Positions 1 through 64,000 of a stretch of DNA of 64,000 bases are shown piece after piece (position 1 is the stretch's first letter; every line of letters starts with the position of its first letter). A program made the translations under genes and the position numbers. Origin of the DNA: Acidimicrobiia bacterium (GTDB lineage: Bacteria; Actinomycetota; Acidimicrobiia; Acidimicrobiales; Poriferisodalaceae). The notes beneath the pieces were generated by a model. It worked only from the letters and a program-made list of their open reading frames with translations. It was not told the DNA's origin and searched no databases. The stretch is from contig JAJECP010000013.1 of the NCBI GenBank assembly GCA_022821985.1, positions 1 to 64,000 on the forward strand, in the 5' to 3' direction.

Positions 1-73
1 GATCCGCCCCGATCAGATCCTCCGCCGACAGAGTCGACAGCATCGCCATCTGGTCATCAACAGTTCCCCGCAT
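1..73 (-). CDS. Transposase, N-terminal fragment (cut by window edge)
   Basis: An ATG at 73 (minus strand) opens a frame of 24 codons beginning MRGTVDDQMAMLS and reaching LSAEDLIGAD at the window edge. Transposases of IS1182/IS5-like elements typically open with such a short leader followed by L-[IV]-P/G-x-D-H-P-[LI]-R; the visible part fits up to the D. Only this N-terminal piece is visible, so catalytic residues, intactness and family cannot be judged. Confidence 0.55.
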   Translation of the reverse strand, partial: MRGTVDDQMAMLSTLSAEDLIGAD

Positions 74-150
74 CCCGCCAGTGTCCCGCACCCGCACACC
101 CAACGCGAGCACCAAACCGGCCCTTTTTCAGCACCCTGCTAAAGCGCCCT
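1..150 (-). mobile_element. Left-edge fragment of an insertion sequence (IS1182/IS5-like), terminal end only
   Basis: The minus strand from base 73 runs off the left edge as the start of a transposase-like protein. Upstream of its start, around 124-143, lies a short imperfect palindrome (TTTCAGC...GCTAAA) of the kind often found between the transposase start and the outer end of such elements. The exact outer boundary cannot be set because the other terminal repeat is outside the window; 150 is a guess. Assignment to a family is from the N-terminal style alone. Confidence 0.45.
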
Positions 151-214
151 GTCGTGGCGGTGTGCCGAAAATCAGGGCAGGCGTTTGGCCAGCGTTGGTT
201 ACCTTGACGCGCCG

Positions 215-264
215 GTGCGCCGCCCCGAACTCGGCCACAAGCCTTCAACCAAGGGGCGGCGCAC
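215..264. repeat. Perfect 12-bp inverted repeat
   Basis: GTGCGCCGCCCC at 215-226 is matched by its exact reverse complement at 253-264, with a 26-bp spacer. A second pair, TTGGTT (195-200) and AACCAA (247-252), interleaves with it in a pseudoknot-like order. It could be a hairpin terminator for the gene ending at 425 (minus strand), or the scar of a lost mobile element. No T-run follows. Confidence 0.5.
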
Positions 265-328
265 TTGCAATCCTCAGCGTAACAGCAGAGGCCGGAGTCA
301 TTTCTAGGATTATCGAACCGCTTTCGGA

Positions 329-356
329 ACGCCGATAATAGACATTATGTCAAGTT
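329..356. other. dif: Candidate dif site (XerC/XerD recombination site)
   Basis: The 28-bp stretch has the 11-6-11 layout of bacterial dif. The XerC-like arm is ACGCCGATAAT (329-339), the centre AGACAT (340-345), and the XerD-like arm TATGTCAAGTT (346-356). The inner arm halves ATAAT and TTATGT match the E. coli dif arms. From memory, the ending TTATGTCAAGT also resembles actinobacterial dif sites. It may be the chromosomal terminus site or a copy carried by an element that exploits Xer. An IS end lies about 180 bp away. Confidence 0.65.
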
Positions 357-424
357 GAGTCGGATTCGGTCTCGAACCCTCTGTGGCAAAGGCTTGGCTC
401 GAACGTGTTGCGCGGCAGCGGCTG

Positions 425-1279
425 CTAACCCCTGGTTTGCGATGGGCCCGGTGAGTCCGCGGCGGCTTCGCAGGCTGGTGAGGCCCGGCTGCTGTCGTCA
501 AAGCACCAGGGTTGCCATCCCCGGATAACCCACATGTCGTACGCAACCTGCAGGTTGATCTCCGGTTGCAGCCATGGATCGCATGGAGAAGACGGTCGAC
601 GACCTGTACGTCGCCCTTCCTCCTTGGCATGGAAGCACCACTGCGCGGCGGGTGTAGCGATGGTGATGCCGTCACAACGCAGTTCCGGCGCACTGATGTC
701 GTCGGGCAGACGGGCAACCTCGGGAAGTCGATCGATGCCTTTGCCGGCCCAGCAGGTGGCGTTGAGCTGGAGGAGGCCCCAGTCGTTAGTGACAGACACC
801 AGGCGTTCGGTGCAGCGCGATTCTCGCCACATCAACGCGAGGACTACGTCGGGGTCCCAATCCCCCATTTCTTGAACCTGAGATCGGTAGCGGTCACATG
901 CCAACGACACTCCTGGCGCAACCGTGCGGCGGAACTGCTGACTCGGTTCGACGAGTTCATATGCGGTCGCGATGGGCGACGCGGGCAGATTCGGATGCTC
1001 GACGACCGCGTTGTCTTCCACTCCCTCCCTGCGTGGCGACGCCGGCTCGGAACTGGCTTCGATGATGACCGGCGGTGCTGTCAGCGGGCTGCGTAGGGCC
1101 GTCGAGACCGAATCTGCTGATGACAGCGTCGAGCGTTCGGCGGATGGGCTCGCCGGGGGCGACGTGGTGCCCATCTCCGGTGAGCTGGCGGCAGCCAAGA
1201 TCAATGCACCGGTGGCGACGGCCGACACACAGACCATGGCCGCGGCAATGCGCTTGAGATGTCGTGAGAGAAGGGGCAT
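425..1279 (-). CDS. Secreted or membrane-anchored lysozyme-like (SLT-fold) protein
   Basis: Predicted 284-aa exported protein with a transglycosylase/lysozyme-like fold that would cleave peptidoglycan outside the membrane. The N-terminus MPLLSRHLKRIAAAMV followed by a hydrophobic run is a signal peptide or anchor, then comes a low-complexity Ser/Pro/Ala linker. The catalytic region carries LALMWRESRC (likely catalytic Glu in the RES triplet) and DWGLLQLN, the usual E...G-L-x-Q layout. Six or more cysteines suggest disulfides. A GTG at 1327 would add 16 residues; I prefer the ATG at 1279 because it puts the signal peptide at the start. It stands alone, divergent from the amidohydrolase operon. 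Phage origin is possible but not shown. Confidence 0.7.
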   Translation of the reverse strand: MPLLSRHLKRIAAAMVCVSAVATGALILAAASSPEMGTTSPPASPSAERSTLSSADSVSTALRSPLTAPPVIIEASSEPASPRREGVEDNAVVEHPNLPASPIATAYELVEPSQQFRRTVAPGVSLACDRYRSQVQEMGDWDPDVVLALMWRESRCTERLVSVTNDWGLLQLNATCWAGKGIDRLPEVARLPDDISAPELRCDGITIATPAAQWCFHAKEEGRRTGRRPSSPCDPWLQPEINLQVAYDMWVIRGWQPWCFDDSSRASPACEAAADSPGPSQTRG

Positions 1280-1456
1280 TGCCTTGGGGGGGGTCGGCAA
1301 ACGAGTCGGGAGCCTATGGCTTGACACTCGCTGAGAGATGTCAGCGTCCCGGCAGGCCTGGAGCGGGACGGGTAGCGTGATGAGACGGTTGCTCGGGCGC
1401 CTGGCCCGGATGCAACCGGCGCGATCAGATCACGCCGAGCAGTACGGGGGCATGCC

Positions 1457-3193
1457 ATGAGCGCTGAGTTCGACATTCACATCAAGGGCGGCACGGTCGT
1501 CGACGGCACACGGGTGCCTCGCTACAAGAGCGACGTTTGGATCCGCGACGGCAAGGTCGCCCAGCTCGGCGGCCGCCCGCAGGGCACGGCCGAACGCGAG
1601 ATCGACGCCACCGGCAAGATCGTGGCGCCCGGCTTTGTCGACCTGCATACCCATTACGACGCCCAGATTCGCTGGGATCCGTGGTGCACCATCTCGGGCT
1701 ACCACGGCGTGACTTCGGTCGTGCTCGGGAATTGTGGCTTCGGCTTCGCCCCCGTCAAGCCCGAGTTCCGCGATCGCTCCATGCTCACCATGACCCGTAC
1801 TGAGGCGATCCCCTATGAGTCGATGCGGCTGGGCATGAACTGGGACTGGGAGACCATCCCCGAGTATCTCGATTCGTTGGACCGTGCCCCCAAGGGCGTC
1901 AATGTCATCCAGTACATGCCCACGGCGTCGCTGATGACCTACGTCATGGGCCTCGAGAAGGCTAAGGCGGGCGAGCCGGCATCGGAAGCCGAGCGCAAGG
2001 AGATGGCTCGCCTGCTGCACGAGGGCATGGACGCGGGGCTGTGCGGCTTCTCCATCCAGCGCCTCGGCCCCGACAGCGTGCAGGCCGATTTCGACGGCTC
2101 CCCCATGGTCACCGACATCATGTGCGACGAGGACATCCTGAACCTGGCGCGCGTGCTGGCGGAGCGGGACGAGGGCTTCATCCAGATCACCCAGGGCACC
2201 GGCGACATCCGCGCCGACATCAAGTTCCTCGAGGTGCTGGCCGGCACCGCTCGCCGGCCCATCCTGCACAACGTGGTGGCGCCGGCCCGCAAGGATCCCG
2301 AGGTGCACCGGCGGCCGCTGCGCTGGATCGACAAGTGCTGGAACCAGGAACTGCCGATCTATGCACAGTGCGGCACCGGCCGCGCTGGCTTCGCCTTCAC
2401 GCTCGAGCACTGGAACCTCTACGACGCCTCCCCCGCCTGGCGTGCGGTCACCACGGGCTCCAAGGAGGAGAAGATCGAAAAGATGGCCGATCCGGAGCTA
2501 CGCAAGGCGCTGGTGGACGAGGCCGAGGAAGCCGACCGCCGGCTGCAGGTCATTCAGGCAGGCGTGGGCGGCAACCCCAAGGGCCTGATCGTGCAGGGAG
2601 TCAACCGCCAAGCCGACATGCAGCAGTACGTCGGCCGCTCCGTCGGCGATCTGGCCGAAGAACAAGGCAAGCACCCCGTGGAGGTCATGCTGGATCTGTC
2701 CCTGCAGGGCGATCTGAACGTGGAGTTCCTGGGCCCCGACAAGGGCTCGAACGCCGAGTTCATGGGCGAGATGATGCAGTCGCCGTACGCCATCCCCGGC
2801 GTCTCTGACGGCGGCGCGCACACCAAGTTCTTCAGCGGCGGCTCCTACACCACCGACTTCCTGACGTGGCTGGTGCGCGACGAAGGCACCGTGACTCTGG
2901 AGGAAGCGCACTACCGGCTCTCGGCACTAGCGGCCCACGCTGCGGGCTTCAAGGACCGTGGCACGCTGCGTGAAGGCGCCGCCGCTGACGTGGTGGTCTA
3001 CGACATGGAGGAGCTCGAAATCGATCCGCCGTGGATCGGCAACGTCGAGCACGACCTTCCGGGCGGCGAGTGGCGTCGGGTCCAGCGAGCCAAGGGCTAT
3101 GACCAGATCATCGTGAATGGCGAGGTCACCTTCGAGTCCGGCGAATGCACCGGCGCAACCCCCGGCCGGCTGCTGCGCCACGGCCGCGGCTGA
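1457..3193 (+). CDS. D-aminoacylase-type amidohydrolase (amidohydrolase 3 family)
   Basis: 578-aa metal-dependent hydrolase similar to N-acyl-D-amino-acid deacylases and related amidohydrolases, probably cytosolic. The start IKGGTVVDGTRVPRYKSDVWIR is the usual N-terminal beta-sandwich strand. HTHYD (about residues 64-68) is the metal-binding HxH after strand 1. GNCGFGFAP (about residue 96) holds the Cys that bridges metal in D-aminoacylases. VSDGGAHTKFF near residue 450 supplies the conserved late Asp. Length is typical, but substrate cannot be read from sequence, since family members also act on other cyclic or acylated amides. It leads a three-gene operon with a DsbA-like protein (43-bp gap) and a flavin monooxygenase, so it may open a small catabolic pathway. 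Confidence 0.8.
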   Translation: MSAEFDIHIKGGTVVDGTRVPRYKSDVWIRDGKVAQLGGRPQGTAEREIDATGKIVAPGFVDLHTHYDAQIRWDPWCTISGYHGVTSVVLGNCGFGFAPVKPEFRDRSMLTMTRTEAIPYESMRLGMNWDWETIPEYLDSLDRAPKGVNVIQYMPTASLMTYVMGLEKAKAGEPASEAERKEMARLLHEGMDAGLCGFSIQRLGPDSVQADFDGSPMVTDIMCDEDILNLARVLAERDEGFIQITQGTGDIRADIKFLEVLAGTARRPILHNVVAPARKDPEVHRRPLRWIDKCWNQELPIYAQCGTGRAGFAFTLEHWNLYDASPAWRAVTTGSKEEKIEKMADPELRKALVDEAEEADRRLQVIQAGVGGNPKGLIVQGVNRQADMQQYVGRSVGDLAEEQGKHPVEVMLDLSLQGDLNVEFLGPDKGSNAEFMGEMMQSPYAIPGVSDGGAHTKFFSGGSYTTDFLTWLVRDEGTVTLEEAHYRLSALAAHAAGFKDRGTLREGAAADVVVYDMEELEIDPPWIGNVEHDLPGGEWRRVQRAKGYDQIIVNGEVTFESGECTGATPGRLLRHGRG

Positions 3194-3235
3194 GCGGCAC
3201 GGAAGACACAGCACGGCTGAATTGGAGACCCCCGC

Positions 3236-3949
3236 ATGACTATCACTCCTGAGACCTACGACGGCCCCACCGAGGTCGACTTCCACTTCGACGTGATGTG
3301 CCCCTGGGCATACCAGACCTCCATCTGGATGCGCGACGTGCGCGACCAGTTGGGGCTGACCGTGAACTGGAAGTTCTTCAGCCTCGAAGAGGTGAACCTG
3401 CGCGAGGGCAAGAAGCATCCCTGGGAGCGCGACTGGAGTTACGGCTGGTCGATGATGCGCATCGGGGCGATCCTGCGGCGAGAGTCGATGGATCTGCTCG
3501 ACCAGTGGTATGCGGTGTCGGGCGAGGCGCTCCATGTCGACGGCAACCGTCCCCACAATCCCGACGTGGCCCGTCATCTGCTCGAACAGATCGGGGCCGA
3601 TCCCGGCATTGTCGAGCTCTCCATCGACGACCAGAGCACCCATGACGAGATCAAGGCTGAGCACCAGCGGGTCATCGACTCGGGCGGCTTCGGCGTGCCC
3701 ACGCTGTACTTCGGCGACACGGCGATCTTCGGACCGGTGCTGCTCGACCCGCCCACCGGCGACGCAGCGCTGCGCATGTGGGACCTGGTTCTGGGCTGGC
3801 TGGAGTTCCCGCACCTGTACGAGATCCAGCACATGCCGCGCGACGAGAAGAAGATCTTCGACACCTTCAGGCCGTACCTCGAGGCACGCGACTGGGTGAG
3901 CATCAACCGCGGCAAGGAAGTCGGCTTCGAGCCTGCGGCAGCGGACTGA
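3236..3949 (+). CDS. DsbA-family thioredoxin-fold protein (Rv2466c / HCCA isomerase type)
   Basis: 237-aa protein with the DsbA-like thioredoxin fold carrying an inserted helical domain. The active-site region reads DVMCPWAYQTSIWM, so the usual CxxC has become C-P-W-A: the first Cys is kept and the second lost, as in mono-thiol relatives and 2-hydroxychromene-2-carboxylate isomerase-like enzymes. GVPTLYFGDTAIFGP near residue 160 is the cis-Pro loop and following strand. In mycobacteria the related Rv2466c is a mycothiol-dependent reductase; whether this copy uses mycothiol is inference. No signal peptide, so cytosolic. It sits between the amidohydrolase and the monooxygenase, with only 3 bp to the latter, suggesting a shared transcript. 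Confidence 0.7.
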   Translation: MTITPETYDGPTEVDFHFDVMCPWAYQTSIWMRDVRDQLGLTVNWKFFSLEEVNLREGKKHPWERDWSYGWSMMRIGAILRRESMDLLDQWYAVSGEALHVDGNRPHNPDVARHLLEQIGADPGIVELSIDDQSTHDEIKAEHQRVIDSGGFGVPTLYFGDTAIFGPVLLDPPTGDAALRMWDLVLGWLEFPHLYEIQHMPRDEKKIFDTFRPYLEARDWVSINRGKEVGFEPAAAD

Positions 3950-3952
3950 TCA

Positions 3953-5566
3953 ATGGACCGTGCACGGCACAGCGATGTCGTGGTGCTGGGCGCCGGGGTG
4001 TCGGGCATCTACCAGATCAAGCGGCTCGTCGACCTCGGCATCGATGCTGTCGTCCTCGAGGGCGAAGATGATCTCGGCGGCACGTGGTACCGCAATCGCT
4101 ACCCGGGTTGCCGGTTCGACTCGGAGAGTTACACGTACGGGTACTCCTTCTCGAAGGAGGTGCTCGACGAGTGGCACTGGAAGGAGCGCTTCTCGTCTCA
4201 GCCGGAGAATCTGCGCTACCTGAACTTCGTGGTCGACAAGTTCGACCTTCGCCGCCATATGCGCTTCGGTTCCAGGGTCGAGCGGATGGCGTGGGACGAC
4301 AGCACACGCCACTGGCAGCTGAGCCTCAGCGACGGCAGTTCGCATACGGCGCGCTTCGTCATCACCAGCCTCGGCCCCCTGTCGGCACCGACGCTGCCGA
4401 GCTACGAAGGCATGGACGCATTCGAGGGCGACGCATTCCACACCTTCTTCTGGCCCGCCGAGCCGGTTGCGCTGGAGGGGCGGCGGGTCGGCGTCATCGG
4501 CACCGGAGCGACGGGCATCCAGGTGATTGCCGAGATTGCCGACAAAGTCGGCGAGCTCAAGGTCTTCCAGCGCCGTCCCAACTGGAGCACGCCGCTCAAC
4601 AACTCGCCGATCTCCGAAGCAGAGATGGATGACATCCGTGACCGCTACGACGAGATCTTCGCCAACTGCGCAGCCTCGCCTGGCGGCTTCGAGCACGTGC
4701 CACAGTGGGGGTTCTGGGACAAGACGGCGACCGAGCGCCGCGCCTTCTGGGATGAGCTCTACTCGCAGTCCGGATTCGCCATCCTGGCCGCCAACTTCGC
4801 GGAGATCTTCTTCGATGAGACTGCCAACCGGGAATTGTCCGACTACATCGCAGACCGCATTCGCGGCCGGGTCGACGACCCCGCCGTGGCCGAGAAGCTG
4901 ATCCCGACGGACCACGGCTTCGGGCTCCAGCGCCTGCCGCTGGAGACGCACTACTTTGAGGCCTACAACCGTCCCAATGTGGAGTTGGTCGACCTGCGGG
5001 AGACACCGATCGAGCACTTCACGCGCACCGGCATTCAGACCAGCGGCGCCCACTACGACCTCGATCTGATCGTCTATGCCACCGGGTTCGATGCCATCAC
5101 CGGAGCGTATGACCGCGTGGAGATTCTCGGCGTCGACGGCACCTCGCTGGCCGAGCGCTGGCGGGACGGACCGAGCACGTACTTGGGCGTGCTGTCGCAC
5201 GGGTTCCCCAACCTGTTCATGGTGGCCGGACCTCAGAGCGTGTCAGGGTCGACAAACTTCCCCCGGGCGATCGAGACCGGAGTGGATTGGGTCACCGACT
5301 TGGTGGCCTATGCATTCGACAACGGCCACAGCAGGGTCGAGGCCGAGCTCGGGGCCGAGCAGGAATGGGTGAACGAGGTAATCCGTGCCCATGAACGGAT
5401 GCTGTTCCGTCGAAGCAAGGGCTGGTTCACCGGCTACAACTCCAACGTTGCCGGCCATCAGGAAGGCAGCGTCCGCTATCAGGCCTATTTCGGCGGAGCG
5501 CCCCGCTATCGGGCCAAGGTCGACACGATCGCCGCTGACGGCTACGAGGGCATCCAGCTCGGGTGA
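3953..5566 (+). CDS. Flavin-containing / Baeyer-Villiger-type monooxygenase
   Basis: 537-aa FAD- and NADPH-dependent monooxygenase that would insert oxygen into a ketone or oxidise a heteroatom. The first Rossmann motif VLGAGVSGIYQIKRL (about residues 11-25) binds FAD, followed by GGTWYRNRYPGCRFD, a hallmark of the group. FEGDAFHTFFWP (157-168) fits the Baeyer-Villiger fingerprint FxGxxxHxxxWP exactly. The second Rossmann motif GVIGTGATGIQV (about 180) binds NADPH. VYATGFD near residue 375 is the late conserved ATG motif. The gene is the last of the amidohydrolase operon; the substrate is unknown, but a ring-opening or lactone-forming step followed by hydrolysis would suit the set. Confidence 0.88.
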   Translation: MDRARHSDVVVLGAGVSGIYQIKRLVDLGIDAVVLEGEDDLGGTWYRNRYPGCRFDSESYTYGYSFSKEVLDEWHWKERFSSQPENLRYLNFVVDKFDLRRHMRFGSRVERMAWDDSTRHWQLSLSDGSSHTARFVITSLGPLSAPTLPSYEGMDAFEGDAFHTFFWPAEPVALEGRRVGVIGTGATGIQVIAEIADKVGELKVFQRRPNWSTPLNNSPISEAEMDDIRDRYDEIFANCAASPGGFEHVPQWGFWDKTATERRAFWDELYSQSGFAILAANFAEIFFDETANRELSDYIADRIRGRVDDPAVAEKLIPTDHGFGLQRLPLETHYFEAYNRPNVELVDLRETPIEHFTRTGIQTSGAHYDLDLIVYATGFDAITGAYDRVEILGVDGTSLAERWRDGPSTYLGVLSHGFPNLFMVAGPQSVSGSTNFPRAIETGVDWVTDLVAYAFDNGHSRVEAELGAEQEWVNEVIRAHERMLFRRSKGWFTGYNSNVAGHQEGSVRYQAYFGGAPRYRAKVDTIAADGYEGIQLG

Positions 5567-5572
5567 CGTCGA

Positions 5573-5606
5573 CCGGGTCCGTGCACGTCGAGGTGCAGCG
5601 GACCGG
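5573..5606. terminator. Hairpin between convergent genes, likely bidirectional terminator
   Basis: Sequence right after the monooxygenase stop folds into a strong stem: CCG/CGG, TCCG/CGGA and GCAC/GTGC pair around a 6-base GTCGAG loop with small bulges. It lies in the 55-bp gap between converging genes. There is no T-run, as is common in high-GC actinobacteria. Confidence 0.5.
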
Positions 5607-5621
5607 CTGTCTCAACAGCGC

Positions 5622-6044
5622 TCAGGACGCTGTGAACTCCTCGTCGTCCGAAGCGAGCAGGTCCCCGGCTGCCGCCAGTGCCCCGGCCATCGCGACGGCA
5701 CGCTGGTAGACGGCTTCGAAGTAGTGCTCCGCGGCCGCCTCGCGTCCCGCCAGAGGCGGTTTGCCGAGCGAGCGCACGGTCGACGTCGGATCCGTCGTGA
5801 CCGAGATACGGCGCGTCTCGGTGAGAATGTCGGGGGGCTGATCGGGCCCAGCGTCTCCAGCGTCAGCGTTGGCCGATCCGTCTGCTGTTCCATTGGCCGC
5901 GGCATCAGGTTGTTCTGGCGGCGTCGTCGCGCCCGCAGCTCCATGCCAGAACGCTGCACTCGCCTCAGCGGCCTGCCGTTGCTGGACCTCAGCCCCGTCG
6001 ATGCGGCGGGTACGCGACGTCTTGCGTCGACGACGATTGCTCAT
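5622..6044 (-). CDS. Small hypothetical protein coupled to the SNF2 ATPase
   Basis: 140-aa protein not matched to a family by reading. The N-terminus is strongly basic (SNRRRRKTSRTRR), the middle is a disordered Ala/Asp/Gly/Pro segment, and the C-terminal third (LAGREAAAEHYFEAVYQRAVAMAGALAAA) looks helical and ends acidic. Its ATG overlaps the TGA of the upstream SNF2 gene by four bases, so it is almost certainly translationally coupled to it. Actinobacterial SNF2 helicases are often paired with a small protein in this way. A DNA-binding or scaffolding partner is a guess from the basic N-terminus and the pairing. Confidence 0.6.
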   Translation of the reverse strand: MSNRRRRKTSRTRRIDGAEVQQRQAAEASAAFWHGAAGATTPPEQPDAAANGTADGSANADAGDAGPDQPPDILTETRRISVTTDPTSTVRSLGKPPLAGREAAAEHYFEAVYQRAVAMAGALAAAGDLLASDDEEFTAS

Positions 6045-9000
6045 GACGCACCTGCGCCTGCAGGCACCAGGTCTGCCACCGGGGGCGTGCTGGTGTCGAT
6101 CCCGTTGGAATCGTCGGCGAGGAGGGCATCAGGATCGATGCCCAAGGCGTGCCGGAGCTGCTCGGCGTCGAGATCGCCGATGGAGCTGGACTTCGGCAGC
6201 ACCATGTCGGCGATGCGCCGCTTGCCGGCCACGACCTCCTCCACCCGTTCGTCCACCGTGCCCGGACAGACCAGGCGGTGGCAGATGACCGTGCGCGTCT
6301 GACCGATGCGCCATGCCCGGTCGCGAGCCTGGTCCTCGACAGCGGGATTCCACCAGCGGTCGTAGAGCACCACATGACTCGCCGCGGTCAGGTTCAAGCC
6401 GGTGCCACCTGCCTTGAGCGACAGCACCATCGCCCCAGGCCCGTCCTCGGACTGGAAGCGTCGCACCATGCGATCGCGGGCAGAGCGACCGAGCCCGCCG
6501 TGGTAGCAGTCGATCTGCAATCCAGTCCGTCGCGTCAGATGATCAGCCAGCCGCTCGCCCCAGGTGGCGAAGTGAGTGAACACCAGTGCCCGCTCCCCCG
6601 CTGCGAAGACCGCCTCGAGAATCTCGTGCAGCCGATCGAGCTTGCCACTGCGCCCTTCGATCTCCTCGTCGATGTCGTCGGGCCGGTAGTTGAGCGGATG
6701 GTTGCAGATTTGCTTGAGCGCCGTAATGGCGGCCAGCACTGCTCCCTTGCGCCGCTCCCCCGCTTGCTCGCTCTCGGCCGTGTCGACGATCAGCTGGTCG
6801 AGCACCGCCTGGTAGAGGCCGATCTGCTCTGGCGTCATCGCGCAATGCGCGAGCTCGTCGATGCGATCGGGCAGCTCGGCCGCGATCTGCGGCTCTGCCT
6901 TGGTGCGACGGAACACCAGCACCCCATTGAGCGCATGCAGGGCCGACTCGGCGGCGCCGCGTGCGTCGCCGGGACGCTGCAACTGTGCGATGAACGGTGT
7001 CCTGGAACCCACCAGGCCTGGATTGCAGAAGTCCATGATCGCCCAGAGGTCGCCGAGGCCGTTCTCGATCGGGGTTCCGGTCAAGGCAATGCGAATCCGG
7101 GCTGACAGCCGGCGCAGCTGCTTGGCGGTCTCGCTGGTGTGGTTCTTGATGACCTGCGCCTCATCAACCACGATCCGGTCCCAGGCCACCTCCTCGAGAG
7201 CGTCGATGTCGCGCACTGCAGTGCCATAGGTGGTGATCACCACATCGATCTGCCCGTTCTCGACTGAGCCAATGCCGTCGCGCAGCGCCTCGACCAGTTC
7301 GGCGGGTTCACGCCGGGCGGGGCCGTGATGAATGATCGTCGACAGCCCCGGTGTGAAGCGCGCCGCTTCGGCCGCCCAGTTGCTGACAACCGCCGGTGGT
7401 GCGATGACCAGAGCCGGACCCGGTCGCTGGTCTGCAGCAATGCGAGCGAGCACTGTGGGGGTTTTCCCCAGACCCATGTCCAAGGCGAGGCAGCCGCCGA
7501 GGCCGGCTCCGTCGAGGAATTCCAGCCAGGCAACCGCTTCGGCTTGGTAGTTGCGCAGCTCGCCCACGAAACCCTCGGGGCTGGGCCGGGGCGCGGACGA
7601 GATCTCCGACGCCGAGCGCAGCAGATCGGCCGCCCAGCCGCTGCCGGAGATGGTGATGCCGCCGCGCACCGACGGGCCTTCGAGGCCCAGTACCTGGCGC
7701 AGCATCTGCGATCCGGTGAGGGCAGTGACATCTGCGCGCTCGGCGAGCGCGGCGGCCGCCTCGGCGAGGTCGGCGTGATCGAGCGCGATCCACTGACCCC
7801 GGTCGCGTACAAGCGGCCGTGCTTGGGAGGCCAGTTCGTGAATCTGATCTGCGGTCAGCTCCACGTCTCCGAAGACCGCTGTCCAGCTCACGGCGGTGAG
7901 CTGCTGTGCTCCCAGGGCGCTGTCGGCGTCCTCGGTGGCGGTGAGTCGGAGCGAGGGGGCCGGGCGCTCGCGGGAGAGGTTCGGGACCTCAACCTTGAAG
8001 CCCGCGGACTGCAGTGCCGGTCCCGTCACCGACATCAGCTCCCATGCCTCGTCCTGGCTGAGGATCACTTCACCGCGCCGCTTGCCCCCGGGACGCATCA
8101 GCACCGGCAGCAGCCGTTCGAGGCGGGTGAGCTGATCGCGCACTTCGGTGCGATGCGAGCTGACGCCGCTCACCATCGCGACCTCGACGGGCTCGGTCGC
8201 GCCTTCGGGGCTGGTGGCGAGCACCTCCATGTGCCACGCCCCGGCGTCGTCGGGCTCGTCCAGCCGAACGACCAGCGATTGCCGGGCGGCGGCAGTCACC
8301 GGCCTGGCCCACAGCTCGATGCGGCGGGCCAGATCGGACCCCTGAGTCGCCGAGCCGACAAAGCGGGTGCCGTCGAGATACGCCAGGAATGCCTCGGCCA
8401 TCTCCGCCCGACTCCGAGGCTCGGGCGATGCGGCAGGAACATCGAGCCGTTTCGCGGCACTCGTCACGATGGCGTCGACCATGCCGGACAGGGCCGATTG
8501 CACCGTGGTTCGCGCCTCTGACTTGGGTTCGGGTGCGGCCACTGCACCTGGCAGGCAGTCGATGAGCGCCGTCAGCTTATCTGCTGGCGGCGAGGCGGGT
8601 TGCCACTGCACCGAGAATTCCGCCGTGTCGGGCCGCTTGCGGTTGCGACGCTTGCGGACTCGGTGGAGCCGCGGCACTGTTCGCCCACCTGCCACCAGTT
8701 CCACCGCCGTCCTGGCCGCGGTTCGCAGCCAGAGTGCGCTGGCACCCAGCAAGAGGTCGCCGTTCGGGCTGCTCTCGGCAGTGTCGAGCTGCTCGTTGCC
8801 GTGCAGGGACTCGTCGTCGCTGGCTGGATCGCTGTCGGCTGCGACGCCGGGAGAGCTTCCGGATATCGACGACGAGCCGGCCGAGCTGCCGGCCGCCGGA
8901 CCATGGAGACCGACCAGCCAGCCCAGGACGTCGCCGACGTCAGCCACCAGTGCCTCGGCGCTCATCCCGCCCGGCAGCTTGATGTTCGGATGGGGGCGCC

Positions 9001-9637
9001 AGACACTGTCTGGGGCTCCGGTGGCCACTAGGCGATCCATGATCCGATCTGTGGGGTCGGGCTCGGTGCCGGCGCCTGCAGCCCACGCAACGATCCGGCC
9101 GGGCTGCCACGACAGTTGCAGTGCGGCCGGTTCGGGCAGCGGACCTGCTGCGGCATCGCCGGTGCCAGGATCCGAGGCTGCGTCATCGGGCGACTCGGTG
9201 GCATCGAGGCCCGTCAGGCGCTCGTAGGCGGCGGCAAGCTCGGAGAAATCGGTTTCGAAGTCTCGCACGACCTGCCGGCGGATCGGCCGGGGCAGCCGTC
9301 GGGCCCCTGACAGCGAGGATTCCGTCTGGTCGAGCAGATCCAGGAGAACTCGTTCCCAGCGCAGCCGGTCGGTTTCGAGCGCGGCGAGATCGTCCGTCCC
9401 GGCGGTGCCTTGCGCCTCGGCCCAGACAAGACGCGCTATCTGGGACCAGCGCATCGTTGCGAGGGCAGAGGCCGCCGCGCCATTGCGCCCGGCGCCGTTG
9501 GGCCCTGTGGCGGAATCGGAGATGTCGCCGTTGCGACCGGTGTCATCGGCGGGCGCGAGCTGCTGAAGCGCCGGCGCGCCCCGGTTCGGAGTATGGGTCG
9601 GTGAGTCTTCGTCGCTCATCGCGTCATGCAGGGGCAC
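6041..9637 (-). CDS. SNF2-family DNA-dependent ATPase / helicase-like protein
   Basis: 1198-aa Swi2/Snf2 ATPase expected to translocate on or remodel DNA. The first ~650 residues hold an N-terminal actinobacterial SNF2-associated region with an acidic disordered stretch. The ATPase core follows: LALDMGLGKTPTVL (Walker A, about 715-728), VVDEAQVIKN (motif II, DEAQ, about 825), LTGTPIENGLGDLW (motif III, about 855) and, in the C-terminal lobe, LKAGGTGLNLTAA...DRAWRIGQ (motifs V and VI, about 1085-1115). All key residues are present. The annotated start is a GTG; an ATG six codons in (9619) is as likely, since neither has a strong ribosome site. It is divergent from proS and overlaps the downstream 140-aa gene by four bases. 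Confidence 0.88.
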   Translation of the reverse strand: MPLHDAMSDEDSPTHTPNRGAPALQQLAPADDTGRNGDISDSATGPNGAGRNGAAASALATMRWSQIARLVWAEAQGTAGTDDLAALETDRLRWERVLLDLLDQTESSLSGARRLPRPIRRQVVRDFETDFSELAAAYERLTGLDATESPDDAASDPGTGDAAAGPLPEPAALQLSWQPGRIVAWAAGAGTEPDPTDRIMDRLVATGAPDSVWRPHPNIKLPGGMSAEALVADVGDVLGWLVGLHGPAAGSSAGSSSISGSSPGVAADSDPASDDESLHGNEQLDTAESSPNGDLLLGASALWLRTAARTAVELVAGGRTVPRLHRVRKRRNRKRPDTAEFSVQWQPASPPADKLTALIDCLPGAVAAPEPKSEARTTVQSALSGMVDAIVTSAAKRLDVPAASPEPRSRAEMAEAFLAYLDGTRFVGSATQGSDLARRIELWARPVTAAARQSLVVRLDEPDDAGAWHMEVLATSPEGATEPVEVAMVSGVSSHRTEVRDQLTRLERLLPVLMRPGGKRRGEVILSQDEAWELMSVTGPALQSAGFKVEVPNLSRERPAPSLRLTATEDADSALGAQQLTAVSWTAVFGDVELTADQIHELASQARPLVRDRGQWIALDHADLAEAAAALAERADVTALTGSQMLRQVLGLEGPSVRGGITISGSGWAADLLRSASEISSAPRPSPEGFVGELRNYQAEAVAWLEFLDGAGLGGCLALDMGLGKTPTVLARIAADQRPGPALVIAPPAVVSNWAAEAARFTPGLSTIIHHGPARREPAELVEALRDGIGSVENGQIDVVITTYGTAVRDIDALEEVAWDRIVVDEAQVIKNHTSETAKQLRRLSARIRIALTGTPIENGLGDLWAIMDFCNPGLVGSRTPFIAQLQRPGDARGAAESALHALNGVLVFRRTKAEPQIAAELPDRIDELAHCAMTPEQIGLYQAVLDQLIVDTAESEQAGERRKGAVLAAITALKQICNHPLNYRPDDIDEEIEGRSGKLDRLHEILEAVFAAGERALVFTHFATWGERLADHLTRRTGLQIDCYHGGLGRSARDRMVRRFQSEDGPGAMVLSLKAGGTGLNLTAASHVVLYDRWWNPAVEDQARDRAWRIGQTRTVICHRLVCPGTVDERVEEVVAGKRRIADMVLPKSSSIGDLDAEQLRHALGIDPDALLADDSNGIDTSTPPVADLVPAGAGAS

Positions 9638-9866
9638 GGGCAGGTGGGCTGCAACGCCTGTCCGGACTGCGCTGGGGGCATGGCCCGAACCGTCGATGCA
9701 GGACCTGCTGCGGACACAGTCACCGTGGTCGGCACTGTGGCCCTGGTCCGCTGCCGAGACCGCACGACCGATGCACGGTCGCCGGTGTGCAGTCGCCGGC
9801 TACGCGGACTGAGGGTACTGGACACGCATTGCATCGCAACGCGGTTGCTCGCTTACCCTGCGTCTG

Positions 9867-11579
9867 ATGCGATGGTCTGATTCGTTCATCCCGACGCTGC
9901 GCGATGCGCCCGGCGACGCCACCGCCGCGAGTCATCAGCTGCTCGTGCGGGCTGGCTTCATCCGCCAGCTGCACTCGGGGTACTACAGCTTGCTGCCGCT
10001 CGGACTGCGCGTGCACAACAAGGTCGCCGATGTCGTCAGAGCGGAAATGGATGCCATCGGCGCGCAGGAGTTCCTGCTGCCAGCGATGCACCCCGGCGAT
10101 CTGTGGCGACGCAGCGGCCGATGGAGCGTGATGGGCTCGGAGATGTTCCGCCTGCGCGACCGCCACGATGCAGACGTCGTGCTGGGCATGACGCACGAAG
10201 AGGTCTTCGCAGTGCTGGCTTCTGAGATGAGCTCGTACCGGGAACTGCCCCAGACCTGGTACCAGATCCAGACCAAGTTCCGTGACGAGCCCCGCCCGCG
10301 CAGCGGCCTGCTGCGTGTGCGCGAGTTCATGATGAAAGACTCATACAGCTTCGACATGGACGAAGAAGGTCTTGACAGGTCATTCGAGGCGCACCGCAAG
10401 GCCTACGAGACGATCTTCAAGCGGCTCGATCTCGAGGCCATGGCCGTACAGGCGTCCTCGGGCGCCATGGGCGGCGACGCCAGCGTCGAGTTCATGGTGG
10501 CGTCGCCTGCAGGCGAGGACGACGTGGCCCGGTGCACGGGCTGCGGGTATCAGGCGAACATCGAGCGGGCCCGCGCGGCAGTGCCGCCCATCGCTGATCC
10601 GCCTTGCGGCGACGCACCTGAGCGATTCGCGACACCGGGCGTCCGCACCATCGACGCGCTCGCGTCGTTCGAGGGCGGCGCGCCCGCCGATCGGCAGCTC
10701 AAGACCATGGTCATGGTTCTCGACGATCAGCTCACGCTGGTGGTCTTGCGAGGCGACCACCAGCTCAACCTGCAGAAGCTGGCCGACTGCAGCGGCGTGA
10801 CCGATGTGCGTCCTGCCACCGAATCCGAGACGGTGGCGCAGCTCGGCGCCAGTCCCGGAAGCTTGGGAGCGGTCGGTGTCGAAGATCTGCCGATCTATGT
10901 CGATGAGGCGCTGCGGGGCCGAACCTCGATGACCACCGGGGCCAATGAAGACGACTGGCACCTGCGTGAAGTGGATGTGGCGCGTGACATCATCGATCCT
11001 CGCTGGGCTGATCTACGCGAAGTCGCAGCGGGCGAGGCGTGCATCGTGTGCGGCAAGCCCCTGGAGATCGTGCGCTGCATCGAAGCGGGCCACATCTTCA
11101 AGCTGGGCCGCAAGTACTGCGAGGCGATGGGCGTGTCGGTGCTCGATACGAACGGCGAGGCCCGCACCCCGATTATGGGCAGCTACGGCATCGGCATCGG
11201 GCGGGCGATGGCCGCGGTGGCCGAGACCCATCACGACGAGCGCGGCCTGATCTGGCCTGTCGCTGTAGCGCCGTTCGAGGCAGTCATCACCGTGCTCGAT
11301 CCTGCCGATGAAGCCCAGTCGGCAGCCGGCGAGGGGCTCCAGCGCGAACTGGCGGCGCTCGGGGTCGACTGCCTGTATGACGACCGCCCGCTGCGGCCGG
11401 GTGTGAAGCTGGCCGACGCGGAGCTCGTCGGCGTGCCCTACCGGCTCACGGTCGGCGCGCGCAGCCTGGCGGAGGGCAACGTGGAGCTGACCGAGCGCTC
11501 AACCCGCGAGACACGCCTGCTCACAGTGGCCGAGGCGGCGGCCGTGACGGCCGGAGAGATCGCCGCTCACCGCCGTTGA
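9867..11579 (+). CDS. proS: Prolyl-tRNA synthetase
   Basis: 570-aa class II aminoacyl-tRNA synthetase charging tRNA-Pro; size fits the bacterial type that carries an inserted editing domain. The N-terminus SGYYSLLPLGLRVHNKV, motif 2 (FRDEPRPRSGLLRVREFMMKD split around residues 140-160) and motif 3 (GSYGIGIGRAMAAVAE, about 437-452) are clear. Between motifs 2 and 3, roughly residues 220-400, lies the editing insert. The C-terminal anticodon-binding domain starts near VAPFEAVITVLD. The ATG at 9867 lacks a strong Shine-Dalgarno, so leaderless or weakly led translation is possible. The 229 bp upstream separate it from the divergent SNF2 gene and hold no recognisable operator. Confidence 0.96.
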   Translation: MRWSDSFIPTLRDAPGDATAASHQLLVRAGFIRQLHSGYYSLLPLGLRVHNKVADVVRAEMDAIGAQEFLLPAMHPGDLWRRSGRWSVMGSEMFRLRDRHDADVVLGMTHEEVFAVLASEMSSYRELPQTWYQIQTKFRDEPRPRSGLLRVREFMMKDSYSFDMDEEGLDRSFEAHRKAYETIFKRLDLEAMAVQASSGAMGGDASVEFMVASPAGEDDVARCTGCGYQANIERARAAVPPIADPPCGDAPERFATPGVRTIDALASFEGGAPADRQLKTMVMVLDDQLTLVVLRGDHQLNLQKLADCSGVTDVRPATESETVAQLGASPGSLGAVGVEDLPIYVDEALRGRTSMTTGANEDDWHLREVDVARDIIDPRWADLREVAAGEACIVCGKPLEIVRCIEAGHIFKLGRKYCEAMGVSVLDTNGEARTPIMGSYGIGIGRAMAAVAETHHDERGLIWPVAVAPFEAVITVLDPADEAQSAAGEGLQRELAALGVDCLYDDRPLRPGVKLADAELVGVPYRLTVGARSLAEGNVELTERSTRETRLLTVAEAAAVTAGEIAAHRR

Positions 11580-11584
11580 AACAC

Positions 11585-11600
11585 GCCGGCAGACGCCGGC
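11585..11600. terminator. Short GC hairpin after proS
   Basis: Two GCCGGC blocks (11585-11590 and 11595-11600) flank the 4-base loop agac a few bases after the proS stop, forming a 6-bp GC-only stem. No T-run follows. It would separate proS from the operator-controlled promoter of the corrinoid operon. Confidence 0.4.
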
Positions 11601-11666
11601 ATGTCGCCTTGAATTCACGTGCTCCCATGTCGCTGTTCCGGCGGGGTTCGTGGTACCGTACTGCTG

Positions 11667-11699
11667 TACCGTTCTGCGGCACAGTTCCACTATGCGGAA
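11667..11699. promoter_or_regulatory. Tandem operator of the methylated-amine regulon, copy 1 (corrinoid operon)
   Basis: Box A TACCGTTCTGCGGCA (11667-11681) and box B TTCCACTATGCGGAA (11685-11699) are palindromic 15-mers joined by CAG. The same pair, with the same CAG joint and 18-bp phase, lies at 33548-33580 and 38837-38869. The site is 120 bp upstream of the corrinoid protein start. A further related half-match, TACCGTACTGCTGTA, begins at 11654. An IclR-type regulator is the likely binder. Confidence 0.75.
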
Positions 11700-11819
11700 C
11701 AGCAATCTGCTGGACAGCACATCGGGACGACTCGGCCGCAGGACCCATGCTGAATCTTGGACAGTTGACCGGGACGGGGGTGCCCGGCACACGTCATGAC
11801 CATGGCGAGGGGGCAAGGC

Positions 11820-12542
11820 ATGGCCGATGCGGCAACCGTCGACAGCGCCGATGCTGATGAGGAGATCGACCTCTCAGCCCTCGACGACGACGATCTCATC
11901 GCACAGATGCATGACGATCTCTATGACGGGCTCGGCCCCGAGATCGTCGAAGGCACCGAGCTGTTGCTCGGGCGCGGCTGGGGGGCCGACAAGGTCCTGA
12001 ATGAAGCGCTGGTCGAGGCCATGCGCATCGTCGGCATCGACTTTCGCGACGGAATCCTGTTCGTTCCCGAAGTACTGCTCGCGGCCAACGCCATGAAGGC
12101 CGGCATGGAGGTACTCCGGCCACTGCTGGCAGAGACCGGCGCAGAACCGATCGGCAAGATCGTCATCGGCACCGTCAAGGGCGACATCCATGACATCGGC
12201 AAGAACCTGGTGGGGATGATGCTCGAGGGTGCGGGTTTCGAGGTGGTGGACCTGGGGATCAACACCGACGTCGACGAGTTCCTCGGCGCCCTCGCTGAGC
12301 ATCGGCCCGACATCTTGGGCATGTCAGCGCTGCTGACCACCACCATGCCGTACATGAAGGTGGTGGTCGACACGCTGATCGAGCAAGGCCTGCGCGACGA
12401 CTACCTCGTCATCGTCGGCGGCGCGCCGCTGAATCAGGAATTCGGCGAAGCGGTCGGGGCAGATGCCTACTGCCGCGATGCTGCCGTCGCGGCGGAGACC
12501 GCCACAGACCTCATCAGGGCCCGGCGCGCTGCCGCTGCGTGA
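11820..12542 (+). CDS. Corrinoid (B12-binding) protein of a methyltransferase system
   Basis: 240-aa methyl carrier that shuttles a methyl group on cobalt between the substrate methyltransferase and the tetrahydrofolate methyltransferase, cytosolic. The N-terminal helical cap (roughly residues 10-100) ends in FVPEVLLAANAMKAGMEVL. The B12 Rossmann domain begins with KIVIGTVKGDIHDIGKNLV; the DxHxxG motif (about residue 121) supplies the His ligand to cobalt. SALLTTTMPYM and IVGGAPLN are the usual later B12-contact strings. The ATG at 11820 follows a GAGGGGG ribosome site, so I prefer it over the ATG at 11796. It is the first gene of a tightly packed five-gene operon and lies downstream of the tandem operator at 11667-11699. 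Confidence 0.9.
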   Translation: MADAATVDSADADEEIDLSALDDDDLIAQMHDDLYDGLGPEIVEGTELLLGRGWGADKVLNEALVEAMRIVGIDFRDGILFVPEVLLAANAMKAGMEVLRPLLAETGAEPIGKIVIGTVKGDIHDIGKNLVGMMLEGAGFEVVDLGINTDVDEFLGALAEHRPDILGMSALLTTTMPYMKVVVDTLIEQGLRDDYLVIVGGAPLNQEFGEAVGADAYCRDAAVAAETATDLIRARRAAAA

Positions 12543-12543
12543 G

Positions 12544-13389
12544 ATGACAGCCACCTCGTCTCCGGAATCGACCGCTCGCCGGCGACGGCGCTCGCGTGCG
12601 CGCCGGGTAGCCGAGGCTGCAGCAAAACCTGCGGCCGCGCGGCGCGCACCGCGGCCGGCTGCCGCCTCAGCAGAGAGCCGATCACGCCGCGTGCTGGTAC
12701 TCGGCTGCGGTGCCCTCGCCAACGAGCTGCAGGCGATTGTCGGCAGCGGAGGCCTCGAACACATCGATGTGGAGTGCCTGCCGGCGAAGCTGCATAACCG
12801 TCCTGCGCTCATTGCGCCGGAAGTGCGCGCACGGCTGGACCGGCTCGCACAGCAGGGTCGAACCTACGAACAGATACTCCTCGGCTATGGCGATTGCGGC
12901 AGCGCTGGAGCCATCGACGACCTGTGCGCCGAGTTCGAGCGAGCTCATGCGGCAGGCGACGGGCCCTCGATGACCCGAGTGCCCGGCGCGCATTGTTACG
13001 AGTTCTTCGCCACGGCCCCGCGATTCGACGAGATGTCCGAAGCCGAACCGGCGACCTTCTACCTGACCGACTATCTGGCCCGTCACTTCGACCTGCTGGT
13101 CTGGCAGGGCCTCGGCATTGCCGACCATCCTGAGCTGGCAGAGCTCTACTTCGGCAACTACCGCCGCGTGGTGCTGCTGACCCAGACGCCCGATGGCGCT
13201 CAGCGCGCTCGCATCGAGGCCTGCGCTCGTGCCGGAGCTGACCGCCTCGGCCTCCCGCTCGAAATCGTCGAGACCGGCTACGGAGAACTCGAGACCACGC
13301 TGACCAGCGTCGCTGCGCCAAAGCGCAGTACTGCAACTTCTGAGGTCGCTGCGCCAAAGCGCAGCGAACGGCCCCAGGCAGCGGTGTGA
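12544..13389 (+). CDS. DUF1638 domain protein of the corrinoid operon
   Basis: 281-aa protein with a basic, Ala/Arg-rich leader of about 45 residues, then a DUF1638-like core starting VLVLGCGALANELQAIV. YGDCGSAGAIDDLC, VPGAHCYEFFA and KLHNRP are strings typical of the family, which tends to occur beside corrinoid methyltransferases. Conserved Cys and His (GDCG, HCYEF) could bind a metal or the corrinoid cofactor, but no reaction has been assigned as far as I know. An ATG at 12544, one base after the corrinoid gene stop, is the natural start; the frame stays open 27 codons further upstream inside that gene. The C-terminus contains a duplicated VAAPKRS-type segment (TSVAAPKRST then SEVAAPKRSE). 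It overlaps the next gene by GTGA. Confidence 0.8.
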   Translation: MTATSSPESTARRRRRSRARRVAEAAAKPAAARRAPRPAAASAESRSRRVLVLGCGALANELQAIVGSGGLEHIDVECLPAKLHNRPALIAPEVRARLDRLAQQGRTYEQILLGYGDCGSAGAIDDLCAEFERAHAAGDGPSMTRVPGAHCYEFFATAPRFDEMSEAEPATFYLTDYLARHFDLLVWQGLGIADHPELAELYFGNYRRVVLLTQTPDGAQRARIEACARAGADRLGLPLEIVETGYGELETTLTSVAAPKRSTATSEVAAPKRSERPQAAV

Positions 13390-14315
13390 CCGACACCGTC
13401 ATCAGCTCCGCCACGCGTGAGGTGGTGATCGGCTTCGGCCGGCCGTTCGTGATGATCGGCGAGCGCATCAATCCCACCGGTCGCAAGCTGCTCGCTGAGG
13501 AGATGAAGGAGGGTGACTTCAGCCGGGTCGAAGCTGACGCACTGGCACAAGTGACGGCCGGCGCCCACATGCTCGATGTCAATGCCGGCGTGCCGCTCGC
13601 CGACGAGCCTGCACTGCTCGCAGCGGCGGTGAAGCTGGTGCAGTCGGTCACCGATGTTCCGCTCAGCATCGACTCCTCGATCATCGAGGCGCTCGAAGCC
13701 GGCGTAGACGCCTACGTGGGCAAGCCCCTCATCAACTCCGTGACCGGAGAGCCGGAGGTGATGGAGCGGGTGCTCCCGCTGGTGGCGCGGGCCGGGGCGG
13801 CAGTGGTCGCCATCTCCAACGACGAGACCGGCATCAGCGAGGACCCCGACGTCCGCTTCGACGTAGCGAAGCGGATTGTGAGCGCAGCAGCCGATTACGG
13901 CATTCCCACGGCAGACGTGGTGGTGGACCCGCTCGTGATGCCGATAGGCGCCATGGCCACGGCAGGACGGCAGGTATTCCACCTCGTGCGCCGGCTGCGT
14001 GACGAACTGGGCGTCAACACCACTTGCGGGGCCTCCAATGTGAGCTTCGGGCTGCCCAACCGGCACATCATCACCGGCACCTTCCTGGCTATGGCGATCG
14101 GTGCCGGGATGACATCGGCCATCATGAACCCGCTCCACGCCGATGTGAAGGCAGCAGTCATGGCTGGCGATGTCCTCGCTGGCAACGACGAGAACTGTGC
14201 GGCGTGGATCTCCGAGCACCGCGACCGCAGCGCAATGGGGGCCGACAGTGCTGCCAGCGCAGGGTCCGGCGAACGTCCCCGCCGACGGGGCGGACGTCGC
14301 GCTCGCACCGGTTAG
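13386..14315 (+). CDS. Methyltetrahydrofolate:corrinoid methyltransferase (pterin-binding, MtrH/AcsE/MtvA-like)
   Basis: 309-aa TIM-barrel pterin-binding enzyme of the DHPS/MeTr class that would move the methyl group between methylcorrinoid protein and tetrahydrofolate. MIGERINPTGRK (about residues 22-33) is the signature start of this group. AHMLDVNAGVP, LSIDSS and SNDETGIS carry the conserved Asp/Asn pterin contacts. TTCGASNVSFGLPNR and AGMTSAIMNPL near the end match the methyltransferase rather than the folate-biosynthesis DHPS branch. It starts at a GTG overlapping the DUF1638 stop (GTGA). In this operon the enzyme probably runs in the direction methylcorrinoid to methyl-THF, feeding MetF and Fhs encoded at 38991-41573; direction is inference. 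Confidence 0.88.
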   Translation: MTDTVISSATREVVIGFGRPFVMIGERINPTGRKLLAEEMKEGDFSRVEADALAQVTAGAHMLDVNAGVPLADEPALLAAAVKLVQSVTDVPLSIDSSIIEALEAGVDAYVGKPLINSVTGEPEVMERVLPLVARAGAAVVAISNDETGISEDPDVRFDVAKRIVSAAADYGIPTADVVVDPLVMPIGAMATAGRQVFHLVRRLRDELGVNTTCGASNVSFGLPNRHIITGTFLAMAIGAGMTSAIMNPLHADVKAAVMAGDVLAGNDENCAAWISEHRDRSAMGADSAASAGSGERPRRRGGRRARTG

Positions 14316-14325
14316 CGGAGCCCCG

Positions 14326-16467
14326 ATGCCGACGGGCTCGCTCACGTCCGCCGATGACCCGGAGCCGGTCAGGGTGGTGTTCACCCCCAGCGGGCGGGCG
14401 GGCGCAGTGAAGGCCGGTACCACTGTGCTGGATGCCGCTCGGGAGTTCGGCGTCGATCTCGACAGCGTGTGCGGCGGGCGTGGCATCTGCGGCCGCTGCC
14501 AGATCGTGCCGTCGGTGGGTTCGTTTCCCAAGTGGGCCATCACTGCCGGCGCCGGAGCGCTCAGCTCGCCGAATGCCACCGAAGCCGCATACGAGGGCCG
14601 ACGCCCGCTGGGTCCTTCCGCACGACTGGGCTGCCAAGCGCGTGTGCAGGCCGACGTCGTACTGGATGTGCCGCCGGAGAGCCAGCTGCACGGCCCCGTT
14701 GTGCGCAAGACAGTCGACGTGGGCGACATCGCGCTCGACCCGCTGGCGACGCTGCATGCCGTCACCGTGCCGCCGCCGACGCTCGACGAGCGTCGCGGGC
14801 TCGCCCAGGTCGTGATCGACTGCGTGGCCGACGAATGGGGCGTTCACCTGGCCGGCATCCTGCCGGGCGCACTAGCGGGGCTCCACGCATCGGTCGCTGC
14901 CGGCTCCCCCGACGACGCCGGCGGCCGGCTGGTGACGGTTGCCGTTCGCTGGAGCGGGCCAGATCGGAGCGAGCGTACCGGCATGGTGGCAGCGGTCTGG
15001 CCGGGTGTCGCGACAGCGGCACTCGGCGTTGCGGTCGACATCGGCTCGACGACCATTGCTGGCCACCTGGTCGACCTGCACAGCGGTGACGTACTGGCTT
15101 CCGCTGGACGTATGAACTCGCAGATCCGCCTGGGCGAGGACCTGATGAGCCGGGTGTCGTACGTGATGATGAACCCCGGCGGCGCCCAGGAACTCACTGC
15201 GCTCGTCCGAGACTCGCTCGCAGCGCTGATCACCGAGCTGTGCGCTGATGCCGGTGCTGAGCCAGACGCTGTGCTGGAGGTGGTGCTGGTCGGCAACCCG
15301 ATCATGATCCACATCGCCCTCGGCATCGACCCGACCCCGCTCGGGCAGGCACCGTTCACCTTGGCGACCGACGCGGCCGTCGAGGTTGACGGGCCGGAGA
15401 TGGACCTGCCGTGCCCATCGGCTCGCGTCTACGTCGCGCCCGCGATTGCGGGTCATGTGGGCGCCGACACTGCGGCGGCAGTGCTCGCTGGAGGGCCGTA
15501 TCGCGACCAAGCCATCACCCTCCTGGTGGACGTGGGCACCAATGCCGAGATCGTGCTGGGCAACTCGGATGGCCTGTGGGCAGCGTCCAGCCCGACCGGG
15601 CCCGCATTCGAGGGCGCGCAGATCAGCTGCGGTCAGCGCGCAACGCCGGGAGCGATCGAGCGCGTGCGCATCGATCCGGCAACCTGGGCTCCCCGGGTGC
15701 GCGTCATCGGCTGCGACCTGTGGTCCGATGAGCCCGGCTTCGCGGAAGCAGTCGAACGGCGAGTCGCCGTAGGCGCTCGCAGCGCGGCAGCAGGCGTCAC
15801 GGGAATCTGCGGCTCCGGAATCATCGAGGTCATCGCCGAGATGTACCTCGCCGGGGTGCTGTCGTCCGATGGGGTCATCGCAGCGCCGCCGGGCGAGGGC
15901 GAGCGGGCGTCCCGTGTGACCTCCGATGGCAGGACGTCGTCGTTCGTGCTGTACGAGCCCCCCGAAGGTGCCGACGGACCTGCCATCACCATCTCCCAGA
16001 ACGATGTGCGGGCCATCCAGCTGGCAAAGGCGGCGCTGCGCGCCGGCATCGACCTGCTGTGCGAGCACGCTGCCATCGAGGCCCCCGACCGTGTGCTGCT
16101 CGCTGGAGCCTTCGGGGCGCACATCGATCCGGTACGGGCGATGGTGCTCGGGCTCATCGGCGACTGCGACCCGGATGAGGTGCGGTCGGTCGGCAACGCA
16201 GCAGGCACCGGCGCTGTACGTGCACTGCTGTCAGGGAGCCAGCGGGCCGAGATGGAGCGAGTGGTCCGCAGCATCCGCAAGATCGAGACTGCCACCGAGC
16301 CGAGGTTTCAGGAGCTCTTCGTGGCAGCCATGGCACTCCCCCATGCCACCGCACCCAGCCCGCTGCTCGCGACGGTGGTGGACCTGCCCCGCCCATCCCG
16401 TAGAACTTCGAGTCCCCACCACCGCACCAGACGACGGCGAGCGGTCCCGATGAGCGAGGAAGCATGA
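14326..16467 (+). CDS. RamA-like reductive activator of corrinoid protein (2Fe-2S + ASKHA ATPase)
   Basis: 713-aa protein that would use ATP and electrons to return oxidised Co(II) corrinoid to active Co(I). Residues 14-110 form a plant-type ferredoxin domain with Cys49, Cys54, Cys57 and Cys103 as the 2Fe-2S ligands (CGGRGICGRC plus GCQARV). The C-terminal part is the actin-like ASKHA fold (VAVDIGSTTIAGHLVDL, LLVDVGTNAEIVLGN, ICGSGIIEVIAEM, LAGAFGAHIDP), the usual DUF4445-type reactivase. The ATG at 14326 follows the previous stop by 10 bases with GGAG in front; an upstream ATG at 14170 would overlap the previous gene by 146 bp and is unlikely. It overlaps the MttB-like gene by ATGA. Confidence 0.88.
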   Translation: MPTGSLTSADDPEPVRVVFTPSGRAGAVKAGTTVLDAAREFGVDLDSVCGGRGICGRCQIVPSVGSFPKWAITAGAGALSSPNATEAAYEGRRPLGPSARLGCQARVQADVVLDVPPESQLHGPVVRKTVDVGDIALDPLATLHAVTVPPPTLDERRGLAQVVIDCVADEWGVHLAGILPGALAGLHASVAAGSPDDAGGRLVTVAVRWSGPDRSERTGMVAAVWPGVATAALGVAVDIGSTTIAGHLVDLHSGDVLASAGRMNSQIRLGEDLMSRVSYVMMNPGGAQELTALVRDSLAALITELCADAGAEPDAVLEVVLVGNPIMIHIALGIDPTPLGQAPFTLATDAAVEVDGPEMDLPCPSARVYVAPAIAGHVGADTAAAVLAGGPYRDQAITLLVDVGTNAEIVLGNSDGLWAASSPTGPAFEGAQISCGQRATPGAIERVRIDPATWAPRVRVIGCDLWSDEPGFAEAVERRVAVGARSAAAGVTGICGSGIIEVIAEMYLAGVLSSDGVIAAPPGEGERASRVTSDGRTSSFVLYEPPEGADGPAITISQNDVRAIQLAKAALRAGIDLLCEHAAIEAPDRVLLAGAFGAHIDPVRAMVLGLIGDCDPDEVRSVGNAAGTGAVRALLSGSQRAEMERVVRSIRKIETATEPRFQELFVAAMALPHATAPSPLLATVVDLPRPSRRTSSPHHRTRRRRAVPMSEEA

Positions 16468-17996
16468 GCGAGCGACGACGGCGAGGAGGCGGTCGAGCGG
16501 CCCGCCAGGCCCAACGAACGGCAGCCGACGTGGCTTTCAACACCCACGTACAGCGGAGGCTGCCGCCGGTCAACGTGCTCGACACCGAGGGCCTGGCCCA
16601 GATCGAGGAGAACGCCGAGACGATCCTGTCCGAGGTGGGGGTTGCCTTCCAGGACTTCCCCCGGGCGCTCGAGCTCTGGCGTGACGCCGGCGCAGAGGTC
16701 GACGGCGAGATGGTCCGGTTCCCGCGCGGCATGTGCCGCGAGATCGTCCAGGCCACCGCGCCGGCCACCTATGTCCAGCACGCCCGTAACCCGGCTCGGT
16801 CGGTGCCGATCGGCGGTGACGCCACCGTGTTCGCCCCCAACTACGGCTCGCCGTTCGTCACTGACCTCGATGCCGGACGCCGGTATGCCACCCTCGGCGA
16901 CTTCGAGCAGGTGGTGAAGCTGACCTGGATGCTCCCCCACCTTCACCACAGCGGCGGCACGGTCTGCGAGCCGGTGGACGTCCCGGTCAACAAGCGCCAC
17001 CTCGACATGGTGTACGCGCACCTGCGCTACAGCGACAAGCCGCTGATGGGCTCGGTGACGGCAGCCCAGCGCGCAGCCGATTCGGTGGAACTCTGCCGCA
17101 TCGCCTTCGGCGGCGATCTGAGCAATCGCACCGTGCTGACGAGCCTCATCAACGCCTCGTCTCCGCTGCGCTGGGACGCCACCATGCTCGGCGCAGCCGA
17201 GGTGTACGCGCAGCACAACCAGGCGTGCGTGATCTCACCGTTCATCCTGGCCGGCGCCATGTCGCCGGTCACGGTGGCGGCGTTGGCCGCCCAAGCGCTG
17301 GCCGAGGCGCTGTCGGGCATGGCGTTCTGCCAGCTCGTGCGGCCTGGAGCGCCGGTGATCTTCGGCACTTTCGCGTCATCAATGTCGATGGCCACCGGTG
17401 CGCCTACGTTCGGCACGCCCGAGGCAGGTCTGGCGATCTACGTCATGGCCGAGCTGGCACGGCGTGTTGGGGTGCCGTTCCGCTCGGGTGGGCAGTTCAC
17501 GTCGTCCAAGGCACCCGATGCTCAAGCGGCGTACGAATCGGCATCCACGCTGCTGCCGACGATCGCCGCGGGGGTGAACTTCGTGCTGCACGCAGCGGGC
17601 TGGCTCGAAGGCGGCTTGACGTTGAGTTACGAGAAGCTGCTGATGGACGCCGACCAGCTCGGGATGATGGAGGTGTACGCCCAGGGCGTGGACATGTCCG
17701 ATAACGGCCAGGCGGTCGAGGCGTTCACGACGAACCCCCACGGCGACCACTTCCTGGGCCACCCGCACACGCTCGCCAATTTCGAGAGCGCCTTCTACCA
17801 ATCGTCCATTGCCGACAACAACAGCTTCGAGCAGTGGTCCGATGAGGGCTCGCTCGATGCGGCCCAGCGAGCCAACCGGCTGATGAAGCAGATGCTCGCC
17901 GACTACGAACCGCCGCCCATTGCCGACGCGATCGACGCCGAGCTGCGCGACTACATCGCCCGCCGCAAAGCTGAAGAGCCAGACGCCATCGTCTGA
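16464..17996 (+). CDS. MttB-family (trimethylamine methyltransferase-like) enzyme without pyrrolysine
   Basis: 510-aa member of the MttB superfamily that would transfer a methyl group from a quaternary or tertiary amine to the operon's corrinoid protein. The barrel is intact, with LPPVNVLDTEGLAQIEENAE at the start, FGTFASSMSMATGAP and GVPFRSGGQFTSSKAPDAQ in the core, and NFVLHAAGWLEGGL late. The frame has no in-frame amber codon, so it is the non-pyrrolysine class. Characterised members of that class demethylate glycine betaine, proline betaine, carnitine or gamma-butyrobetaine. The dimethylglycine/sarcosine dehydrogenase-like gene at 36235-38757 makes glycine betaine the best guess, but a CaiB-type CoA transferase in the window keeps carnitine open. 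It closes the operon. Confidence 0.88.
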   Translation: MSERRRRGGGRAARQAQRTAADVAFNTHVQRRLPPVNVLDTEGLAQIEENAETILSEVGVAFQDFPRALELWRDAGAEVDGEMVRFPRGMCREIVQATAPATYVQHARNPARSVPIGGDATVFAPNYGSPFVTDLDAGRRYATLGDFEQVVKLTWMLPHLHHSGGTVCEPVDVPVNKRHLDMVYAHLRYSDKPLMGSVTAAQRAADSVELCRIAFGGDLSNRTVLTSLINASSPLRWDATMLGAAEVYAQHNQACVISPFILAGAMSPVTVAALAAQALAEALSGMAFCQLVRPGAPVIFGTFASSMSMATGAPTFGTPEAGLAIYVMAELARRVGVPFRSGGQFTSSKAPDAQAAYESASTLLPTIAAGVNFVLHAAGWLEGGLTLSYEKLLMDADQLGMMEVYAQGVDMSDNGQAVEAFTTNPHGDHFLGHPHTLANFESAFYQSSIADNNSFEQWSDEGSLDAAQRANRLMKQMLADYEPPPIADAIDAELRDYIARRKAEEPDAIV

Positions 17997-18065
17997 GCTT
18001 CATCGGCATGGCGTCCCGACCTGCTGTCGCCGTCGCAGATCAGTGCGCTCGGTCTGTCCAGAGCG

Positions 18066-18530
18066 TCAGAACAATGACTGTTCTTCTACCGTGCCTTGCT
18101 GGTCAGCAGCTTCTGCCGCCAAGCGGGTGGCTTCGTTGTATACGGGATAGCCGTCGGGCGTGACCCGATGGAATGCGATGGGGCGTGCCTGCGTTTGCTC
18201 GATGATCTGCGCCCAGAGGTCGCGGTTGGCGATGGACTTCTTGTCGCTGTTTCGCCAACCTCGGCGAATCCAGCCCTCCCACCACTGCTCTCGGAAGCAA
18301 TTGACCACGTAGGCGGAGTCGCAGTACACCTCCAAGGGACCGGCGAGCGTTTTGAGGGCCTGATGTATGGCCATGAGTCCCATGCGATGCCTGTCGGTCT
18401 GGACGGCGCCGCCCGACGCGCTCTGCCCATCTGGGACGACCCATGCCCAGCCTCCGGGGCCGGGGTCGCCGCGGCTCACCCCATCGGTGTACACCCTTGT
18501 CGGTTTGCTGTCTGCGCTGAGAGCTGTCAC
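18066..18530 (-). CDS. RNase HI-like protein with two catalytic residues replaced
   Basis: 154-aa protein clearly built on actinobacterial RNase HI: VYTDGVSRGDPGPGGWAW, YCDSAYVVNCF and WWEGWIRRGW...ANRDLW line up with it. RNase HI needs four acidic residues. Here Asp16 (TDG) and Asp71 (CDS) are kept, but the Glu of the usual NRME is Gly51 (HRMG) and the last Asp (usual DxxxD-RLA) is Thr135 (ATRLA); the His-containing loop is also changed (TPDGYP). Cleavage of RNA-DNA hybrids is therefore doubtful, though hybrid binding may remain. Start is a GTG at 18530, chosen because the fold begins there; the frame stays open far upstream only as an antisense shadow of hsdM. Convergent with the methyltransferase operon. 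Confidence 0.8.
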   Translation of the reverse strand: MTALSADSKPTRVYTDGVSRGDPGPGGWAWVVPDGQSASGGAVQTDRHRMGLMAIHQALKTLAGPLEVYCDSAYVVNCFREQWWEGWIRRGWRNSDKKSIANRDLWAQIIEQTQARPIAFHRVTPDGYPVYNEATRLAAEAADQQGTVEEQSLF

Positions 18531-18620
18531 GGCAGGATTCTGCCACCGGCTGATGCTGTCACAGCGGCTACGGGTGTGCGCGTCGGCGGATGTCGGCGAG
18601 GGCGAACTCCTGGGTGAACC

Positions 18621-18636
18621 CCGCAGCGCCCTGCGG
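18621..18636. promoter_or_regulatory. Perfect inverted repeat upstream of hsdM
   Basis: CCGCAG (18621-18626) and CTGCGG (18631-18636) form a perfect 6-bp inverted repeat around a 4-base centre, 36 bp before the hsdM start. It could be an operator for the restriction operon or a small hairpin in the leader. Confidence 0.35.
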
Positions 18637-18671
18637 AGTAGCGGTAATTTTCGGGAGATGGGAGGGAACGG

Positions 18672-20780
18672 GTGAACGCGCAGACGCACGGTGAGCTGGC
18701 GAACTTCATCTGGAGCGTCTGCGACCTGCTGCGCGGCCCGTACAAGCGCAACGAGTACCGCAAGGTCATCCTGCCTCTCACCGTGCTCCGCCGCTTCGAC
18801 TGCGTACTGGCCGACACGAAGGCGGACGTGCTCGATGCCGCGGAGCAGCACGCCCGCCAGACCGAGAACGTGCGCCATCAGCTGCTCATGTCGGCGTCGC
18901 AGCACTCCTTCTACAACAACTCGCCGTTCGACTTCGCCCGGCTGCTCGACGACCCGGGCCAGATCGCTGCGAACCTCCACGCCTACATCGCTGCCTACTC
19001 GGCGAACGTGAGGGACATCATCGAGCGCTTCGAGTTCGGCCCCCACATCGACCGTATGGACGAGAAGGACCTGCTGTTCCAGGTCGTGCAACGCTTCGCC
19101 GGCCTCGATCTGTCCCCTGAGCGAGTCGACAACATGCAGATGGGCTACGTCTTCGAGGAGCTCATCCGCATCGGCGCCGAGCAGTCCAACGAGGAGGCCG
19201 GCGAGCATTTCACGCCCCGTGAGGTGATCCGCCTGATGGTCAGCCTGTTGCTGTCTCCTGAGCCAGACCTGGGCAAGGCTCATGTGGTCAAGACCATCTA
19301 TGACCCGGCGTGCGGCACCGGCGGCATGCTGACGGTCGCGGAGGGGTTCTTGCGCGAGCACAACGCCGAAGCCAGGCCGCACCTGTTCGGCCAGGACGTC
19401 AACGACGAGTCGTGGGCGGTATGCCGCGCCGACATGCTCATCAAGGGCGACAACACAGACCGCATGGCGCTGGGCGACTCGTTCACCGCCGACGAGTTTC
19501 GCCTCCGGTCCGACGGCACGCCGTGGGCGTTCGACTACATGCTGGCGAACCCGCCGTTCGGGGTCGAGTGGAAGCAGCAGAAGCAGGCCATCGAACGCGA
19601 GCGCGACACGCTCGGATTCGCGGGCCGGTTCGGGGCGGGCTTGCCGCGCATCAATGACGGGTCGTTGCTGTTTCTCCAGCACATGCTGTCCAAGATGCAG
19701 CCGGCGGCCGCTGACGGTTCGGGCGGCAGCCGCATCGCAATCGTGTTCAACGGGTCGCCGCTGTTCACCGGCGACGCGGGCAGCGGCGAGAGCAACATCC
19801 GCCGCTGGATCATCGAGAACGACTGGCTCGAAGCGGTCGTCGCCCTGCCCGACCAGCTGTTCTACAACACCGGCATCTCCACCTACATCTGGATACTGAC
19901 GAACAACAAGGAAGAACGCCGACGCGGCAAGGTGCAGCTCATCGACGCCCGGGAGTTCTACGAGAAGAGGAGCCGCAGCCTCGGCAACAAGCGCAACGAG
20001 CTGTCGCCCGAGCACATTGCCGACCTCACCCGCATACACGGCAGCTTCGCCGACGGCGAGAAGCGCGACTTCACCGACGTCGACCCCATCACCCACGAGC
20101 CGCGCACGCGCCCGCGGGTGGTCAGCAAGGTGTTCGCCAACGACGACTTCGGCTATCGCAAGATCACCGTAGAGCGCCCACTGCGATTGAGCTTCGCCGT
20201 CGTGCCGGAGCGCATCGCCCGCCTCGAAGACGAGAAGACGTTCGCGAACCTCGCCAAGAGCAAGAAGCGGGCCGGTGCTGCCCATGACGCCGAAATCGCT
20301 CAGGGCCAGGCTCGCCAGCAGGCCATACGCAACGCGCTGGCCACCCTCGCGGCGGCCACCGGCGCCGAAGTGCTGACCGACAGAGACGTATTCCTCGCCA
20401 GGCTGCGAGCCGCCGCGGAAGCACATGGCCTGAAGCTCACCGCTCCCGAGCGCAACGCCATCGTGTCGGCGCTCGGTGAACGCGACCCCGATGCACCGCC
20501 GTGCGAAGGCAGCGACGGCAACCCGGAAGCCGACAGCACCCTGCGCGACACCGAGACCGTGCCCCTCAGTGAAGACATCGACGCCTACATGGAACGCGAA
20601 GTCCTGCCGCATGTCCCTGACGCCTGGGCCGACCACGCCAAGACCAAGATCGGCTATGAGATCCCGTTCAACCGACACTTCTACGTCTACGAGCCGTCCC
20701 GCCCGCTCAACGACATCGAAGCCGACCTGCGGACCCTCGAAACCGAGATCGCACAACTCCTCGCAGAGGTCACCGCGTAG
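18672..20780 (+). CDS. hsdM: Type I restriction-modification DNA methyltransferase subunit
   Basis: 702-aa N6-adenine methyltransferase subunit that modifies host DNA in complex with HsdS. The N-terminal helical domain (LANFIWSVCDLLRGPYKRNEY) is followed by GEHFTPREVIRLMV, the SAM-binding motif DPACGTGGML (about 211-220) and the catalytic NPPF (about 293-296). It is longer than many HsdM proteins; the extra C-terminal part includes a Lys/Ala-rich linker and ends with LLAEVTA. Start is GTG at 18672 after GGGAGGG. The last 18 bp recur at the end of the hicB-like gene and just before hsdS, suggesting that the segment between hsdM and hsdS is a later insertion. Confidence 0.95.
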   Translation: MNAQTHGELANFIWSVCDLLRGPYKRNEYRKVILPLTVLRRFDCVLADTKADVLDAAEQHARQTENVRHQLLMSASQHSFYNNSPFDFARLLDDPGQIAANLHAYIAAYSANVRDIIERFEFGPHIDRMDEKDLLFQVVQRFAGLDLSPERVDNMQMGYVFEELIRIGAEQSNEEAGEHFTPREVIRLMVSLLLSPEPDLGKAHVVKTIYDPACGTGGMLTVAEGFLREHNAEARPHLFGQDVNDESWAVCRADMLIKGDNTDRMALGDSFTADEFRLRSDGTPWAFDYMLANPPFGVEWKQQKQAIERERDTLGFAGRFGAGLPRINDGSLLFLQHMLSKMQPAAADGSGGSRIAIVFNGSPLFTGDAGSGESNIRRWIIENDWLEAVVALPDQLFYNTGISTYIWILTNNKEERRRGKVQLIDAREFYEKRSRSLGNKRNELSPEHIADLTRIHGSFADGEKRDFTDVDPITHEPRTRPRVVSKVFANDDFGYRKITVERPLRLSFAVVPERIARLEDEKTFANLAKSKKRAGAAHDAEIAQGQARQQAIRNALATLAAATGAEVLTDRDVFLARLRAAAEAHGLKLTAPERNAIVSALGERDPDAPPCEGSDGNPEADSTLRDTETVPLSEDIDAYMEREVLPHVPDAWADHAKTKIGYEIPFNRHFYVYEPSRPLNDIEADLRTLETEIAQLLAEVTA

Positions 20781-20878
20781 CTCTTGCGTGATGGCTGAAA
20801 TTCGCTTGGAGCGAACACTCGGCAGTTCCTAGGTTCGCCTCAGCCGCCCATCCGCGCGGGCGAGCGTCGGGAGTCCTC

Positions 20879-21349
20879 ATGAGTACCATCGACACTGTGA
20901 CCGACGACCGCGAGGGTGCCGTAGTGCCGGTTGACTCTGAAGAGTCGGCGGCGCAGCAACGGCCTCCACTGACAGCCGACGAGCGGGCCAGGCAGGCTTT
21001 GGGCTCCGAGCGGCGCTCGCTGCTGGTGCCGGTGCTGAGCACTGCGGTCGGTGCGTTGATCGCCGGAGTACTCGCGCTCGCCGTGCTGGGTTTCAACACC
21101 CTCCGGGACGACATCCAAGCCCTCCACGGCGACATCGACATGCTCGGTTCGGACATGAACGACGGGTTCGCTCGGGTCGATGAGCGCTTCGCTCTGATCG
21201 ATGAACGTTTTGCCCTGATCGACGCGCGTTTTGCGCATACCGACGAGCGCATCAGCGAGATCAACGCCGTTTTGCTCGATCACACCGACCGTCTCGCCCG
21301 CATCGAGACCCTTCAGCACACTCACACTCATGGCGCCCCGCAGTCGTAG
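20879..21349 (+). CDS. Membrane-anchored coiled-coil protein in the restriction operon
   Basis: 156-aa protein of unknown function. Residues 1-45 are soluble and acidic, residues about 48-72 (LLVPVLSTAVGALIAGVLALAVL) form one transmembrane helix, and the rest is a heptad-patterned coiled coil with near-identical 7-residue units (VDERFAL, IDERFAL, IDARFAH, TDERISE). The tail is His-rich (HTHTHG). Similar single-pass coiled-coil proteins occur between type I restriction genes, but I know of no assigned role. ATG at 20879 lies 98 bp after hsdM; it is part of the segment that appears inserted between hsdM and hsdS. Confidence 0.65.
   Translation: MSTIDTVTDDREGAVVPVDSEESAAQQRPPLTADERARQALGSERRSLLVPVLSTAVGALIAGVLALAVLGFNTLRDDIQALHGDIDMLGSDMNDGFARVDERFALIDERFALIDARFAHTDERISEINAVLLDHTDRLARIETLQHTHTHGAPQS
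21176..21238 (+). repeat. 21-bp in-frame tandem repeat (three units plus partial)
   Basis: Units begin at 21176, 21197 and 21218, with a partial fourth at 21239, each coding for seven residues of the form [VIT]D[EA]RFAx. The unit length equals one coiled-coil heptad register of seven residues, so gain or loss of units would lengthen or shorten the coil without breaking frame. Confidence 0.7.
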
Positions 21350-21466
21350 CAGGCATGGGCGCTGACGAGGGAAGAACTCAAGAAGCGACGGTGGCACTTG
21401 GCAACCATGACGGTCTTCACTGCTGCGGCAGGGATCGGACGAGGAATCCATGGCCGGAGTCAGTGA

Positions 21467-21820
21467 ATGAAGCTGACATATTCAGTCGTCATTGAGCAGT
21501 ACCCGAGCAACTACGGCGCGTATGCGCCAGATGTTCCGGGATGCTTCAGCACAGCGGGCACCCCAGACGAGATGCTGGCGATGATCCGCGAAGCGCTCAC
21601 CTTCCACATCGAGGCAACCGTTGAGCACGGCGATCCCGTGCCGATGCCCACGAGGTCCGTCGATGACGCCATCGCCTGCCACTGCCAAGCCGTCTTCGGC
21701 CATGAGGCGGACTGGTTGACCGAGTTCGGCGAATTCCCGTCCACGCTCTGGATGTGGTTCCAATCGGTCGAAGTCGAGATCCCGGCCCCTCATGCGGCCC
21801 GCGCCGAGGTAACTGCGTGA
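21467..21820 (+). CDS. HicB-like antitoxin-family protein, no HicA seen
   Basis: 117-aa protein with the HicB-type partial RNase H fold: YSVVIEQYPSNYGAYAPDVPGCFSTAGTPDEML is the standard opening, followed by the helix ALTFHIEATVEHGDPVPMPT. HicB proteins neutralise HicA mRNA interferases, but no HicA frame lies within the flanking sequence; the 117 bp upstream hold only a short open run ending just before this ATG. The C-terminus is not a clear ribbon-helix-helix DNA-binding domain. It may be an orphan antitoxin or a small domain protein of another role. Its last codons repeat the hsdM tail AEVTA, and a GTG overlapping its stop opens an 18-codon run into hsdS. Confidence 0.7.
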   Translation: MKLTYSVVIEQYPSNYGAYAPDVPGCFSTAGTPDEMLAMIREALTFHIEATVEHGDPVPMPTRSVDDAIACHCQAVFGHEADWLTEFGEFPSTLWMWFQSVEVEIPAPHAARAEVTA

Positions 21821-21869
21821 GCTCGCAGGGCGGCTGCATTGCCTTGGCCCAAGCTGCCGAGGTCACCGC

Positions 21870-23243
21870 ATGACACGGCGATACCCGAGCTACTGCGACT
21901 CGGGCGTGGAATGGATCGGGGATCTGCCAGCGCATTGGCGCACCGTGCCCTTGCGTTGGCTGGCGTCGTACCGGACCAGCAGCGTTGACAAGAAATCCAA
22001 TGGCGATGAGATACCTGTCCGGCTCTGCAACTACACCGACGTGTACTACAGCGAACAGATTCGAGCCGATGATGGTGAGTTCATGACGGCGACCGCCACG
22101 GCACACGAAGTCGCGCGCTTCGGGCTTCGGCGCGGTGATGTGCTGATTACGAAGGACTCCGAGGACTGGCGGGATATCGGAGTGCCGGCGTTGGTCGAAG
22201 TCGCCTCCGATGACTTTGTGTGCGGCTATCACCTCGGCATCGTGCGCCCCGACGACGACGTCGATCCTGGCTACCTATTCCGCGCGTTGCTGTCCGACGG
22301 TGTCAACAAGCAGATGCAGGTCTCGGCAACGGGCGTCACTCGCTATGGCATACCCAACGGAGCCGTGGAAGGAGCGGTGCTTCCGTGTCCGCCCCTTGAT
22401 GAGCAGCGCGCGATCGCGGCGTATCTCGACCGCGAGACTGCTCGCATCGATGATTTGATCCTGAAGCAGGAGTTGTTGATCGAGCGGCTCGACGAGTACC
22501 GGACGGCGCTGATCACGCAAACGGTGACACGCGGCCTGCCACCTGATGCTGCGGAAGCTGCTGGGCTGGACCCAACACCACCGCTCAAGGACTCGGGCGT
22601 CGAATGGCTCGGAAAGGTGCCGGAACACTGGGAAGTTGTCGACAATCGGCGGCTGTTCGAAGAGCGAGATGAGCGATCTGATGATGGCGTCGGGGAACTC
22701 TTGACGGTCTCACATCTCACTGGTGTTACGCGCAGGTCCGAGAAGCCGAACGTGGGCATGTTCATGGCGGAGACGCTGGAGGGGTACAAGCAATGTCACC
22801 CCGGTGACCTCGTCATCAACACGATGTGGGCATGGATGGGCGCAGCAGGAACAGCGACCGAAGCAGGATTGGTGAGTCCGTCATACAACGTCTACGCGCC
22901 AGAACCGCGCCACTTGCTGCCGCGATTTGTCGACATGGCATACCGATCGCGAAGGTATGTGGTCGGCATGACCTCGGAATCCCGGGGAATCTGGTCGTCA
23001 AGGCTTCGGATGTATCCGCAGCAGTTCATGTCCCTCGCAACGGCCGTCCCACCGATGCAGGAGCAGGAAGCAATCGTCGCCTACGTAGACAGGCTTGAAG
23101 GTCGATCAGAACGCATGTCCACGACAGTGCACGTGGCCATTGAACGCCTTCAGGAGTATCGCTCGGCGCTGATTTCGGCGGCGGTGACGGGCAAGATCGA
23201 TGTGCGAGACGCTGCCCGAGTCGGCTCAGGGGATGGTGTGTGA
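21870..23243 (+). CDS. hsdS: Type I restriction-modification specificity subunit
   Basis: 457-aa DNA-recognition subunit with two target-recognition domains. Each half opens with a matching string (SGVEWIGDLPAHW near residue 11 and SGVEWLGKVPEHW near residue 243). Each half ends in a conserved helix (DEQRAIAAYLDRETARID and QEQEAIVAYVDRLEGRSE). The two half-sites determine the bipartite recognition sequence, which cannot be predicted here. The ATG at 21870 overlaps a TGA (ATGA) belonging to a remnant of an hsdM-like tail. The stop overlaps the hsdR start. Confidence 0.93.
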   Translation: MTRRYPSYCDSGVEWIGDLPAHWRTVPLRWLASYRTSSVDKKSNGDEIPVRLCNYTDVYYSEQIRADDGEFMTATATAHEVARFGLRRGDVLITKDSEDWRDIGVPALVEVASDDFVCGYHLGIVRPDDDVDPGYLFRALLSDGVNKQMQVSATGVTRYGIPNGAVEGAVLPCPPLDEQRAIAAYLDRETARIDDLILKQELLIERLDEYRTALITQTVTRGLPPDAAEAAGLDPTPPLKDSGVEWLGKVPEHWEVVDNRRLFEERDERSDDGVGELLTVSHLTGVTRRSEKPNVGMFMAETLEGYKQCHPGDLVINTMWAWMGAAGTATEAGLVSPSYNVYAPEPRHLLPRFVDMAYRSRRYVVGMTSESRGIWSSRLRMYPQQFMSLATAVPPMQEQEAIVAYVDRLEGRSERMSTTVHVAIERLQEYRSALISAAVTGKIDVRDAARVGSGDGV

Positions 23244-26200
23244 TGTCCGCTCAGACGACTGAGCAGGCGTTCGAATCGAATGTGGCGTCGATGCTGGCCG
23301 AGGCCGGTTGGGTGCCAGTCGAACCAGGCGAGTGGGATGCGGAGCGGGCGCTGTTCCCCGATCGCGTGCTGTCGTTCATCCGTTCCACGCAGCCTGAGCT
23401 CTGGGAGTCGGCTGAGAAGACCCACGGTGCCGAGCTTCAGAACCGCGTTATCGAGCGGTTGTGCAGGGAGCTGGACCTGAAGGGCACCTTGGAGGTGCTG
23501 CGTCACGGATTCAAGTTCGTGGGCAAGACGTTCCGGCTGGCGTACTTCAAGCCGGCGCACGGGCTGAACCCCGATGCGTTGACGCTGTTCGAGATGAACG
23601 AGCTGACGGTGACTCGCCAAGCCCGTTGCCATCCGGGCAAGAACCACACGATTGATCTGCTGTTCGCCTTGAACGGGGTGCCGGTGGCGACGTGCGAGCT
23701 GAAGAACCCGATGACCGGCCAGACGTGGCAGCACGCTGTCAGTCAGTACCGCACGGATCGAGAGCCGAACGCGCCGCTGTTCCGGTTCGGCAAGCGCGCC
23801 CTCGTGCACTTCGCTGCGGACCCTGACGAGGTGCACATGACGACGCGGCTCGCCAAGGGCGACACCCGATTCCTGCCGTTCAATCGTGGCAGCGCTCCGG
23901 GGCAGGTGGAGTGCGGAGCGGGCAACCCGGCGCATCCGTCGGGGTACCGCACCGGCTACTTCTGGGGCGAGGTGCTGCAGCGGGATCGATTCTTGGACAT
24001 TGTCGGCTCGTACATGTTCACCGAGCGCCGCGAGGAGAAGGTCGTCGACGGCACCCGCAACCGCACCAAGACGAGCGAGACGCTGGTGTTCCCCCGCTAC
24101 CACCAGCTCGATTCGGTGAGCCTGCTCGTGGAATCCGCCTGCGCCGAGGGTCCAGGCCACAACTACTTGGTGCAGCATTCGGCGGGCAGCGGCAAGACGA
24201 ACTCGATCTCGTGGCTGGCGCACCGCCTGTCGAGCCTGCACACCGGCAGCGATGAGAAGGTCTTCGACTGTGTGCTGGTCATCACCGACCGGCGGGTGCT
24301 CGACGCTCAGATGCAGGACGCGATCTACCAGGTCGATTACACCCAAGGGGTAGTGCAGGCCATCGACGAAGACTCCCACCAGCTCGCCCAAGCGCTCGTG
24401 GACGGCACCAAGATCGTCATCACGACCTTGCAGAAGTTCCCCTTCGTGATGAGGAGCCTGTACCGCATCGCCGGTGCCAAGTCGCCGGACGGTCCAAACG
24501 AGGCCGAGAGCGCGCAGGCGGGCAAGTGGGCGAAGGAGTTGGCGTCGCGGCGCTACGCGATCATCGTGGACGAGGCTCATTCGAGCCAGACGGGCGACAC
24601 GGCGCTCCAGATGAAGCAACTGCTCGGCGCGGGCTCGCTGGCCGGCGGCGACGACGAAGGCGACGGCGGCTCGTTGGACTGGCAGGACAGCCTGAACGCG
24701 ATCGTCGAGTCACGCGGCCCGCAGCCGAACCTGAGCTTCTTCGCGTTCACCGCGACACCGAAGGGCAAGACGCTGGAGCTGTTCGGCCGTCCGGCACCGG
24801 ATGATCCGGACGGCATGCCGGCGCCGTTCCACACCTACAGCATGCGGCAGGCCATCGAGGAAGGCTTCATTCTCGACGTGCTCGGCAACTACACCGACTA
24901 CGACACCTACTTCAAGCTGGTCAACACTGCCGAGAACGACCCCGATTTCCCCAAGCGCCAGACCGCCACCAAGCTGTCGAAGTTCGTCACACTGCACGAG
25001 CACAACCTGTCGCAGAAGACCGAGATCATCGTCGAGCACTTCCGCAACCAGGTGATGCACGCCATGGGCGGACGCGCCAAGGCGATGGTGGTGGCGGGGT
25101 CACGGTTGCATGCCGTGCGCTACATGAACGCATTCGGCGACTACATCGACCGCTGCGGCTACGACGACGTGCGCCCCCTGGTGGCGTTCAGCGGCACCGT
25201 CGTCGATCCCGACACCGGCGGCGAATACACCGAGCCGAAGATGAACATCGACATCGTCTCTGGCAAACCGATCAGCGAATCGGCGCTGCCGGGACGGTTC
25301 GCCTCGCCCGACTACCAGATCCTGCTCGTGGCCGAGAAGTACCAGACCGGCTTCGATCAGCCCCTGCTGGCCGCCATGTACGTCGACAAGCCCCTGTCGG
25401 GAGTGCACGCCGTACAGACGCTGTCACGGCTCAACCGGATAGCCGCCGGCAAGCAGCCGCCGTTCGTGCTCGATTTCGTGAACTCGCCCGACGAGATCGC
25501 CGCGGCGTTCGCTCCCTACTACAGCGTGACCGAGCTGCGGCAGCGATCCGACCCCTACCTGCTCGACAGCCTCGCCTACGAGCTGAACGATACGCAGGTG
25601 TACATGCAAGCCGAAGTAGACGACTTCGCAGCGGTGTTCTACCTGCCCCAGCACAAGCAGCAGCCGAGCGATCACGCCCAGATGGAGGCGATCCAGCAGC
25701 CTGCCGTGGACCGCTTCAAGACGCTCGACGAAGACGCCCAGGACGATTTCCGCGACCGGCTCAACGCATACGTGCGTCTGTACACGTTCCTGAGCCAGAT
25801 CATCCCCTATGGCGACTGCGATCTCGAACGGCTCTACTCGTTCGGCCGCAAGCTGCTGCCCAAGCTGCCAGCCGGCGATGGCCCCGAGCCGGTCGATCTC
25901 GGCGGCGATGTGGAGATGGAGTACTACCGCCTCCAGAAGGTCTCCAGCGGGGCGATCAGCCTCGACAGCGATGACACCACCGTCGCCAGCCCCACCGCCG
26001 TCGGCACCGGCACAGCCGAAGACGACGAAGAACCGTTGTCGCGGATCATCGAGCGCATCAACCAGCAGTTCGGCACCGACTTCGACGAAGGCGACCGCCT
26101 GTTCCTCGAGCAAATCCAGCACGACGCCCTGCAGGCAGACGACATCCGCGCCACTGCACAGGCCAACGATCTCGACAAATTCATCCTCGCCGAGCGCCAG

Positions 26201-26341
26201 CGCATCCGCGACCTGATGCTCCAGCGCCTCACCGGCAACGACAAGTTCGTCAACCGCTGCCTCGAAGAGAAGGACTTCGGCGAAGTCGTGGAAATCGGCC
26301 TGCTCAGCGAGATCTTCGCCGCCGTCCACGCAGATGGCTGA
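23243..26341 (+). CDS. hsdR: Type I restriction endonuclease subunit
   Basis: 1032-aa motor and nuclease subunit that cuts unmodified DNA after ATP-driven translocation. The N-terminal nuclease domain contains VPVATCELKNPMTGQ (about residues 145-159), the ExK of the PD-(D/E)xK fold. GSGKTNSISWLAHRL (about 315) is Walker A, IVDEAHSSQTGD (about 441) the DEAH box, and FAFTATPKGKTLELFG motif III. The C-terminal coil and helical region are full length. Translation can begin at ATG 23243, overlapping the hsdS stop (TGATG), or at the GTG one codon earlier. The gene ends at the right edge of the restriction island, where a toxin-like gene is truncated. Confidence 0.94.
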   Translation: MSAQTTEQAFESNVASMLAEAGWVPVEPGEWDAERALFPDRVLSFIRSTQPELWESAEKTHGAELQNRVIERLCRELDLKGTLEVLRHGFKFVGKTFRLAYFKPAHGLNPDALTLFEMNELTVTRQARCHPGKNHTIDLLFALNGVPVATCELKNPMTGQTWQHAVSQYRTDREPNAPLFRFGKRALVHFAADPDEVHMTTRLAKGDTRFLPFNRGSAPGQVECGAGNPAHPSGYRTGYFWGEVLQRDRFLDIVGSYMFTERREEKVVDGTRNRTKTSETLVFPRYHQLDSVSLLVESACAEGPGHNYLVQHSAGSGKTNSISWLAHRLSSLHTGSDEKVFDCVLVITDRRVLDAQMQDAIYQVDYTQGVVQAIDEDSHQLAQALVDGTKIVITTLQKFPFVMRSLYRIAGAKSPDGPNEAESAQAGKWAKELASRRYAIIVDEAHSSQTGDTALQMKQLLGAGSLAGGDDEGDGGSLDWQDSLNAIVESRGPQPNLSFFAFTATPKGKTLELFGRPAPDDPDGMPAPFHTYSMRQAIEEGFILDVLGNYTDYDTYFKLVNTAENDPDFPKRQTATKLSKFVTLHEHNLSQKTEIIVEHFRNQVMHAMGGRAKAMVVAGSRLHAVRYMNAFGDYIDRCGYDDVRPLVAFSGTVVDPDTGGEYTEPKMNIDIVSGKPISESALPGRFASPDYQILLVAEKYQTGFDQPLLAAMYVDKPLSGVHAVQTLSRLNRIAAGKQPPFVLDFVNSPDEIAAAFAPYYSVTELRQRSDPYLLDSLAYELNDTQVYMQAEVDDFAAVFYLPQHKQQPSDHAQMEAIQQPAVDRFKTLDEDAQDDFRDRLNAYVRLYTFLSQIIPYGDCDLERLYSFGRKLLPKLPAGDGPEPVDLGGDVEMEYYRLQKVSSGAISLDSDDTTVASPTAVGTGTAEDDEEPLSRIIERINQQFGTDFDEGDRLFLEQIQHDALQADDIRATAQANDLDKFILAERQRIRDLMLQRLTGNDKFVNRCLEEKDFGEVVEIGLLSEIFAAVHADG

Positions 26342-26381
26342 ACGGGAGATCCTCATCATCGCCGGGCCGAACGGCGCCGGC
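26334..26381 (+). pseudogene. 5' stub of a P-loop (zeta-toxin-like) ATPase gene
   Basis: An ATG overlapping the hsdR stop opens MAEREILIIAGPNGAG, the start of zeta-toxin-like or related P-loop kinases, which normally continue with GKTT. Here the frame leaves the family right at the Lys of the P-loop and runs into non-homologous sequence next to the convergent EamA gene. I read this as the remnant left when the island's right end was cut or recombined. The break lies at about 26381. Confidence 0.6.
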
Positions 26382-26429
26382 CTGAGGAATGCAGCGACGG
26401 GTGCGTCGCCCGCCGCGCCATGGTGTTGC

Positions 26430-27254
26430 TCAGGAGACGACGACGGCGGTGACGCCAGCGACCGCGGCAACGATGCCGATGGACTGTCGCGCGTTGAGGG
26501 AATCCTGGTAGGCGATCCGGCCGACGATGACGCTCATCACCGGGAACATCGATGCCCCAACCACGGTCGTAGGCGGGTCGAACCAGATGCCGACGATGTA
26601 GAAGATCGTCGCCGCGGCACTGGCCACACCCGTCAGCAACGCGAAGCCCATCACGTCGGGCGGGGGCAGTGCCGGGAGACCCCGCAGCGCGACCACAGCG
26701 GCCATGAGCCCCACTGAGGTCAGCCGCTGGCCGAACCCAGGCCAAGCCCCCGAGCTTTCGGACAGATCGACCAGCACGCTGAGCCCCACGCCGTAGCCGA
26801 GGCCGGACAACGTTGCCCAGACCGTTCCGGCCCCGACGTGTTTGCCCCGAGTGCCTCCTGCTGTCACCAGGCCGAGCCCTCCGAAGGCGACGGCGGCGCC
26901 GATGATGCCGATGAGCGGCGGATCGTGGCCTCGCAGCGCCGTGTAGGCGAACGGGATGACGGCTGACAGCGTCGCCACGATCGGTGCAGCGATCGCAGAG
27001 CCAGCCCGGTCGAGCGATGTGTAGTAGAGCGCCAGGCCAGCGCCGAGCCCGAGGCCCGACACCAAGCCCCGCGTGAAGTCGTCACCAGCGAACGCACCGG
27101 GAATGAACGGCAGGATCCCGAGCGATACGAGCGCTGCGGCGCCCTGAAACACGATCATCGCTGACAGCACGTGACAGCGGGTCACCACCCGGCGCCCGAA
27201 CAGGTCGCTCGTGCCGATACTCAATGACGTGAGCAGGCCGAACAGCGCTCCCAT
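26430..27254 (-). CDS. EamA/DMT-family transporter
   Basis: 274-aa inner-membrane protein with about ten hydrophobic helices in two repeated halves, the layout of drug/metabolite transporters of the EamA type. The start LFGLLTSLSIGTSDLFGRRVV and the GLGLGAGLALYYTSLDRAGSAIAAPIVATLSAVIPF segments (split around residues 70-105) are typical. Substrate unknown. It runs toward the truncated toxin stub at the end of the restriction island and likely belongs to the older flanking chromosome. Confidence 0.8.
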   Translation of the reverse strand: MGALFGLLTSLSIGTSDLFGRRVVTRCHVLSAMIVFQGAAALVSLGILPFIPGAFAGDDFTRGLVSGLGLGAGLALYYTSLDRAGSAIAAPIVATLSAVIPFAYTALRGHDPPLIGIIGAAVAFGGLGLVTAGGTRGKHVGAGTVWATLSGLGYGVGLSVLVDLSESSGAWPGFGQRLTSVGLMAAVVALRGLPALPPPDVMGFALLTGVASAAATIFYIVGIWFDPPTTVVGASMFPVMSVIVGRIAYQDSLNARQSIGIVAAVAGVTAVVVS

Positions 27255-27282
27255 CAGCAGGCTTCTGCGCGCAAACGAGGTT

Positions 27283-28686
27283 TCACCGGCGGAGTCTCAG
27301 CAGGGCCGCCACGGCCGCTGAGGCTCGAGCAGGAATGGGTAGGAAATTGCCTTGAGCATCGACGCTCGGTCCAGCCACCAGCACGATGCGTGCCGTCACG
27401 AGCAGCGCGATCAGCACATGCGCTGCGGCCATCACGAGGTAGAACGCATTCAGCGTCACCGACATCGCGAGCGCGGCCACCGTCGGCCCGATCAGGGCAC
27501 CGACGCCGTTCATGCGCACGAGCACGGCGCTGGCGCTGGCGCGCTGCTCATCTCGCAGCCAGTCGTTGGTCTGCGCCACGGCCATGGAGTAGATGGGGTA
27601 GGCGAATGCTCCCATCAGAGCCATCACGGCGAGGCCTGCAACTGTGCGCTCGTCGAGTGCGAGCATCGCCAGGCAGCCCGATGCCGCCGCAAGCGCAGCC
27701 AGCAGGATCACCAAGCGCCGAGGCACGCTGTCGGACAGGCGGCCAAGCGGGATCTGCCCGAACAGGCTGCCGATCATCGGCGCACCCACGAACAGTGCGA
27801 CCTCGAAGGGCGTGAGCCCCCGGTTGGCGGCGTACACCGCTCCGAGACCCGAGATGGAGCCCAGCGCTCCGCCGACCAGGAATGCCACGATCACCCCGGT
27901 CGGCGCTGTTTGCAGCATCGCCCTCAGGCTGAGCGGCTCGGGCACGACCACTGGCGGGTTGGCCGAAGCCGACAGCGACATCGGAACCAGTGCCAGCGAT
28001 ACCAGCACCGAGGAGACGGCGAACAAGGTGAAACCGTTCACGTCGGCTGTGGTGACCAGGAACTGGCCGGTCGCGATCGAGCCCATGGTGACGACCATGT
28101 AGGTAGCGATCATCTGACCGCGGTTGCGGTTGGTGGCCAGCTCGTTCAGCCATGTCTCGGCTACCACCACCAGCGCTGCGAGGCACATGCCCCACACCAG
28201 CCGGCATGCGCCCCAGACCAACGGGGTCACGAAGACGGCCTGCACCAGCGTGACGCTGCTGCCCAGCGAGGCGAGTGCGGCGAAGACACGCACATGACCC
28301 ACTTGACGCAGCAGCCGCGGCGCCAGCGCTGCGCCCACCAGGAAGCCGGCAAAGTTCATGGCCATGACCAGCCCAGCCACTGTCGAGCTGAAGCCTTCGC
28401 TTTCGGCCCGCACGCCCAGCAGTGTGTTCTGGAGCCCGTGCCCGGCCATGAGCAGGGTGATGCCGCCGAACAGCGCGGCGCTCCGGCTGAACCGGCCGGC
28501 GAGCGCCGGACCGCCGACGACCGGTGCGGCCTGATCGACATCGCTCGACTGCTGCTGTTGCTGCTGCTCGGCGGCCAGTGTGCGTGCACGCCGCCGCACC
28601 CGTGCTCGCCGTGTCTGGCGTGCAGTGCTCGTTGCGCCGTCCTCGGAGGTCGGGGTCGGTTCAGGTGCTGGCGTCTGCGCCGACAC
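27283..28686 (-). CDS. MFS transporter with a Q-rich cytoplasmic leader
   Basis: 467-aa major facilitator protein, about twelve membrane helices, of the YcaD/CynX-like kind. The first 60 residues are a soluble basic and Gln-rich leader (AEQQQQQQSSD) coded by a run of CAG/CAA codons. The loop GQIPLGRLSDSVPRRLVIL (about residues 308-326) is the standard MFS inter-helix motif, and WGMCLAALVVVAETWLNE marks the central helices. Substrate unknown. It starts a few bases after the formate dehydrogenase Fe-S gene on the same strand, so it may be co-transcribed; formate or an organic anion would be a guess only. Confidence 0.82.
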   Translation of the reverse strand: MSAQTPAPEPTPTSEDGATSTARQTRRARVRRRARTLAAEQQQQQQSSDVDQAAPVVGGPALAGRFSRSAALFGGITLLMAGHGLQNTLLGVRAESEGFSSTVAGLVMAMNFAGFLVGAALAPRLLRQVGHVRVFAALASLGSSVTLVQAVFVTPLVWGACRLVWGMCLAALVVVAETWLNELATNRNRGQMIATYMVVTMGSIATGQFLVTTADVNGFTLFAVSSVLVSLALVPMSLSASANPPVVVPEPLSLRAMLQTAPTGVIVAFLVGGALGSISGLGAVYAANRGLTPFEVALFVGAPMIGSLFGQIPLGRLSDSVPRRLVILLAALAAASGCLAMLALDERTVAGLAVMALMGAFAYPIYSMAVAQTNDWLRDEQRASASAVLVRMNGVGALIGPTVAALAMSVTLNAFYLVMAAAHVLIALLVTARIVLVAGPSVDAQGNFLPIPARASAAVAALLRLRR

Positions 28687-28692
28687 CTGCGA

Positions 28693-29634
28693 CTAGTGCT
28701 CCGTTACCGATGTTGTGGGGGGCTCGAACGCTGGAGCGTGCACGTATTGCCAACCGAACCGGCCCTTGATGCACAGATGGCCGCTGGTCACCGAGTGATC
28801 GGCAGGCGACGTGACCTTCACGATGCGTTCGTCCTGGACATGCAGCTCGAGATTGCACCCCACACCGCAGTAGGAGCACACCGTGCGGGTGACGGCTTGA
28901 TCGTCGGGGCGCCACTCCCCCACGGCGCGCAAGTCGAACTCGGTGCGGAACTGCAAGGCGCCGGTGGGGCACACCGCCACGCAGTTGCCGCAGTACACGC
29001 ACGCACTGTCGGGGAGCTCGGCGTCGTACTCGGTGCGGATGCGGGCATCGAAACCGCGTCCTGCCACTGCGATGGCGAAGGTGTGCTGGGCATCGTCGCC
29101 GCAGGCCTCGACGCACTTGTAGCAGAGCACGCAGCGGTCGTACGCACGGATGTACAGATCGTCCTGGATGCGCACAGGTTCGTCGACGCGCTCGGGCTCG
29201 GGGCGCAAGGGCAGATCACCGCCGCCGTCCGCCGAGCCCTCGTAGCGGGCAGGGTCGGCGCCGTAGGTTCGTGACCAGTCGGCAATCTCCGACGCCTGCG
29301 AGAGGTCATTTGCCGAACCGAGGAATTCCAGCACCATGCGCCGGCTGTGGCGCACTCGCTCGGAATCGGTGCTGATCTGCATCCCCGCCTCAGCCGGTCG
29401 TGAGCACGCCGGCACCAGCGTGCGAGACCCTTCGAGCTCCACGACACAGACACGGCAGACGTTCACCGGTGTGAGGTTGGGCGCCCAGCAGATGGTGGGC
29501 GTCTCGACGTCGGCTGCCGTGCAGGCCGCCAGGATCGTCTCCCCCTCGGGCACCGTCACCTCGCGCCCGTCGATGCTCAGCGTCACCAGTGCTGTCTCGG
29601 CTGCGGGACGGGGGTTCTCACCGGAACGAGTCAT
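28693..29634 (-). CDS. Formate dehydrogenase iron-sulfur subunit = detached N-terminal half of the alpha subunit
   Basis: 313-aa electron-transfer protein of NAD-linked formate dehydrogenase. Domains in order: plant-type 2Fe-2S (Cys49, 60, 63, 77); a helical region where the usual His-Cys3 4Fe-4S motif is absent (SANDLSQASEIADW); two 4Fe-4S clusters (Cys168, 171, 174, 178 and Cys212, 215, 218, 222); and finally the 4Fe-4S domain that normally opens the molybdopterin catalytic chain (CSYCGVGC...GHLCIKGRFGW, Cys253, 256, 260, 288). The protein stops where the Mo-binding domain should begin, and that domain is encoded separately at 31408-33423. So FdsA-type alpha is split in two. Its ATG overlaps the stop of the NuoE-NuoF fusion by four bases. 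Confidence 0.88.
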   Translation of the reverse strand: MTRSGENPRPAAETALVTLSIDGREVTVPEGETILAACTAADVETPTICWAPNLTPVNVCRVCVVELEGSRTLVPACSRPAEAGMQISTDSERVRHSRRMVLEFLGSANDLSQASEIADWSRTYGADPARYEGSADGGGDLPLRPEPERVDEPVRIQDDLYIRAYDRCVLCYKCVEACGDDAQHTFAIAVAGRGFDARIRTEYDAELPDSACVYCGNCVAVCPTGALQFRTEFDLRAVGEWRPDDQAVTRTVCSYCGVGCNLELHVQDERIVKVTSPADHSVTSGHLCIKGRFGWQYVHAPAFEPPTTSVTEH

Positions 29635-31415
29635 GACGCAGTGTCTCCTAGCAGACCCAACTGCATGGCGGAGAGCACCGCTGAGGCCGCTGTATGGCCG
29701 AGCCCGCAGATGGAAGCGTCGCCCATGGCGTCCGCGATGTCTCCGAGCAGCTCACGCTGAGGTTCCGTCGACCGTCCTGTGCGACGGATCTGCGTCACCA
29801 GCTCGTGCTGGCGGACCGTGCCCACGCGGCAGGGAACGCACTGGCCGCACGACTCGTCGCGGAAGAACTTGGCCAGTCGCTCGACTACGGCGCTCATGTC
29901 GGCAGTGTCGTTGAAAACCATCACCGGGCCTGAGCCGAGCGTCGTGCCCGCAGCCCGTGTGTCCTCCAGCGAGAGCTGCAGCTCCCCGGCGTCGGGCCCG
30001 ACAAAGCTGCCCGCAGCACCGCCCAGCAGTACTGCGGCCAGCGTGCCCTGCACACCTCCGGCCAGCCCCAGCAGCTCGCCCAGCGTGATCCCGAAGGGAG
30101 CTTCGTACAGCCCTGGCCGGCCGACGTGACCGGAGAGGCAGAACAGCTTTGTGCCCGGCGAGCCCTCGGTTCCCACGCTGCGGTACGCCTCAGGACCGAT
30201 GCGCAGGATTTCGTTCACGTTGAGCAGCGTCTCAGGGTTGTTCACCACCGTGGGGCGGCCGAACAGCCCATGGGTCGTGGGGAATGGTGGCTTGTTGCGC
30301 GGCTCTCCTCGGAAGCCTTCGAGCGAGTTGAACAGGGCCGTCTCCTCGCCGCAGATGTAGGCCCCGGCGCCCCTGCGCAGCTCGATGTCGAACGGTTGCC
30401 CGGACCCGGCCGCGTCATCGCCGAGCCAGCCGGCGCTGTGGGCCTGTGCGATGGCATACCGGAGGCGTTGGGTGGCCAGCGGGTACTCACCGCGTATGTA
30501 GATCCAGCCGTGCTCGGCGCCCACGGTCAGGCCGGCCACAGCGATGGACTCGATGATGGCCAAGGGCTCCAGCTCGCAGAGCAGCCGGTCTTTGAACGTT
30601 CCGGGCTCGGATTCGTCGATGTTGGCGACGACGTGCTTGGGACCTTCGCCGTCGGCCACCGCTCGCCACTTGATGCCGGTGGGAAAGGCGGCTCCGCCGC
30701 GCCCCGACAGCCCGGCTGCGGTCACCTGGGAGATGACTTCGTCGGTTCCGAGGCTCAGTGCTGCGTCGAGGGCTGCTCCTCCACCTCGCTCCCGGTACGC
30801 CTCCATCGACATGCTCTCGCTGTGGCCGTGGTCCCGTCCGATCATGTGCCGCAGCAGGCTGGGTGTTTCGGGCGCCGACGCCGTGACGCTCACGAGCAGC
30901 GAATCAGGACCGCTGCCGTCTGCGGGGACGCGGTCGGGCTCGCGGCGACCCTGGATGAACACCGCCGGCGCCCGTTCGCACTGCCCGAGGCAGGGACCTT
31001 CGTGCACGGCATGACCCTGTGAGCGCAGGTGTTCCGCCAGGGATGCGGCACCTGCCAGCGCGCAGATGGGGTCGACGCAGACATGGCGGACGCTGAGCTC
31101 GTGAGCGGGGGCTTCGGTGCGGAACATCTCGTAGAACGTGGCCACGCCGTAGGCCTCCGCCGGTGGCACGCCCAGCGTCCGGCCGACGAAGTTGAGGCCG
31201 CCCGGCGAGATCCACCCGGCCTCGCGCTGGAGAGCATGCAGCGCAGGCAGCAACTGGTGCCGCATCTGCTTTCGCCGTTGCATCCCTGCGCGCACAACAC
31301 GCGGATGGGAGACGACAACGGCGCCGTCGCTCGCCTCGTCGACGCTGAGTGCAGCCAGCACCGCTCGTCGCTCCGATGCGGTGGGCTCCGCATCGGAGAA
31401 GTGCAGGTCAGCCAC
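29631..31415 (-). CDS. Formate dehydrogenase diaphorase subunit, NuoE-NuoF fusion
   Basis: 594-aa fusion that would pass electrons from formate to NAD+. The N-terminal part (about 1-150) is NuoE/FdsG-like: WISPGGLNFVGRTLGVPPAE, then a thioredoxin-fold 2Fe-2S site with CVDPIC and GPCLGQC. The rest is NuoF/FdsB-like: SEPGTFKDRLLCELEP, GAYICGEETALFNSLEG (FMN/NADH loop), an SLBB domain, and CGQCVPCRVGT as the 4Fe-4S site. In related enzymes these are usually two genes. A GTG at 31415 with AGGTGG upstream is my chosen start, overlapping the catalytic gene by 8 bp; the frame stays open to 31649, but the extra part has no NuoE homology. Confidence 0.87.
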   Translation of the reverse strand: MADLHFSDAEPTASERRAVLAALSVDEASDGAVVVSHPRVVRAGMQRRKQMRHQLLPALHALQREAGWISPGGLNFVGRTLGVPPAEAYGVATFYEMFRTEAPAHELSVRHVCVDPICALAGAASLAEHLRSQGHAVHEGPCLGQCERAPAVFIQGRREPDRVPADGSGPDSLLVSVTASAPETPSLLRHMIGRDHGHSESMSMEAYRERGGGAALDAALSLGTDEVISQVTAAGLSGRGGAAFPTGIKWRAVADGEGPKHVVANIDESEPGTFKDRLLCELEPLAIIESIAVAGLTVGAEHGWIYIRGEYPLATQRLRYAIAQAHSAGWLGDDAAGSGQPFDIELRRGAGAYICGEETALFNSLEGFRGEPRNKPPFPTTHGLFGRPTVVNNPETLLNVNEILRIGPEAYRSVGTEGSPGTKLFCLSGHVGRPGLYEAPFGITLGELLGLAGGVQGTLAAVLLGGAAGSFVGPDAGELQLSLEDTRAAGTTLGSGPVMVFNDTADMSAVVERLAKFFRDESCGQCVPCRVGTVRQHELVTQIRRTGRSTEPQRELLGDIADAMGDASICGLGHTAASAVLSAMQLGLLGDTAS

Positions 31416-33423
31416 CAGCGCCACCTGCCGCTGCGGTGCCAGATGCGCGGTCGGCGACGGCTGGGCCGGATGTACCGCCAGCGGCGGCAGTGAGAGGCGG
31501 CAGCGGGTCGATGCGAACGGCGGCGGCCTTGAACTCCGCCGTGCCGCTGCGGGCATCCCAAGCGTCGTTCGTGAGCAGGTTCGCATCCACCAGCTCCGGG
31601 AAATGGAACGTCGTGAAGACCAAGCCTGTGGGAAGGCGATCGGTGACATGCACGTCCATGTCCACCGAGCCCCGGGGTGAGCTCACACGCACCGTGTCGC
31701 CTTCGACGATCCCGATATCCGACGCGTCGGCAGGGCTGATCTCGATGGCATCACCGGAGCGGATGGGCGAGGAATAGCCCGCAGACTGCGCGCCCGTGTT
31801 GTAGGAATCGAGCACCCGGCCAGTCGTCAGGCGCAGTGGGAACTGCTTGCTCAGTGCCTCTGCGGGAGGAAGATGCGTGACGGTCGAAAATGGTGCCGGC
31901 GCATGGCCGTCGAGGTCGGGTTCCCAGAGCCAGCCGTGCAGGAACTCGGTGCCGGGATGGTCGTCGTCTGGACAGGGCCACTGCAGGCCGCCGCTCGCCT
32001 CGAGACGCTCCCAGCTCATGCCGCCATGCAACGGCGACAGCGATCGCATCTCGTCCCATAACTCCTGCGCGGACGTGGCCGTCCACCGCGCGCCCATGTG
32101 CTGTGCCAACTCGCTGATGATGTGCACATCGTCGCGTGCGTCACCCTGGGGAGGCACCGCAGCACGCACCCGCTGGACACGGCGTTCGGAGGAGGTGACC
32201 GTTCCCTCGCTGGAGGACCAGCCCGCAGCCGCAGGCAGCACCACGTCAGCCATCCGTGCGGTACGCGTCAGCGAGATGTCCTGCACGACCAGCAGGTCCA
32301 GCCCTTCGAGCAGCTTGCGGGCGTGAGCCACGTTGGCTTCGGAATCGGCCGGGTTCTCCCCGATGACATAGAGGGCCCGCAGCTCGCCGTCTTCCATGGC
32401 TTCGAACATCGCGGTGAGGTGCTTTCCCGGGACGGGATTCAGCTCACAGCCCCAGGTGCTCTCGTAGCGAGCCCGGACCTGGGGGTCAGTGAGGAGCTGG
32501 AACCCGGGCAGTCGATCGGGCAGAGCACCCATGTCGCCGCCGCCCTGCACGTTGTTCTGGCCTCGCAGGGGCACCAGGCCCGAGCCGCGCCGGCCGACAT
32601 GGCCGGTCAGCAGCGCCAGGTTGCACAGCGAGAGCACGTTCTCGACCGCCGTGTGGTGCTCGGTGATGCCCAGCGTCCACAGGATCTGCGCCCGGTCGGC
32701 CGTGGCATAACGGTGGGCCATCTCCGCGATGGCCTCTGCTGGCACGCCGGTCAGCCGCTCGCCCTCGGGGAGCGTGAACGGCTCTACCGATGCTGCGTAG
32801 GCATCGAACCCCGTCGTCGCATGATCGATGAACGACCGGTTGTGCATGCCCTGGGCGATGATCTCGCGAGCCACGGTGTTGGACAGCGCGATGTCTGTGC
32901 CCACGTCGAGGCCGAGCCACACGTCGGCAAACTCGGCCGAGGAGGTTCGGCGGGGATCCACTGCGTACATGGCAGCGCCGTTGTCAAGGCCACGCAGCAG
33001 GTGATGGAAGAAGATCGGATGGGCCTCACGGGCATTCGATCCCCACAGCAGGATGACATCAGTCTCGGTAATTTCCTGGTACGAGCACGTTCCGCCCCCG
33101 AGTCCGAACACTGTCGCCAGACCGACGACCGACGGAGCGTGTCAGGTGCGGTTACAGGAATCGATGTTGTTGGACTTCAGCACCGTCCGCATGAACTTCT
33201 GGGCTGCGTAGTTCATCTCGTTCGTACTCTTCGAGCACGAGAACATGCCGACGCCGCCTGCGCCATGCTGCTGGGTGGCCGCCCGCAGCCCCGATGCCGC
33301 ACGGTCGAGCGCATCGTCCCAGCTCGCGGGGCGCAGGACGCCGCCGTCACGCACGAGAGGCGTGTCGAGCCGCGCGAGAGGTGCTTGGCGCCCCCCCGAT
33401 CGTGCACTGTTCCCCCGCGGCAT
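31408..33423 (-). CDS. Formate dehydrogenase catalytic subunit (Mo/W-bisPGD), selenoprotein
   Basis: 671-residue catalytic chain read through an in-frame UGA at 33142-33144 as selenocysteine 94. The context NNIDSCNRT-U-HAPSVVGLATV matches formate dehydrogenases, in which this position is Cys or Sec binding the metal. Downstream the molybdopterin signatures continue in the same frame (LLWGSNAREAHP, VDPRRTSSAEFAD, LVPLRGQNNVQGGGDMG) through to the C-terminal domain (TGRVLDSYNTG). It lacks the N-terminal 4Fe-4S domain, starting instead at LDTPLVRDGGVLRPASWDDAL; that domain is carried by the protein at 28693-29634. ATG at 33423 has an excellent AGGAGGGG ribosome site. Ordinary gene callers would report two fragments or a pseudogene. 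Confidence 0.88.
33111..33144 (-). promoter_or_regulatory. Bacterial SECIS element after the formate dehydrogenase UGA
   Basis: Directly 3' of the UGA (33144-33142) the message folds into a short hairpin. GUCG (33129-33126) pairs with CGAC (33116-33113), U33125 is bulged, and a C-G pair closes a GGUCUG loop (33123-33118). A bulged U and a GGUC loop are the SelB contacts of the E. coli fdhF SECIS, and the spacing from UGA is about the same. This supports Sec insertion rather than termination. Confidence 0.78.
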
Positions 33424-33460
33424 CGCCCCTCCTCGGTTCGCCTGAGTGCCGTGATCCAGA

Positions 33461-33517
33461 ATTCTATGCTGTCCTCGGACTCTTTACCGTGACTACAACA
33501 GTTTTACCCTGACTACA
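33461..33517 (-). promoter_or_regulatory. Putative formate dehydrogenase promoter with a 20-bp-spaced direct repeat
   Basis: TTTACCGTGACTACA (33483-33497) and TTTACCCTGACTACA (33503-33517) are near-identical 15-mers 20 bp apart, i.e. on nearly the same helix face. A possible -10 (TAGAAT on the minus strand, 33466-33461) lies just downstream, about 38 nt before the ATG at 33423. There is no good -35, so the repeats may bind an activator. They differ from the IclR-type operators next door. Confidence 0.45.
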
Positions 33518-33547
33518 GATTTGCTGCCCCGTATTGGCAGTGTGGCG

Positions 33548-33580
33548 TTCCGTAGAGCAGAACAGTTCCACAATACGGCA
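33548..33580. promoter_or_regulatory. Tandem operator of the methylated-amine regulon, copy 2 (formate dehydrogenase / iclR)
   Basis: Box A TTCCGTAGAGCAGAA (33548-33562) and box B TTCCACAATACGGCA (33566-33580) are joined by CAG with 18-bp phase, as at 11667 and 38837. The pair sits between the divergent formate dehydrogenase operon and the iclR gene, 46 bp before the iclR start. This placement suggests autoregulation. Confidence 0.75.
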
Positions 33581-33625
33581 CAAAAATACCGTCAACCGAC
33601 AGGTCCATGCTGCCCGCGGGCTACC

Positions 33626-34390
33626 GTGGAGCCGGTGCAGTCGATCTCTCGCGCGTTCGCTGTCTTGCGGGCATTGGCCGTGGGTCCACAGGGTGTCACC
33701 GACGTAGCCGATCACGTTGGGCTGCCGAAGAGCACGGTGGCCCGGCTGCTGACATCGCTCGAAGCAGTCGACGCCGTCGTCCAGGACGACGCAGGCGGCG
33801 ATTACCGGCTCGGACAGGGACTCATCGACATCATCGGGGCTGCTGGTGCAGATCGGAGCCTGCTGGCCGCGGCACGCCCGCACCTGCACAGCCTGGTCAA
33901 CCAGGTCGGCGAGACGGCCGGCGTGAGCGTTCGCGCAGATCGGACGGTGTACTACCTCGACCAGGTCGAGCCCGAGTCCGAAGTGCAAGTGCGCTCGTGG
34001 ACGGGCGAGTACTGCCCGATGCACTTGGTGCCTTCGGGGCTCGTGTACTTGGCCCATCTCAGCCCCGAGGCACTCGATGAGTACGTGCGCGCTGGTCTTG
34101 AGGCGACGACTGCGAACAGCATGGTCGATGCCGATGCGCTGAAGACGCGGCTGAGCCAGGTTGCCAACGCCGGATACGTCTGGGTGTACGAGGAGTTCGC
34201 CATCGGGATCAACTCGGTAGCCGCGCCGGTATTGAACGAGGAGGGTGCAGTGGTAGCGGCCCTGCATGTTCACGGGCCCGCGTACCGATTCCCCGATCCG
34301 AACAGCACCCACGACATCGGCCTCGTGCTCATCGAGGCCGCATCGAACCTGGCGGAGCACCTGGCAGGACGGGCGCCCCTGCCGGTGTAG
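33626..34390 (+). CDS. IclR-family transcriptional regulator, likely master of the C1 regulon
   Basis: 254-aa regulator with an N-terminal winged helix-turn-helix (QSISRAFAVLRALAVGP, then VTDVADHVGLPKSTVARLL) and a C-terminal IclR effector domain (GETAGVSVRADRTVYYLDQV, YCPMHLVPSGLVYLAHL, INSVAAPVLNEEGAVVAALHVHG). IclR proteins bind as dimers or tetramers to pairs of palindromes and respond to small organic ligands. Start is GTG at 33626, where homology begins. The tandem operator just upstream recurs before the corrinoid operon and between the flavoprotein and fhs operons, so this protein is the natural candidate for all three. The ligand is unknown; a methylated amine or C1 intermediate is inference. 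Confidence 0.88.
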   Translation: MEPVQSISRAFAVLRALAVGPQGVTDVADHVGLPKSTVARLLTSLEAVDAVVQDDAGGDYRLGQGLIDIIGAAGADRSLLAAARPHLHSLVNQVGETAGVSVRADRTVYYLDQVEPESEVQVRSWTGEYCPMHLVPSGLVYLAHLSPEALDEYVRAGLEATTANSMVDADALKTRLSQVANAGYVWVYEEFAIGINSVAAPVLNEEGAVVAALHVHGPAYRFPDPNSTHDIGLVLIEAASNLAEHLAGRAPLPV

Positions 34391-34401
34391 CCGGCTCAGC
34401 T

Positions 34402-35445
34402 CTAGCTGGGGCGGTCGCGGCGGCGCCGGATCTCGTCGCAGATCGCGGGCACGACTTCGTGCAGGTCAGCAATGACTGCGTAGCCCGCCTTGGTGACCAT
34501 GTTGGCCTCAGGGTCGATGTTGATCGCCAGGATGTTCTTCGAACCCATGGCGCCGACCCAATGCTGGATCGCTCCCGAAATGCCGCAGGCAATGTAGATC
34601 TCTGGGGCGATCCGGGTGCCCGTCTGGCCGACTTGGTCTGCGTGCGAGCGCCAGCCGTTGTTCGTGACCGCTCGTGAGCATCCGACGCGGCCGCCGAGCA
34701 GGTCCGCTAGCTCTTCGAGCGGGGCGAATCCGTCTGCTGAGCCGACGCCTCGGCCGCCCGACACCACGACCGGCGCGGTGGACAGCGTGACGCCCTCGGC
34801 CAGCGTCACCCGATCGCGGACCAGGGTCTGCTGCACTTCAGGCCCAAGGTCGGGCTCGAAATCGGCAACAGCCGCTGGGACGGGACCGCCTTCGCACGGC
34901 TCGGCCTCGATGGAGTGCTGCGCAATAGTCAGCAGCGGCAAGGTCGAGGTGAGGGTCACGTCCTCGAGCAGCGAACCGCCCCACTGGATGCGAGTGATGT
35001 GCCACGCATCGCCGCCTGCGGGGCCGGACGGCGCATCGGCCAGCGAGCTTGCTGGCGACACGTTCACGCAGTTGGCCACAAGCGGCAGGTCGGTGCGGGC
35101 GGCGAGCTGGGCGATGGCCTCGGCACCACGATCGGTTCCCGCCGCCACGACGGCCACAGGCCCTGCAGCCTCGACGAACATCGCGAGCGCAGTGCCCCAG
35201 GCATCGGGTCCGTAGTCGGCCAGGAATGAATGGCGTCCGCAGTGCACCACAGCGGCGCCATAGTCGGCGCAGGCGGCAACGAGATCGGCGCCGTGCGCAT
35301 CGAACAGGTCGCCGTCGCCCAGGATGACGGCTACGAGATCCGTGTTCAGGTCCGAGGCGAGCGAGCGGGCCGCAGTCAGGGCTTCCAGGGCACCGCCTGA
35401 GGGGACACCACGGTCGTGGTCGATCAGGACAGCGACGGCGCTCAC
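34402..35445 (-). CDS. etfA: Electron transfer flavoprotein alpha subunit
   Basis: 347-aa FAD-binding subunit of ETF, accepting electrons from flavin dehydrogenases. The C-terminal FAD domain is clear: VVVSGGRGVGSADGF, CSRAVTNNGW, QVGQTGTRIAPEIYIACGIS and IQHWVGAMGSKNILAINID. The N-terminal domain (VAVLIDHDRG to about residue 200) is the usual non-conserved half. Its GTG start overlaps the etfB stop (GTGA), and both follow the dimethylglycine dehydrogenase-like gene by 10 bp, so the three form one operon and this ETF is probably that enzyme's electron acceptor. It converges on the iclR gene with an 11-bp gap. Confidence 0.93.
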   Translation of the reverse strand: MSAVAVLIDHDRGVPSGGALEALTAARSLASDLNTDLVAVILGDGDLFDAHGADLVAACADYGAAVVHCGRHSFLADYGPDAWGTALAMFVEAAGPVAVVAAGTDRGAEAIAQLAARTDLPLVANCVNVSPASSLADAPSGPAGGDAWHITRIQWGGSLLEDVTLTSTLPLLTIAQHSIEAEPCEGGPVPAAVADFEPDLGPEVQQTLVRDRVTLAEGVTLSTAPVVVSGGRGVGSADGFAPLEELADLLGGRVGCSRAVTNNGWRSHADQVGQTGTRIAPEIYIACGISGAIQHWVGAMGSKNILAINIDPEANMVTKAGYAVIADLHEVVPAICDEIRRRRDRPS

Positions 35446-36224
35446 AGCACCCCCAACTCGTCCAGCAGGTCCACCACAGCGGGTGCTGCAGCGGCACTGT
35501 CGCCGAGTTGCACGGTGGTGCTGGCACGCTCGGGCGGCCGGTGCAGCCGAACCCGTGACTGCCCGCCCGCATCAACATCGGCGGTGCAGTCGAGCACCTG
35601 GATCTGGGCCTTGCGCGAGGCGAGACGCCCTTTCATGGTCGGGTAGCGGGGCAGGTTGATGCCTTCCTTGACACCGAGCGCGCAGGGGGCCTCGAGCTCG
35701 TACACCTCGTAGCCGGCATCGGTCTCGCGGCGCGCGGTGAACCCTCGCTCATGGGGGTCGATGCCCTTGATGCCGTTCACGATCGGCCTCCCGAGCGCGT
35801 GCGCCACCCGGATGCCGACCTGGAAGTTGCCCCCGTCGGCAGATTCGTTGCCGAACAGGATCAGGTCGAACTGCCCACCGGCGGCCTCGAGCTCCCGCAC
35901 AGCGGACGTGATGGCGACGGCCGTTCGCTGGGGATCCCAGTCGAGGCCGCCCTCGGCCATCACCAGGGCGAACTCGTTGCCGCCGACGCTGGCTGCATAG
36001 CGCAGCTGCTCAGTGGACGCCTCGGGACCCAGCGTGAGCACCACGACGGCATGTTCATCGCCGTCGAGCTGCTCCACGATCTGGGCGGCCTCCTCCACCG
36101 CGCATTCCTCGTGCGGGCTGGTGGTGAAGCCCAAATGGGCAGTATCGACCTGCTGGCCGTCATCGGTGACATTGATGCGTGAGCCGACGGCAGGCACTCG
36201 CTTCACGCACACCAGGATGCGCAT
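35442..36224 (-). CDS. etfB: Electron transfer flavoprotein beta subunit
   Basis: 260-aa ETF beta subunit. The start MRILVCVKRVPAVGSRINV, the central HAVVVLTLGPEASTEQLRYA and FDLILFGNESADGGNFQVG segments, and the late LPRYPTMKGRLASRKAQIQ are all standard. It binds AMP and forms the partner-docking surface with etfA. Located between the flavin dehydrogenase gene (10-bp gap) and etfA (4-bp overlap) in one operon. Confidence 0.93.
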   Translation of the reverse strand: MRILVCVKRVPAVGSRINVTDDGQQVDTAHLGFTTSPHEECAVEEAAQIVEQLDGDEHAVVVLTLGPEASTEQLRYAASVGGNEFALVMAEGGLDWDPQRTAVAITSAVRELEAAGGQFDLILFGNESADGGNFQVGIRVAHALGRPIVNGIKGIDPHERGFTARRETDAGYEVYELEAPCALGVKEGINLPRYPTMKGRLASRKAQIQVLDCTADVDAGGQSRVRLHRPPERASTTVQLGDSAAAAPAVVDLLDELGVL

Positions 36225-36234
36225 CAGCGCGCCC

Positions 36235-38757
36235 TCAGGCCTTCATGCGGCTGTCATGGGGATCGAACAGCGCGAGATTCGCACCCGTCGCCTCCACCGT
36301 CACCGGGTACTGCTCATGTTGATACATGACCGACAGCTCAGTGCCCGCTGCAGCCAACTCGGGCGGCAGGTAGGCCATTGCCAGGTAGGCACCGAGCGAT
36401 GGTGCGTTGCCCGCGGTGGTGACGCGGCTGACCCTGCCGTGCGAGTCGACAATCCGCTCCCCCGCCGGTGTCAGCACAGGCTCGTTGCCGGCCCCCATCG
36501 GGAAGCGGTCGTAGCCCTCGGCACAACGCAGGCTCTCGAAGCGCAGCACACAGAGCTGGGCTGCCAGCGGCGCCTCCCGGGCCGCCAGGTACGCCTCCTT
36601 GCCGATGAAATCGGCAGCTTTCACCCGGGGCCGGGCCAAGCCCGCCTCGACCGGGTTGTAATCGCTCTCGAGCTCGGCGCCCATGAGCCGGTAGCCCTTC
36701 TCGAGCCGTCCGGTGGTGCCATACACCCCCGCACCGACCGGCCGCAGGCTGTATTCCCGCCCGGCCTCGGCAATGGCGTCCCACAGCGCCAGCCCTGCGC
36801 TCGTAGGGCAGTAGATCTCGAAGCCCGCATCGCCGACGTAGGAGATGCGAAACATCTGCACCGGGATGCCCGAGAGCAACGCATCGCGCACCTGGCCGTA
36901 GCCGAAAGCCTTCTGGGACAGGTCGGTTTCGGTCAGCGTCTGCAGCAGCGCGATCGCATTGGGGCCCCACACGCCATAGGTAGCCAAGGCCTCGGTGCGG
37001 TTCTCGAAGTGCACGCCGTCGGCGGGCAGGTTGTGGCGGAACCAGTACTCATCACGACCGCCGTCGAATGCACCGGTGGCAATGCGGAAGCGGTCCTCGG
37101 ACAGGCGCACGATCGTGAGGTCGGACCGGAAGCCGCCGTCGGCGGTGAGCACCGGGGTATAGATAGAGCGGCCGACCGGCAGGTCGCACTTGTTGACCAC
37201 CATCTTCTCGATATAGGGCACCACGCTTGGGCCCGACACCTCGAACACCTGGAACGGCGAGATGTCCACCAGCCCGCAGTGCTCCCGCAGGTGCAAGTGC
37301 TCGGCATCGGTGATGGGACTCCACCAGCGAGCATCCCACTCGTGGGTACGGCCCTCGATGCCGTAGCGGTCGACGAGGTCGGCATTCGATTCGTACCAGT
37401 GCGGTCGCTCCCAGCCGCCGGCCTCGAAGTAGAAGGCTCCGAGGTCATCGGTGCGGGCCTTGGCGGGTCCGCAGGTGAAGTTGCGGCGCGTCGCCCACTG
37501 CTCGCGTGGATGCACGATGCCGTAGGTCTTGTTGAAGTGCTCGTCGGCCCGGGTCTCGATGTGGATGACGTTGCGATCCTGGGGGTAGAAGCGCGTGACG
37601 TCCGAGCCGTGGGGATCGGTCATGCGGGGATAGCCGTAGGTCATCCATTCGGCCATCAGGCGCCCCACACCAGGACCTTCTTTGACCCACACCGCCGCCA
37701 CCGACCACAGGTTCTCGACCTCTGGTGTCGGGCCCAGCACCGGCGAGGCATCGGGCGTCAGCGAGAGCAGGCCGTTGATGGCGTACTTGATCTCACCGTC
37801 GCCCAGGAACTCCATCAGCTCGATGGCCTGCTCGAGTTGCTCGTCGAAGTCATCGGGCGTGAACGGCATCTCGGTGGGACTGAGGGCTGCTTCCTCGTTG
37901 GAAGGGATGTCCTCGACACGGTGCAGGATCGGCCGGTGGGCGTAGCTGCCCACCTCCATGGAGCCGGCCGACTGCCGCTCGTAGCAGAAGGTGTCCATGT
38001 CGCGCACGATCGGGTATGCCAGCTCCTGATTTGTCTCGACCAGCACGTCGAACGGGCCCACATCGACCATCTGGTGGACGGCGGGTGTGAGCGGGATGGT
38101 GGCTCCGGCCATCTGGGCGAGCTTGGGGCTCCATACGCCGCAGGCGATCGCCACGGTGTCGCATTCGATGCGGCCCCGATCGGTCACCACTGCGGAGATG
38201 CGGGGGCGGTTCGCTCCGGCCATGGTCTCGATGTCGAGCACTTCGGTGTTGGCGAAGGTCTGCAGGTGGCCAGCCTCGGTGGCCCGGCGGCGCATCTGCG
38301 TGCCCGTCTCCAGCGAGTCCACAGCTGAGACGCTGGGGGTATAGAAACCGCCCAAGATGACATCGGAGTCGATGAACGGCACCATTTCGACGACCTCGTC
38401 CACCGTGAGCAGCTTCGACTCGATGCCCCAGCACGTCGCCGAGGTCATGCGGCGGCGGAACTCTTCCATGCGCTCGGGGCTGCGTGCCACTTCGATGCCG
38501 CCGCACGTGTTCTGCAGACCCAGTGCCTCGTACTGGTGCTGGCTGTCGACCGTGAGATCGACGATTTCCTTGGAGTGATCGACGGGGAAGATGAAGTTCG
38601 ATGCGTGGCCGGTGGATCCGCCCGGATTGGGCAGCGGGCCCTTGTCGAGGAGCACGATGTCGGTCCAGCCGAGATCGCTGAGATGGCCGACCAGGCAGTT
38701 GCCGACGATGCCTGCACCAATGACGACACAATCTGCCCGCGCCGGAAAGTCACTCAT
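36235..38757 (-). CDS. Dimethylglycine/sarcosine dehydrogenase-like flavoprotein (DAO + GcvT domains)
   Basis: 840-aa enzyme that would oxidatively remove an N-methyl group from dimethylglycine, sarcosine or a similar amine, handing the C1 to tetrahydrofolate and electrons to ETF. Residues about 5-380 form the FAD domain (CVVIGAGIVGNCLVGHL). GGSTGHASN corresponds to the family's WHAAG region, whose His carries covalent FAD in mammalian DMGDH; that His is kept here. After the FAO linker domain, residues about 430-840 are GcvT-like (LVDISPFQVFEVSGP, ISYVGDAGFEIYCP, GTTGRLEKGYRLMGAEL). ATG at 38757 follows GGGGGATGAG. It leads the etfB-etfA operon and shares its control region with fhs. Confidence 0.87.
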   Translation of the reverse strand: MSDFPARADCVVIGAGIVGNCLVGHLSDLGWTDIVLLDKGPLPNPGGSTGHASNFIFPVDHSKEIVDLTVDSQHQYEALGLQNTCGGIEVARSPERMEEFRRRMTSATCWGIESKLLTVDEVVEMVPFIDSDVILGGFYTPSVSAVDSLETGTQMRRRATEAGHLQTFANTEVLDIETMAGANRPRISAVVTDRGRIECDTVAIACGVWSPKLAQMAGATIPLTPAVHQMVDVGPFDVLVETNQELAYPIVRDMDTFCYERQSAGSMEVGSYAHRPILHRVEDIPSNEEAALSPTEMPFTPDDFDEQLEQAIELMEFLGDGEIKYAINGLLSLTPDASPVLGPTPEVENLWSVAAVWVKEGPGVGRLMAEWMTYGYPRMTDPHGSDVTRFYPQDRNVIHIETRADEHFNKTYGIVHPREQWATRRNFTCGPAKARTDDLGAFYFEAGGWERPHWYESNADLVDRYGIEGRTHEWDARWWSPITDAEHLHLREHCGLVDISPFQVFEVSGPSVVPYIEKMVVNKCDLPVGRSIYTPVLTADGGFRSDLTIVRLSEDRFRIATGAFDGGRDEYWFRHNLPADGVHFENRTEALATYGVWGPNAIALLQTLTETDLSQKAFGYGQVRDALLSGIPVQMFRISYVGDAGFEIYCPTSAGLALWDAIAEAGREYSLRPVGAGVYGTTGRLEKGYRLMGAELESDYNPVEAGLARPRVKAADFIGKEAYLAAREAPLAAQLCVLRFESLRCAEGYDRFPMGAGNEPVLTPAGERIVDSHGRVSRVTTAGNAPSLGAYLAMAYLPPELAAAGTELSVMYQHEQYPVTVEATGANLALFDPHDSRMKA

Positions 38758-38836
38758 AACTCTCATCCCCCGCCATTGCTGGTCAACAGCATGCCGCAGC
38801 ACCGCTGCCGCATATCGCTGCTATGGATCGATGCTG

Positions 38837-38869
38837 TTCTGTATGATGGAACAGTTCCGCTCAGCGGAA
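38837..38869. promoter_or_regulatory. Tandem operator of the methylated-amine regulon, copy 3 (flavoprotein / fhs)
   Basis: Box A TTCTGTATGATGGAA (38837-38851) and box B TTCCGCTCAGCGGAA (38855-38869, a perfect palindrome extending to 38854-38870) are joined by CAG with 18-bp phase. The pair lies between the divergent dimethylglycine dehydrogenase-like operon and the fhs-metF operon, so it could control both. Confidence 0.8.
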
Positions 38870-38990
38870 CAGCAACTAGGGGAACAGTAGCCGAACGACC
38901 CGGCAATTGACGACATCGAACCAGTGGCGCAGCGAGGCCGCGAGGTTCTGGCAGGGTGTAGAGGGCTCAATTCGTGTGGGGGTGCACGGC

Positions 38991-40700
38991 ATGGCAACGA
39001 CAGGCGGATTTCCAAGTGATCTCGAGATTGCATCGGCTGCACAGATCCGGCCGCTGACCGAGATCGCGGACGAGGCGGGCATCCCGCTGGAATACCTCGA
39101 GCTGTACGGCTCCGGCGTGGCCAAGGTCAAGCTGGAGGCCGTCGAAGCGATGGCTGACCGGCCCCGCGGGCGCTACGTGGTGGTGACGGCCATCACCCCG
39201 ACGCCGCTCGGCGAGGGCAAGACGACCACCACGGTTGGGCTCGGGCAGGCGTTCGGACACATCGGGCGAACCGCCACCATCGCCATCCGGCAGCCGTCGA
39301 TGGGTCCCACCTTCGGCATCAAGGGCGGAGCGGCCGGCGGCGGCTACAGCCAGGTGGTGCCGATGGACCTGTTCAACCTGCATCTCACCGGCGACATGCA
39401 CGCCGTCACCGCAGCGCACAATCTCTGCGCCGCCATGCTCGATGCGCACCTGTACCACGGCAATGAGGCCGGCTTCGATATTCACAACATCACCTGGCGC
39501 CGGGTGCTGGATGTCAACGACCGGGCCTTGCGGAACATCACCATCGGATTGGGCGGCCGCCTCGACGGCATCCCCCGCGAGTCGGGCTTCGACATCACCG
39601 CTGCCTCGGAGGTGATGGCGACACTTGCGCTGTGCACCTCCATGTCAGATCTGCGTGCCCGGCTCGGCCGCATCGTGCTCGGCTACACCAAAGGCGGCGA
39701 GCCGGTGACCGCCGAGGACATCGGCGCCGCCGGGTCGATGGCGGTGCTGCTGCGCGAAGCCATCAAACCCAACCTCATGCAGACCTTGGAAGGATCCCCG
39801 GCACTCGTGCACACGGGTCCCTTCGGCAACATCGCGACCGGGAATTCCTCGATCGTTGCCGACCAGATCGGTATCGGCACGTCCGACTTCCTGCTCACCG
39901 AGGCGGGCTTCGGTGCCGACATGGGTGCGGAGCGGTTCTTCAACATCAAGTGCAGGTACTCGGGTGTCTCGCCCGACGCGGCAGTGATCGTGGCGACCGT
40001 GCGTGGCCTCAAAGCTCATTCGGGCAAGCACCGGATCGTGGCCGGGCGACCGTTGCCGCCTGCCCTGCTCGAGGCCAACCCCGATGAGGTGCACGCCGGC
40101 GGCGACAACCTCCGCAAACAGCTCGAGAACGTGCGGATGCACGGTGTCTCGCCGGTGGTGGCGGTCAACCAGTTCCCTGGCGACCATGAGGCCGACCTTG
40201 CCGCCATCGCCGAGATCGCCGCCGAGTACGGGGCCCGCTCGGCCCGCTGCACTCACTTCGCCGACGGCGGCTCCGGCGCGGCTGGCCTTGCCGAAGCCGT
40301 GGCCGAGGCTGCCGAGGAGCCGACGGACTTCTCGGTGCTGTACCCCGATGACATGTCGCTGCGCGACAAGATCCGCGCCGTCGCGACCAACGTGTACGGC
40401 GCAGACGATGTGAGCTACACCGCCCGGGCGAACCGCGAGATCGACGGCTATGAGCGCAACGGCTTCGGCAACCTCCCGGTGTGCATCGCCAAGACCCACC
40501 TGTCCATCTCGTCGGATGCCTCGCTCAAGGGCGCCCCGACCGGCTGGACTCTGCCGGTGCGCGAAGTGCGGGCGTCGGTTGGTGCCGGGTTTGTGTATCC
40601 GATCTGCGGCGACATGCGCACGATGCCCGGGCTCGGACGTGACCCGGCAGCCCGTCACATCGACCTGGATGCCGACGGCGACATCGTCGGCCTGAGCTGA
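38991..40700 (+). CDS. fhs: Formate--tetrahydrofolate ligase
   Basis: 569-aa enzyme interconverting formate + THF + ATP and formyl-THF. FPSDLEIASAAQIRPLTEIA is the standard opening, TPTPLGEGKTTTTVGLGQ the P-loop, and QPSMGPTFGIKGGAAGGGYS the formate/THF site; all are intact. In this setting it may run backwards, releasing formate and ATP from formyl-THF for the formate dehydrogenase encoded upstream. The ATG at 38991 with GGGGG in front gives a family-length protein; a TTG at 38907 would add 28 unmatched residues. It is followed at 9 bp by metF, and the shared tandem operator lies 121 bp upstream. Confidence 0.95.
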   Translation: MATTGGFPSDLEIASAAQIRPLTEIADEAGIPLEYLELYGSGVAKVKLEAVEAMADRPRGRYVVVTAITPTPLGEGKTTTTVGLGQAFGHIGRTATIAIRQPSMGPTFGIKGGAAGGGYSQVVPMDLFNLHLTGDMHAVTAAHNLCAAMLDAHLYHGNEAGFDIHNITWRRVLDVNDRALRNITIGLGGRLDGIPRESGFDITAASEVMATLALCTSMSDLRARLGRIVLGYTKGGEPVTAEDIGAAGSMAVLLREAIKPNLMQTLEGSPALVHTGPFGNIATGNSSIVADQIGIGTSDFLLTEAGFGADMGAERFFNIKCRYSGVSPDAAVIVATVRGLKAHSGKHRIVAGRPLPPALLEANPDEVHAGGDNLRKQLENVRMHGVSPVVAVNQFPGDHEADLAAIAEIAAEYGARSARCTHFADGGSGAAGLAEAVAEAAEEPTDFSVLYPDDMSLRDKIRAVATNVYGADDVSYTARANREIDGYERNGFGNLPVCIAKTHLSISSDASLKGAPTGWTLPVREVRASVGAGFVYPICGDMRTMPGLGRDPAARHIDLDADGDIVGLS

Positions 40701-40709
40701 ACGGAGCCG

Positions 40710-41573
40710 TTGTTGTTGAAAGATGCTTCTGGTCGCCGTCGACTGCTGCAGCACGCTCAGTGGGAGCTCATCCCGCTGCGCAATCTGGCAGAGCAGCTCC
40801 CGGACCTGCCTCCCCAGTCACCGGTATCGGTGACGGCGTCGGCGTCCAAGACGCTCGAGGACACATTGGACCTCACTGTCGAGCTGTGTGCACTGGGCCA
40901 TCGCCCGGTGCCCCATGTCGCAGCTCGCATGGTCGCCAGCCGTGATCACCTGGAGGAGCTGCTGGGTCGCATCGAAGCGATGGGCCTCAGCGAGATATTC
41001 CTGGTAGGCGGCGACGTCGCTTCCCCTGCCGGCCCATTCGACAGTGCCGTCGGGCTGCTCGAAGCGCTGCGCGAGGTCAATCACTCCCTCGTTCACATCG
41101 GCGTCACGTCCTACCCCGAAGGGCATGCGCTCATCACCGACGCCGTGCTGCACGAAGCGCTGCACGTCAAGCAGGTGCTGCTGGCCGAGGCGGGTATCGA
41201 GGGCCACGCAGCTACCCAGATGTGCTTTCACCCCAAGGCCATCCTGGAATGGCTGGCCGCCGAGCGCGACAGCGGATTCAACCTTCCCGTGCATCTCGGC
41301 ATTCCCGGAGCGGTCGATCCGGCACGGCTGCTGCGGATCGGCACCCGGCTGGGAGTCGGCGCGTCCCTGCGCTACCTGCGCAAGAACACCGGGGCTGTGG
41401 CTCGCATGCTGCGCCCCGGGGGCTATGACCCGAGCGGGCTGGTCGATCGGATCGCCCCCCACGCGGAGCGGCTCGACATAGCCGGCCTGCACGTCTTCAC
41501 CTTCAACGCGATCGCCGACACCGTCGCTTGGCGCGAGACAGCGCTCGCCGAGACCTCCTCACGCCGGAGGTGA
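40710..41573 (+). CDS. metF: Methylenetetrahydrofolate reductase-like protein
   Basis: 287-aa MetF-family flavoenzyme, interconverting methyl-THF and methylene-THF. Visible family strings include VSVTASASKTLEDTLDLTVEL (strand 1), HRPVPHVAARMV, EIFLVGGDVASPAG and TQMCFHPKAILEWL, with LNLPVHLGIPG-type and LHVFTFNAIADT strings later. The start is one of three consecutive TTG codons at 40710 with ACGGAG upstream, an unusual initiator. In the proposed pathway it oxidises methyl-THF delivered from the corrinoid operon, the reverse of its biosynthetic direction. It overlaps the following membrane-protein gene by GTGA. Confidence 0.85.
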   Translation: MLLKDASGRRRLLQHAQWELIPLRNLAEQLPDLPPQSPVSVTASASKTLEDTLDLTVELCALGHRPVPHVAARMVASRDHLEELLGRIEAMGLSEIFLVGGDVASPAGPFDSAVGLLEALREVNHSLVHIGVTSYPEGHALITDAVLHEALHVKQVLLAEAGIEGHAATQMCFHPKAILEWLAAERDSGFNLPVHLGIPGAVDPARLLRIGTRLGVGASLRYLRKNTGAVARMLRPGGYDPSGLVDRIAPHAERLDIAGLHVFTFNAIADTVAWRETALAETSSRRR

Positions 41574-42262
41574 GCACGAGCCGTCTGACGCTGCCGGCGG
41601 GGCTGCTCGCCGGGTTCGAGATAGCACTGCTCGCAGCATTGGGCATCGCGCATCGCGTGTACTGGCAGGGTGGAGTCGGGGTCACGTATGTGGTCTTTGC
41701 CCTGTTCCTCTCGACCAATCTCGTGATCTGCTACTGGGAGATCTGCCTCTTCTTCCGGCGCGACTACATCGAGTCTCGGTCTGCCTACTGGCAACAGCAA
41801 CGGCTGCACGCCAGCAGGAGCCCGGCGCTCGCGTTCCTCACGACCAAGGTTCCGCTGCGGTCAGCGTTCTCTCCGACTGTCTGGGCCGACGTGTGGGCCA
41901 GCTATTCCGTGTACGACGGTTCGTATGCCGATCGCCGTACCTACGGATTCAACGTGGACGTGGGCAATGGCTTCATCACGGCCATACCCACGCTGATCTT
42001 GTATGCAGCGTTCACGACGGAATTCCTGTCGCCGCTTGCGGCAGGAATCCTCGGGATCATGTTCTTCTGGCAGTGGACGTATGCGACGTCCATCTACTTG
42101 GTGAGCTTCTTCATTGCGAAGCGTCACCGGGACATCAGCAGGGGCGAGGTGTACGGCATGATCCTGGCGTTGAACGCCACCTGGATCGTGGTCCCGCTGC
42201 TGGGGCTGTACGTCTCCATCCGCCTAGTTGTCGACGGCAGCTACGGCGCCATCGGCGGCTGA
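41570..42262 (+). CDS. Multi-pass membrane protein coupled to metF
   Basis: 230-aa integral membrane protein that I do not recognise. Five or so hydrophobic helices are visible (for example LLAGFEIALLAALGIAH, VTYVVFALFLSTNLVICYW, FITAIPTLILYAAF, ILGIMFFWQWTYATSIYLVSFF, VYGMILALNATWIVVPLLGLY). The soluble loop between helices 2 and 3 contains DYIESRSAYWQQQR and YSVYDGSYADRRTYGFNVDVG. The GTG at 41570 overlaps the metF stop and has CGGAGG in front; an ATG at 41528 would overlap metF more. Coupling to metF and fhs hints at a link to C1 or amine metabolism, but no function is claimed. Its 3' end overlaps the convergent MFS gene by 39 bp. Confidence 0.65.
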   Translation: MSTSRLTLPAGLLAGFEIALLAALGIAHRVYWQGGVGVTYVVFALFLSTNLVICYWEICLFFRRDYIESRSAYWQQQRLHASRSPALAFLTTKVPLRSAFSPTVWADVWASYSVYDGSYADRRTYGFNVDVGNGFITAIPTLILYAAFTTEFLSPLAAGILGIMFFWQWTYATSIYLVSFFIAKRHRDISRGEVYGMILALNATWIVVPLLGLYVSIRLVVDGSYGAIGG

Positions 42263-43498
42263 CGGCGACTCCCCCCGTCGCGGTACCGGGCGGGAGGGGG
42301 CAGGCTCTTCGGAAATGCTGAAGTGGATTGCGGCTGCCGCGATACCGAGCGCGGCCGCCAGCCACCACCACAGGTCGTATGAGCCGGTGAGCTCGCGGAT
42401 CTCGCCACCGCCCCAGGAACCGAGGAATGCGCCAACCTGGTGGGACAGGAAGACGAAGCCGAACAGGGTTCCGGCCCTGCGCACGCCGAATTGTCCCAGC
42501 ACGATGCCCGAGGTCAAAGGCACGCTGGCCAGCCACACGATCCCCATCACGACGCCGAACCCGAGGGCCACCACGGGGGTCGGCGGCAGCAGCACCAAGC
42601 CGGCGAAGGCGAGCGCCCGGGTGCTGTACATGATGCTCAGCAGCCGGCTCTTCGCGAACCGCATGCCCAGCGCGCCGGCGGCAAACGCTCCCACGATGTT
42701 GAACAGGCCCACGAGCGACCACGACATGTTGGCGATTGCGGTCTCGAGGCCGGCATCGGTGAGCGTCTTGGGCAGGTGCACACCGATGAACGTGACGTGG
42801 AAGCCGCAGACGAAGAACGTGCAGTTCACCAGCAGGTAATCGCGATGGCGAGCGGCCCTCGCCAACGTCGTCCGGAGCGATTCGTCGTCGTCTGGCACCG
42901 CTTCGACGGCTTCGGCAGGTCCGGACTGGGTGCGCAGCGGCCGGACGAACAATCCGATCGACACCGTCACGACGGCCAGGACGGTCAGCGCACTGCGCCA
43001 GCCGAATGCGCTGATGACAGCACCGGTCAGTGGTACCAGCACGAAGTGCCCGAGCGAGCCGCAGGCCGTGGCCACGCCCAACGCCATCGAGCGTCGTTGG
43101 GGGTCCACGAGCCGGCTCATCGACGACAGCACCACTGCAAACGACGCTGCTGACATGCCGAGCCCGACGATCACCCCGCCCCCGAGATGCAGCCCAGCGG
43201 GCCCGTTGGCTGCACCCATCACCAGCAGGCCGCCCGCATAGGCGATGGCCCCCACAACCAGCGTCCGCGCCGCGCCGAACCGGTCGGCGATGGCACCCGC
43301 GAGCGGTTGGCCCAGGCCCCACACGAGGTTCTGCAGGGCAACGGTCAGCCCGACCGTGCCGATGCCCACATCCAGCGCTTGGTCGATGGCGTCGGGGAAC
43401 AGCCCCATCGTGGCCCGTACGCCCAGCGTCAGCGCAGTGATGATGCTGCCGGTGATCAGGATCGGCGCGATCGAAGTCTTGCCGGTCTCGGGGCGCAC
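42224..43498 (-). CDS. MFS transporter
   Basis: 424-aa major facilitator protein with about twelve membrane helices. GLGQPLAGAIADRFGAARTLVVG (around residues 60-82) is the signature loop between helices 2 and 3, and GSWGGGEIRELTGSYDLWWW lies before the last helices. It resembles the general oxalate/formate- and monocarboxylate-type MFS branch in style, but substrate cannot be read. A long Asp/Glu-rich central loop (AVPDDDESLRTTL) separates the two halves. It converges on the membrane protein gene downstream of metF, with a 39-bp 3' overlap. Confidence 0.82.
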   Translation of the reverse strand: MRPETGKTSIAPILITGSIITALTLGVRATMGLFPDAIDQALDVGIGTVGLTVALQNLVWGLGQPLAGAIADRFGAARTLVVGAIAYAGGLLVMGAANGPAGLHLGGGVIVGLGMSAASFAVVLSSMSRLVDPQRRSMALGVATACGSLGHFVLVPLTGAVISAFGWRSALTVLAVVTVSIGLFVRPLRTQSGPAEAVEAVPDDDESLRTTLARAARHRDYLLVNCTFFVCGFHVTFIGVHLPKTLTDAGLETAIANMSWSLVGLFNIVGAFAAGALGMRFAKSRLLSIMYSTRALAFAGLVLLPPTPVVALGFGVVMGIVWLASVPLTSGIVLGQFGVRRAGTLFGFVFLSHQVGAFLGSWGGGEIRELTGSYDLWWWLAAALGIAAAAIHFSISEEPAPSRPVPRRGESPSAADGAVAAVDN

Positions 43499-43531
43499 CG
43501 GATCAGGGTATGACTGGGGCCGAGTGCTCGC

Positions 43532-44746
43532 TCAGCGGGAGTTGATCAGCCGGACGCCGTATACCGCTTCCATCTTGCCTAGCTCGCCCAGCACCTTGCG
43601 TGATGGCCGGCGAGACACCCGGATGGTGGCCACCGCTGCGTGGTGCTTGGGACCGGCCAGGATCTCATTGCGCATCTGCAGCACGTTGATGCCGCTGGCC
43701 CGCAAGGCCATGAGGATCCCCGCCAACACGCCCACCTGATCGCGGTGACGGACCACGATGGTGCTGCGACCCAACGGCCGCTCTGCACGGTTGACGCAAT
43801 TGAGCACGTCGCCTGCCGTGAATGCCTCGAGCACCTCGACGACACCGTCGGCAATGTCCTCGGAGGCCTGGACCGTGGATGCGCCGACGTGATGGGTGCC
43901 GGTGACCCGAGGGTGCGACGCGAGCGGCGAGTGCCAGTCTGGGTCGGCGCCGGGCGGTTCCCCACAGAACACATCGAGTCCTGCCCGCATCCCTCGCTCG
44001 TCGAGGGCGCGCAGCAACGCCCTCTCGTCCACGATCTCGCCGCGGGAGGTGTTGAGCAGGATCGCCCCGTCTGGCATCTTCGCCAGGAAGTCGGCATCGA
44101 CGAGGCCGCACGTCTCAGGTGTGGCGGGCAAGTGCACCGAGACGATGTCGGCGCCTGCGAGCAGGCTGTCCCAATCGGGATGGATCTCGATCTCGAGCTG
44201 CTTCATCTCAGCCAGCAGGCCCGCAGAGCGATCCGAGCGATACAGCGCTGAGAGCTCGATGCCGAACGCCGCGGCGCGATGAGCGACCTCGATGCCAATG
44301 GCGCCCATGCCCACGATCGCCATCCGGCGGCCCTTCAGACCTGTGGCGCCCATGTACTGGGACTTGTTCCAGCGGCCTTCGTGCAGGTCTGAGGTGGCAT
44401 CGGGGATCTGCCGGTCCACCGCCAGCAGCAAGCCCATGGTCAATTCGGCGACGGCTACGGCGTTCCGGCCCGGCACATTGCAGACGTAGATGCCGTGCTT
44501 GCTGGCGCCGTCGCAGTCGATCGTGTCGGTGCCGGCGCCGGCGCGCAGCACCATGCTGAGCCGATCGGCGGCTTTGAACACCTTGCGCCTCACTTCGGTG
44601 CTGCGCACCACGACCACCTCGATGCCCTCGATGTGATCGGCCAGATCATCTGCCGTCAGTTCGGGCTTGACGATGCACTCGTGGCCCGCGGCCTCAAGCC
44701 GGCCCAAGCGTCCGGTGTCGATCTTGTCGGCAAACAGAATGCGCAT
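43532..44746 (-). CDS. serA: D-3-phosphoglycerate dehydrogenase-like 2-hydroxyacid dehydrogenase with ACT domain
   Basis: 404-aa NAD-dependent dehydrogenase. MRILFADKID opens the substrate domain, VVVRSTEVRRKVF and VLRAGAGTDTIDCDGASKHGI are standard, MAIVGMGAIGIEVAHRA is the NAD Rossmann motif, NTSRGEIVDERALLRAL and GLDVFCGEPPG the conserved Arg/Glu regions, and GTHHVGASTVQASEDIA the His region. Residues from about 325 are a C-terminal ACT-like domain (IVVRHRDQVGVLAGILMAL). This fits phosphoglycerate dehydrogenase, the first step of serine synthesis, though other 2-hydroxyacids are possible. I start at the ATG at 44746; the frame stays open to 44890 but the extra 48 residues carry no homology. 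Confidence 0.85.
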   Translation of the reverse strand: MRILFADKIDTGRLGRLEAAGHECIVKPELTADDLADHIEGIEVVVVRSTEVRRKVFKAADRLSMVLRAGAGTDTIDCDGASKHGIYVCNVPGRNAVAVAELTMGLLLAVDRQIPDATSDLHEGRWNKSQYMGATGLKGRRMAIVGMGAIGIEVAHRAAAFGIELSALYRSDRSAGLLAEMKQLEIEIHPDWDSLLAGADIVSVHLPATPETCGLVDADFLAKMPDGAILLNTSRGEIVDERALLRALDERGMRAGLDVFCGEPPGADPDWHSPLASHPRVTGTHHVGASTVQASEDIADGVVEVLEAFTAGDVLNCVNRAERPLGRSTIVVRHRDQVGVLAGILMALRASGINVLQMRNEILAGPKHHAAVATIRVSRRPSRKVLGELGKMEAVYGVRLINSR

Positions 44747-44923
44747 CGGCGTCACCGCTAGGACAGAGTGTGCGGTCACAGCGCCGCCGCAGCAGCGGCC
44801 GGGACATATACCCGCATGTTCAGCCAGTGTGCCAAACACGCGACCCTGCGCGGTGCCACTGTTTCTCCCGCTCTTGTTCCCCATTCTCATGTGATGGGGC
44901 TCACGGGCCGCTCGGGCCCTGGC

Positions 44924-45883
44924 TCAGCCGGAGGCGACGTCGTCTTCGAGATAGGCGCGGATGATGGCGTCGTAGCTCTCATCGGGCGTGAAGCCCAGAT
45001 CCAGAGCTTTCCGGGTATCGAATCGCTCCGGCCATCCAGAGACGATGTGCGCGATCGTCGGATCAGGCGACTCAACGATCAACGTTGCCGCTTCGGCGCC
45101 AGCGACACGAGTGAGGGCTTCGATCTGTTCGCCGACGGTCACCGACACCCCCGGCATGGTGAGGTTGCGCCGTGCTCCCAACGCCGCGCTGTCGAGTTCT
45201 GCGGCGTGGAGCATGTACCCGACTGCAGCACGGGGGCTGGCATGGCTATGGCGCACTTCCCTCGAAACGGGCAGCACCGCCGGCGTGCCAGCGAGCGGCT
45301 CGCGGATGATGCCGCTGAAGAATCCGGATGCGGCGGCATTGGGCAAACCCGGACGAACGCTGATGGTGGGAAGCCGGATGCCGATGCCATCGAAGAAGCC
45401 GCGGCGGGTGTAGTCGGCCAGCAGCGCCTCGGCGACCATCTTCTCCATGCCATAGGAGGTGAGCGGCGTCAGGTGGAAGTCATCGGGGATCGGATCGGGG
45501 AACGGTGCGCCGAACACCGCAATCGACGACGTGAACACGACCCGTGGCATCCCCTCGGCGAGGCGCAGCGCATCGAACAGCGCCCGGGTGCCGTCGACGT
45601 TGACCGCCATGCCCTTGTCAAAATCGGCCTCTGCTTCACCGGAGACGATGCCGGCAAGATGGAAGATCACATCCGGCACAGGTCGCAGCAACTCAGCGGT
45701 GACGCCGGGTTCGCAGATATCGGCGACGTGCGCGCTACAAATGCCGTCCTCGGCGGATGTCTCGACGATGTCGACGAGATCGATCCGGTCAATGGGGCTC
45801 CCACGCAGCGTGCCAACGTCCACCAGTCGCCCGGTCAGCTTCCGGCCCAGCATCCCTGCGGCCCCGGTGATCAGCACGTGCAT
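44924..45883 (-). CDS. NAD-dependent epimerase/dehydratase (D-erythronate dehydrogenase-like)
   Basis: 319-aa extended short-chain dehydrogenase. VLITGAAGMLGRKLTGRL is the N-terminal NAD-binding GxxGxxG motif. VFTSSIAVFGAPFP carries the active-site Ser, and TSYGMEKMVAEALLADY gives the catalytic Tyr-x3-Lys. DVIFHLAGIVSGEAEADFDKGM and GIRLPTISVRPGLPNAAAS resemble DenD-type D-erythronate dehydrogenases, which act in catabolism of C4 sugar acids. The match is from reading, so substrate is provisional. It stands between a small membrane-protein gene and the SerA-like gene on the same strand. Confidence 0.78.
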   Translation of the reverse strand: MHVLITGAAGMLGRKLTGRLVDVGTLRGSPIDRIDLVDIVETSAEDGICSAHVADICEPGVTAELLRPVPDVIFHLAGIVSGEAEADFDKGMAVNVDGTRALFDALRLAEGMPRVVFTSSIAVFGAPFPDPIPDDFHLTPLTSYGMEKMVAEALLADYTRRGFFDGIGIRLPTISVRPGLPNAAASGFFSGIIREPLAGTPAVLPVSREVRHSHASPRAAVGYMLHAAELDSAALGARRNLTMPGVSVTVGEQIEALTRVAGAEAATLIVESPDPTIAHIVSGWPERFDTRKALDLGFTPDESYDAIIRAYLEDDVASG

Positions 45884-45941
45884 CTGGCAAACCTCACTTT
45901 GGGCGTGTCTGAGACACTGCCGCCGTGCCGAACGTCGCGTG

Positions 45942-46265
45942 CTACAGCAGCTGCCCGATGTCGAGCACGAGCAGGATCACCAGCAGCACGATGATCCCGA
46001 CGTTGAGGACGCTGACCGGCCACTTCCAGCGGTGATCGGAGTGCCAGTGCCGCTTGATGCTGGCGATGTTCGCCCACAGTGCAATCAGCGAGATCGGTAT
46101 GCCCACCGCAGGCCCGACACCCGGCGCCAGCCCGATGAATGGCGCCACGAAGGGCAGGAGCACATATGCCAGCGTGCAGCGAATGGCCGAGATCAAGATG
46201 GAGAACCGCAGCGTGCGGGCGGATGCTTCGTCGAGCTCCGGAGCTGCAGCGGCGGCGTCGGTCAC
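45942..46265 (-). CDS. Small membrane protein, unknown function
   Basis: 107-aa protein with a short acidic N-terminus (ASARTLRFSIL) and three hydrophobic segments: CTLAYVLLPFVAPFIGLAPG, VGIPISLIALWANIASI and a C-terminal VSVLNVGIIVLLVILLVLDIGQ. The loop KRHWHSDHRWKW between segments is basic and His/Trp-rich. Such proteins are widespread small actinobacterial membrane proteins without assigned role. Divergent from the CoA transferase gene. Confidence 0.65.
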   Translation of the reverse strand: MTDAAAAAPELDEASARTLRFSILISAIRCTLAYVLLPFVAPFIGLAPGVGPAVGIPISLIALWANIASIKRHWHSDHRWKWPVSVLNVGIIVLLVILLVLDIGQLL

Positions 46266-46404
46266 GGTCGCCCATTCTCGCAGCAGCGACCTGTGTTAGT
46301 GCACTGCGAACGGCCGGCGCGCCCGCCGAGGTGCGGGTGCAACGGTGAGTGCTCAGTACGATCTTGGCCACTTGCTGGGAAGGCACTGAGATCAAGGGGA
46401 AACC

Positions 46405-47595
46405 ATGGCCGGCGCACTCGATGGAGTAAGAGTTCTGGATCTGTCCACGCTGGTGCAAGGACCGCAGGCGGCAGCCATGCTGCACGGTCTCGGCGCCGAA
46501 GTGATCAAGATCGAGCTGCCCCAGGTCGGCGATGTGGGCCGCCACGTCGACGTCCTCGAGGACTACGGCCATTCGTCGGTCTATATCGCGTGCAACCGGG
46601 GCAAACGCTCGGTGACGCTCGACTTGCGTGTCGACGCGGGCAAGGAGGCCTTTCTGAAGCTGGTGGAAACCTCCGACGTGGTGCTGTCAAATTTCAAGCC
46701 CGGCACGCTCGACGAATGGGGCCTGGGCTATGACGACCTCGCAGCCGTGAACCCAGGCATCATCTGGGCGGCGGGGAGCTTCCTGGGTCCCTACGGGCCG
46801 GAGGCCGACCGCGAGGGTGCCGATATCGCTGGGCAAGCCTCCGGCGGAGTCATCGCCTCGAGCGGTTTCGACGGCGGACCGCTGTCCACCTATGGAGCGC
46901 TCGTCGCCGACCACTGCGGCGCGCAGAACCTGCAGACAGGCATCTTGGCGGCCCTGTACGCACGCGAGCGGACCGGCCGGGGCCAGCGGGTCGATGTGAG
47001 CCTTCTTGGCGGGCAGATCTGGCTGCAAGCCGTGGAATACACCCACTTGCTGCTGACCGGTGAGGAAGCAGGGCGGTCCAACGGCGGTCACCCCTTGGTG
47101 CACGCGTTGTATGGCGTGTTCCCCACGTCCGATGGCGCCATCGCCATGGCAGGCTGCCCGGAGCATCTGTGGCCGGGAATGTGCCGAGCCATTGAGCGAC
47201 CCGACCTCGAAGACCATCCGCAATGGAATGCCTACTTCGTGCCACGGGAGGTGGCGCTGGAGCTGCGGGCGTTCTTCGTAGAGGTGTTTGCCACCCGCTC
47301 CACCGAGGAGTGGTCGAAGCGGCTCGAAGCCGAGGAGCAGCGGTTCTGTGCCGTCCGCAGCCATTCAGAGGTTGTGGCCAATGAGCAGCCGTACGTCAAC
47401 GGCTACCTAGTCGAGGCCGACCATGACGAGTGGGGCACCCAGACCTGGGTGGGTTGCCCCATCACCATGTCGGACACGCCCACGCGACCTGGCATCGACG
47501 TGGCCGAGTTGGGCCAGCACACCGAAGAAGTACTGCTCGAAGCCGGCGTCGAATGGGACGATCTTGAGCGCTGGCGAGAAGCGGGCGCCTGGTAG
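46405..47595 (+). CDS. Class III CoA transferase (CaiB/BaiF family)
   Basis: 396-aa family III CoA transferase that moves CoA between carboxylic acids. LDGVRVLDLSTLVQGPQAAAMLHGLGAEVIKIE is the signature start, and FKPGTLDEWGLGYDDLAAVNPGIIW precedes the catalytic Asp, which fits GADIAGQASGG near residue 150. The late part includes NGGHPLVHALYGVFPTSDG and EEWSKRLEAEEQ. Substrate unknown; family members act on formyl, carnitine, bile acid and succinyl groups. ATG at 46405 with GGGGA in front. It converges on the dihydroorotase-like gene. Confidence 0.87.
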   Translation: MAGALDGVRVLDLSTLVQGPQAAAMLHGLGAEVIKIELPQVGDVGRHVDVLEDYGHSSVYIACNRGKRSVTLDLRVDAGKEAFLKLVETSDVVLSNFKPGTLDEWGLGYDDLAAVNPGIIWAAGSFLGPYGPEADREGADIAGQASGGVIASSGFDGGPLSTYGALVADHCGAQNLQTGILAALYARERTGRGQRVDVSLLGGQIWLQAVEYTHLLLTGEEAGRSNGGHPLVHALYGVFPTSDGAIAMAGCPEHLWPGMCRAIERPDLEDHPQWNAYFVPREVALELRAFFVEVFATRSTEEWSKRLEAEEQRFCAVRSHSEVVANEQPYVNGYLVEADHDEWGTQTWVGCPITMSDTPTRPGIDVAELGQHTEEVLLEAGVEWDDLERWREAGAW

Positions 47596-47646
47596 CTGCA
47601 GAGTCCCCTGCCGCCTCCGTCGCTGGGGCATCTGTGCCCTATGCGG

Positions 47647-48960
47647 TCACGCGCAGAGGTCGTTGTTGGCTACGACGGGACGGCCAGCGAGCACCGTGTG
47701 ACGAACGCGGCCGGTCAGTGTGCGGCCCGCCCAGGGCGAGTTGAGGCTGCGCGACTGGAGGTCGGCGGCGCGCACGATCCATGACTCGGTGGGGTCGAAC
47801 ACGGTGACGTTGGCGGGCGATCCCACTGCGATCGGCTGGCCGTGGTCGATGATGCCGGCGATGCGGGCGGGTGCGGTGGAGACCACCTCGACGAAACGCG
47901 CTGGTGTCATCTGGCCGGAGGCAACGAGCTCCGACCACACCACCGATGCCATCGTCTCCACCCCGATCATTCCTGGAGGGGCGTCGACCAGTGGCCGCTC
48001 CTTGAGCGACGGATGGTGGGGGGCGTGGTCGGTCGCAACAGCGTCGAGCGAGCCGTCGACGATGCCCCGGCGAAGCGCCGCCACGTCATCGGCCAACCGC
48101 AGCGGCGGGTTCATCTTGCCCGTCGTGCCGAGCCGCTCGACGTCGTCCTCGCTGAGCACCAAGTGTTGAGGGGTGACCTCTGCTGTCACCGCCACGCCAT
48201 CTCGTTTGGCCCGGGCCACCAGATCCATGGCCGCGGCGACCGAGAGATGCAACACGTGGTAGCGACCTCCTGTCCGCCGGGCGAGCTCGATGTCCCGGTG
48301 GACCACCGAGACCTCTGCCTCGGCAGGCCGGCCGCGTAACCCAAGTCGCTCGGCCACAGCGCCGGCGTTGATGACTCCCCCGGCGACCATCGCAGGATCC
48401 TCCGCATGCTGGCTGATCACTGCACCGGGCAGCCGCACGGTCGCGGCCAGGGCGGCTTCCATCAGCGCGTCGTCAGCCACGCAGTCGCCGTCGTCGGTGA
48501 AGACGCGCACGCCTGCGTCATACAGTGCCGCCAGATCAGCGAGCCGCTCCCCCGCCCGCCCCTGGGTGATAGCCGCTGATGTCCGGATATCGCACGGCAC
48601 ACCGGCGGCCAGAGCGAGCACCTCGTTGACCATGTCGGGTGTGTCGATCGGCGGGTTGGTGTTGGGCATGATCACGCAGGCCGTCACACCGCCCATCGCT
48701 GCACCTGCTGCACCCGAATCCATGTCTTCGCTGTCGGTGGCGCCTGGCGTACGGAAGTGGACCTGGATGTCGACAAACCCGGGCATGATCCAGGCATCCG
48801 ACGCGTCCAGCGTTCGCCGCGCCGCCGGGGCTTGCCCGGCAGGCACTACCGCAGCGATGTGGCCTCCCTCAATGACCACATCGACGGATGCAGCGCCTGC
48901 GTCCTCGGATCCGGCCGGAGCGATCAGCCGACCCCCGGTGATCACCAGCTCTGCAGTCAT
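47647..48960 (-). CDS. pyrC: Dihydroorotase-type cyclic amidohydrolase
   Basis: 437-aa zinc amidohydrolase of the class I dihydroorotase type, which closes carbamoyl-aspartate to dihydroorotate in pyrimidine synthesis. GFVDIQVHFRTPG is the strand-1 motif, but the first His of the usual HxH is Gln, a variant that I recall from other DHOases (DPQVHFREPG). CVIMPNTNPPIDT, ISQHAEDP, YHVLHLSVA and DAVATDHAPHHPSLKE carry further metal and catalytic residues (late Asp in ATDHAPH). Whether the Gln form is active or a non-catalytic PyrC' that partners aspartate transcarbamoylase cannot be told from one gene. No pyrB or carAB neighbours are seen. Confidence 0.8.
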   Translation of the reverse strand: MTAELVITGGRLIAPAGSEDAGAASVDVVIEGGHIAAVVPAGQAPAARRTLDASDAWIMPGFVDIQVHFRTPGATDSEDMDSGAAGAAMGGVTACVIMPNTNPPIDTPDMVNEVLALAAGVPCDIRTSAAITQGRAGERLADLAALYDAGVRVFTDDGDCVADDALMEAALAATVRLPGAVISQHAEDPAMVAGGVINAGAVAERLGLRGRPAEAEVSVVHRDIELARRTGGRYHVLHLSVAAAMDLVARAKRDGVAVTAEVTPQHLVLSEDDVERLGTTGKMNPPLRLADDVAALRRGIVDGSLDAVATDHAPHHPSLKERPLVDAPPGMIGVETMASVVWSELVASGQMTPARFVEVVSTAPARIAGIIDHGQPIAVGSPANVTVFDPTESWIVRAADLQSRSLNSPWAGRTLTGRVRHTVLAGRPVVANNDLCA

Positions 48961-49061
48961 CTGCTCACCCTAAGCAACCAGTCGTGACGGCGGGCGTTCC
49001 GCGATCACGCGTTCAGCTCTGCACACAGAATGGCGAGCGGATCGCCCGGTACGGTTTGGGC

Positions 49062-49964
49062 ATGACTCTTGCCGATGTTGCTCCGCCTGCCAGCGATTTC
49101 ATCTCGGACAGTCAGCGTGCCAGCTACGAGGCGAACGGCTACCTGTGCCTGCCGGGCTTCGTCGGGCCGGAATGGCTCGGCGAAATTCGTGCTGTGACAG
49201 CAGAGTTCATCGACGCCAGCGGCTCAGAAACTGCCTCAGGCAAGGTCTTCGATCTCGAACCCACGCACACGTCCGATGCGCCCCGGCTGCGGCGGCTCAT
49301 CTCACCGGTCGATCAGCACCCGACCTATGCGCGGTTCACCTTTGAAGGCCCCCCGGCGCAGCTTGCCTCGGCCCTGCTCGGCGGCCCGGTGCGCTACCAC
49401 CACTCCAAGCTCAACTTCAAGTGGTCTGGCGGCGGCGAGGAAGTGAAGTGGCACCAGGACATCCAGTTCTGGCCCCACACTGACTTCACCCCGCTCACGA
49501 TCGGCGTCTATCTCGAAGATGTCGACCCTGAGATGTCGCCGATGGGCGTGCTGCCCGGCAGCCACCGTGGTCCGCTGTTCGACCAGTACGCGCCCGACGG
49601 GAGCTGGGCGGGGTCGATGGCCGATGCCGATGTGGCAACCCTGGATCTGGACCAGATGGTGTACCTCGGCGGGCCGGCCGGCTCGGTCACCGTTCACAAC
49701 TGCTGCATGATCCACGGCTCGCTGCCGAACAATTCGCCGCGGCCCCGGCCGTTGCTGCTGCAGACCTACTCGGCGGTCGACTCCTACCCGATCAGCCACA
49801 TCGGCGCGAACGGCGTGCTGGGATCAAGCGGCGGCCGCATCTGCGGCGGCGAGGCGTCCCAGATGCTCACGATCGGCGGTCGCCAGATGCACGGTGCCCC
49901 CGACTGGTCCCGCAAGGGTCCGCCGACCATCTTCGGTTCCCAGCAGAAAGACGCTGACGGCTGA
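49062..49964 (+). CDS. Phytanoyl-CoA dioxygenase (PhyH) family protein
   Basis: 300-aa Fe(II)/2-oxoglutarate-dependent oxygenase. The double-stranded helix core shows KWHQDIQFWPHTDF (HxD iron ligands), PLTIGVYLEDVDPEMSPMGVLPGSHRGPL, and VTVHNCCMIHGSLPNNS with the distal His; LLLQTYSAVD follows with a conserved late Arg region. PhyH enzymes hydroxylate many lipids and natural products, so no substrate is proposed. ATG at 49062 fits the family start (DFISDSQRASYEANGYLCLPGF); a GTG at 48984 would add 26 unmatched residues. It is followed by an APH-like gene on the same strand, 42 bp away. Confidence 0.82.
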   Translation: MTLADVAPPASDFISDSQRASYEANGYLCLPGFVGPEWLGEIRAVTAEFIDASGSETASGKVFDLEPTHTSDAPRLRRLISPVDQHPTYARFTFEGPPAQLASALLGGPVRYHHSKLNFKWSGGGEEVKWHQDIQFWPHTDFTPLTIGVYLEDVDPEMSPMGVLPGSHRGPLFDQYAPDGSWAGSMADADVATLDLDQMVYLGGPAGSVTVHNCCMIHGSLPNNSPRPRPLLLQTYSAVDSYPISHIGANGVLGSSGGRICGGEASQMLTIGGRQMHGAPDWSRKGPPTIFGSQQKDADG

Positions 49965-50006
49965 GCAGCGGAGTTTGCGCAGGCGAGATCACGAAGCTGG
50001 CAATCC

Positions 50007-51581
50007 GTGACGAGTGGCGAGCAACAGCACCCGGTGCCTGAGTTCTACTCGGCGCTCGATACCGCAGTACGTCGGGAGATAGCTGATTGCGCCGGCCTGG
50101 TCGAGGCCGAACGGCTCAGTGGCGGGGCCAGCATGGAGACGTACCGGCTGCACTGCCGGCGTGCTTCGGACCCTCAGGCGACGTTCGAGATCTGCCTGCG
50201 CCGGGGACCTGGCGGCGAGGACCGCGAGGGAGACAACGTCACCGGAGTGGCCGCAGAGGCGCAGTGCATGACTGTCGCCCGCGCGGCCGGGGTGCCCGAG
50301 CCCGAGGTGCTGTACGTGCTGACGCCCGATGACGGCGTCGGCGCGGGGTTCCTGATGGAGTGGCTGGACGGCGTGACGCTCGGAGCCCGCATTGCCCGGC
50401 TGCCCGAGCTCGAGAACGCCCGCTCAATGTTGGCGTTCCAGTGCGGTCAGGAGATGGCGCGCATTCACCGCGTCGACGTGCACGCGACGGGACTCGCCCC
50501 GGTGCTTCGCCGTTTCGATCCGGCCGACTACTTGGCCGAGACATGGGATCGCTGCAAAGAGATGCCCACGCCGCAGCCGATGATCGACTTCGCCGCTCGC
50601 TGGCTGTCCGAGCAGCTCGCAGGGCGCGGAGCCGTCGATTTGACCCTGGTGCACAACGACTTCCGCAACGGCAACATCATGGTGGACGCCGATGTCGGCC
50701 TGATCGCTGTGCTCGACTGGGAGACCGCTCACATCGGCGACCCCATGCGCGACCTGGGGTGGATGTGCACCAACTCGTGGCGCTTCGGCCAGCGGCACCT
50801 GCCGGTCGGCGGCTTCGGACACTACGAGGACCTGTTTGCCGGCTATGAGAGCGTGGTCGGCCACCCCGTCGATCGGGATCGTGTGCAGTTCTGGGAGGTG
50901 TTCGGCTCGTTCTGGTGGGCGGTCGGCTGCCTGTCCATGGCGGATCGCTACCGGATGGGTTCCGACGCCACCGTCGAACGGCCAGGAATCGGCCGCCGCA
51001 GCTCGGAGTGCCAGCTCGACTGCGTCAACCTGATCATCCCGGGGTCGGTGGAGTTCCAGCCGTCCGTGCATGAATTGGGTCTGTTGGATCCTGACTTCGG
51101 CCGGCGGCCTCAAGGACCGTCGCCGCTCGGCGGCAGTTTCACCAGTGCACAGGCTCACACTGCGGCGGGCGACATGCCCCGCGTGGACGAATTGCTCGAG
51201 AGCGTGCGCGACTTTCTGCATGGCGAAGTCCGCCAGGCCACCGAGGGTCGCACGAACTTCCTGGCGCTCGTGGCAGGCAACTCCATCGACATCGCATTGC
51301 GTGAGCGCCTGATCGCGCCGCAACTGCACCGCTTCGAGCTGGAGCGACTCACTGCGCTGGTCGGCGATGGCACTCTCGGGACCAGCGACCACCCGGTGGG
51401 GGATGCCGAGGTCGCCGAGCAGGTCACGGTGCTGCGGTGGCGTCTGGTTGACGCACTGCGCGACGGCTCCATGCCGCTCGACACGCCCGGCCTCGCGGAC
51501 TACCTGCGCACCTCCGTAGCTCACCAGGTGGCGATCGACCAACCCAAGTACTCAGCGTTCCGCCACATCGCCACCCTGTGA
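50007..51581 (+). CDS. APH-like phosphotransferase family protein with C-terminal DUF6285-type domain
   Basis: 524-aa protein. Residues about 30-330 are an aminoglycoside-phosphotransferase/kinase fold like that of ACAD10/FadE-linked proteins: GGASMETYRL near the start, LVHNDFRNGNIMVD (Brenner-type catalytic loop HxDxxxxN) and VLDWETAHIGDPMRDLGWM (metal-binding D). The C-terminal ~130 residues (DELLESVRDFLHGEVRQATEGRTNFLALVAGNSIDIALRE, in parts) match the all-helical domain often fused to these proteins. Likely role in acyl-CoA or hydroxyacyl metabolism, but the phosphoryl acceptor is unknown. Start is GTG at 50007. Confidence 0.78.
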   Translation: MTSGEQQHPVPEFYSALDTAVRREIADCAGLVEAERLSGGASMETYRLHCRRASDPQATFEICLRRGPGGEDREGDNVTGVAAEAQCMTVARAAGVPEPEVLYVLTPDDGVGAGFLMEWLDGVTLGARIARLPELENARSMLAFQCGQEMARIHRVDVHATGLAPVLRRFDPADYLAETWDRCKEMPTPQPMIDFAARWLSEQLAGRGAVDLTLVHNDFRNGNIMVDADVGLIAVLDWETAHIGDPMRDLGWMCTNSWRFGQRHLPVGGFGHYEDLFAGYESVVGHPVDRDRVQFWEVFGSFWWAVGCLSMADRYRMGSDATVERPGIGRRSSECQLDCVNLIIPGSVEFQPSVHELGLLDPDFGRRPQGPSPLGGSFTSAQAHTAAGDMPRVDELLESVRDFLHGEVRQATEGRTNFLALVAGNSIDIALRERLIAPQLHRFELERLTALVGDGTLGTSDHPVGDAEVAEQVTVLRWRLVDALRDGSMPLDTPGLADYLRTSVAHQVAIDQPKYSAFRHIATL

Positions 51582-51603
51582 CGGCAGCAGGCAATGCCGG
51601 CGG

Positions 51604-51708
51604 TCAGCGCCAGAGAGCCAGCAGCACACCGATGACGCAATAGGAGATCAGCGGGTAGCCGGCATTTATCGCCCACCAGTTCAGGCTCCCCAGATCCATT
51701 GCATCCAT
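51604..51708 (-). CDS. 34-residue single-pass membrane protein
   Basis: A short frame of 34 codons plus stop begins at an ATG (51708) with a strong GGGAGGA ribosome site 7 bases upstream. Its product starts MDAMDLGSLNWWAIN, is followed by a membrane-length hydrophobic run (YPLISYCVIGVLLALW) and ends in Arg. Codon use looks like that of neighbouring genes. It lies just downstream of the SRPBCC gene on the same strand, so the two may share a message. No family recognised. Confidence 0.6.
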   Translation of the reverse strand: MDAMDLGSLNWWAINAGYPLISYCVIGVLLALWR

Positions 51709-51735
51709 GTGCGTCCTCCCGCAGTCCCAGACGAG

Positions 51736-52206
51736 TTACGACTCGGCGGCTGCCTTGATGGCTGCGAGGGTTGCGGCCATGCCGGAACGTACGACATCAG
51801 CCCTCGCCGCCAACTGTTCGGCACTCAATGGCTGGAGCGTCGGCGGCAGGCTGAGCACATCCCAGATCTCCGTCAGCGATGTGCCGCCCGTGCCATTGGG
51901 CGCCATGCGGTAGGTCCAGCGCACATAGGGGCCTTCAGGGTCCTGCGGGCGGGTCACCCACTCGAAGCACTCCGACGGCTGGGCCACGGTGACCGTGCAG
52001 GGCACGCTCCACTCGCGGTCGCCGATTCGGTTGTGCCCTTCGAACGTCGAGCCTTCGGTGGCCGGTGTGCCGCTCGTCCAGTCCGCCCCGACGTTCTCCG
52101 GGCTCCACTCCCCCATCCGGGGCACGTCGGACACCAAGGCATAGACGGCATCGGGTGTGGCCGCGATGTCGACGCTTGCTTCGTGCTGCATTCCATGAAC
52201 AGTCAT
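51736..52206 (-). CDS. SRPBCC (START-like) domain protein
   Basis: 156-aa protein with the SRPBCC/polyketide-cyclase-like fold, which binds hydrophobic ligands in a helix-grip cavity. It opens HEASVDIAATPDAVYALVSDVPRMGEWSP, the hallmark of the family, with TVAQPSECFEWVTRPQDPEGPYVRWTYRM in the middle and a C-terminal amphipathic helix (AEQLAARADVVRSGMAATLAA). Ligand unknown. Divergent from the SCO6745-like gene, with a small membrane-protein gene just downstream. Confidence 0.8.
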   Translation of the reverse strand: MTVHGMQHEASVDIAATPDAVYALVSDVPRMGEWSPENVGADWTSGTPATEGSTFEGHNRIGDREWSVPCTVTVAQPSECFEWVTRPQDPEGPYVRWTYRMAPNGTGGTSLTEIWDVLSLPPTLQPLSAEQLAARADVVRSGMAATLAAIKAAAES

Positions 52207-52371
52207 GGGCGAAACCGTAGTTTCGCCCGCCTGTATGGGCGCAGGAGTCGGCTACGGCTCCGACGAGGCACCGCGATGCAGCCCGCCGCGCCATACCATT
52301 GCGGCGACCGCGGCGGGCCGTATTGCCACCCGCTGCTGCCGATGCCGAGAGCTACGGAACGAGGAGCACAG

Positions 52372-53271
52372 ATGGGCGAGATCCCGCGAACCGAGGACCG
52401 TCGCAGCCCGATCCGGCGGCTCGGGCGAACGGTTGAGCCGATTCACACCGTCGCTTACTACTCGCCTGAGATCTACGGCTTCAACGACGACGGGTTCAAG
52501 GGCTGGTGGCATGCGTACTTCGCGTACCGCTCGGCCCCCATGGGCAGGGTGAGCGCTGCGACCGTGACGTCGGTGTTCTACAACTTCGCCCCACGCATGG
52601 TGGAACGAGCGGTGCCGAGCTGCTGGGACATCATGGACCCCGACGCTGTCCGTGCCCGCCAGCTCGAACTCACGACGGCGGCGATGCAACGGGCCTTGGG
52701 CGAGTACCCGGATCAGGGCGAGATTGCCACAGCCGCGTCTGCGCTGCGCAGCTTCGCAGGAGATCTGCCGACCGGGGCTCGACCGCTCTATGCAGGATGG
52801 GCGTCGGAGCCGTGGCCGGCCGACAGCACGGGCGGCGGTGATGTCATGGACCTCTGGCACGGCTGCACGCTGCTGCGAGAGTTCCGTTTCGACGGCCACA
52901 ACATCGCGCTCGCCGCCGGCGATCTGGATCCCGTTGAATGCCACGTGATGATGACCACCGGCGGGCATGGCAACGGGGCCACGATCCAGAAGATCCGGGG
53001 CTGGAACGCCGACGAATGGGATGCCGCCTGCCAACGACTTATCGATCGCGGCTGGACCACGGCTGACGGCGAGCAAACGCCCGAAGGCAACGCTGCTCGC
53101 CGGGCGGTCGAGCACGACACGGACCGGTTGTCGTTGGCCGCGGCCGATGCCTTGCCTCCAAACGATCTCGAGGTCCTGCTGGGACAGCTTGAGCGCATCA
53201 TGGGCTACCTGGTCGAGACTGGCATCGTGGCGGGCGTCTGGCCACCGCCGCACGTCACCGTCGACGCCTGA
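52372..53271 (+). CDS. SCO6745 family protein
   Basis: 299-aa actinobacterial protein of the SCO6745 type, whose function is not known to me. It opens ARRLGRTVEPIHTVAYYSPEIY-like (RLGRTVEPIHTVAYYSPE), then the alpha-helical core WHAYFAYRSAPMGRVSAATVTSVFYNF, and LLREFRFDGHNIALAAGDLDPVECHVM, all typical of this family; a winged-helix-like segment (WNADEWDAACQRLIDRGW) follows. ATG at 52372 has a GAGGAG ribosome site. The frame stays open for 221 codons upstream, but that part is an antisense shadow of the SRPBCC gene. glnS follows after 6 bp. Confidence 0.75.
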   Translation: MGEIPRTEDRRSPIRRLGRTVEPIHTVAYYSPEIYGFNDDGFKGWWHAYFAYRSAPMGRVSAATVTSVFYNFAPRMVERAVPSCWDIMDPDAVRARQLELTTAAMQRALGEYPDQGEIATAASALRSFAGDLPTGARPLYAGWASEPWPADSTGGGDVMDLWHGCTLLREFRFDGHNIALAAGDLDPVECHVMMTTGGHGNGATIQKIRGWNADEWDAACQRLIDRGWTTADGEQTPEGNAARRAVEHDTDRLSLAAADALPPNDLEVLLGQLERIMGYLVETGIVAGVWPPPHVTVDA

Positions 53272-53277
53272 GGACCT

Positions 53278-55050
53278 GTGTCTGACCGAGTCGGGACCTC
53301 CAGCGGGGCTGCCTCGTTGAGCGAGTCCTCCAACGGCGGTCGCGACTTCATTCGAGACCAAGTCGATGCGGACGTGGGTTCGCAGCGTTTCGCAGGCAGG
53401 GTTCAGACCCGCTTTCCGCCGGAACCGAACGGATATCTCCACGTTGGTCACGCCAAGGCGATCTGCTTGGACTTCACGGTGGCCTCCGAGTTCGGAGGCC
53501 GCTGCTTTCTGCGCTTTGACGACACGAACCCCGCAACCGAGAGTCCTGAGTACGTCGAGGCCATCGTCGACGACGTGAGGTGGCTGGGCTTCGAACCTGA
53601 CGAGATCCGGTTCGCCTCCGATTACTTCGAACAGCTCTACGCATGGGCGGAATACCTGATCGAGCGAGGCCTGGCCTACGTCGACGACCAGGACGCGGAA
53701 ACCATTTCAGCGGGGCGCGGGGGCTTCGGACAACCAGGCATCGAAAGCCCCTACCGGGATCGGGAAGCCCCCGAGAACCTGCGCCTGTTCCGGGAGATGG
53801 CCGCCGGTCAGCATCCCGAAGGCAGCAGGGTGCTGCGAGCCCGTGTCGACATGCAGCACGAGAACATGCAGATGCGTGACCCGGTGATGTACCGCATCCG
53901 CCACGAGCATCACTACCGCAGCGGCGACCGCTGGTGCATCTATCCCACCTACGACTGGGCACACGGCCAGAGCGACGCCATCGAAGGCGTCACACATTCG
54001 CTGTGCACGCTGGAATTCAGGGACAACCGGGCGCTGTACGACTGGTACTTGGAGCACCTGTCCCTCGCCGAGCTGGGTCATCGGGGCGACCGCCCGCATC
54101 AGACTGAATTCGCCCGCCTCGAGTTGACCCACACGATCACCTCCAAGCGAATCCTTCGCCGTCTCGTGGAAGACAGTCATGTGGACGGCTGGGACGATCC
54201 CCGGCTGCCCACGCTGCGGGCCCTGCGCAGGCGCGGCTATCCCCCCTCGGCCATCCGGGACTTCTGCGGCTTCATCGGCGTGGCGCGTACCAACAGCCGG
54301 CACGCACCCGAGCTGCTCGAATCATTCGTGCGCACCGAGCTGAACGCCACCGCGCCTCGACGGATGGCCGTGCTGCGCCCGCTGAAGCTGGTGATCACCA
54401 ACTGGCCGACCGACGATGACGGGGAGCCTCTCGTCGAGTACCGGGAAGCTGTCAACAACCCTGAGGATCCGTCGGCGGGCACCCGGCAGGTGCCCTTCAG
54501 CGGCACATTGTGGATCGAGCAGGACGATTTCCGGCTGGAACCACCGCCCAAGTACTTCCGACTGACGCCTGGGCGCGAGGTGCGACTGCGCGCCGGCTAT
54601 TTCGTTCGCTGTACCGACGTGGTGACCGACCCCGATGGAAACGTCACCGAGGTTCGCTGCACCTATGACCCCGAGACCTCTGGCGGTCAGGCTCCAGACG
54701 GTCGCAAGGTCAAGGCGACGATCCACTGGGTCAGTGCCGACCACGCCGTGCCCATCGAAGCGGCACTGTACGAACGGCTCTTCCACACCGAGCTGCCAGG
54801 TGAGCGAACTGGTGATCCGCTCGACGACCTGCACCCGAACTCACGCGAACTCTGTGCCGGGGTCGCCGAACCCGCGATCGGCGACATCACGCCCGGCCAC
54901 GTGGTGCAGTTCGAACGCCTCGGCTACTTCTGTGCCGACAGCTCAGGGCCGGACTGTCCCGGCGCACCGCTCTTCCACCGCACCGTCGGCCTGCGCGATG
55001 AGTGGGCCAACATCCAGAAGCGCCAACAACAGCAAGGAATACGACGATGA
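53278..55050 (+). CDS. glnS: Glutaminyl-tRNA synthetase
   Basis: 590-aa class I synthetase that charges tRNA-Gln directly. FPPEPNGYLHVGHAKAI (HIGH region, about residues 44-60), CFLRFDDTNPATES and the late ITSKRIL (KMSKS region, about residue 285) are diagnostic, with RRRGYPPSAIRDFC and the C-terminal anticodon-binding beta-barrels (VEIQD-type strings such as FRLTPGREVRLRAGYFVRC). Most actinobacteria form Gln-tRNA indirectly through GatCAB, so a GlnRS here suggests an acquired gene or a lineage with both routes. Start is GTG at 53278. It overlaps the SDR gene by ATGA. Confidence 0.93.
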   Translation: MSDRVGTSSGAASLSESSNGGRDFIRDQVDADVGSQRFAGRVQTRFPPEPNGYLHVGHAKAICLDFTVASEFGGRCFLRFDDTNPATESPEYVEAIVDDVRWLGFEPDEIRFASDYFEQLYAWAEYLIERGLAYVDDQDAETISAGRGGFGQPGIESPYRDREAPENLRLFREMAAGQHPEGSRVLRARVDMQHENMQMRDPVMYRIRHEHHYRSGDRWCIYPTYDWAHGQSDAIEGVTHSLCTLEFRDNRALYDWYLEHLSLAELGHRGDRPHQTEFARLELTHTITSKRILRRLVEDSHVDGWDDPRLPTLRALRRRGYPPSAIRDFCGFIGVARTNSRHAPELLESFVRTELNATAPRRMAVLRPLKLVITNWPTDDDGEPLVEYREAVNNPEDPSAGTRQVPFSGTLWIEQDDFRLEPPPKYFRLTPGREVRLRAGYFVRCTDVVTDPDGNVTEVRCTYDPETSGGQAPDGRKVKATIHWVSADHAVPIEAALYERLFHTELPGERTGDPLDDLHPNSRELCAGVAEPAIGDITPGHVVQFERLGYFCADSSGPDCPGAPLFHRTVGLRDEWANIQKRQQQQGIRR

Positions 55051-55790
55051 ACAACGGCGTGGCCATCATCACCGGCGGCGGTACCGGCATCGGCCGGGCG
55101 TGTGCTCTCGCACTCTCGGACGCCGGCTGGAAGACAGTCGTGTGCGGCCGCCGCCGAGAACTGCTCGACGAGGTGGCGGCTCAATGCGCTGCTGACGCAC
55201 TCGCCGTGACTGCGGATGTGTCGAATCCCTCTGACGTGGACGCCTTGTTTGAGGCCGCCGTCGAACAGTTCGGCCGTGTGGACCTGCTGTTCAACAACGC
55301 CGGCATGGGTACCCGCCCGGTGCCGGTGGACGAGCTGCCGATCGACGACTGGATCGCCACGGTCGGGGTGAATCTGACCGGTGCGTGGCTGTGCGCCCGC
55401 GCCGCGTTCGCGCAGATGAAGCGCCAGCAGCCCTCCGGCGGTCGCATCATCAACAACGGATCAGTGTCGGCACAGACGCCACGGCCGAACTCGTCGCCGT
55501 ACACGGCAACGAAACATGCGATCACTGGGCTCACCAAGGCCCTGTCGCTGGAGGGACGGGATCACGGCATCACCGTCGGCCAGATCGACATCGGCAATGC
55601 CGAGTCGCCCCTGACGGCCCCGATGGCCACGGGCGTCCCCCAAGCCGACGGCAGCATCCGTGCCGAACCGCTCATGGACGTCGACGACGTAGCCCGTGCA
55701 GTGCTGTACATGGCGGAACTGCCCGCCGACACCAACGTGCTCACCATGACCGTGATGGCCAACAACATGCCCCTCGTCGGCCGCGGCTAA
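55047..55790 (+). CDS. Short-chain dehydrogenase/reductase
   Basis: 247-aa classical SDR. VAIITGGGTGIGRACALAL is the NAD(P) motif, NNAGMGTRPV the NNAG strand, and the catalytic set is Ser in NNGSVSAQ, then SPYTATKHAI with Tyr-x3-Lys. An Arg after strand 2 (VVCGRRREL) suggests NADP(H). The end LTMTVMANNMPLVGRG is usual for the family. Substrate unknown. The ATG overlaps the glnS stop by four bases; a start at 55002 would overlap glnS further and is not supported. Confidence 0.88.
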   Translation: MNNGVAIITGGGTGIGRACALALSDAGWKTVVCGRRRELLDEVAAQCAADALAVTADVSNPSDVDALFEAAVEQFGRVDLLFNNAGMGTRPVPVDELPIDDWIATVGVNLTGAWLCARAAFAQMKRQQPSGGRIINNGSVSAQTPRPNSSPYTATKHAITGLTKALSLEGRDHGITVGQIDIGNAESPLTAPMATGVPQADGSIRAEPLMDVDDVARAVLYMAELPADTNVLTMTVMANNMPLVGRG

Positions 55791-55814
55791 CTCCTTTTTC
55801 CTAGGCTGCGCGGC

Positions 55815-56702
55815 ATGAAGTTCGGATACCTGACAGGCAATCACCACGGCGGCATCGACCCAGGCGACCTGGCGCAAGAACTCGAAGAACGGGGCTTCGC
55901 ATCGGTGTGGTACCCCGAGCACACCCACATCCCGACCTCCCGCGAGAGCCCTTATCCGAACGGCGGCCAGCTCCCCGGCACCTACTTCCACATGATGGAC
56001 CCGTTCGTCTCCATCGGCGTCGCCGCTGCACGGACCAGCCAGATCACGCTCGGCACCGGCATCTGCCTCATCCTTCAGCACGACCTCATCGACCTCGCAC
56101 GCACCGTCGCCAGCGCCGACGCTCTGGCCAGCGGCCGTGTGGTGCTGGGCGTCGGCGTCGGCTGGAACAAGGAGGAACTAGCCGACCATCGCCCCGACAT
56201 GCCCTTCAGCCGCCGCTACGGCGCCATGCGCGAGCGCATCGCTGCAATGCGCTCGATCTGGGCCGACGATCCCGTGCCTGCCTTCGAGGGCGAGTGGGAC
56301 AGCTACAGCGAGTCGTGGATCTACCCAAAACCCACCAACGGCACCGTGCCCATCGCACTCGGCAACGCCGGCCCGCTGGGCATCCAGCATGCGGCGGAAT
56401 ACGCCGACGAATGGGCGCCCATCGACGTGGGGGTCATGAACACGACCGGCAAGCCCGACGTGCTCGGCGGCATCGAACGATTCCGCCGTCTCGCTGCCGA
56501 AGCGGGGCGCGAGAACGCCGACGACATCCCGATCACGCTCTACATCTGGGGCCGGCCCCGCATGGACCGGCTGGAGTCCTACGCCGAAGCCGGCGTCAGC
56601 CAGTTCATTCTCACGCCCGTCAACTTCGACCTGCCCTCAGCCGACGAAACCCTGCAGTACTTCGACGAACTCGCCCCCACCCTCGCCGCGTTCAAAAACT
56701 AG
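55815..56702 (+). CDS. LLM-class (F420-dependent) oxidoreductase
   Basis: 295-aa luciferase-like TIM-barrel oxidoreductase of the actinobacterial F420-dependent kind. FGYLTGNHHGGIDPGDLAQELEERGFASVWYPEHTH is the usual opening, LGTGICLILQHDLIDLARTVASADALASGRVVLGVGVGWNKEEL the core strands, and PVPAFEGEWDSYSESWIYPKP the later substrate region. F420 rather than FMN use is inferred from family, not shown. Followed by a structured intergenic region and a convergent thiolase gene. Confidence 0.86.
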   Translation: MKFGYLTGNHHGGIDPGDLAQELEERGFASVWYPEHTHIPTSRESPYPNGGQLPGTYFHMMDPFVSIGVAAARTSQITLGTGICLILQHDLIDLARTVASADALASGRVVLGVGVGWNKEELADHRPDMPFSRRYGAMRERIAAMRSIWADDPVPAFEGEWDSYSESWIYPKPTNGTVPIALGNAGPLGIQHAAEYADEWAPIDVGVMNTTGKPDVLGGIERFRRLAAEAGRENADDIPITLYIWGRPRMDRLESYAEAGVSQFILTPVNFDLPSADETLQYFDELAPTLAAFKN

Positions 56703-56738
56703 GTCTTGCTGGGGTGCTCGCCGGAGTACAGTGACCGA

Positions 56739-56803
56739 AGAGGCCAGCCTCAACCGGGTGGCCGAGTCTGAGAAGGCGCTTCACCCGGAGAGGCTGGCCC
56801 TCT
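56739..56803. ncRNA. Nested perfect inverted repeats between convergent genes; structured RNA or terminator
   Basis: Outer stem GGCCAGCCT (56742-56750) pairs with AGGCTGGCC (56791-56799). Inner stem CCGGGTG (56754-56760) pairs with CACCCGG (56782-56788), and GCC/GGC (56761-56763, 56775-56777) pair inside. The loop GGCCGAGTCTGAGAAGGCGC strongly resembles a tRNA-Ser/Leu D-arm, but no acceptor, anticodon or T-arm follows. A second small stem AGCGT/ACGCT lies at 56808-56829. It may be a bidirectional terminator or an unannotated small RNA. Confidence 0.5.
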
Positions 56804-56886
56804 CGCGAGCGTAATGACGCCCTCACGCTGACACCCAGTGAATTTCGCTGGATTTCGCACAGGCCAGTGGGCCTGCTCGCATGGGG

Positions 56887-58098
56887 CTAGAGGCCGGAGC
56901 GCTCCAGGATGTGCACGCCGCAGCTGGAGCCGAGGCCGATCACGTGCGCCAGGCCGACCTTGGCGTCGGGCACCTGGCGGTCACCGGCCTCGCCACGGAC
57001 GTGCGTGGCAACCTCGAACAGGTTGGCTACGCCAGTGGCGCCGATGGGGTGCCCCTTCGACAGCAGGCCGCCCGACACGTTCACCGGGATCTCCCCGTCG
57101 CGCCACGGGCCGCCCTTGTCGATCCACTCGCCGGCGCCGCCGGGTTCGCACAGCCGCAGGTTGTCGTAGTGCCGCAACTCGGCGGTTGCGAAGCAGTCGT
57201 GCAGCTCCACCAAGTCGAGATCGGCAGGATCCACGCCCGAATCCTCGTATGCCGCGTCAGCGGCGTTGCGAGTGAGCGTGTTGACATCAGGCTGCACCTG
57301 GCAACCCTCGGTCCAAGGATCTGAGGTGAGCACCGAAGCTGACACCTTGACCGCACGCCGCTGCTGTTCACGCGGCAGCGTCTTCAGCTTCTCGTCGGAG
57401 ACCAGCACCACCGCTGCCGAGCCATCGCCGGTCGGGCAGCACATCAGCAGGGTGTTCGGATAGGCGATCACCTCGGAACTCATGACCTCGTCGAGCGTGA
57501 ACGCCTTGCGATATTGCGCCAGCGGGTTCAGCGTGGAGTGCTCGTGGTTCTTCTGCGCCACTTTGGCGAACTGCTCGAAACCCACGCCGTCGTTCTCGTA
57601 GGCGTACTCCATGCCAGCCTGGGCAAACACGCCGGGCATCATGTTGGTGCCGAGACGCCCCTCGACGCCGACGACGGAGCCGAAGCGGCCCTTGCGCTCG
57701 AAGACCTGCTTGTCGGAGCGGGCAGCGCGATCGGCACCGAGCATGCCCATCTTGCCCATCTGCTCGACGCCGACCGCCAGGCCCATCTGGGCCTCGCCGG
57801 CCTTGATCGCCATCATCACCGTGCGGACCGCCGTCGCCCCCGTTGCGCAGGCGTTGGCCACGTTGTACACGGGAATGCCGGTCTGGCCGAGCTGCTTCTG
57901 GAGACGCTGGCCGACGCCGCCGTTGGCCTCGTACAGGCATCCGGCGGCGAGCACGTCCATCTCGGCCATGGTCACCCCGCCATCGTCGAGTGCACCGAGC
58001 GAGGCCTCAGCAGCTAGGTCGATGAGGTCTTTGTCGGCATAACGGCCGAACTTGGTCATGGAGGTGCCGAGAATCCACACCGGGTCTTGGTTGCTCAT
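56887..58098 (-). CDS. Thiolase-family protein (lipid-transfer/SCP-x type)
   Basis: 403-aa thiolase-fold protein. VANACATGATAVRTVMMAI carries the nucleophilic Cys, GGLLSKGHPIGATGVA the His motif, and HVIGLGSSCGVHILER the late Cys-Gly. LVELHDCFATAELRHYDNL is typical of the non-decarboxylating lipid-transfer-like branch. With the DUF35 gene just upstream it forms the thiolase-DUF35 pair known from steroid side-chain degradation (Ltp2-ChsH2 type), where it acts as an aldolase or thiolase on acyl-CoAs. Substrate here is unknown. ATG at 58098 has GGGAG in front. Confidence 0.87.
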   Translation of the reverse strand: MSNQDPVWILGTSMTKFGRYADKDLIDLAAEASLGALDDGGVTMAEMDVLAAGCLYEANGGVGQRLQKQLGQTGIPVYNVANACATGATAVRTVMMAIKAGEAQMGLAVGVEQMGKMGMLGADRAARSDKQVFERKGRFGSVVGVEGRLGTNMMPGVFAQAGMEYAYENDGVGFEQFAKVAQKNHEHSTLNPLAQYRKAFTLDEVMSSEVIAYPNTLLMCCPTGDGSAAVVLVSDEKLKTLPREQQRRAVKVSASVLTSDPWTEGCQVQPDVNTLTRNAADAAYEDSGVDPADLDLVELHDCFATAELRHYDNLRLCEPGGAGEWIDKGGPWRDGEIPVNVSGGLLSKGHPIGATGVANLFEVATHVRGEAGDRQVPDAKVGLAHVIGLGSSCGVHILERSGL

Positions 58099-58170
58099 GG
58101 GTGCTCCCTATTCATGAGGCGGGTCTGTCGCTTGTCGGTTGGCAGGGTCGGGCGGGTGGGGAATGCAGGC

Positions 58171-58602
58171 TCAGGCCGCCTCGGGCTCGTAGCCGAAGGC
58201 GACGGCTTCGTTGCCGTCGTCGTCGGTGGCAGTGACGTAGGTGGCAAGGCGCACACGCATGCCGAGACTCACGTTGGAAGGCGTGGGTTCGATATTGATG
58301 ATGTTGCTCTTGACTCGGCCGCCCCCGTCCAGATCGACGACAGCGGAGACATAGGGCGCCGGCACGCCCCGGGCAGCACGATGCACGATGGTGAAGGTCC
58401 GCACTGCGCCGGTGTTGGCGAGCCGCCCAGTCGAGAAGTCGCGTGCCCCGCAGGCGGCGCAGGCATTTCGCCGGTCGAAGTAGGTGGCCCCGCATGCATC
58501 GCAGACATAGGCGACCAGGTGCGGGTCGTCGCCGAGCTTGAGGTATTCCACCATCGCCATCTGCTTCGGCCCGATCTCATCTGGCGCAGTCTCATCGCCC
58601 AC
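58171..58602 (-). CDS. DUF35 / Zn-ribbon OB-fold protein (ChsH2-like)
   Basis: 143-aa partner protein. The rubredoxin-like zinc ribbon is CDACGATYFDRRNACAACG (two CxxC pairs), followed by an OB-fold (RTFTIVHRAARGVPAPYVSAVVDLDGGGRV). Such proteins bind acyl-CoA and complex with thiolases or MaoC-like hydratases. I start at the GTG at 58602, which has GGGAGGA at ideal spacing; the frame extends 22 codons further to 58668 without homology. It precedes the thiolase gene by 72 bp on the same strand, the usual order. Confidence 0.85.
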   Translation of the reverse strand: MGDETAPDEIGPKQMAMVEYLKLGDDPHLVAYVCDACGATYFDRRNACAACGARDFSTGRLANTGAVRTFTIVHRAARGVPAPYVSAVVDLDGGGRVKSNIINIEPTPSNVSLGMRVRLATYVTATDDDGNEAVAFGYEPEAA

Positions 58603-58725
58603 GTCAGTGTTCCTCCCGGGTCGGGATCGGCGCGGCCGACCGGTGTTCGATGACCGTACCCGCAGCAACTTACCAGCGGCTCACCGGCAGACGCCTGTTC
58701 CTGAGGCTGAGCGGCAAGGCGGCAC

Positions 58726-59394
58726 TCAACCGCCGGTCCAGCGACCCCAGTGCACCAACGGGCGGTGGTCAGCTGCCGCCGCTTCGCCCGGCTCGTCGAT
58801 GATCAGCGGGCGGCGGGGCCTGTCCTGACTCGCCGCCGGACCGCTGGACGCCTCGGCCACCCGATCGGGCCAGCCCAGTGCCACGACGCCGATCGGCTCG
58901 TGCGCCGGCGGCACACCGAGAGCCGCTGCCACGGCTGCAGCGTGTTCGAACATGCCGAAGAACAGCACCCCGAGACCTTCGTCGAGCGCGGCATACTGCA
59001 GCGCGAGCGCCGCGAACGCCGCATCCACAGTCCAGTACGGCGTCGACCAGGCCTCCGTGCCCGAGCCCAGTCCGGAGCGCTCCTTGTCGGGTTCGCCGTA
59101 GCGGTCGATGTACGCGTGCGGGTCGGCCCACAGCGTGATGAGAGCCGGGCAGGCCAGCAACCCGTCCCAGCGAAAGCGCTCGCGACGGTCCGGGGGCAGG
59201 GTGGTGTCCCAGTAACGAGCCGTCTCGCCAGGGCCGCGGAGCACAACAAAGTCGAAGCCCTGCGTGTTGCCGGCTGAAGGGACACGGCGGGCGGTATCGA
59301 GGATCCGCTCGAGCAGGCCGTCATCGATCCGATCCGGCAGGAAGTGCCGGGTCATCCTGCGGCGACGGGCGAGTTCGCTGAATCCAGAGTTCAC
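58726..59394 (-). CDS. Nitroreductase-family protein
   Basis: 222-aa FMN-dependent nitroreductase-fold protein. It opens FSELARRRRMTRHFLPDRIDDGLLERILDTARRVPSAGNTQG, with the Arg-rich FMN phosphate contact and the PSAGNTQ flavin loop. DEGLGVLFFGMFEHAAAVAAALGVP and PIGVVALGWPD are the standard later strings. Typical substrates are nitro compounds, quinones or flavins; none can be chosen here. The tail is acidic, Ala/Pro-rich and probably disordered. Confidence 0.85.
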   Translation of the reverse strand: MNSGFSELARRRRMTRHFLPDRIDDGLLERILDTARRVPSAGNTQGFDFVVLRGPGETARYWDTTLPPDRRERFRWDGLLACPALITLWADPHAYIDRYGEPDKERSGLGSGTEAWSTPYWTVDAAFAALALQYAALDEGLGVLFFGMFEHAAAVAAALGVPPAHEPIGVVALGWPDRVAEASSGPAASQDRPRRPLIIDEPGEAAAADHRPLVHWGRWTGG

Positions 59395-59440
59395 CAGCGC
59401 ACACTCCCCCCGCAGAGGCTGAGCCGATGAGCTGCGAGTG

Positions 59441-60106
59441 CTACAGCAGCTTCGCGAGATCTTCCCGGCTGGCCCAGCCGAAAGCGATCAGTGCATCGCC
59501 GTTGGCCGTATCGAAGCCGTCAAACAGGCCGATCATCGCCGGATCAAGCTTCTCAGGCCGCGGTGCCGTGTGGTTCAGCACGAATGAGGGCCCGCCGTCG
59601 CCATACACCTTGAACTCTCGCGCCTTGTATTCGCCCTGCACGTCGAAACGCTTGGCCAGGCGCCGCCCCCAGGCACGGTCCTCGCCGTTGGGCTCGTAGC
59701 CGGGGCGGGGCACCACCCGATCAAGCGGTTTGAAGGCCGTGAACGCGGCTGCGTCGGCCATCTGGCAGGCCACCAGCACGTCCTCGTCGGGGAAAGCCAG
59801 CACGGCGCGCCGCAGCTGGTCGGTCATCATCGCCCGCAGCGCGCTGTCGCGGCGAGCCGAACGCCGTGTGGCGCCGGCGCCCATCAGCACCGTCGGGTCT
59901 CCGCCAACCCGCTCAAGCGTGCAGAAGCCGTACGCAGAGAGCTTGGCACCATCTCGCACATGGGTGATGAGCACCCATGCATCGCGTTGCTTGGACAGGT
60001 GGCCGACGTCGAAGTGAACATTCTCGCCGGTAACCAGCTCGGCCATCTCGGAGATCTCAGCATCGCTGAGTGCCGTGCAGTCCTTTGTCTCAACCTCGAG
60101 CGCCAT
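59441..60106 (-). CDS. Conserved hypothetical protein
   Basis: 221-aa soluble protein not recognised by reading. It mixes helices and strands: ALSDAEISEMAELVTGENVHFDVGHL at the start, DAWVLITHVRDGAKLSAYGFCTLERVGG, then an Arg-rich helix TRRSARRDSALRAMMTDQLRRAVLAF, and FDVQGEYKAREFKVYGDGGPSFVLNH late. The general order (short N-terminal recognition, substrate strand, long helix) is faintly GNAT-like, but no acetyl-CoA motif is visible, so no function is given. I start at the ATG at 60106 with GGGAG in front; the frame reaches 60271 but that part crosses a hairpin and tandem repeat. Confidence 0.6.
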   Translation of the reverse strand: MALEVETKDCTALSDAEISEMAELVTGENVHFDVGHLSKQRDAWVLITHVRDGAKLSAYGFCTLERVGGDPTVLMGAGATRRSARRDSALRAMMTDQLRRAVLAFPDEDVLVACQMADAAAFTAFKPLDRVVPRPGYEPNGEDRAWGRRLAKRFDVQGEYKAREFKVYGDGGPSFVLNHTAPRPEKLDPAMIGLFDGFDTANGDALIAFGWASREDLAKLL

Positions 60107-60131
60107 GTGATTCTCGCTCCCTGCGATGCTC

Positions 60132-60191
60132 GCTGGCCGATCCCCCGGTGCCGGCCAGCTGATTCCTTTGGCTATTGCATTGGTTATTGCA
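60132..60191. terminator. Hairpin and 12-bp tandem repeat downstream of bpa
   Basis: GCTGGCCG (60132-60139) and CGGCCAGC (60152-60159) form a perfect 8-bp stem around a 12-base loop, and TTGGYTATTGCA is repeated in tandem at 60168-60179 and 60180-60191. On the minus strand the repeat comes first after the bpa stop, then the hairpin, so it may end bpa transcription or regulate the next gene. Confidence 0.45.
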
Positions 60192-60203
60192 TGCGGTGAT
60201 TGC

Positions 60204-60728
60204 TCACAGATAGACACCGCCCCGACCCGCCGCAGGCGAGCTTTGGGGCTGCCCGCCGGCTTCGAGTGCATTGCTGCGCATCGTGCGCAACTGCCGCTCC
60301 GCCATCATCTGCTGCGCTGAGACAGCTGCTTGGATGCCGTGGAAGAGCCCTTCGAGCCATCCCACCAGCTGAGCCTGGGCGACCCGCAGCTCAGGACCCG
60401 ACGGGATGTCCTCGTCGAACGGCTGCGCAATCCGATTCAGCTCGTCAGCGAGCGGTTCGGACAGTGCTGTTGCCAGTTCGTCAACCGACAGGTGATACAC
60501 GTCGCGCATGCGATCGCGACCCGCTTCGTCGAGCTCCGCGTGGCGGACTTCTTCGAGCAGCTTGCGAATCATGCCGCCGATGCGCATGAGCTTCGCCGGT
60601 TCGGGAACGAAGGCCTCGTCGTCGATGTCGTCTTCCGTGAGTGGTCCGCTCTCCAGCAACTCGCCCTGTTCTGGGTCTGGAACTGGATGGCCGACCACCA
60701 GCAAAATGCTATCTGGCGAGAATTCCAT
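60204..60728 (-). CDS. bpa: Bacterial proteasome activator (Bpa/PafE)
   Basis: 174-aa four-helix-bundle ring protein that opens the 20S proteasome gate without ATP. LMRIGGMIRKLLEEVRHAELDEAGRDRMRDVYHLSVDELATALS is the family core, and LVGWLEGLFHGIQAAVSAQQMMAERQL follows. The C-terminus ends G-G-V-Y-L: a hydrophobic-Tyr-any HbYX tail, the docking peptide for proteasome alpha rings. An acidic disordered N-terminus (EDDIDDEAFVPEPA) is typical. Presence of this gene implies a 20S proteasome elsewhere and supports actinobacterial identity. Confidence 0.92.
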   Translation of the reverse strand: MEFSPDSILLVVGHPVPDPEQGELLESGPLTEDDIDDEAFVPEPAKLMRIGGMIRKLLEEVRHAELDEAGRDRMRDVYHLSVDELATALSEPLADELNRIAQPFDEDIPSGPELRVAQAQLVGWLEGLFHGIQAAVSAQQMMAERQLRTMRSNALEAGGQPQSSPAAGRGGVYL

Positions 60729-60802
60729 CCCCGCCGGGCCGCAGTGCTCCCGGCCGCATAAATGCTGGGCACACGTTGACCCTGCACTGCCGCCTGGATT
60801 GT

Positions 60803-61939
60803 TTAGAGCTGCGCGAACGGCACCAGCATTTCCTCTGCGGTGAGGCCCCCGTGACGGCCGATGAGTGCGTGGTGGGGCTGGTCCTCGTCGGGCATGGTGA
60901 AAGCCTGCAGACCTCTGGGCACGAGCGCGACATCACCGAGCCGGCCCCTAGCGGTCTCGGTGACATGACGACCCAGCCACTGTTCGTCGAGTACCTGCTC
61001 GACAGGCGCGATCTCTGCAAAACCGGCGTAGCGCTCGCAGGCGGATGCGAGCTCGGATTCGGCCCCGGCACGGGCGTGCAGCCACAGCAGCCTGGCCTCG
61101 CCTGACCAGCCGTCGGTGAGTGCTACGACCTCGGGATCGACCATCACCGGAGGTTCGAGCACCTCGACGATGCCGTGATCGGCAGTGACGATAAGCGGCA
61201 CCTCGGTGGGCAGGTCACTCCGCAAGGCGACAGCCAGACGCTCCGCCTCCGCGAGCGCGGAGTGGTAACGCTCGCCGAGGCCGAACTCGTGAGCGATCTT
61301 GTCGACGGTGTCGTAATAGGCGAAGACGAACCGGAGTCCCTCGTCGACGGCACCCCGCACCGCGGCGACAAATCCGGGCAGGTCGTGCCATCCCCAAAAC
61401 GTTCCTCCTCGCAGGTGGGCACCGGTGAAGCCACTGTGGCGGAATTCGGCGCGCGTCACAACGGCCGTGGGCTGGCCGCAGAAGGGTGCGACGGGCTGTA
61501 GCTCGTCAGGCGGCAGCGCATCTCGCACATCCCGACCGCCGGCCCGCCAGCGAAGCGCATTGAGCAGCCCGAGAGGAGTCGCAATGCGGTAACCGACGAG
61601 TCCATGCTCACCTGGCGCTGCCCCGGTGGTCAGCGAGGTCATCGCCGTTGCGGTGGTACTGGGAGCAACAGTGGTGATCGGCGGCGCCGCGTCGCTGGCC
61701 GCGGCAAGCGACGGTGCGAGCGATCGATGGCGGCGCAACTGGTGCCAGCCGAGGCCATCCACGACCAGCAGCACCACCGTGCGTGCTGCTGCAGCAGCAT
61801 CGCTGACGAGGTCTGCTTCTACGCCGGCGCACAGAGCCGGAGCCGCAGCAGTGACGCAGCGGCCGTCATACGTCGGCAGCATGCGGTCGAGCGCTAATGG
61901 CTCGCTGTCGCCGCTGTGCGCGACGGCGTCGCTCTCCAC
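60803..61939 (-). CDS. Alkaline phosphatase superfamily hydrolase (nucleotide pyrophosphatase/phosphodiesterase-like)
   Basis: 378-aa metallohydrolase. TVVLLVVDGLGWHQL gives the first metal Asp, APPITTVAPSTTATAMTSLTTG the nucleophilic Thr region, and APGEHGLVGY follows, as in type I phosphodiesterases. FAYYDTVDKIAHEFG and VIVTADHGIVEV carry the other metal ligands (Asp/His). No clear signal peptide, unlike many family members. The start is the GTG/ATG region at 61939; a start at the Met of LDRMLPTYDG is also possible. Substrate unknown. Divergent from the Rrf2-like gene. Confidence 0.82.
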   Translation of the reverse strand: MESDAVAHSGDSEPLALDRMLPTYDGRCVTAAAPALCAGVEADLVSDAAAAARTVVLLVVDGLGWHQLRRHRSLAPSLAAASDAAPPITTVAPSTTATAMTSLTTGAAPGEHGLVGYRIATPLGLLNALRWRAGGRDVRDALPPDELQPVAPFCGQPTAVVTRAEFRHSGFTGAHLRGGTFWGWHDLPGFVAAVRGAVDEGLRFVFAYYDTVDKIAHEFGLGERYHSALAEAERLAVALRSDLPTEVPLIVTADHGIVEVLEPPVMVDPEVVALTDGWSGEARLLWLHARAGAESELASACERYAGFAEIAPVEQVLDEQWLGRHVTETARGRLGDVALVPRGLQAFTMPDEDQPHHALIGRHGGLTAEEMLVPFAQL

Positions 61940-61987
61940 GGAACCGACCCTAGGAGGCTGAGCCGGTGCCGGGGCTACGCTGCCACC

Positions 61988-62440
61988 GTGGCGGTCTCGA
62001 CGCGGGGAGACTACGCGAGCCGCGCGTTGCTGTCCCTAGCCCTCAACGACAACGGCCGGCCGACATCGGTGCGCGATATTGCGGAGCGCACAGGTCTGCC
62101 CCAGCCCTACCTGGAGCAGATCCTGCTGGCGCTCAAAGGGGCCGGTCTGGTTCGGTCCAAACGAGGTGTCGGCGGCGGCTACGTCATGGCTCGCGATCCA
62201 GCCGAGATCACGATCGGGATGATCATTCGGGCAGTCGACGGCCCGATCGCACTCGGCGATTTCGGCCAGCCTCATCAAGATGGTGCGTGCGACCACGAGG
62301 GACAGTGCGTCTTGCTGGCGATCTGGGACTCGGTCGGCCATCGCATGCGTGCCGAATTGGACTCCTACAGCCTCGCTGCAGTGGCCGAGGTCGCCCGGGG
62401 CCGCGCGCCGTGGCCCGGGACCACCGACTCAGCCTCTTGA
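61988..62440 (+). CDS. Rrf2-family transcriptional regulator
   Basis: 150-aa winged-helix regulator. VSTRGDYASRALLSLAL and RDIAERTGLPQPYLEQILLALKGAGLVRSKRGVGGGY are the Rrf2 DNA-binding signature with the Gly-rich wing. The cluster-binding loop is DGACDHEGQCVLLAIWD with two cysteines; Fe-S members such as IscR usually have three, so this copy may use another ligand or sense something else. Start is GTG at 61988, where the domain begins. Divergent from the phosphodiesterase gene with a 48-bp shared promoter region. Confidence 0.85.
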   Translation: MAVSTRGDYASRALLSLALNDNGRPTSVRDIAERTGLPQPYLEQILLALKGAGLVRSKRGVGGGYVMARDPAEITIGMIIRAVDGPIALGDFGQPHQDGACDHEGQCVLLAIWDSVGHRMRAELDSYSLAAVAEVARGRAPWPGTTDSAS

Positions 62441-62444
62441 CGCT

Positions 62445-63395
62445 TCACTCCGTCGGGAAGGCCGACGGACCGGTACCGAAGCGCGTCAGCGCCTCGACGA
62501 AATCTTCGGGCATCGGGGCCTCGAAGCTCATGTCCGCACCGGTGACCGGGTGCTGGAAGGCCAACCGGATCGCGTGCAGCAGCGGGCGGCCGATGCCGAA
62601 TGGATCCGGCACGCCGTAGGTCAGATCGCCGAGCAGCGGCAGCCCGATGCTGGCCAGATGCACGCGGATCTGGTGCGTCCGCCCCGTCTCGAGCCGGCAG
62701 CGGAGCAGCGACGCCTCCGTCGGATGCACATAGGTCTCCACGACGCTGTAATGCGTCCGAGCCTCACGACCCTCGGAGGTCACGGCCATGAGCGTTCGAT
62801 GCTCCCGATCCCGACCGATCGGCGCGTCGATCGTGCCCGTCGGCGAGGAAGGGTGGCCTCGTACGAGGCCTGCATAGGTCCTGCGAACCTGCCGATTCGA
62901 AAGTTGCTCGACGAGCACGTCATACGCCCGGGAAGTGCGTGCGCACACCAGGACGCCACTGGTTCCCCGGTCGAGCCGGTGCACAATGCCAGGACGGCCG
63001 GGCTGGCCCACATCGGCCATGTCCGGATACCGCTCAACCAATGCGTCCGCGAGCGTGCCCGCCGCATGTCCGCTGCCGGGATGGGTGATTACTCCTGGCG
63101 GCTTGTCCACGACCACGATGTCGGCATCGTCGTACACGACATCAAACCGGACGATCTCACGACGTTGCCCCCGGATCGCTTCCGGCGCCTGCACTTCAGC
63201 GATTTCGACCGTCGAACCCGCGGCGACTCGGGCCGAACTGGCCCGGGCCGGCTGCCCGTCAATCAGAACGGTCCCCTGCGCGACCATCCTGGCCGTGTCT
63301 GATCGAGAACGACCGGTGAGCAGCGAGAGCACTCGATCGATGCGCTCACCGGACAGCGACTCCGGTATCTCGAAGCGCTGGGGCCGATCGCTCAC
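62445..63395 (-). CDS. RluA/RluD-family RNA pseudouridine synthase
   Basis: 316-aa pseudouridine synthase modifying rRNA or tRNA. The N-terminal S4 domain (SLSGERIDRVLSLLTGRSRS, VLIDGQPA) is followed by the catalytic HRLDRGTSGVLV with its Asp at about residue 135. ETGRTHQIRVHLASIGLPLLGD is the conserved later motif. RluD-type enzymes make 23S rRNA pseudouridines, though RluA relatives vary. Its ATG overlaps the lspA stop (ATGA), a common arrangement in actinobacteria. Confidence 0.92.
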   Translation of the reverse strand: MSDRPQRFEIPESLSGERIDRVLSLLTGRSRSDTARMVAQGTVLIDGQPARASSARVAAGSTVEIAEVQAPEAIRGQRREIVRFDVVYDDADIVVVDKPPGVITHPGSGHAAGTLADALVERYPDMADVGQPGRPGIVHRLDRGTSGVLVCARTSRAYDVLVEQLSNRQVRRTYAGLVRGHPSSPTGTIDAPIGRDREHRTLMAVTSEGREARTHYSVVETYVHPTEASLLRCRLETGRTHQIRVHLASIGLPLLGDLTYGVPDPFGIGRPLLHAIRLAFQHPVTGADMSFEAPMPEDFVEALTRFGTGPSAFPTE

Positions 63396-63913
63396 CCAGA
63401 TGCCTCTCGGGCAGCCCTGGCCCGACGCCGGTCGCTTCGATACAGGTGGAACAGCACGATGACCAGCCCGACGGTAATGGAGGCATCAGCCACGTTGAAT
63501 ATCGGCCACCACTGCAGATCGATGAAGTCGACTACTGCGCCCCGTCCCCAGGCCGCGCCGCGGAAGACACGATCGGCGAGATTGCCCAGTGCTCCCCCGA
63601 TGATCCCGCCAAGGGCCACCGTGGCCCAGAACCCTTGCACACGACGGCGAGACGACCACAGCACGCCCACGATCACGATGGCCACAATCGCCAGCACCGG
63701 GCCGAGACCGCTCCCTGTCGAGAAGGCGAATCCGGTGTTGTGCACGAGTCGCAGGCGCAGCGTCCACACGAGATCGATGATCTGGTCGTCGAGCGCGGCA
63801 ACGGCCCATGCCTTGGTGATCTGATCCAGGCACACAACCGCGCCGGAGGCGACGGCGATGTTGAGGTTGCGCGTCACACGGTCTCGCGGGGCTGACGGGC
63901 GGTTTGCAAACAC
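63392..63913 (-). CDS. lspA: Lipoprotein signal peptidase
   Basis: 173-aa inner-membrane aspartyl peptidase that removes signal peptides from prolipoproteins. Four membrane helices are visible. CLDQITKAW, VHNTGFAFSTGSG, GGALGNLADRVFRG (first catalytic Asp; usual GNLIDR) and DFIDLQWWPIFNVADASITVG (second catalytic Asp) are all present. The basic tail SDRRRARAAREASG is cytoplasmic. It overlaps the RluA-type gene downstream by four bases. Confidence 0.95.
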   Translation of the reverse strand: MFANRPSAPRDRVTRNLNIAVASGAVVCLDQITKAWAVAALDDQIIDLVWTLRLRLVHNTGFAFSTGSGLGPVLAIVAIVIVGVLWSSRRRVQGFWATVALGGIIGGALGNLADRVFRGAAWGRGAVVDFIDLQWWPIFNVADASITVGLVIVLFHLYRSDRRRARAAREASG

Positions 63914-63923
63914 CTGCTGCCGG

Positions 63924-64000
63924 TCAGGGCCGACGCCACGCCGGTCCGCTGCTCTTGACCTCCACGCGCATGGAAGCGTGCGGGATCGCTTCCAGGCGCT
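63924..64000 (-). CDS. C-terminal fragment, possibly of a DksA/TraR-type zinc-finger protein
   Basis: A minus-strand frame entering from the right edge ends at a TGA (63924-63926) just before lspA. The visible 24 residues begin RLEAIPHASMRVEVK. The string RLEA-[IL]-P directly follows the zinc finger in TraR/DksA-like proteins, which often sit next to lspA in actinobacteria. The finger itself is outside the window, so this is tentative. Confidence 0.38.
   Translation of the reverse strand, partial: RLEAIPHASMRVEVKSSGPAWRRP

Follow-up and report, generated by a model that had tools for sequence, protein, structure and literature searches.

The window, a stretch of 64,000 nucleotides at the start of a 72-kb contig (C34) in the draft genome of an uncultured Acidimicrobiia bacterium, begins with the end of an insertion sequence (IS), which is followed by a hairpin, a 28-bp dif-like site and two genes (Table 1). 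The left-hand neighbours of the site, a gyrA/parC-like and gyrB/parE-like gene pair, were located across the IS at the start of another contig, C22 (L090:137-4770). The first-pass annotation had remarked on an IS end and an inverted repeat close to the dif-like site, and both are real: the inverted repeat pairs GTGCGCCGCCCC (215-226) with its complement (253-264), with a folding z of -3.5 against shuffles. The hairpin is common to this genome and its relative G009 and is absent from G008.

Table 1. Features at the left end of the window. Arm names of dif are presumed, by analogy with E. coli.
Feature	Position	Strand	Basis
IS end with the start of a leftward DUF772/DDE transposase; terminal repeat TTTCAGCACCCTGC at 126-139	1-139	-	Identity to contig C13; whole elements in relatives
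TA on the dif side of the IS	140-141	.	Ends of C34 and C22 against uninterrupted G010
Terminator-like hairpin, 12-bp perfect inverted repeat	215-264	.	Repeat search; folding
dif, predicted chromosome dimer resolution site	328-355	+	25/28 to the F. alni predicted dif; single copy; genus conservation; polarity switch
dif, left (XerC-type) arm	328-338		
dif, centre	339-344		
dif, right (XerD-type) arm	345-355		
Gene adjoining dif, weak match to SLT (transglycosylase), under the curated cut-off	425-1327	-	Beside dif in relatives too
Amidohydrolase family gene	1457-3193	+	Conserved beside dif

The site had been described as an 11-6-11 dif-like sequence at 329-356, and these bases read exactly as described. 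Comparison with the dif suggested for Frankia alni, as printed by Kono et al. 2011 (PMC3025954), places the best register one base to the left, because the window sequence at 328-355, AACGCCGATAA-TAGACA-TTATGTCAAGT, matches that predicted site at 25 of 28 positions (left arm 10/11, centre 4/6, right arm 11/11). At least 25 matches would be expected by chance about 8e-7 times per whole genome under a base-composition model. The site shares with this printed actinobacterial dif its length of 28 bp, the 11-6-11 layout and the presence of one copy per chromosome, and differs from it at one left-arm and two centre positions, as well as in its host, an Acidimicrobiia metagenome genome. About 20 bp to the left, at 309-316, part of the left arm recurs in inverted orientation (ATTATCG); this copy reads ATTATCGGCG in G004 and G010 (L019, L020) and was seen by eye in five of the nine dif-bearing genomes of the genus; it could be an extra half-site or a product of chance.

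Further copies of dif were sought throughout the genome, as the first reading had advised, and none appeared. Inside the window no second match within three mismatches to the 329-356 site was found, and 100 dinucleotide shuffles of the window gave zero matches at the same threshold. A 26-mer of the site, allowing up to three mismatches, matched once in the whole genome (3,310,788 bp, 41 contigs), and a looser arm pattern likewise occurred in one place. A scan of 61 genomes, our own included, allowing at most two mismatches in the 19 specified bases, detected the site in 20 of them, with one copy each; a reversed control pattern had no match in the 61 genomes. Within the genus, 9 of 11 genomes carry the site, and no match was found in the drafts G001 and G002, which are 84% and 90% complete. 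A sample of the phylum had matches in 58 of 248 genomes and none in the other 190 at the threshold used; one of the 58, G132, has two matches, both in the first 500 bases of contigs. The exact pattern occurs in 19 records of a named genome collection, corresponding to eight Acidimicrobiia metagenome-assembled genomes and 11 other actinobacteria, including Phycicoccus, Nocardia, Saccharothrix and Knoellia. In the two relatives assembled as one contig, dif lies at 2.32 of 4.58 Mb (51%, G038) and at 2.23 of 4.78 Mb (47%, G042).

GC skew is weak in the window and shows no clean switch at dif; the first 20 kb to the right of the site have a skew of +0.010, where a terminus model expects a negative value. 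The skew is also irregular in G038 and G042 (20 sampled stretches each). We therefore dropped the GC-skew switch as a test of the terminus, since the signal is not strong enough either here or in the two one-contig relatives. Oriented words were searched over C22 (96 kb), taken as the left side of dif by its IS junction, and C34 (72 kb). Of the 3,479 heptamer pairs present 15 or more times, GGGGGAG was the most polarised, with 31 copies pointing toward dif and one away. In nine genomes of the genus, over about 4 to 27 kb on each side of dif (in our own genome the right side only, 72 kb), 94 copies point toward the site and 3 away. In G006 the switch coincides with dif inside a 501-kb contig (20 stretches read), and in G042 (66:5 toward:away) and G038 (135:45) it lies between the samples that bracket dif. 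Ten further genomes, picked from the 58 phylum matches for their long contigs and read over 20 kb on each side of dif, gave 142:4, two of them, both of family f56, being weak at 7:1 and 3:1. On contig C1, near gyrB, where a flip at the origin was sought, GGGGGAG counts were low and mixed.

In E. coli the polar motif KOPS is GGGNAGGG; near dif in the genus it occurs 10 times toward and 12 times away from the site, and is thus not polar. GGGGGAG resembles KOPS (PMC2680272) in being a G-rich polar motif that points to dif, but its sequence is different. Three Corynebacterium papers locate dif by the strand switch of octamers termed 'architecture imparting sequences' (PMC2830990, C. aurimucosum; PMC3219685, C. 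variabile; PMC3164646, C. ulcerans). The published corynebacterial set applied to C22 and C34 gave 54 copies toward dif and three away. The words and their use are the same, with a strand switch marking dif, whereas here they are shown in Acidimicrobiia. We accordingly do not regard the GGGGGAG polarity as a novel finding, since the same octamers already appear in those three papers.

Six hits to the tyrosine recombinase family were obtained in the genome. Two of these proteins, encoded on C10 and C19, align to XerD/XerC models along almost their entire length, with scores below the XerC and XerD equivalog cut-offs, and the cut-off of the general tyrosine recombinase subfamily is reached by one of the two alone. 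Two other family members match the XerD/XerC models weakly, four of the six having been scanned so far. An FtsK gamma domain is also encoded (96 bits), so that the host genes by which a chromosomal dif may be recognised, XerC/XerD-type recombinases and FtsK gamma, are both present.

As to the IS, bases 1-141 of the window are identical to those with which contig C13 begins (G000:C13:1-141). Two contigs thus open with this IS end, so that at least two copies of the element exist, both breaking the assembly. Contig C22 opens with the opposite end of an element of this kind, after which comes the terminal part of the GyrB/ParE-like gene. At the junction, the uninterrupted sequence of G010 reads GACATCTAAAGCGCCCTG, whereas in C22 the gene ends in GACATCTA and is followed by the repeat GCAGGGTGCTGAAA, and in C34 the terminal repeat is followed by TAAAGCGCCCTG. 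A second TA is present on the parE side in C22, so that the parE stop codon seems to carry a 2-bp target duplication. The comparison of the C22 and C34 ends with G010 therefore places the IS in the TA of the parE stop codon, and a stop (TAG) is re-formed by the first base of the IS. We infer the order C22-IS-C34, no single contig spanning the junction. In G007 and G012, complete elements related to this one code for a DUF772 and DDE_Tnp_1 transposase, and a comparison of the transposase fragment with plasmids gave no match. The assembly broke at the IS, which lies about 190 bp from dif; it is an ordinary transposase element inserted at TA, unrelated to dif and showing no visible connection with Xer.

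Both proteins of the parC-parE-like pair score below every gyrase and topoisomerase IV equivalog cut-off, the A-like protein alone passing a general subfamily cut-off, and a second gyrB-type gene is present on C1. Of the 16 genomes in the family that carry dif, 12 have parE at most 2 kb to its left, our own being counted across the IS. The gene lies about 11 kb from dif in G018, and was not found in the 1.5 kb examined per side in G012, G019 and G020. Outside the family, no parE was detected beside dif in four dif-bearing genomes of the same order, in loci L130-L156 (1.5 kb on each side or to the contig end), or in the 8-kb loci of the 11 named records, and a literature search found no title on parE-dif adjacency. 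One could imagine that the parC-parE-like operon is kept by dif, reading toward it, because a decatenating enzyme made or loaded at the last-replicated point helps chromosome separation; we consider this unlikely. If it were true, the position of parC-parE would count among the functional features of the terminus in this Acidimicrobiia family.

The insertions between dif and the neighbouring genes vary by genome and leave dif itself untouched. G003 and G009 (L070, L081) have a common insert of about 570 bp abutting dif on the right, with different flanks beyond, and G007 (L076/L077) has about 1.8 kb directly to the right of dif that by eye resembles a HipA/HipB-type toxin-antitoxin pair. Conserved flanks were considered as part of the dif site and rejected, since the flanks turn over and only the 28 bp and a few bases are kept.

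The first-pass annotation had also raised the idea of an Xer-exploiting mobile element (IMEX), for which the site would serve as attachment site instead of, or besides, being the chromosomal dif. The difference in sequence to the right of dif among close relatives (about 570 bp in G003 and G009, about 1.8 kb in G007) agrees with it, but such turnover would be no less likely were constraint limited to the 28 bp between two genes, and the right flank of our own genome is collinear with that of G008 from -11 to +1124. An IMEX would form a block between two dif-like sites, and neither such a pair nor a second site was found: from -3 to +4 kb around dif in nine genomes no other sequence agrees with the arms at more than 15 of 22 positions, where dif itself reaches 21-22, the rest of our own genome holds no other, and viral contigs have no exact match to the site pattern. 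We regard an attachment site as very improbable, and the suggestion was abandoned. The length of C34, just 72 kb in a draft assembly, would also allow the dif of a plasmid or secondary replicon, a reading with hardly any probability left given the collinear genes of relatives on contigs of up to 501 kb, a class II tRNA synthetase gene with an editing domain at 9.9 kb, the mid-chromosome position of dif in two one-contig relatives and the single dif in the genome.

The uniqueness of the site, its conservation in the genus and the switch of motif polarity at it argue for the chromosomal dif and for a window that starts in the terminus, as had been suspected. Judged from sequence, the site is almost certainly the chromosomal dif of this Acidimicrobiia bacterium, with a proposed role in Xer/FtsK resolution, and it is well supported that the window begins in the replication terminus, the position of dif here coming from a draft and not from a closed chromosome. 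It is an ordinary actinobacterial chromosomal dif, a known kind of feature in a new genome. Two Xer tyrosine recombinases would bind the two 11-bp arms, and upon arrival of FtsK two dif copies would be recombined, converting a dimeric chromosome into two monomers at division. Polar, G-rich GGGGGAG copies on both chromosome arms would lead FtsK to dif. The IS beside dif is unrelated to it, having inserted where the neighbouring parE-like gene ends, and it accounts for the contig end at the start of the window. These data locate the terminus in a draft genome with no recourse to GC skew, and show that the GGGGGAG polarity described in the corynebacterial papers also marks dif in Acidimicrobiia.

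Follow-up and report, generated by a model that had tools for sequence, protein, structure and literature searches.

Closest to the enzyme analysed here are the FdsABG formate dehydrogenases of Rhodobacter capsulatus (6tg9, 9wxb) and Cupriavidus necator, which have the same catalytic domains and FdsG and FdsB modules and whose alpha subunit, FdsA, has the same [2Fe-2S], two ferredoxin [4Fe-4S] and Mo-proximal [4Fe-4S] clusters. In them, by contrast, FdsA is a single polypeptide that bears a His-Cys3 cluster and has Cys at the metal, and FdsG and FdsB are separate genes in the order fdsG-fdsB-fdsA. Methylorubrum extorquens FDH1 (7vw6) is like our enzyme in lacking the His-Cys3 cluster and in having FdsG and FdsB fused, a fusion present in Methylobacterium oryzae too, but the alpha subunit of FDH1 is one chain of 989 aa and it is no selenoprotein. 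E. coli FdhF (FDH-H) has a Sec active site like our enzyme, yet it carries its own Mo-proximal [4Fe-4S] cluster, has a hydrogenase partner and lacks an NAD module. A further enzyme, the cytoplasmic FDH3 of Actinomycetospora chiangmaiensis, comprises the selenocysteine-containing FdhA3 (640 aa), FdhB3 (614 aa) and FdhC3 (316 aa), deposited as WP_084681743, WP_018332443 and WP_018332444; all three proteins were found by proteomics and were 2.2- to 3.1-fold up on a formate-yielding substrate (PMC7176365). Formate removal by this organism needs selenium and is unaffected by tungsten; because FDH3 and the membrane-bound FDH1 are not told apart in that study, the selenium effect is not attributable to FDH3 alone (PMC7176365).

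We analysed a 64,000-nucleotide stretch of an Acidimicrobiia genome (the window; contig JAJECP010000013.1) in which three adjoining genes very likely give rise to a soluble formate dehydrogenase that depends on NAD+, contains selenocysteine and belongs to the complex-I-related (FdsABG) kind, with the alpha subunit divided into two proteins. The features of the three genes are as follows.

31408..33423, minus strand: catalytic subunit, 671 aa, with PF00384 and PF01568 and without an Fe-S domain (profile matches)
33426..33434, minus strand: ribosome-binding site GAGGAGGGG upstream of the catalytic gene, read directly
33142..33144, minus strand: in-frame TGA, the selenocysteine codon; the catalytic ORF is readable only with Sec here
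33113..33129, minus strand: fdhF-type SECIS hairpin GTCGTC-GGTCT-GGCGAC, starting 12 nt 3' of the Sec codon
29631..31424, minus strand: FdsG-FdsB fusion diaphorase, 597 aa, GTG start at 31424 (profile matches)
28693..29634, minus strand: FeS subunit, 313 aa, a stand-alone protein made up of the N-terminal region of FdsA and the Mo-proximal domain
29362..29589, minus strand: [2Fe-2S] domain PF13510 of the FeS subunit, residues 16-91, with C49, C60, C63 and C77
29155..29343, minus strand: expected site of the His-Cys3 [4Fe-4S] ligands in the FeS subunit; ligands absent
28954..29139, minus strand: two ferredoxin-type [4Fe-4S] clusters, with C168, C171, C174, C178, C212, C215, C218 and C222
28735..28896, minus strand: Mo-proximal [4Fe-4S] domain PF04879, with C253, C256, C260, C288 and K290

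Two features that mark FdsABG-type enzymes were found, namely a Mo/W-bisPGD domain with Cys/Sec-His and Arg-Gly-Gln and an FdsG/FdsB diaphorase with its 2Fe-2S, FMN/NAD and N3 4Fe-4S domains, and two were lacking, namely an alpha subunit in a single chain with an N-terminal Fe-S region and the His-Cys3 cluster. The diaphorase carries the thioredoxin-like 2Fe-2S domain PF01257, the NAD/FMN (Nuo51) domain PF01512, an SLBB domain and the N3-type 4Fe-4S domain PF10589. It begins inside the end of the catalytic gene, and an ATGA couples its stop to the ATG of the FeS gene. An earlier note, made from the letters of the window, had proposed a split alpha subunit and a permuted gene order. Its coordinates (28693-33423) were correct; on the minus strand they span the catalytic gene (33423-31408, opening with ATG) through to the FeS gene (29634-28693), and the order catalytic - FdsGB - FeS is indeed circularly permuted relative to the customary FdsGB-FdsA. 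Its statement that all other clusters lie on the last gene needs a small correction, the [2Fe-2S] (PF01257) and N3-type [4Fe-4S] (PF10589) clusters being on the middle gene.

The position of the split was defined by alignment to the single-chain enzyme. The FeS protein aligns to residues 17-303 and the catalytic protein to residues 308-931 of R. capsulatus FdsA (6tg9_A, 958 residues), so that the two tile one FdsA with no overlap (the FeS protein matches 17-303 of 9wxb as well), and the break falls just after GRFGWQYVHAP, where the earlier note had placed it; the FeS protein ends in this motif followed by a 12-residue tail. The first FDH-like residues of the catalytic protein, R18/L19, correspond to residue 308 of 6tg9_A and residue 310 of 9wxb_B. 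The catalytic protein misses the equivalog cut-off of the Fdh-alpha profile TIGR01591 (628 vs 666 bits), and the first 51 positions of that profile fall on the FeS subunit. Modelled as a single chain, the catalytic protein folds well (pLDDT 82), and its best Foldseek matches are FdhH (1fdi), RaFDH (9ktl) and MeFDH1 (7vw6) at a TM of ~0.86, E. coli FdhF being the best; the single-chain model of the FeS subunit is poor (mean pLDDT 58). In every one of 60 solved relatives the matched region begins at least 50 residues into the chain, which indicates that the N-terminal region remains attached in them. Separately, we observed a shared C-terminal tail of the pattern QELGDLATTPIDDVLRRAR after the Mo-proximal domain in a subset of FeS subunits, those of L050-L052, L077, L078, L202 and L210.

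The active site of the catalytic subunit comprises Sec94-His95 and Arg287-Gly-Gln, which corresponds to class I in PMC8808070. Position 94 (Sec or Cys), His95 and Arg287-Gly-Gln are invariant in all 26 catalytic subunits aligned, in an alignment that displays U (Sec) as C. That the catalytic gene encodes a selenoprotein (context SNNIDSCNRT-U-HAPSVVGL) was absent from the earlier note. Among the split-family loci, the Sec position is TGA in 127/131 and a Cys codon in 4/131. The GGTCT loop of the hairpin, which as GGUCU we take to be the loop of the E. coli fdhF SECIS, is unchanged in 100/100 distinct Sec sequences and is lost or changed in every Cys orthologue, and the stem shows compensatory changes on both sides (C-G to G-C and G-C to A-T). 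The SECIS call is made on this loop conservation and covariation; folding energy does not carry the argument, being unremarkable against mononucleotide shuffles (mean z -0.7). The source genome encodes tRNA-Sec (ARAGORN), SelA, SelB, SelD and FdhD, and every element looked for in a selenocysteine formate dehydrogenase (in-frame UGA, SECIS, SelABD and tRNA-Sec) is therefore present. Two side observations concern selenium. The four Cys-bearing split enzymes (L106-L109) belong to a single genus, in genomes that are all large (6-10 Mb); their SECIS loop is altered, and they are a natural Sec-to-Cys replacement. The ORF of the source genome's SelD (G000:C10:4396-5349, L293) spans one in-frame TGA, and this SelD is probably itself a selenoprotein.

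Within the FeS subunit, the 16 cluster Cys and Lys290 are invariant in 28/28 aligned sequences. The domain for the cluster adjoining the metal (Mo-proximal, PF04879) is encoded on a polypeptide other than the catalytic one, and the His-Cys3 motif is missing, both as the earlier note had claimed; the motif is absent throughout the split FeS subunits. We considered the loss of the motif as a consequence of the split and rejected this, since fused MeFDH1 (7vw6) and the fused actinobacterial alphas L127 and L134 are also without it; the loss is therefore not special to split enzymes. A HoxU-type linker, which ends before PF04879 and has the His-Cys3 cluster, shares neither feature with the FeS subunit. 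In haloarchaeal plasmid formate dehydrogenase loci (Halomicrococcus L266 and Halocatena L289), too, FdhF and a NuoF-like protein are accompanied by a separate FeS protein, but there the division comes ahead of the Mo-proximal domain, which remains on FdhF, and His-Cys3 is present (L266 read). At these haloarchaeal loci (L266, 4162-6447; L289, 3162-5432) a DUF1641 protein and a second molybdopterin oxidoreductase then follow.

To place the locus among its relatives, at least 591 stretches were sampled, the split family being larger than this sample. The same split and the order catalytic - FdsGB - FeS on one strand were found in 130/130 loci holding all three genes (at least 130 were sampled), single-contig genomes among them. 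No CxxCxxxC motif occurs in the upstream frames of the catalytic gene in any of 130 loci, and 129 FeS proteins end in the Mo-proximal motif, the C-terminal motif being missing in L071. By table count, an FeS subunit with an identity of about 55% or higher is present in 136/395 genomes of the Acidimicrobiia, the class in which the earlier note had advised looking for the same split, and in a wider phylum sample it was counted in 41/396 genomes, 34 of them outside the class. Matches examined at 30-42% identity proved to be N-terminal portions of conventional, fused alphas. No split relative was found on plasmid records, where all 224 FeS matches were below 60% identity. Loci with fused alphas mostly run FdsGB and then FeS-catalytic; in L127 FdsGB comes after the alpha, and no FdsGB match was obtained for L128 or L139. 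The alphas of L125 and L128 are fused in a single frame.

The catalytic domains of the split enzymes group in one clade (support 100) apart from fused FdsA, and the FeS parts form one clade too (support 100); the split clade has a long stem, and its neighbours are weakly supported (aLRT 87). Members occur in Actinomycetota, where Pseudonocardia and Actinomycetospora isolates are among them, and in MAGs labelled Chloroflexota, Acidobacteria/Acidobacteriota, Eremiobacterota, Planctomycetota, Myxococcota (Myxococcales) and Dormiibacterota; MAG labels may err for single contigs, although several phyla recur. In the Pseudonocardia and Actinomycetospora genomes of L252-L254, a split enzyme was seen alongside an ordinary fused FdsA. 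The split FeS gene is present in 17/18 Actinomycetospora genomes, and in one of this genus (L286) possible start codons give proteins of exactly 640, 614 and 316 aa. Judged by genus, gene order and lengths rather than by its own sequence, FDH3 is very probably a member of the split family, and on the strength of the FDH3 proteomics, the 17 genomes and the L286 lengths the three chains very probably occur in the cell as separate proteins. The split architecture is a genuine variant of NAD-linked formate dehydrogenase, and it is conserved and widespread.

The genes surrounding the three formate dehydrogenase genes are listed here.

27283..28686, minus strand: MFS transporter, start 7 nt past the FeS stop (profile match)
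33521..34390, plus strand: divergent IclR-type regulator
34402..36224, minus strand: ETF alpha and beta
36235..38802, minus strand: dimethylglycine/sarcosine dehydrogenase-like protein (DAO plus folate-binding GCV_T)

The IclR / ETF / dimethylglycine-dehydrogenase-like neighbourhood is partly kept in other Acidimicrobiia. The FeS gene, called last in the operon by the earlier note, is the last of the three formate dehydrogenase genes but may not end the operon; the MFS gene is probably co-transcribed with them. An MFS gene was also seen near the formate dehydrogenase genes in several other Acidimicrobiia, and the transporter is possibly linked to formate or a formate precursor. We propose that the catalytic subunit would oxidise formate at its Mo (or W) bis-PGD / Sec site. 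A [4Fe-4S] cluster carried in trans on the C-terminal domain of the FeS subunit would accept the electrons, which would then travel via a further two [4Fe-4S] clusters and one [2Fe-2S] cluster to the FdsGB fusion, where FMN would hand them on for reduction of NAD+. The three chains would assemble into one complex, with the Mo-proximal domain docking in trans at the position it has in FdsA. Formate may come from methyl-group oxidation by the adjoining dimethylglycine/sarcosine-dehydrogenase-like enzyme, and its disposal would yield NADH.

Faulty joining within a tandem copy could produce a circular permutation, and the source genome is a draft in 41 contigs, so that an assembly error, or a degenerate copy of a standard fdsGBA operon, has to be weighed. 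We give this explanation virtually no credence because the layout is conserved: the identical order recurs in all 130 loci, in independent assemblies that include single-contig genomes and near-identical relatives (L146, L147), which excludes a misassembly, and the complete ORFs, coupled genes and invariant ligands are not those of a decaying copy. The earlier note had held that a second, full-length alpha in the genome would speak against its reading. None was found among the eight PF00384 matches in the source genome, their Fe-S N-termini being judged from the sequences; apart from the catalytic gene they are NuoG (L006) and six without an FdsA-like Fe-S N-terminus.

The remaining alternatives accept the split and concern what the proteins do. 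HoxU-like proteins occur as separate subunits, and the haloarchaeal loci too have a separate FeS protein, so FeS-FdsGB might be a free HoxEFU-like diaphorase, with the catalytic subunit using another acceptor and the Mo-proximal domain a relic. This is improbable, since a catalytic chain without any Fe-S cluster requires a partner cluster for its electrons, Lys290 and the cysteines of the Mo-proximal domain do not vary, and the three genes remain together. It is similarly improbable that the enzyme is mainly a CO2 reductase or acts on another substrate: the reaction is reversible, as established for FdsABG-type enzymes, but the neighbouring genes suggest demethylation yielding C1 units, and Actinomycetospora without selenium accumulates formate (PMC7176365). 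We therefore retain NAD-linked formate oxidation by a complex with a divided alpha subunit as the preferred reading, and the Mo-proximal [4Fe-4S] domain is probably a permanent separate subunit acting in trans throughout a widespread lineage of the DMSO-reductase superfamily, an architecture likely not described before.

Sequences of members of this lineage already exist, with piecemeal annotation, and members have been detected in one proteome, that of Actinomycetospora (FDH3); the main text of that study names only alpha, beta and gamma subunits and leaves the split unremarked (PMC7176365). No description of the split was found in a literature search that had most subscription journals outside its reach. 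To annotation pipelines FdhA looks incomplete and is, in addition, truncated at the TGA, and NAD-linked formate oxidation is thus easily overlooked in Acidimicrobiia, Chloroflexota and soil actinomycetes. The split enzyme is cut between the cofactor and the first cluster, and this cut is retained across phyla. It raises the questions of whether insertion of the Mo/W-pterin and assembly of Fe-S clusters can take place on separate chains, and how the electron step from pterin to cluster survives a subunit interface. A further question is whether the electron-transfer module can be swapped, which would be useful for CO2-reducing biocatalysts.
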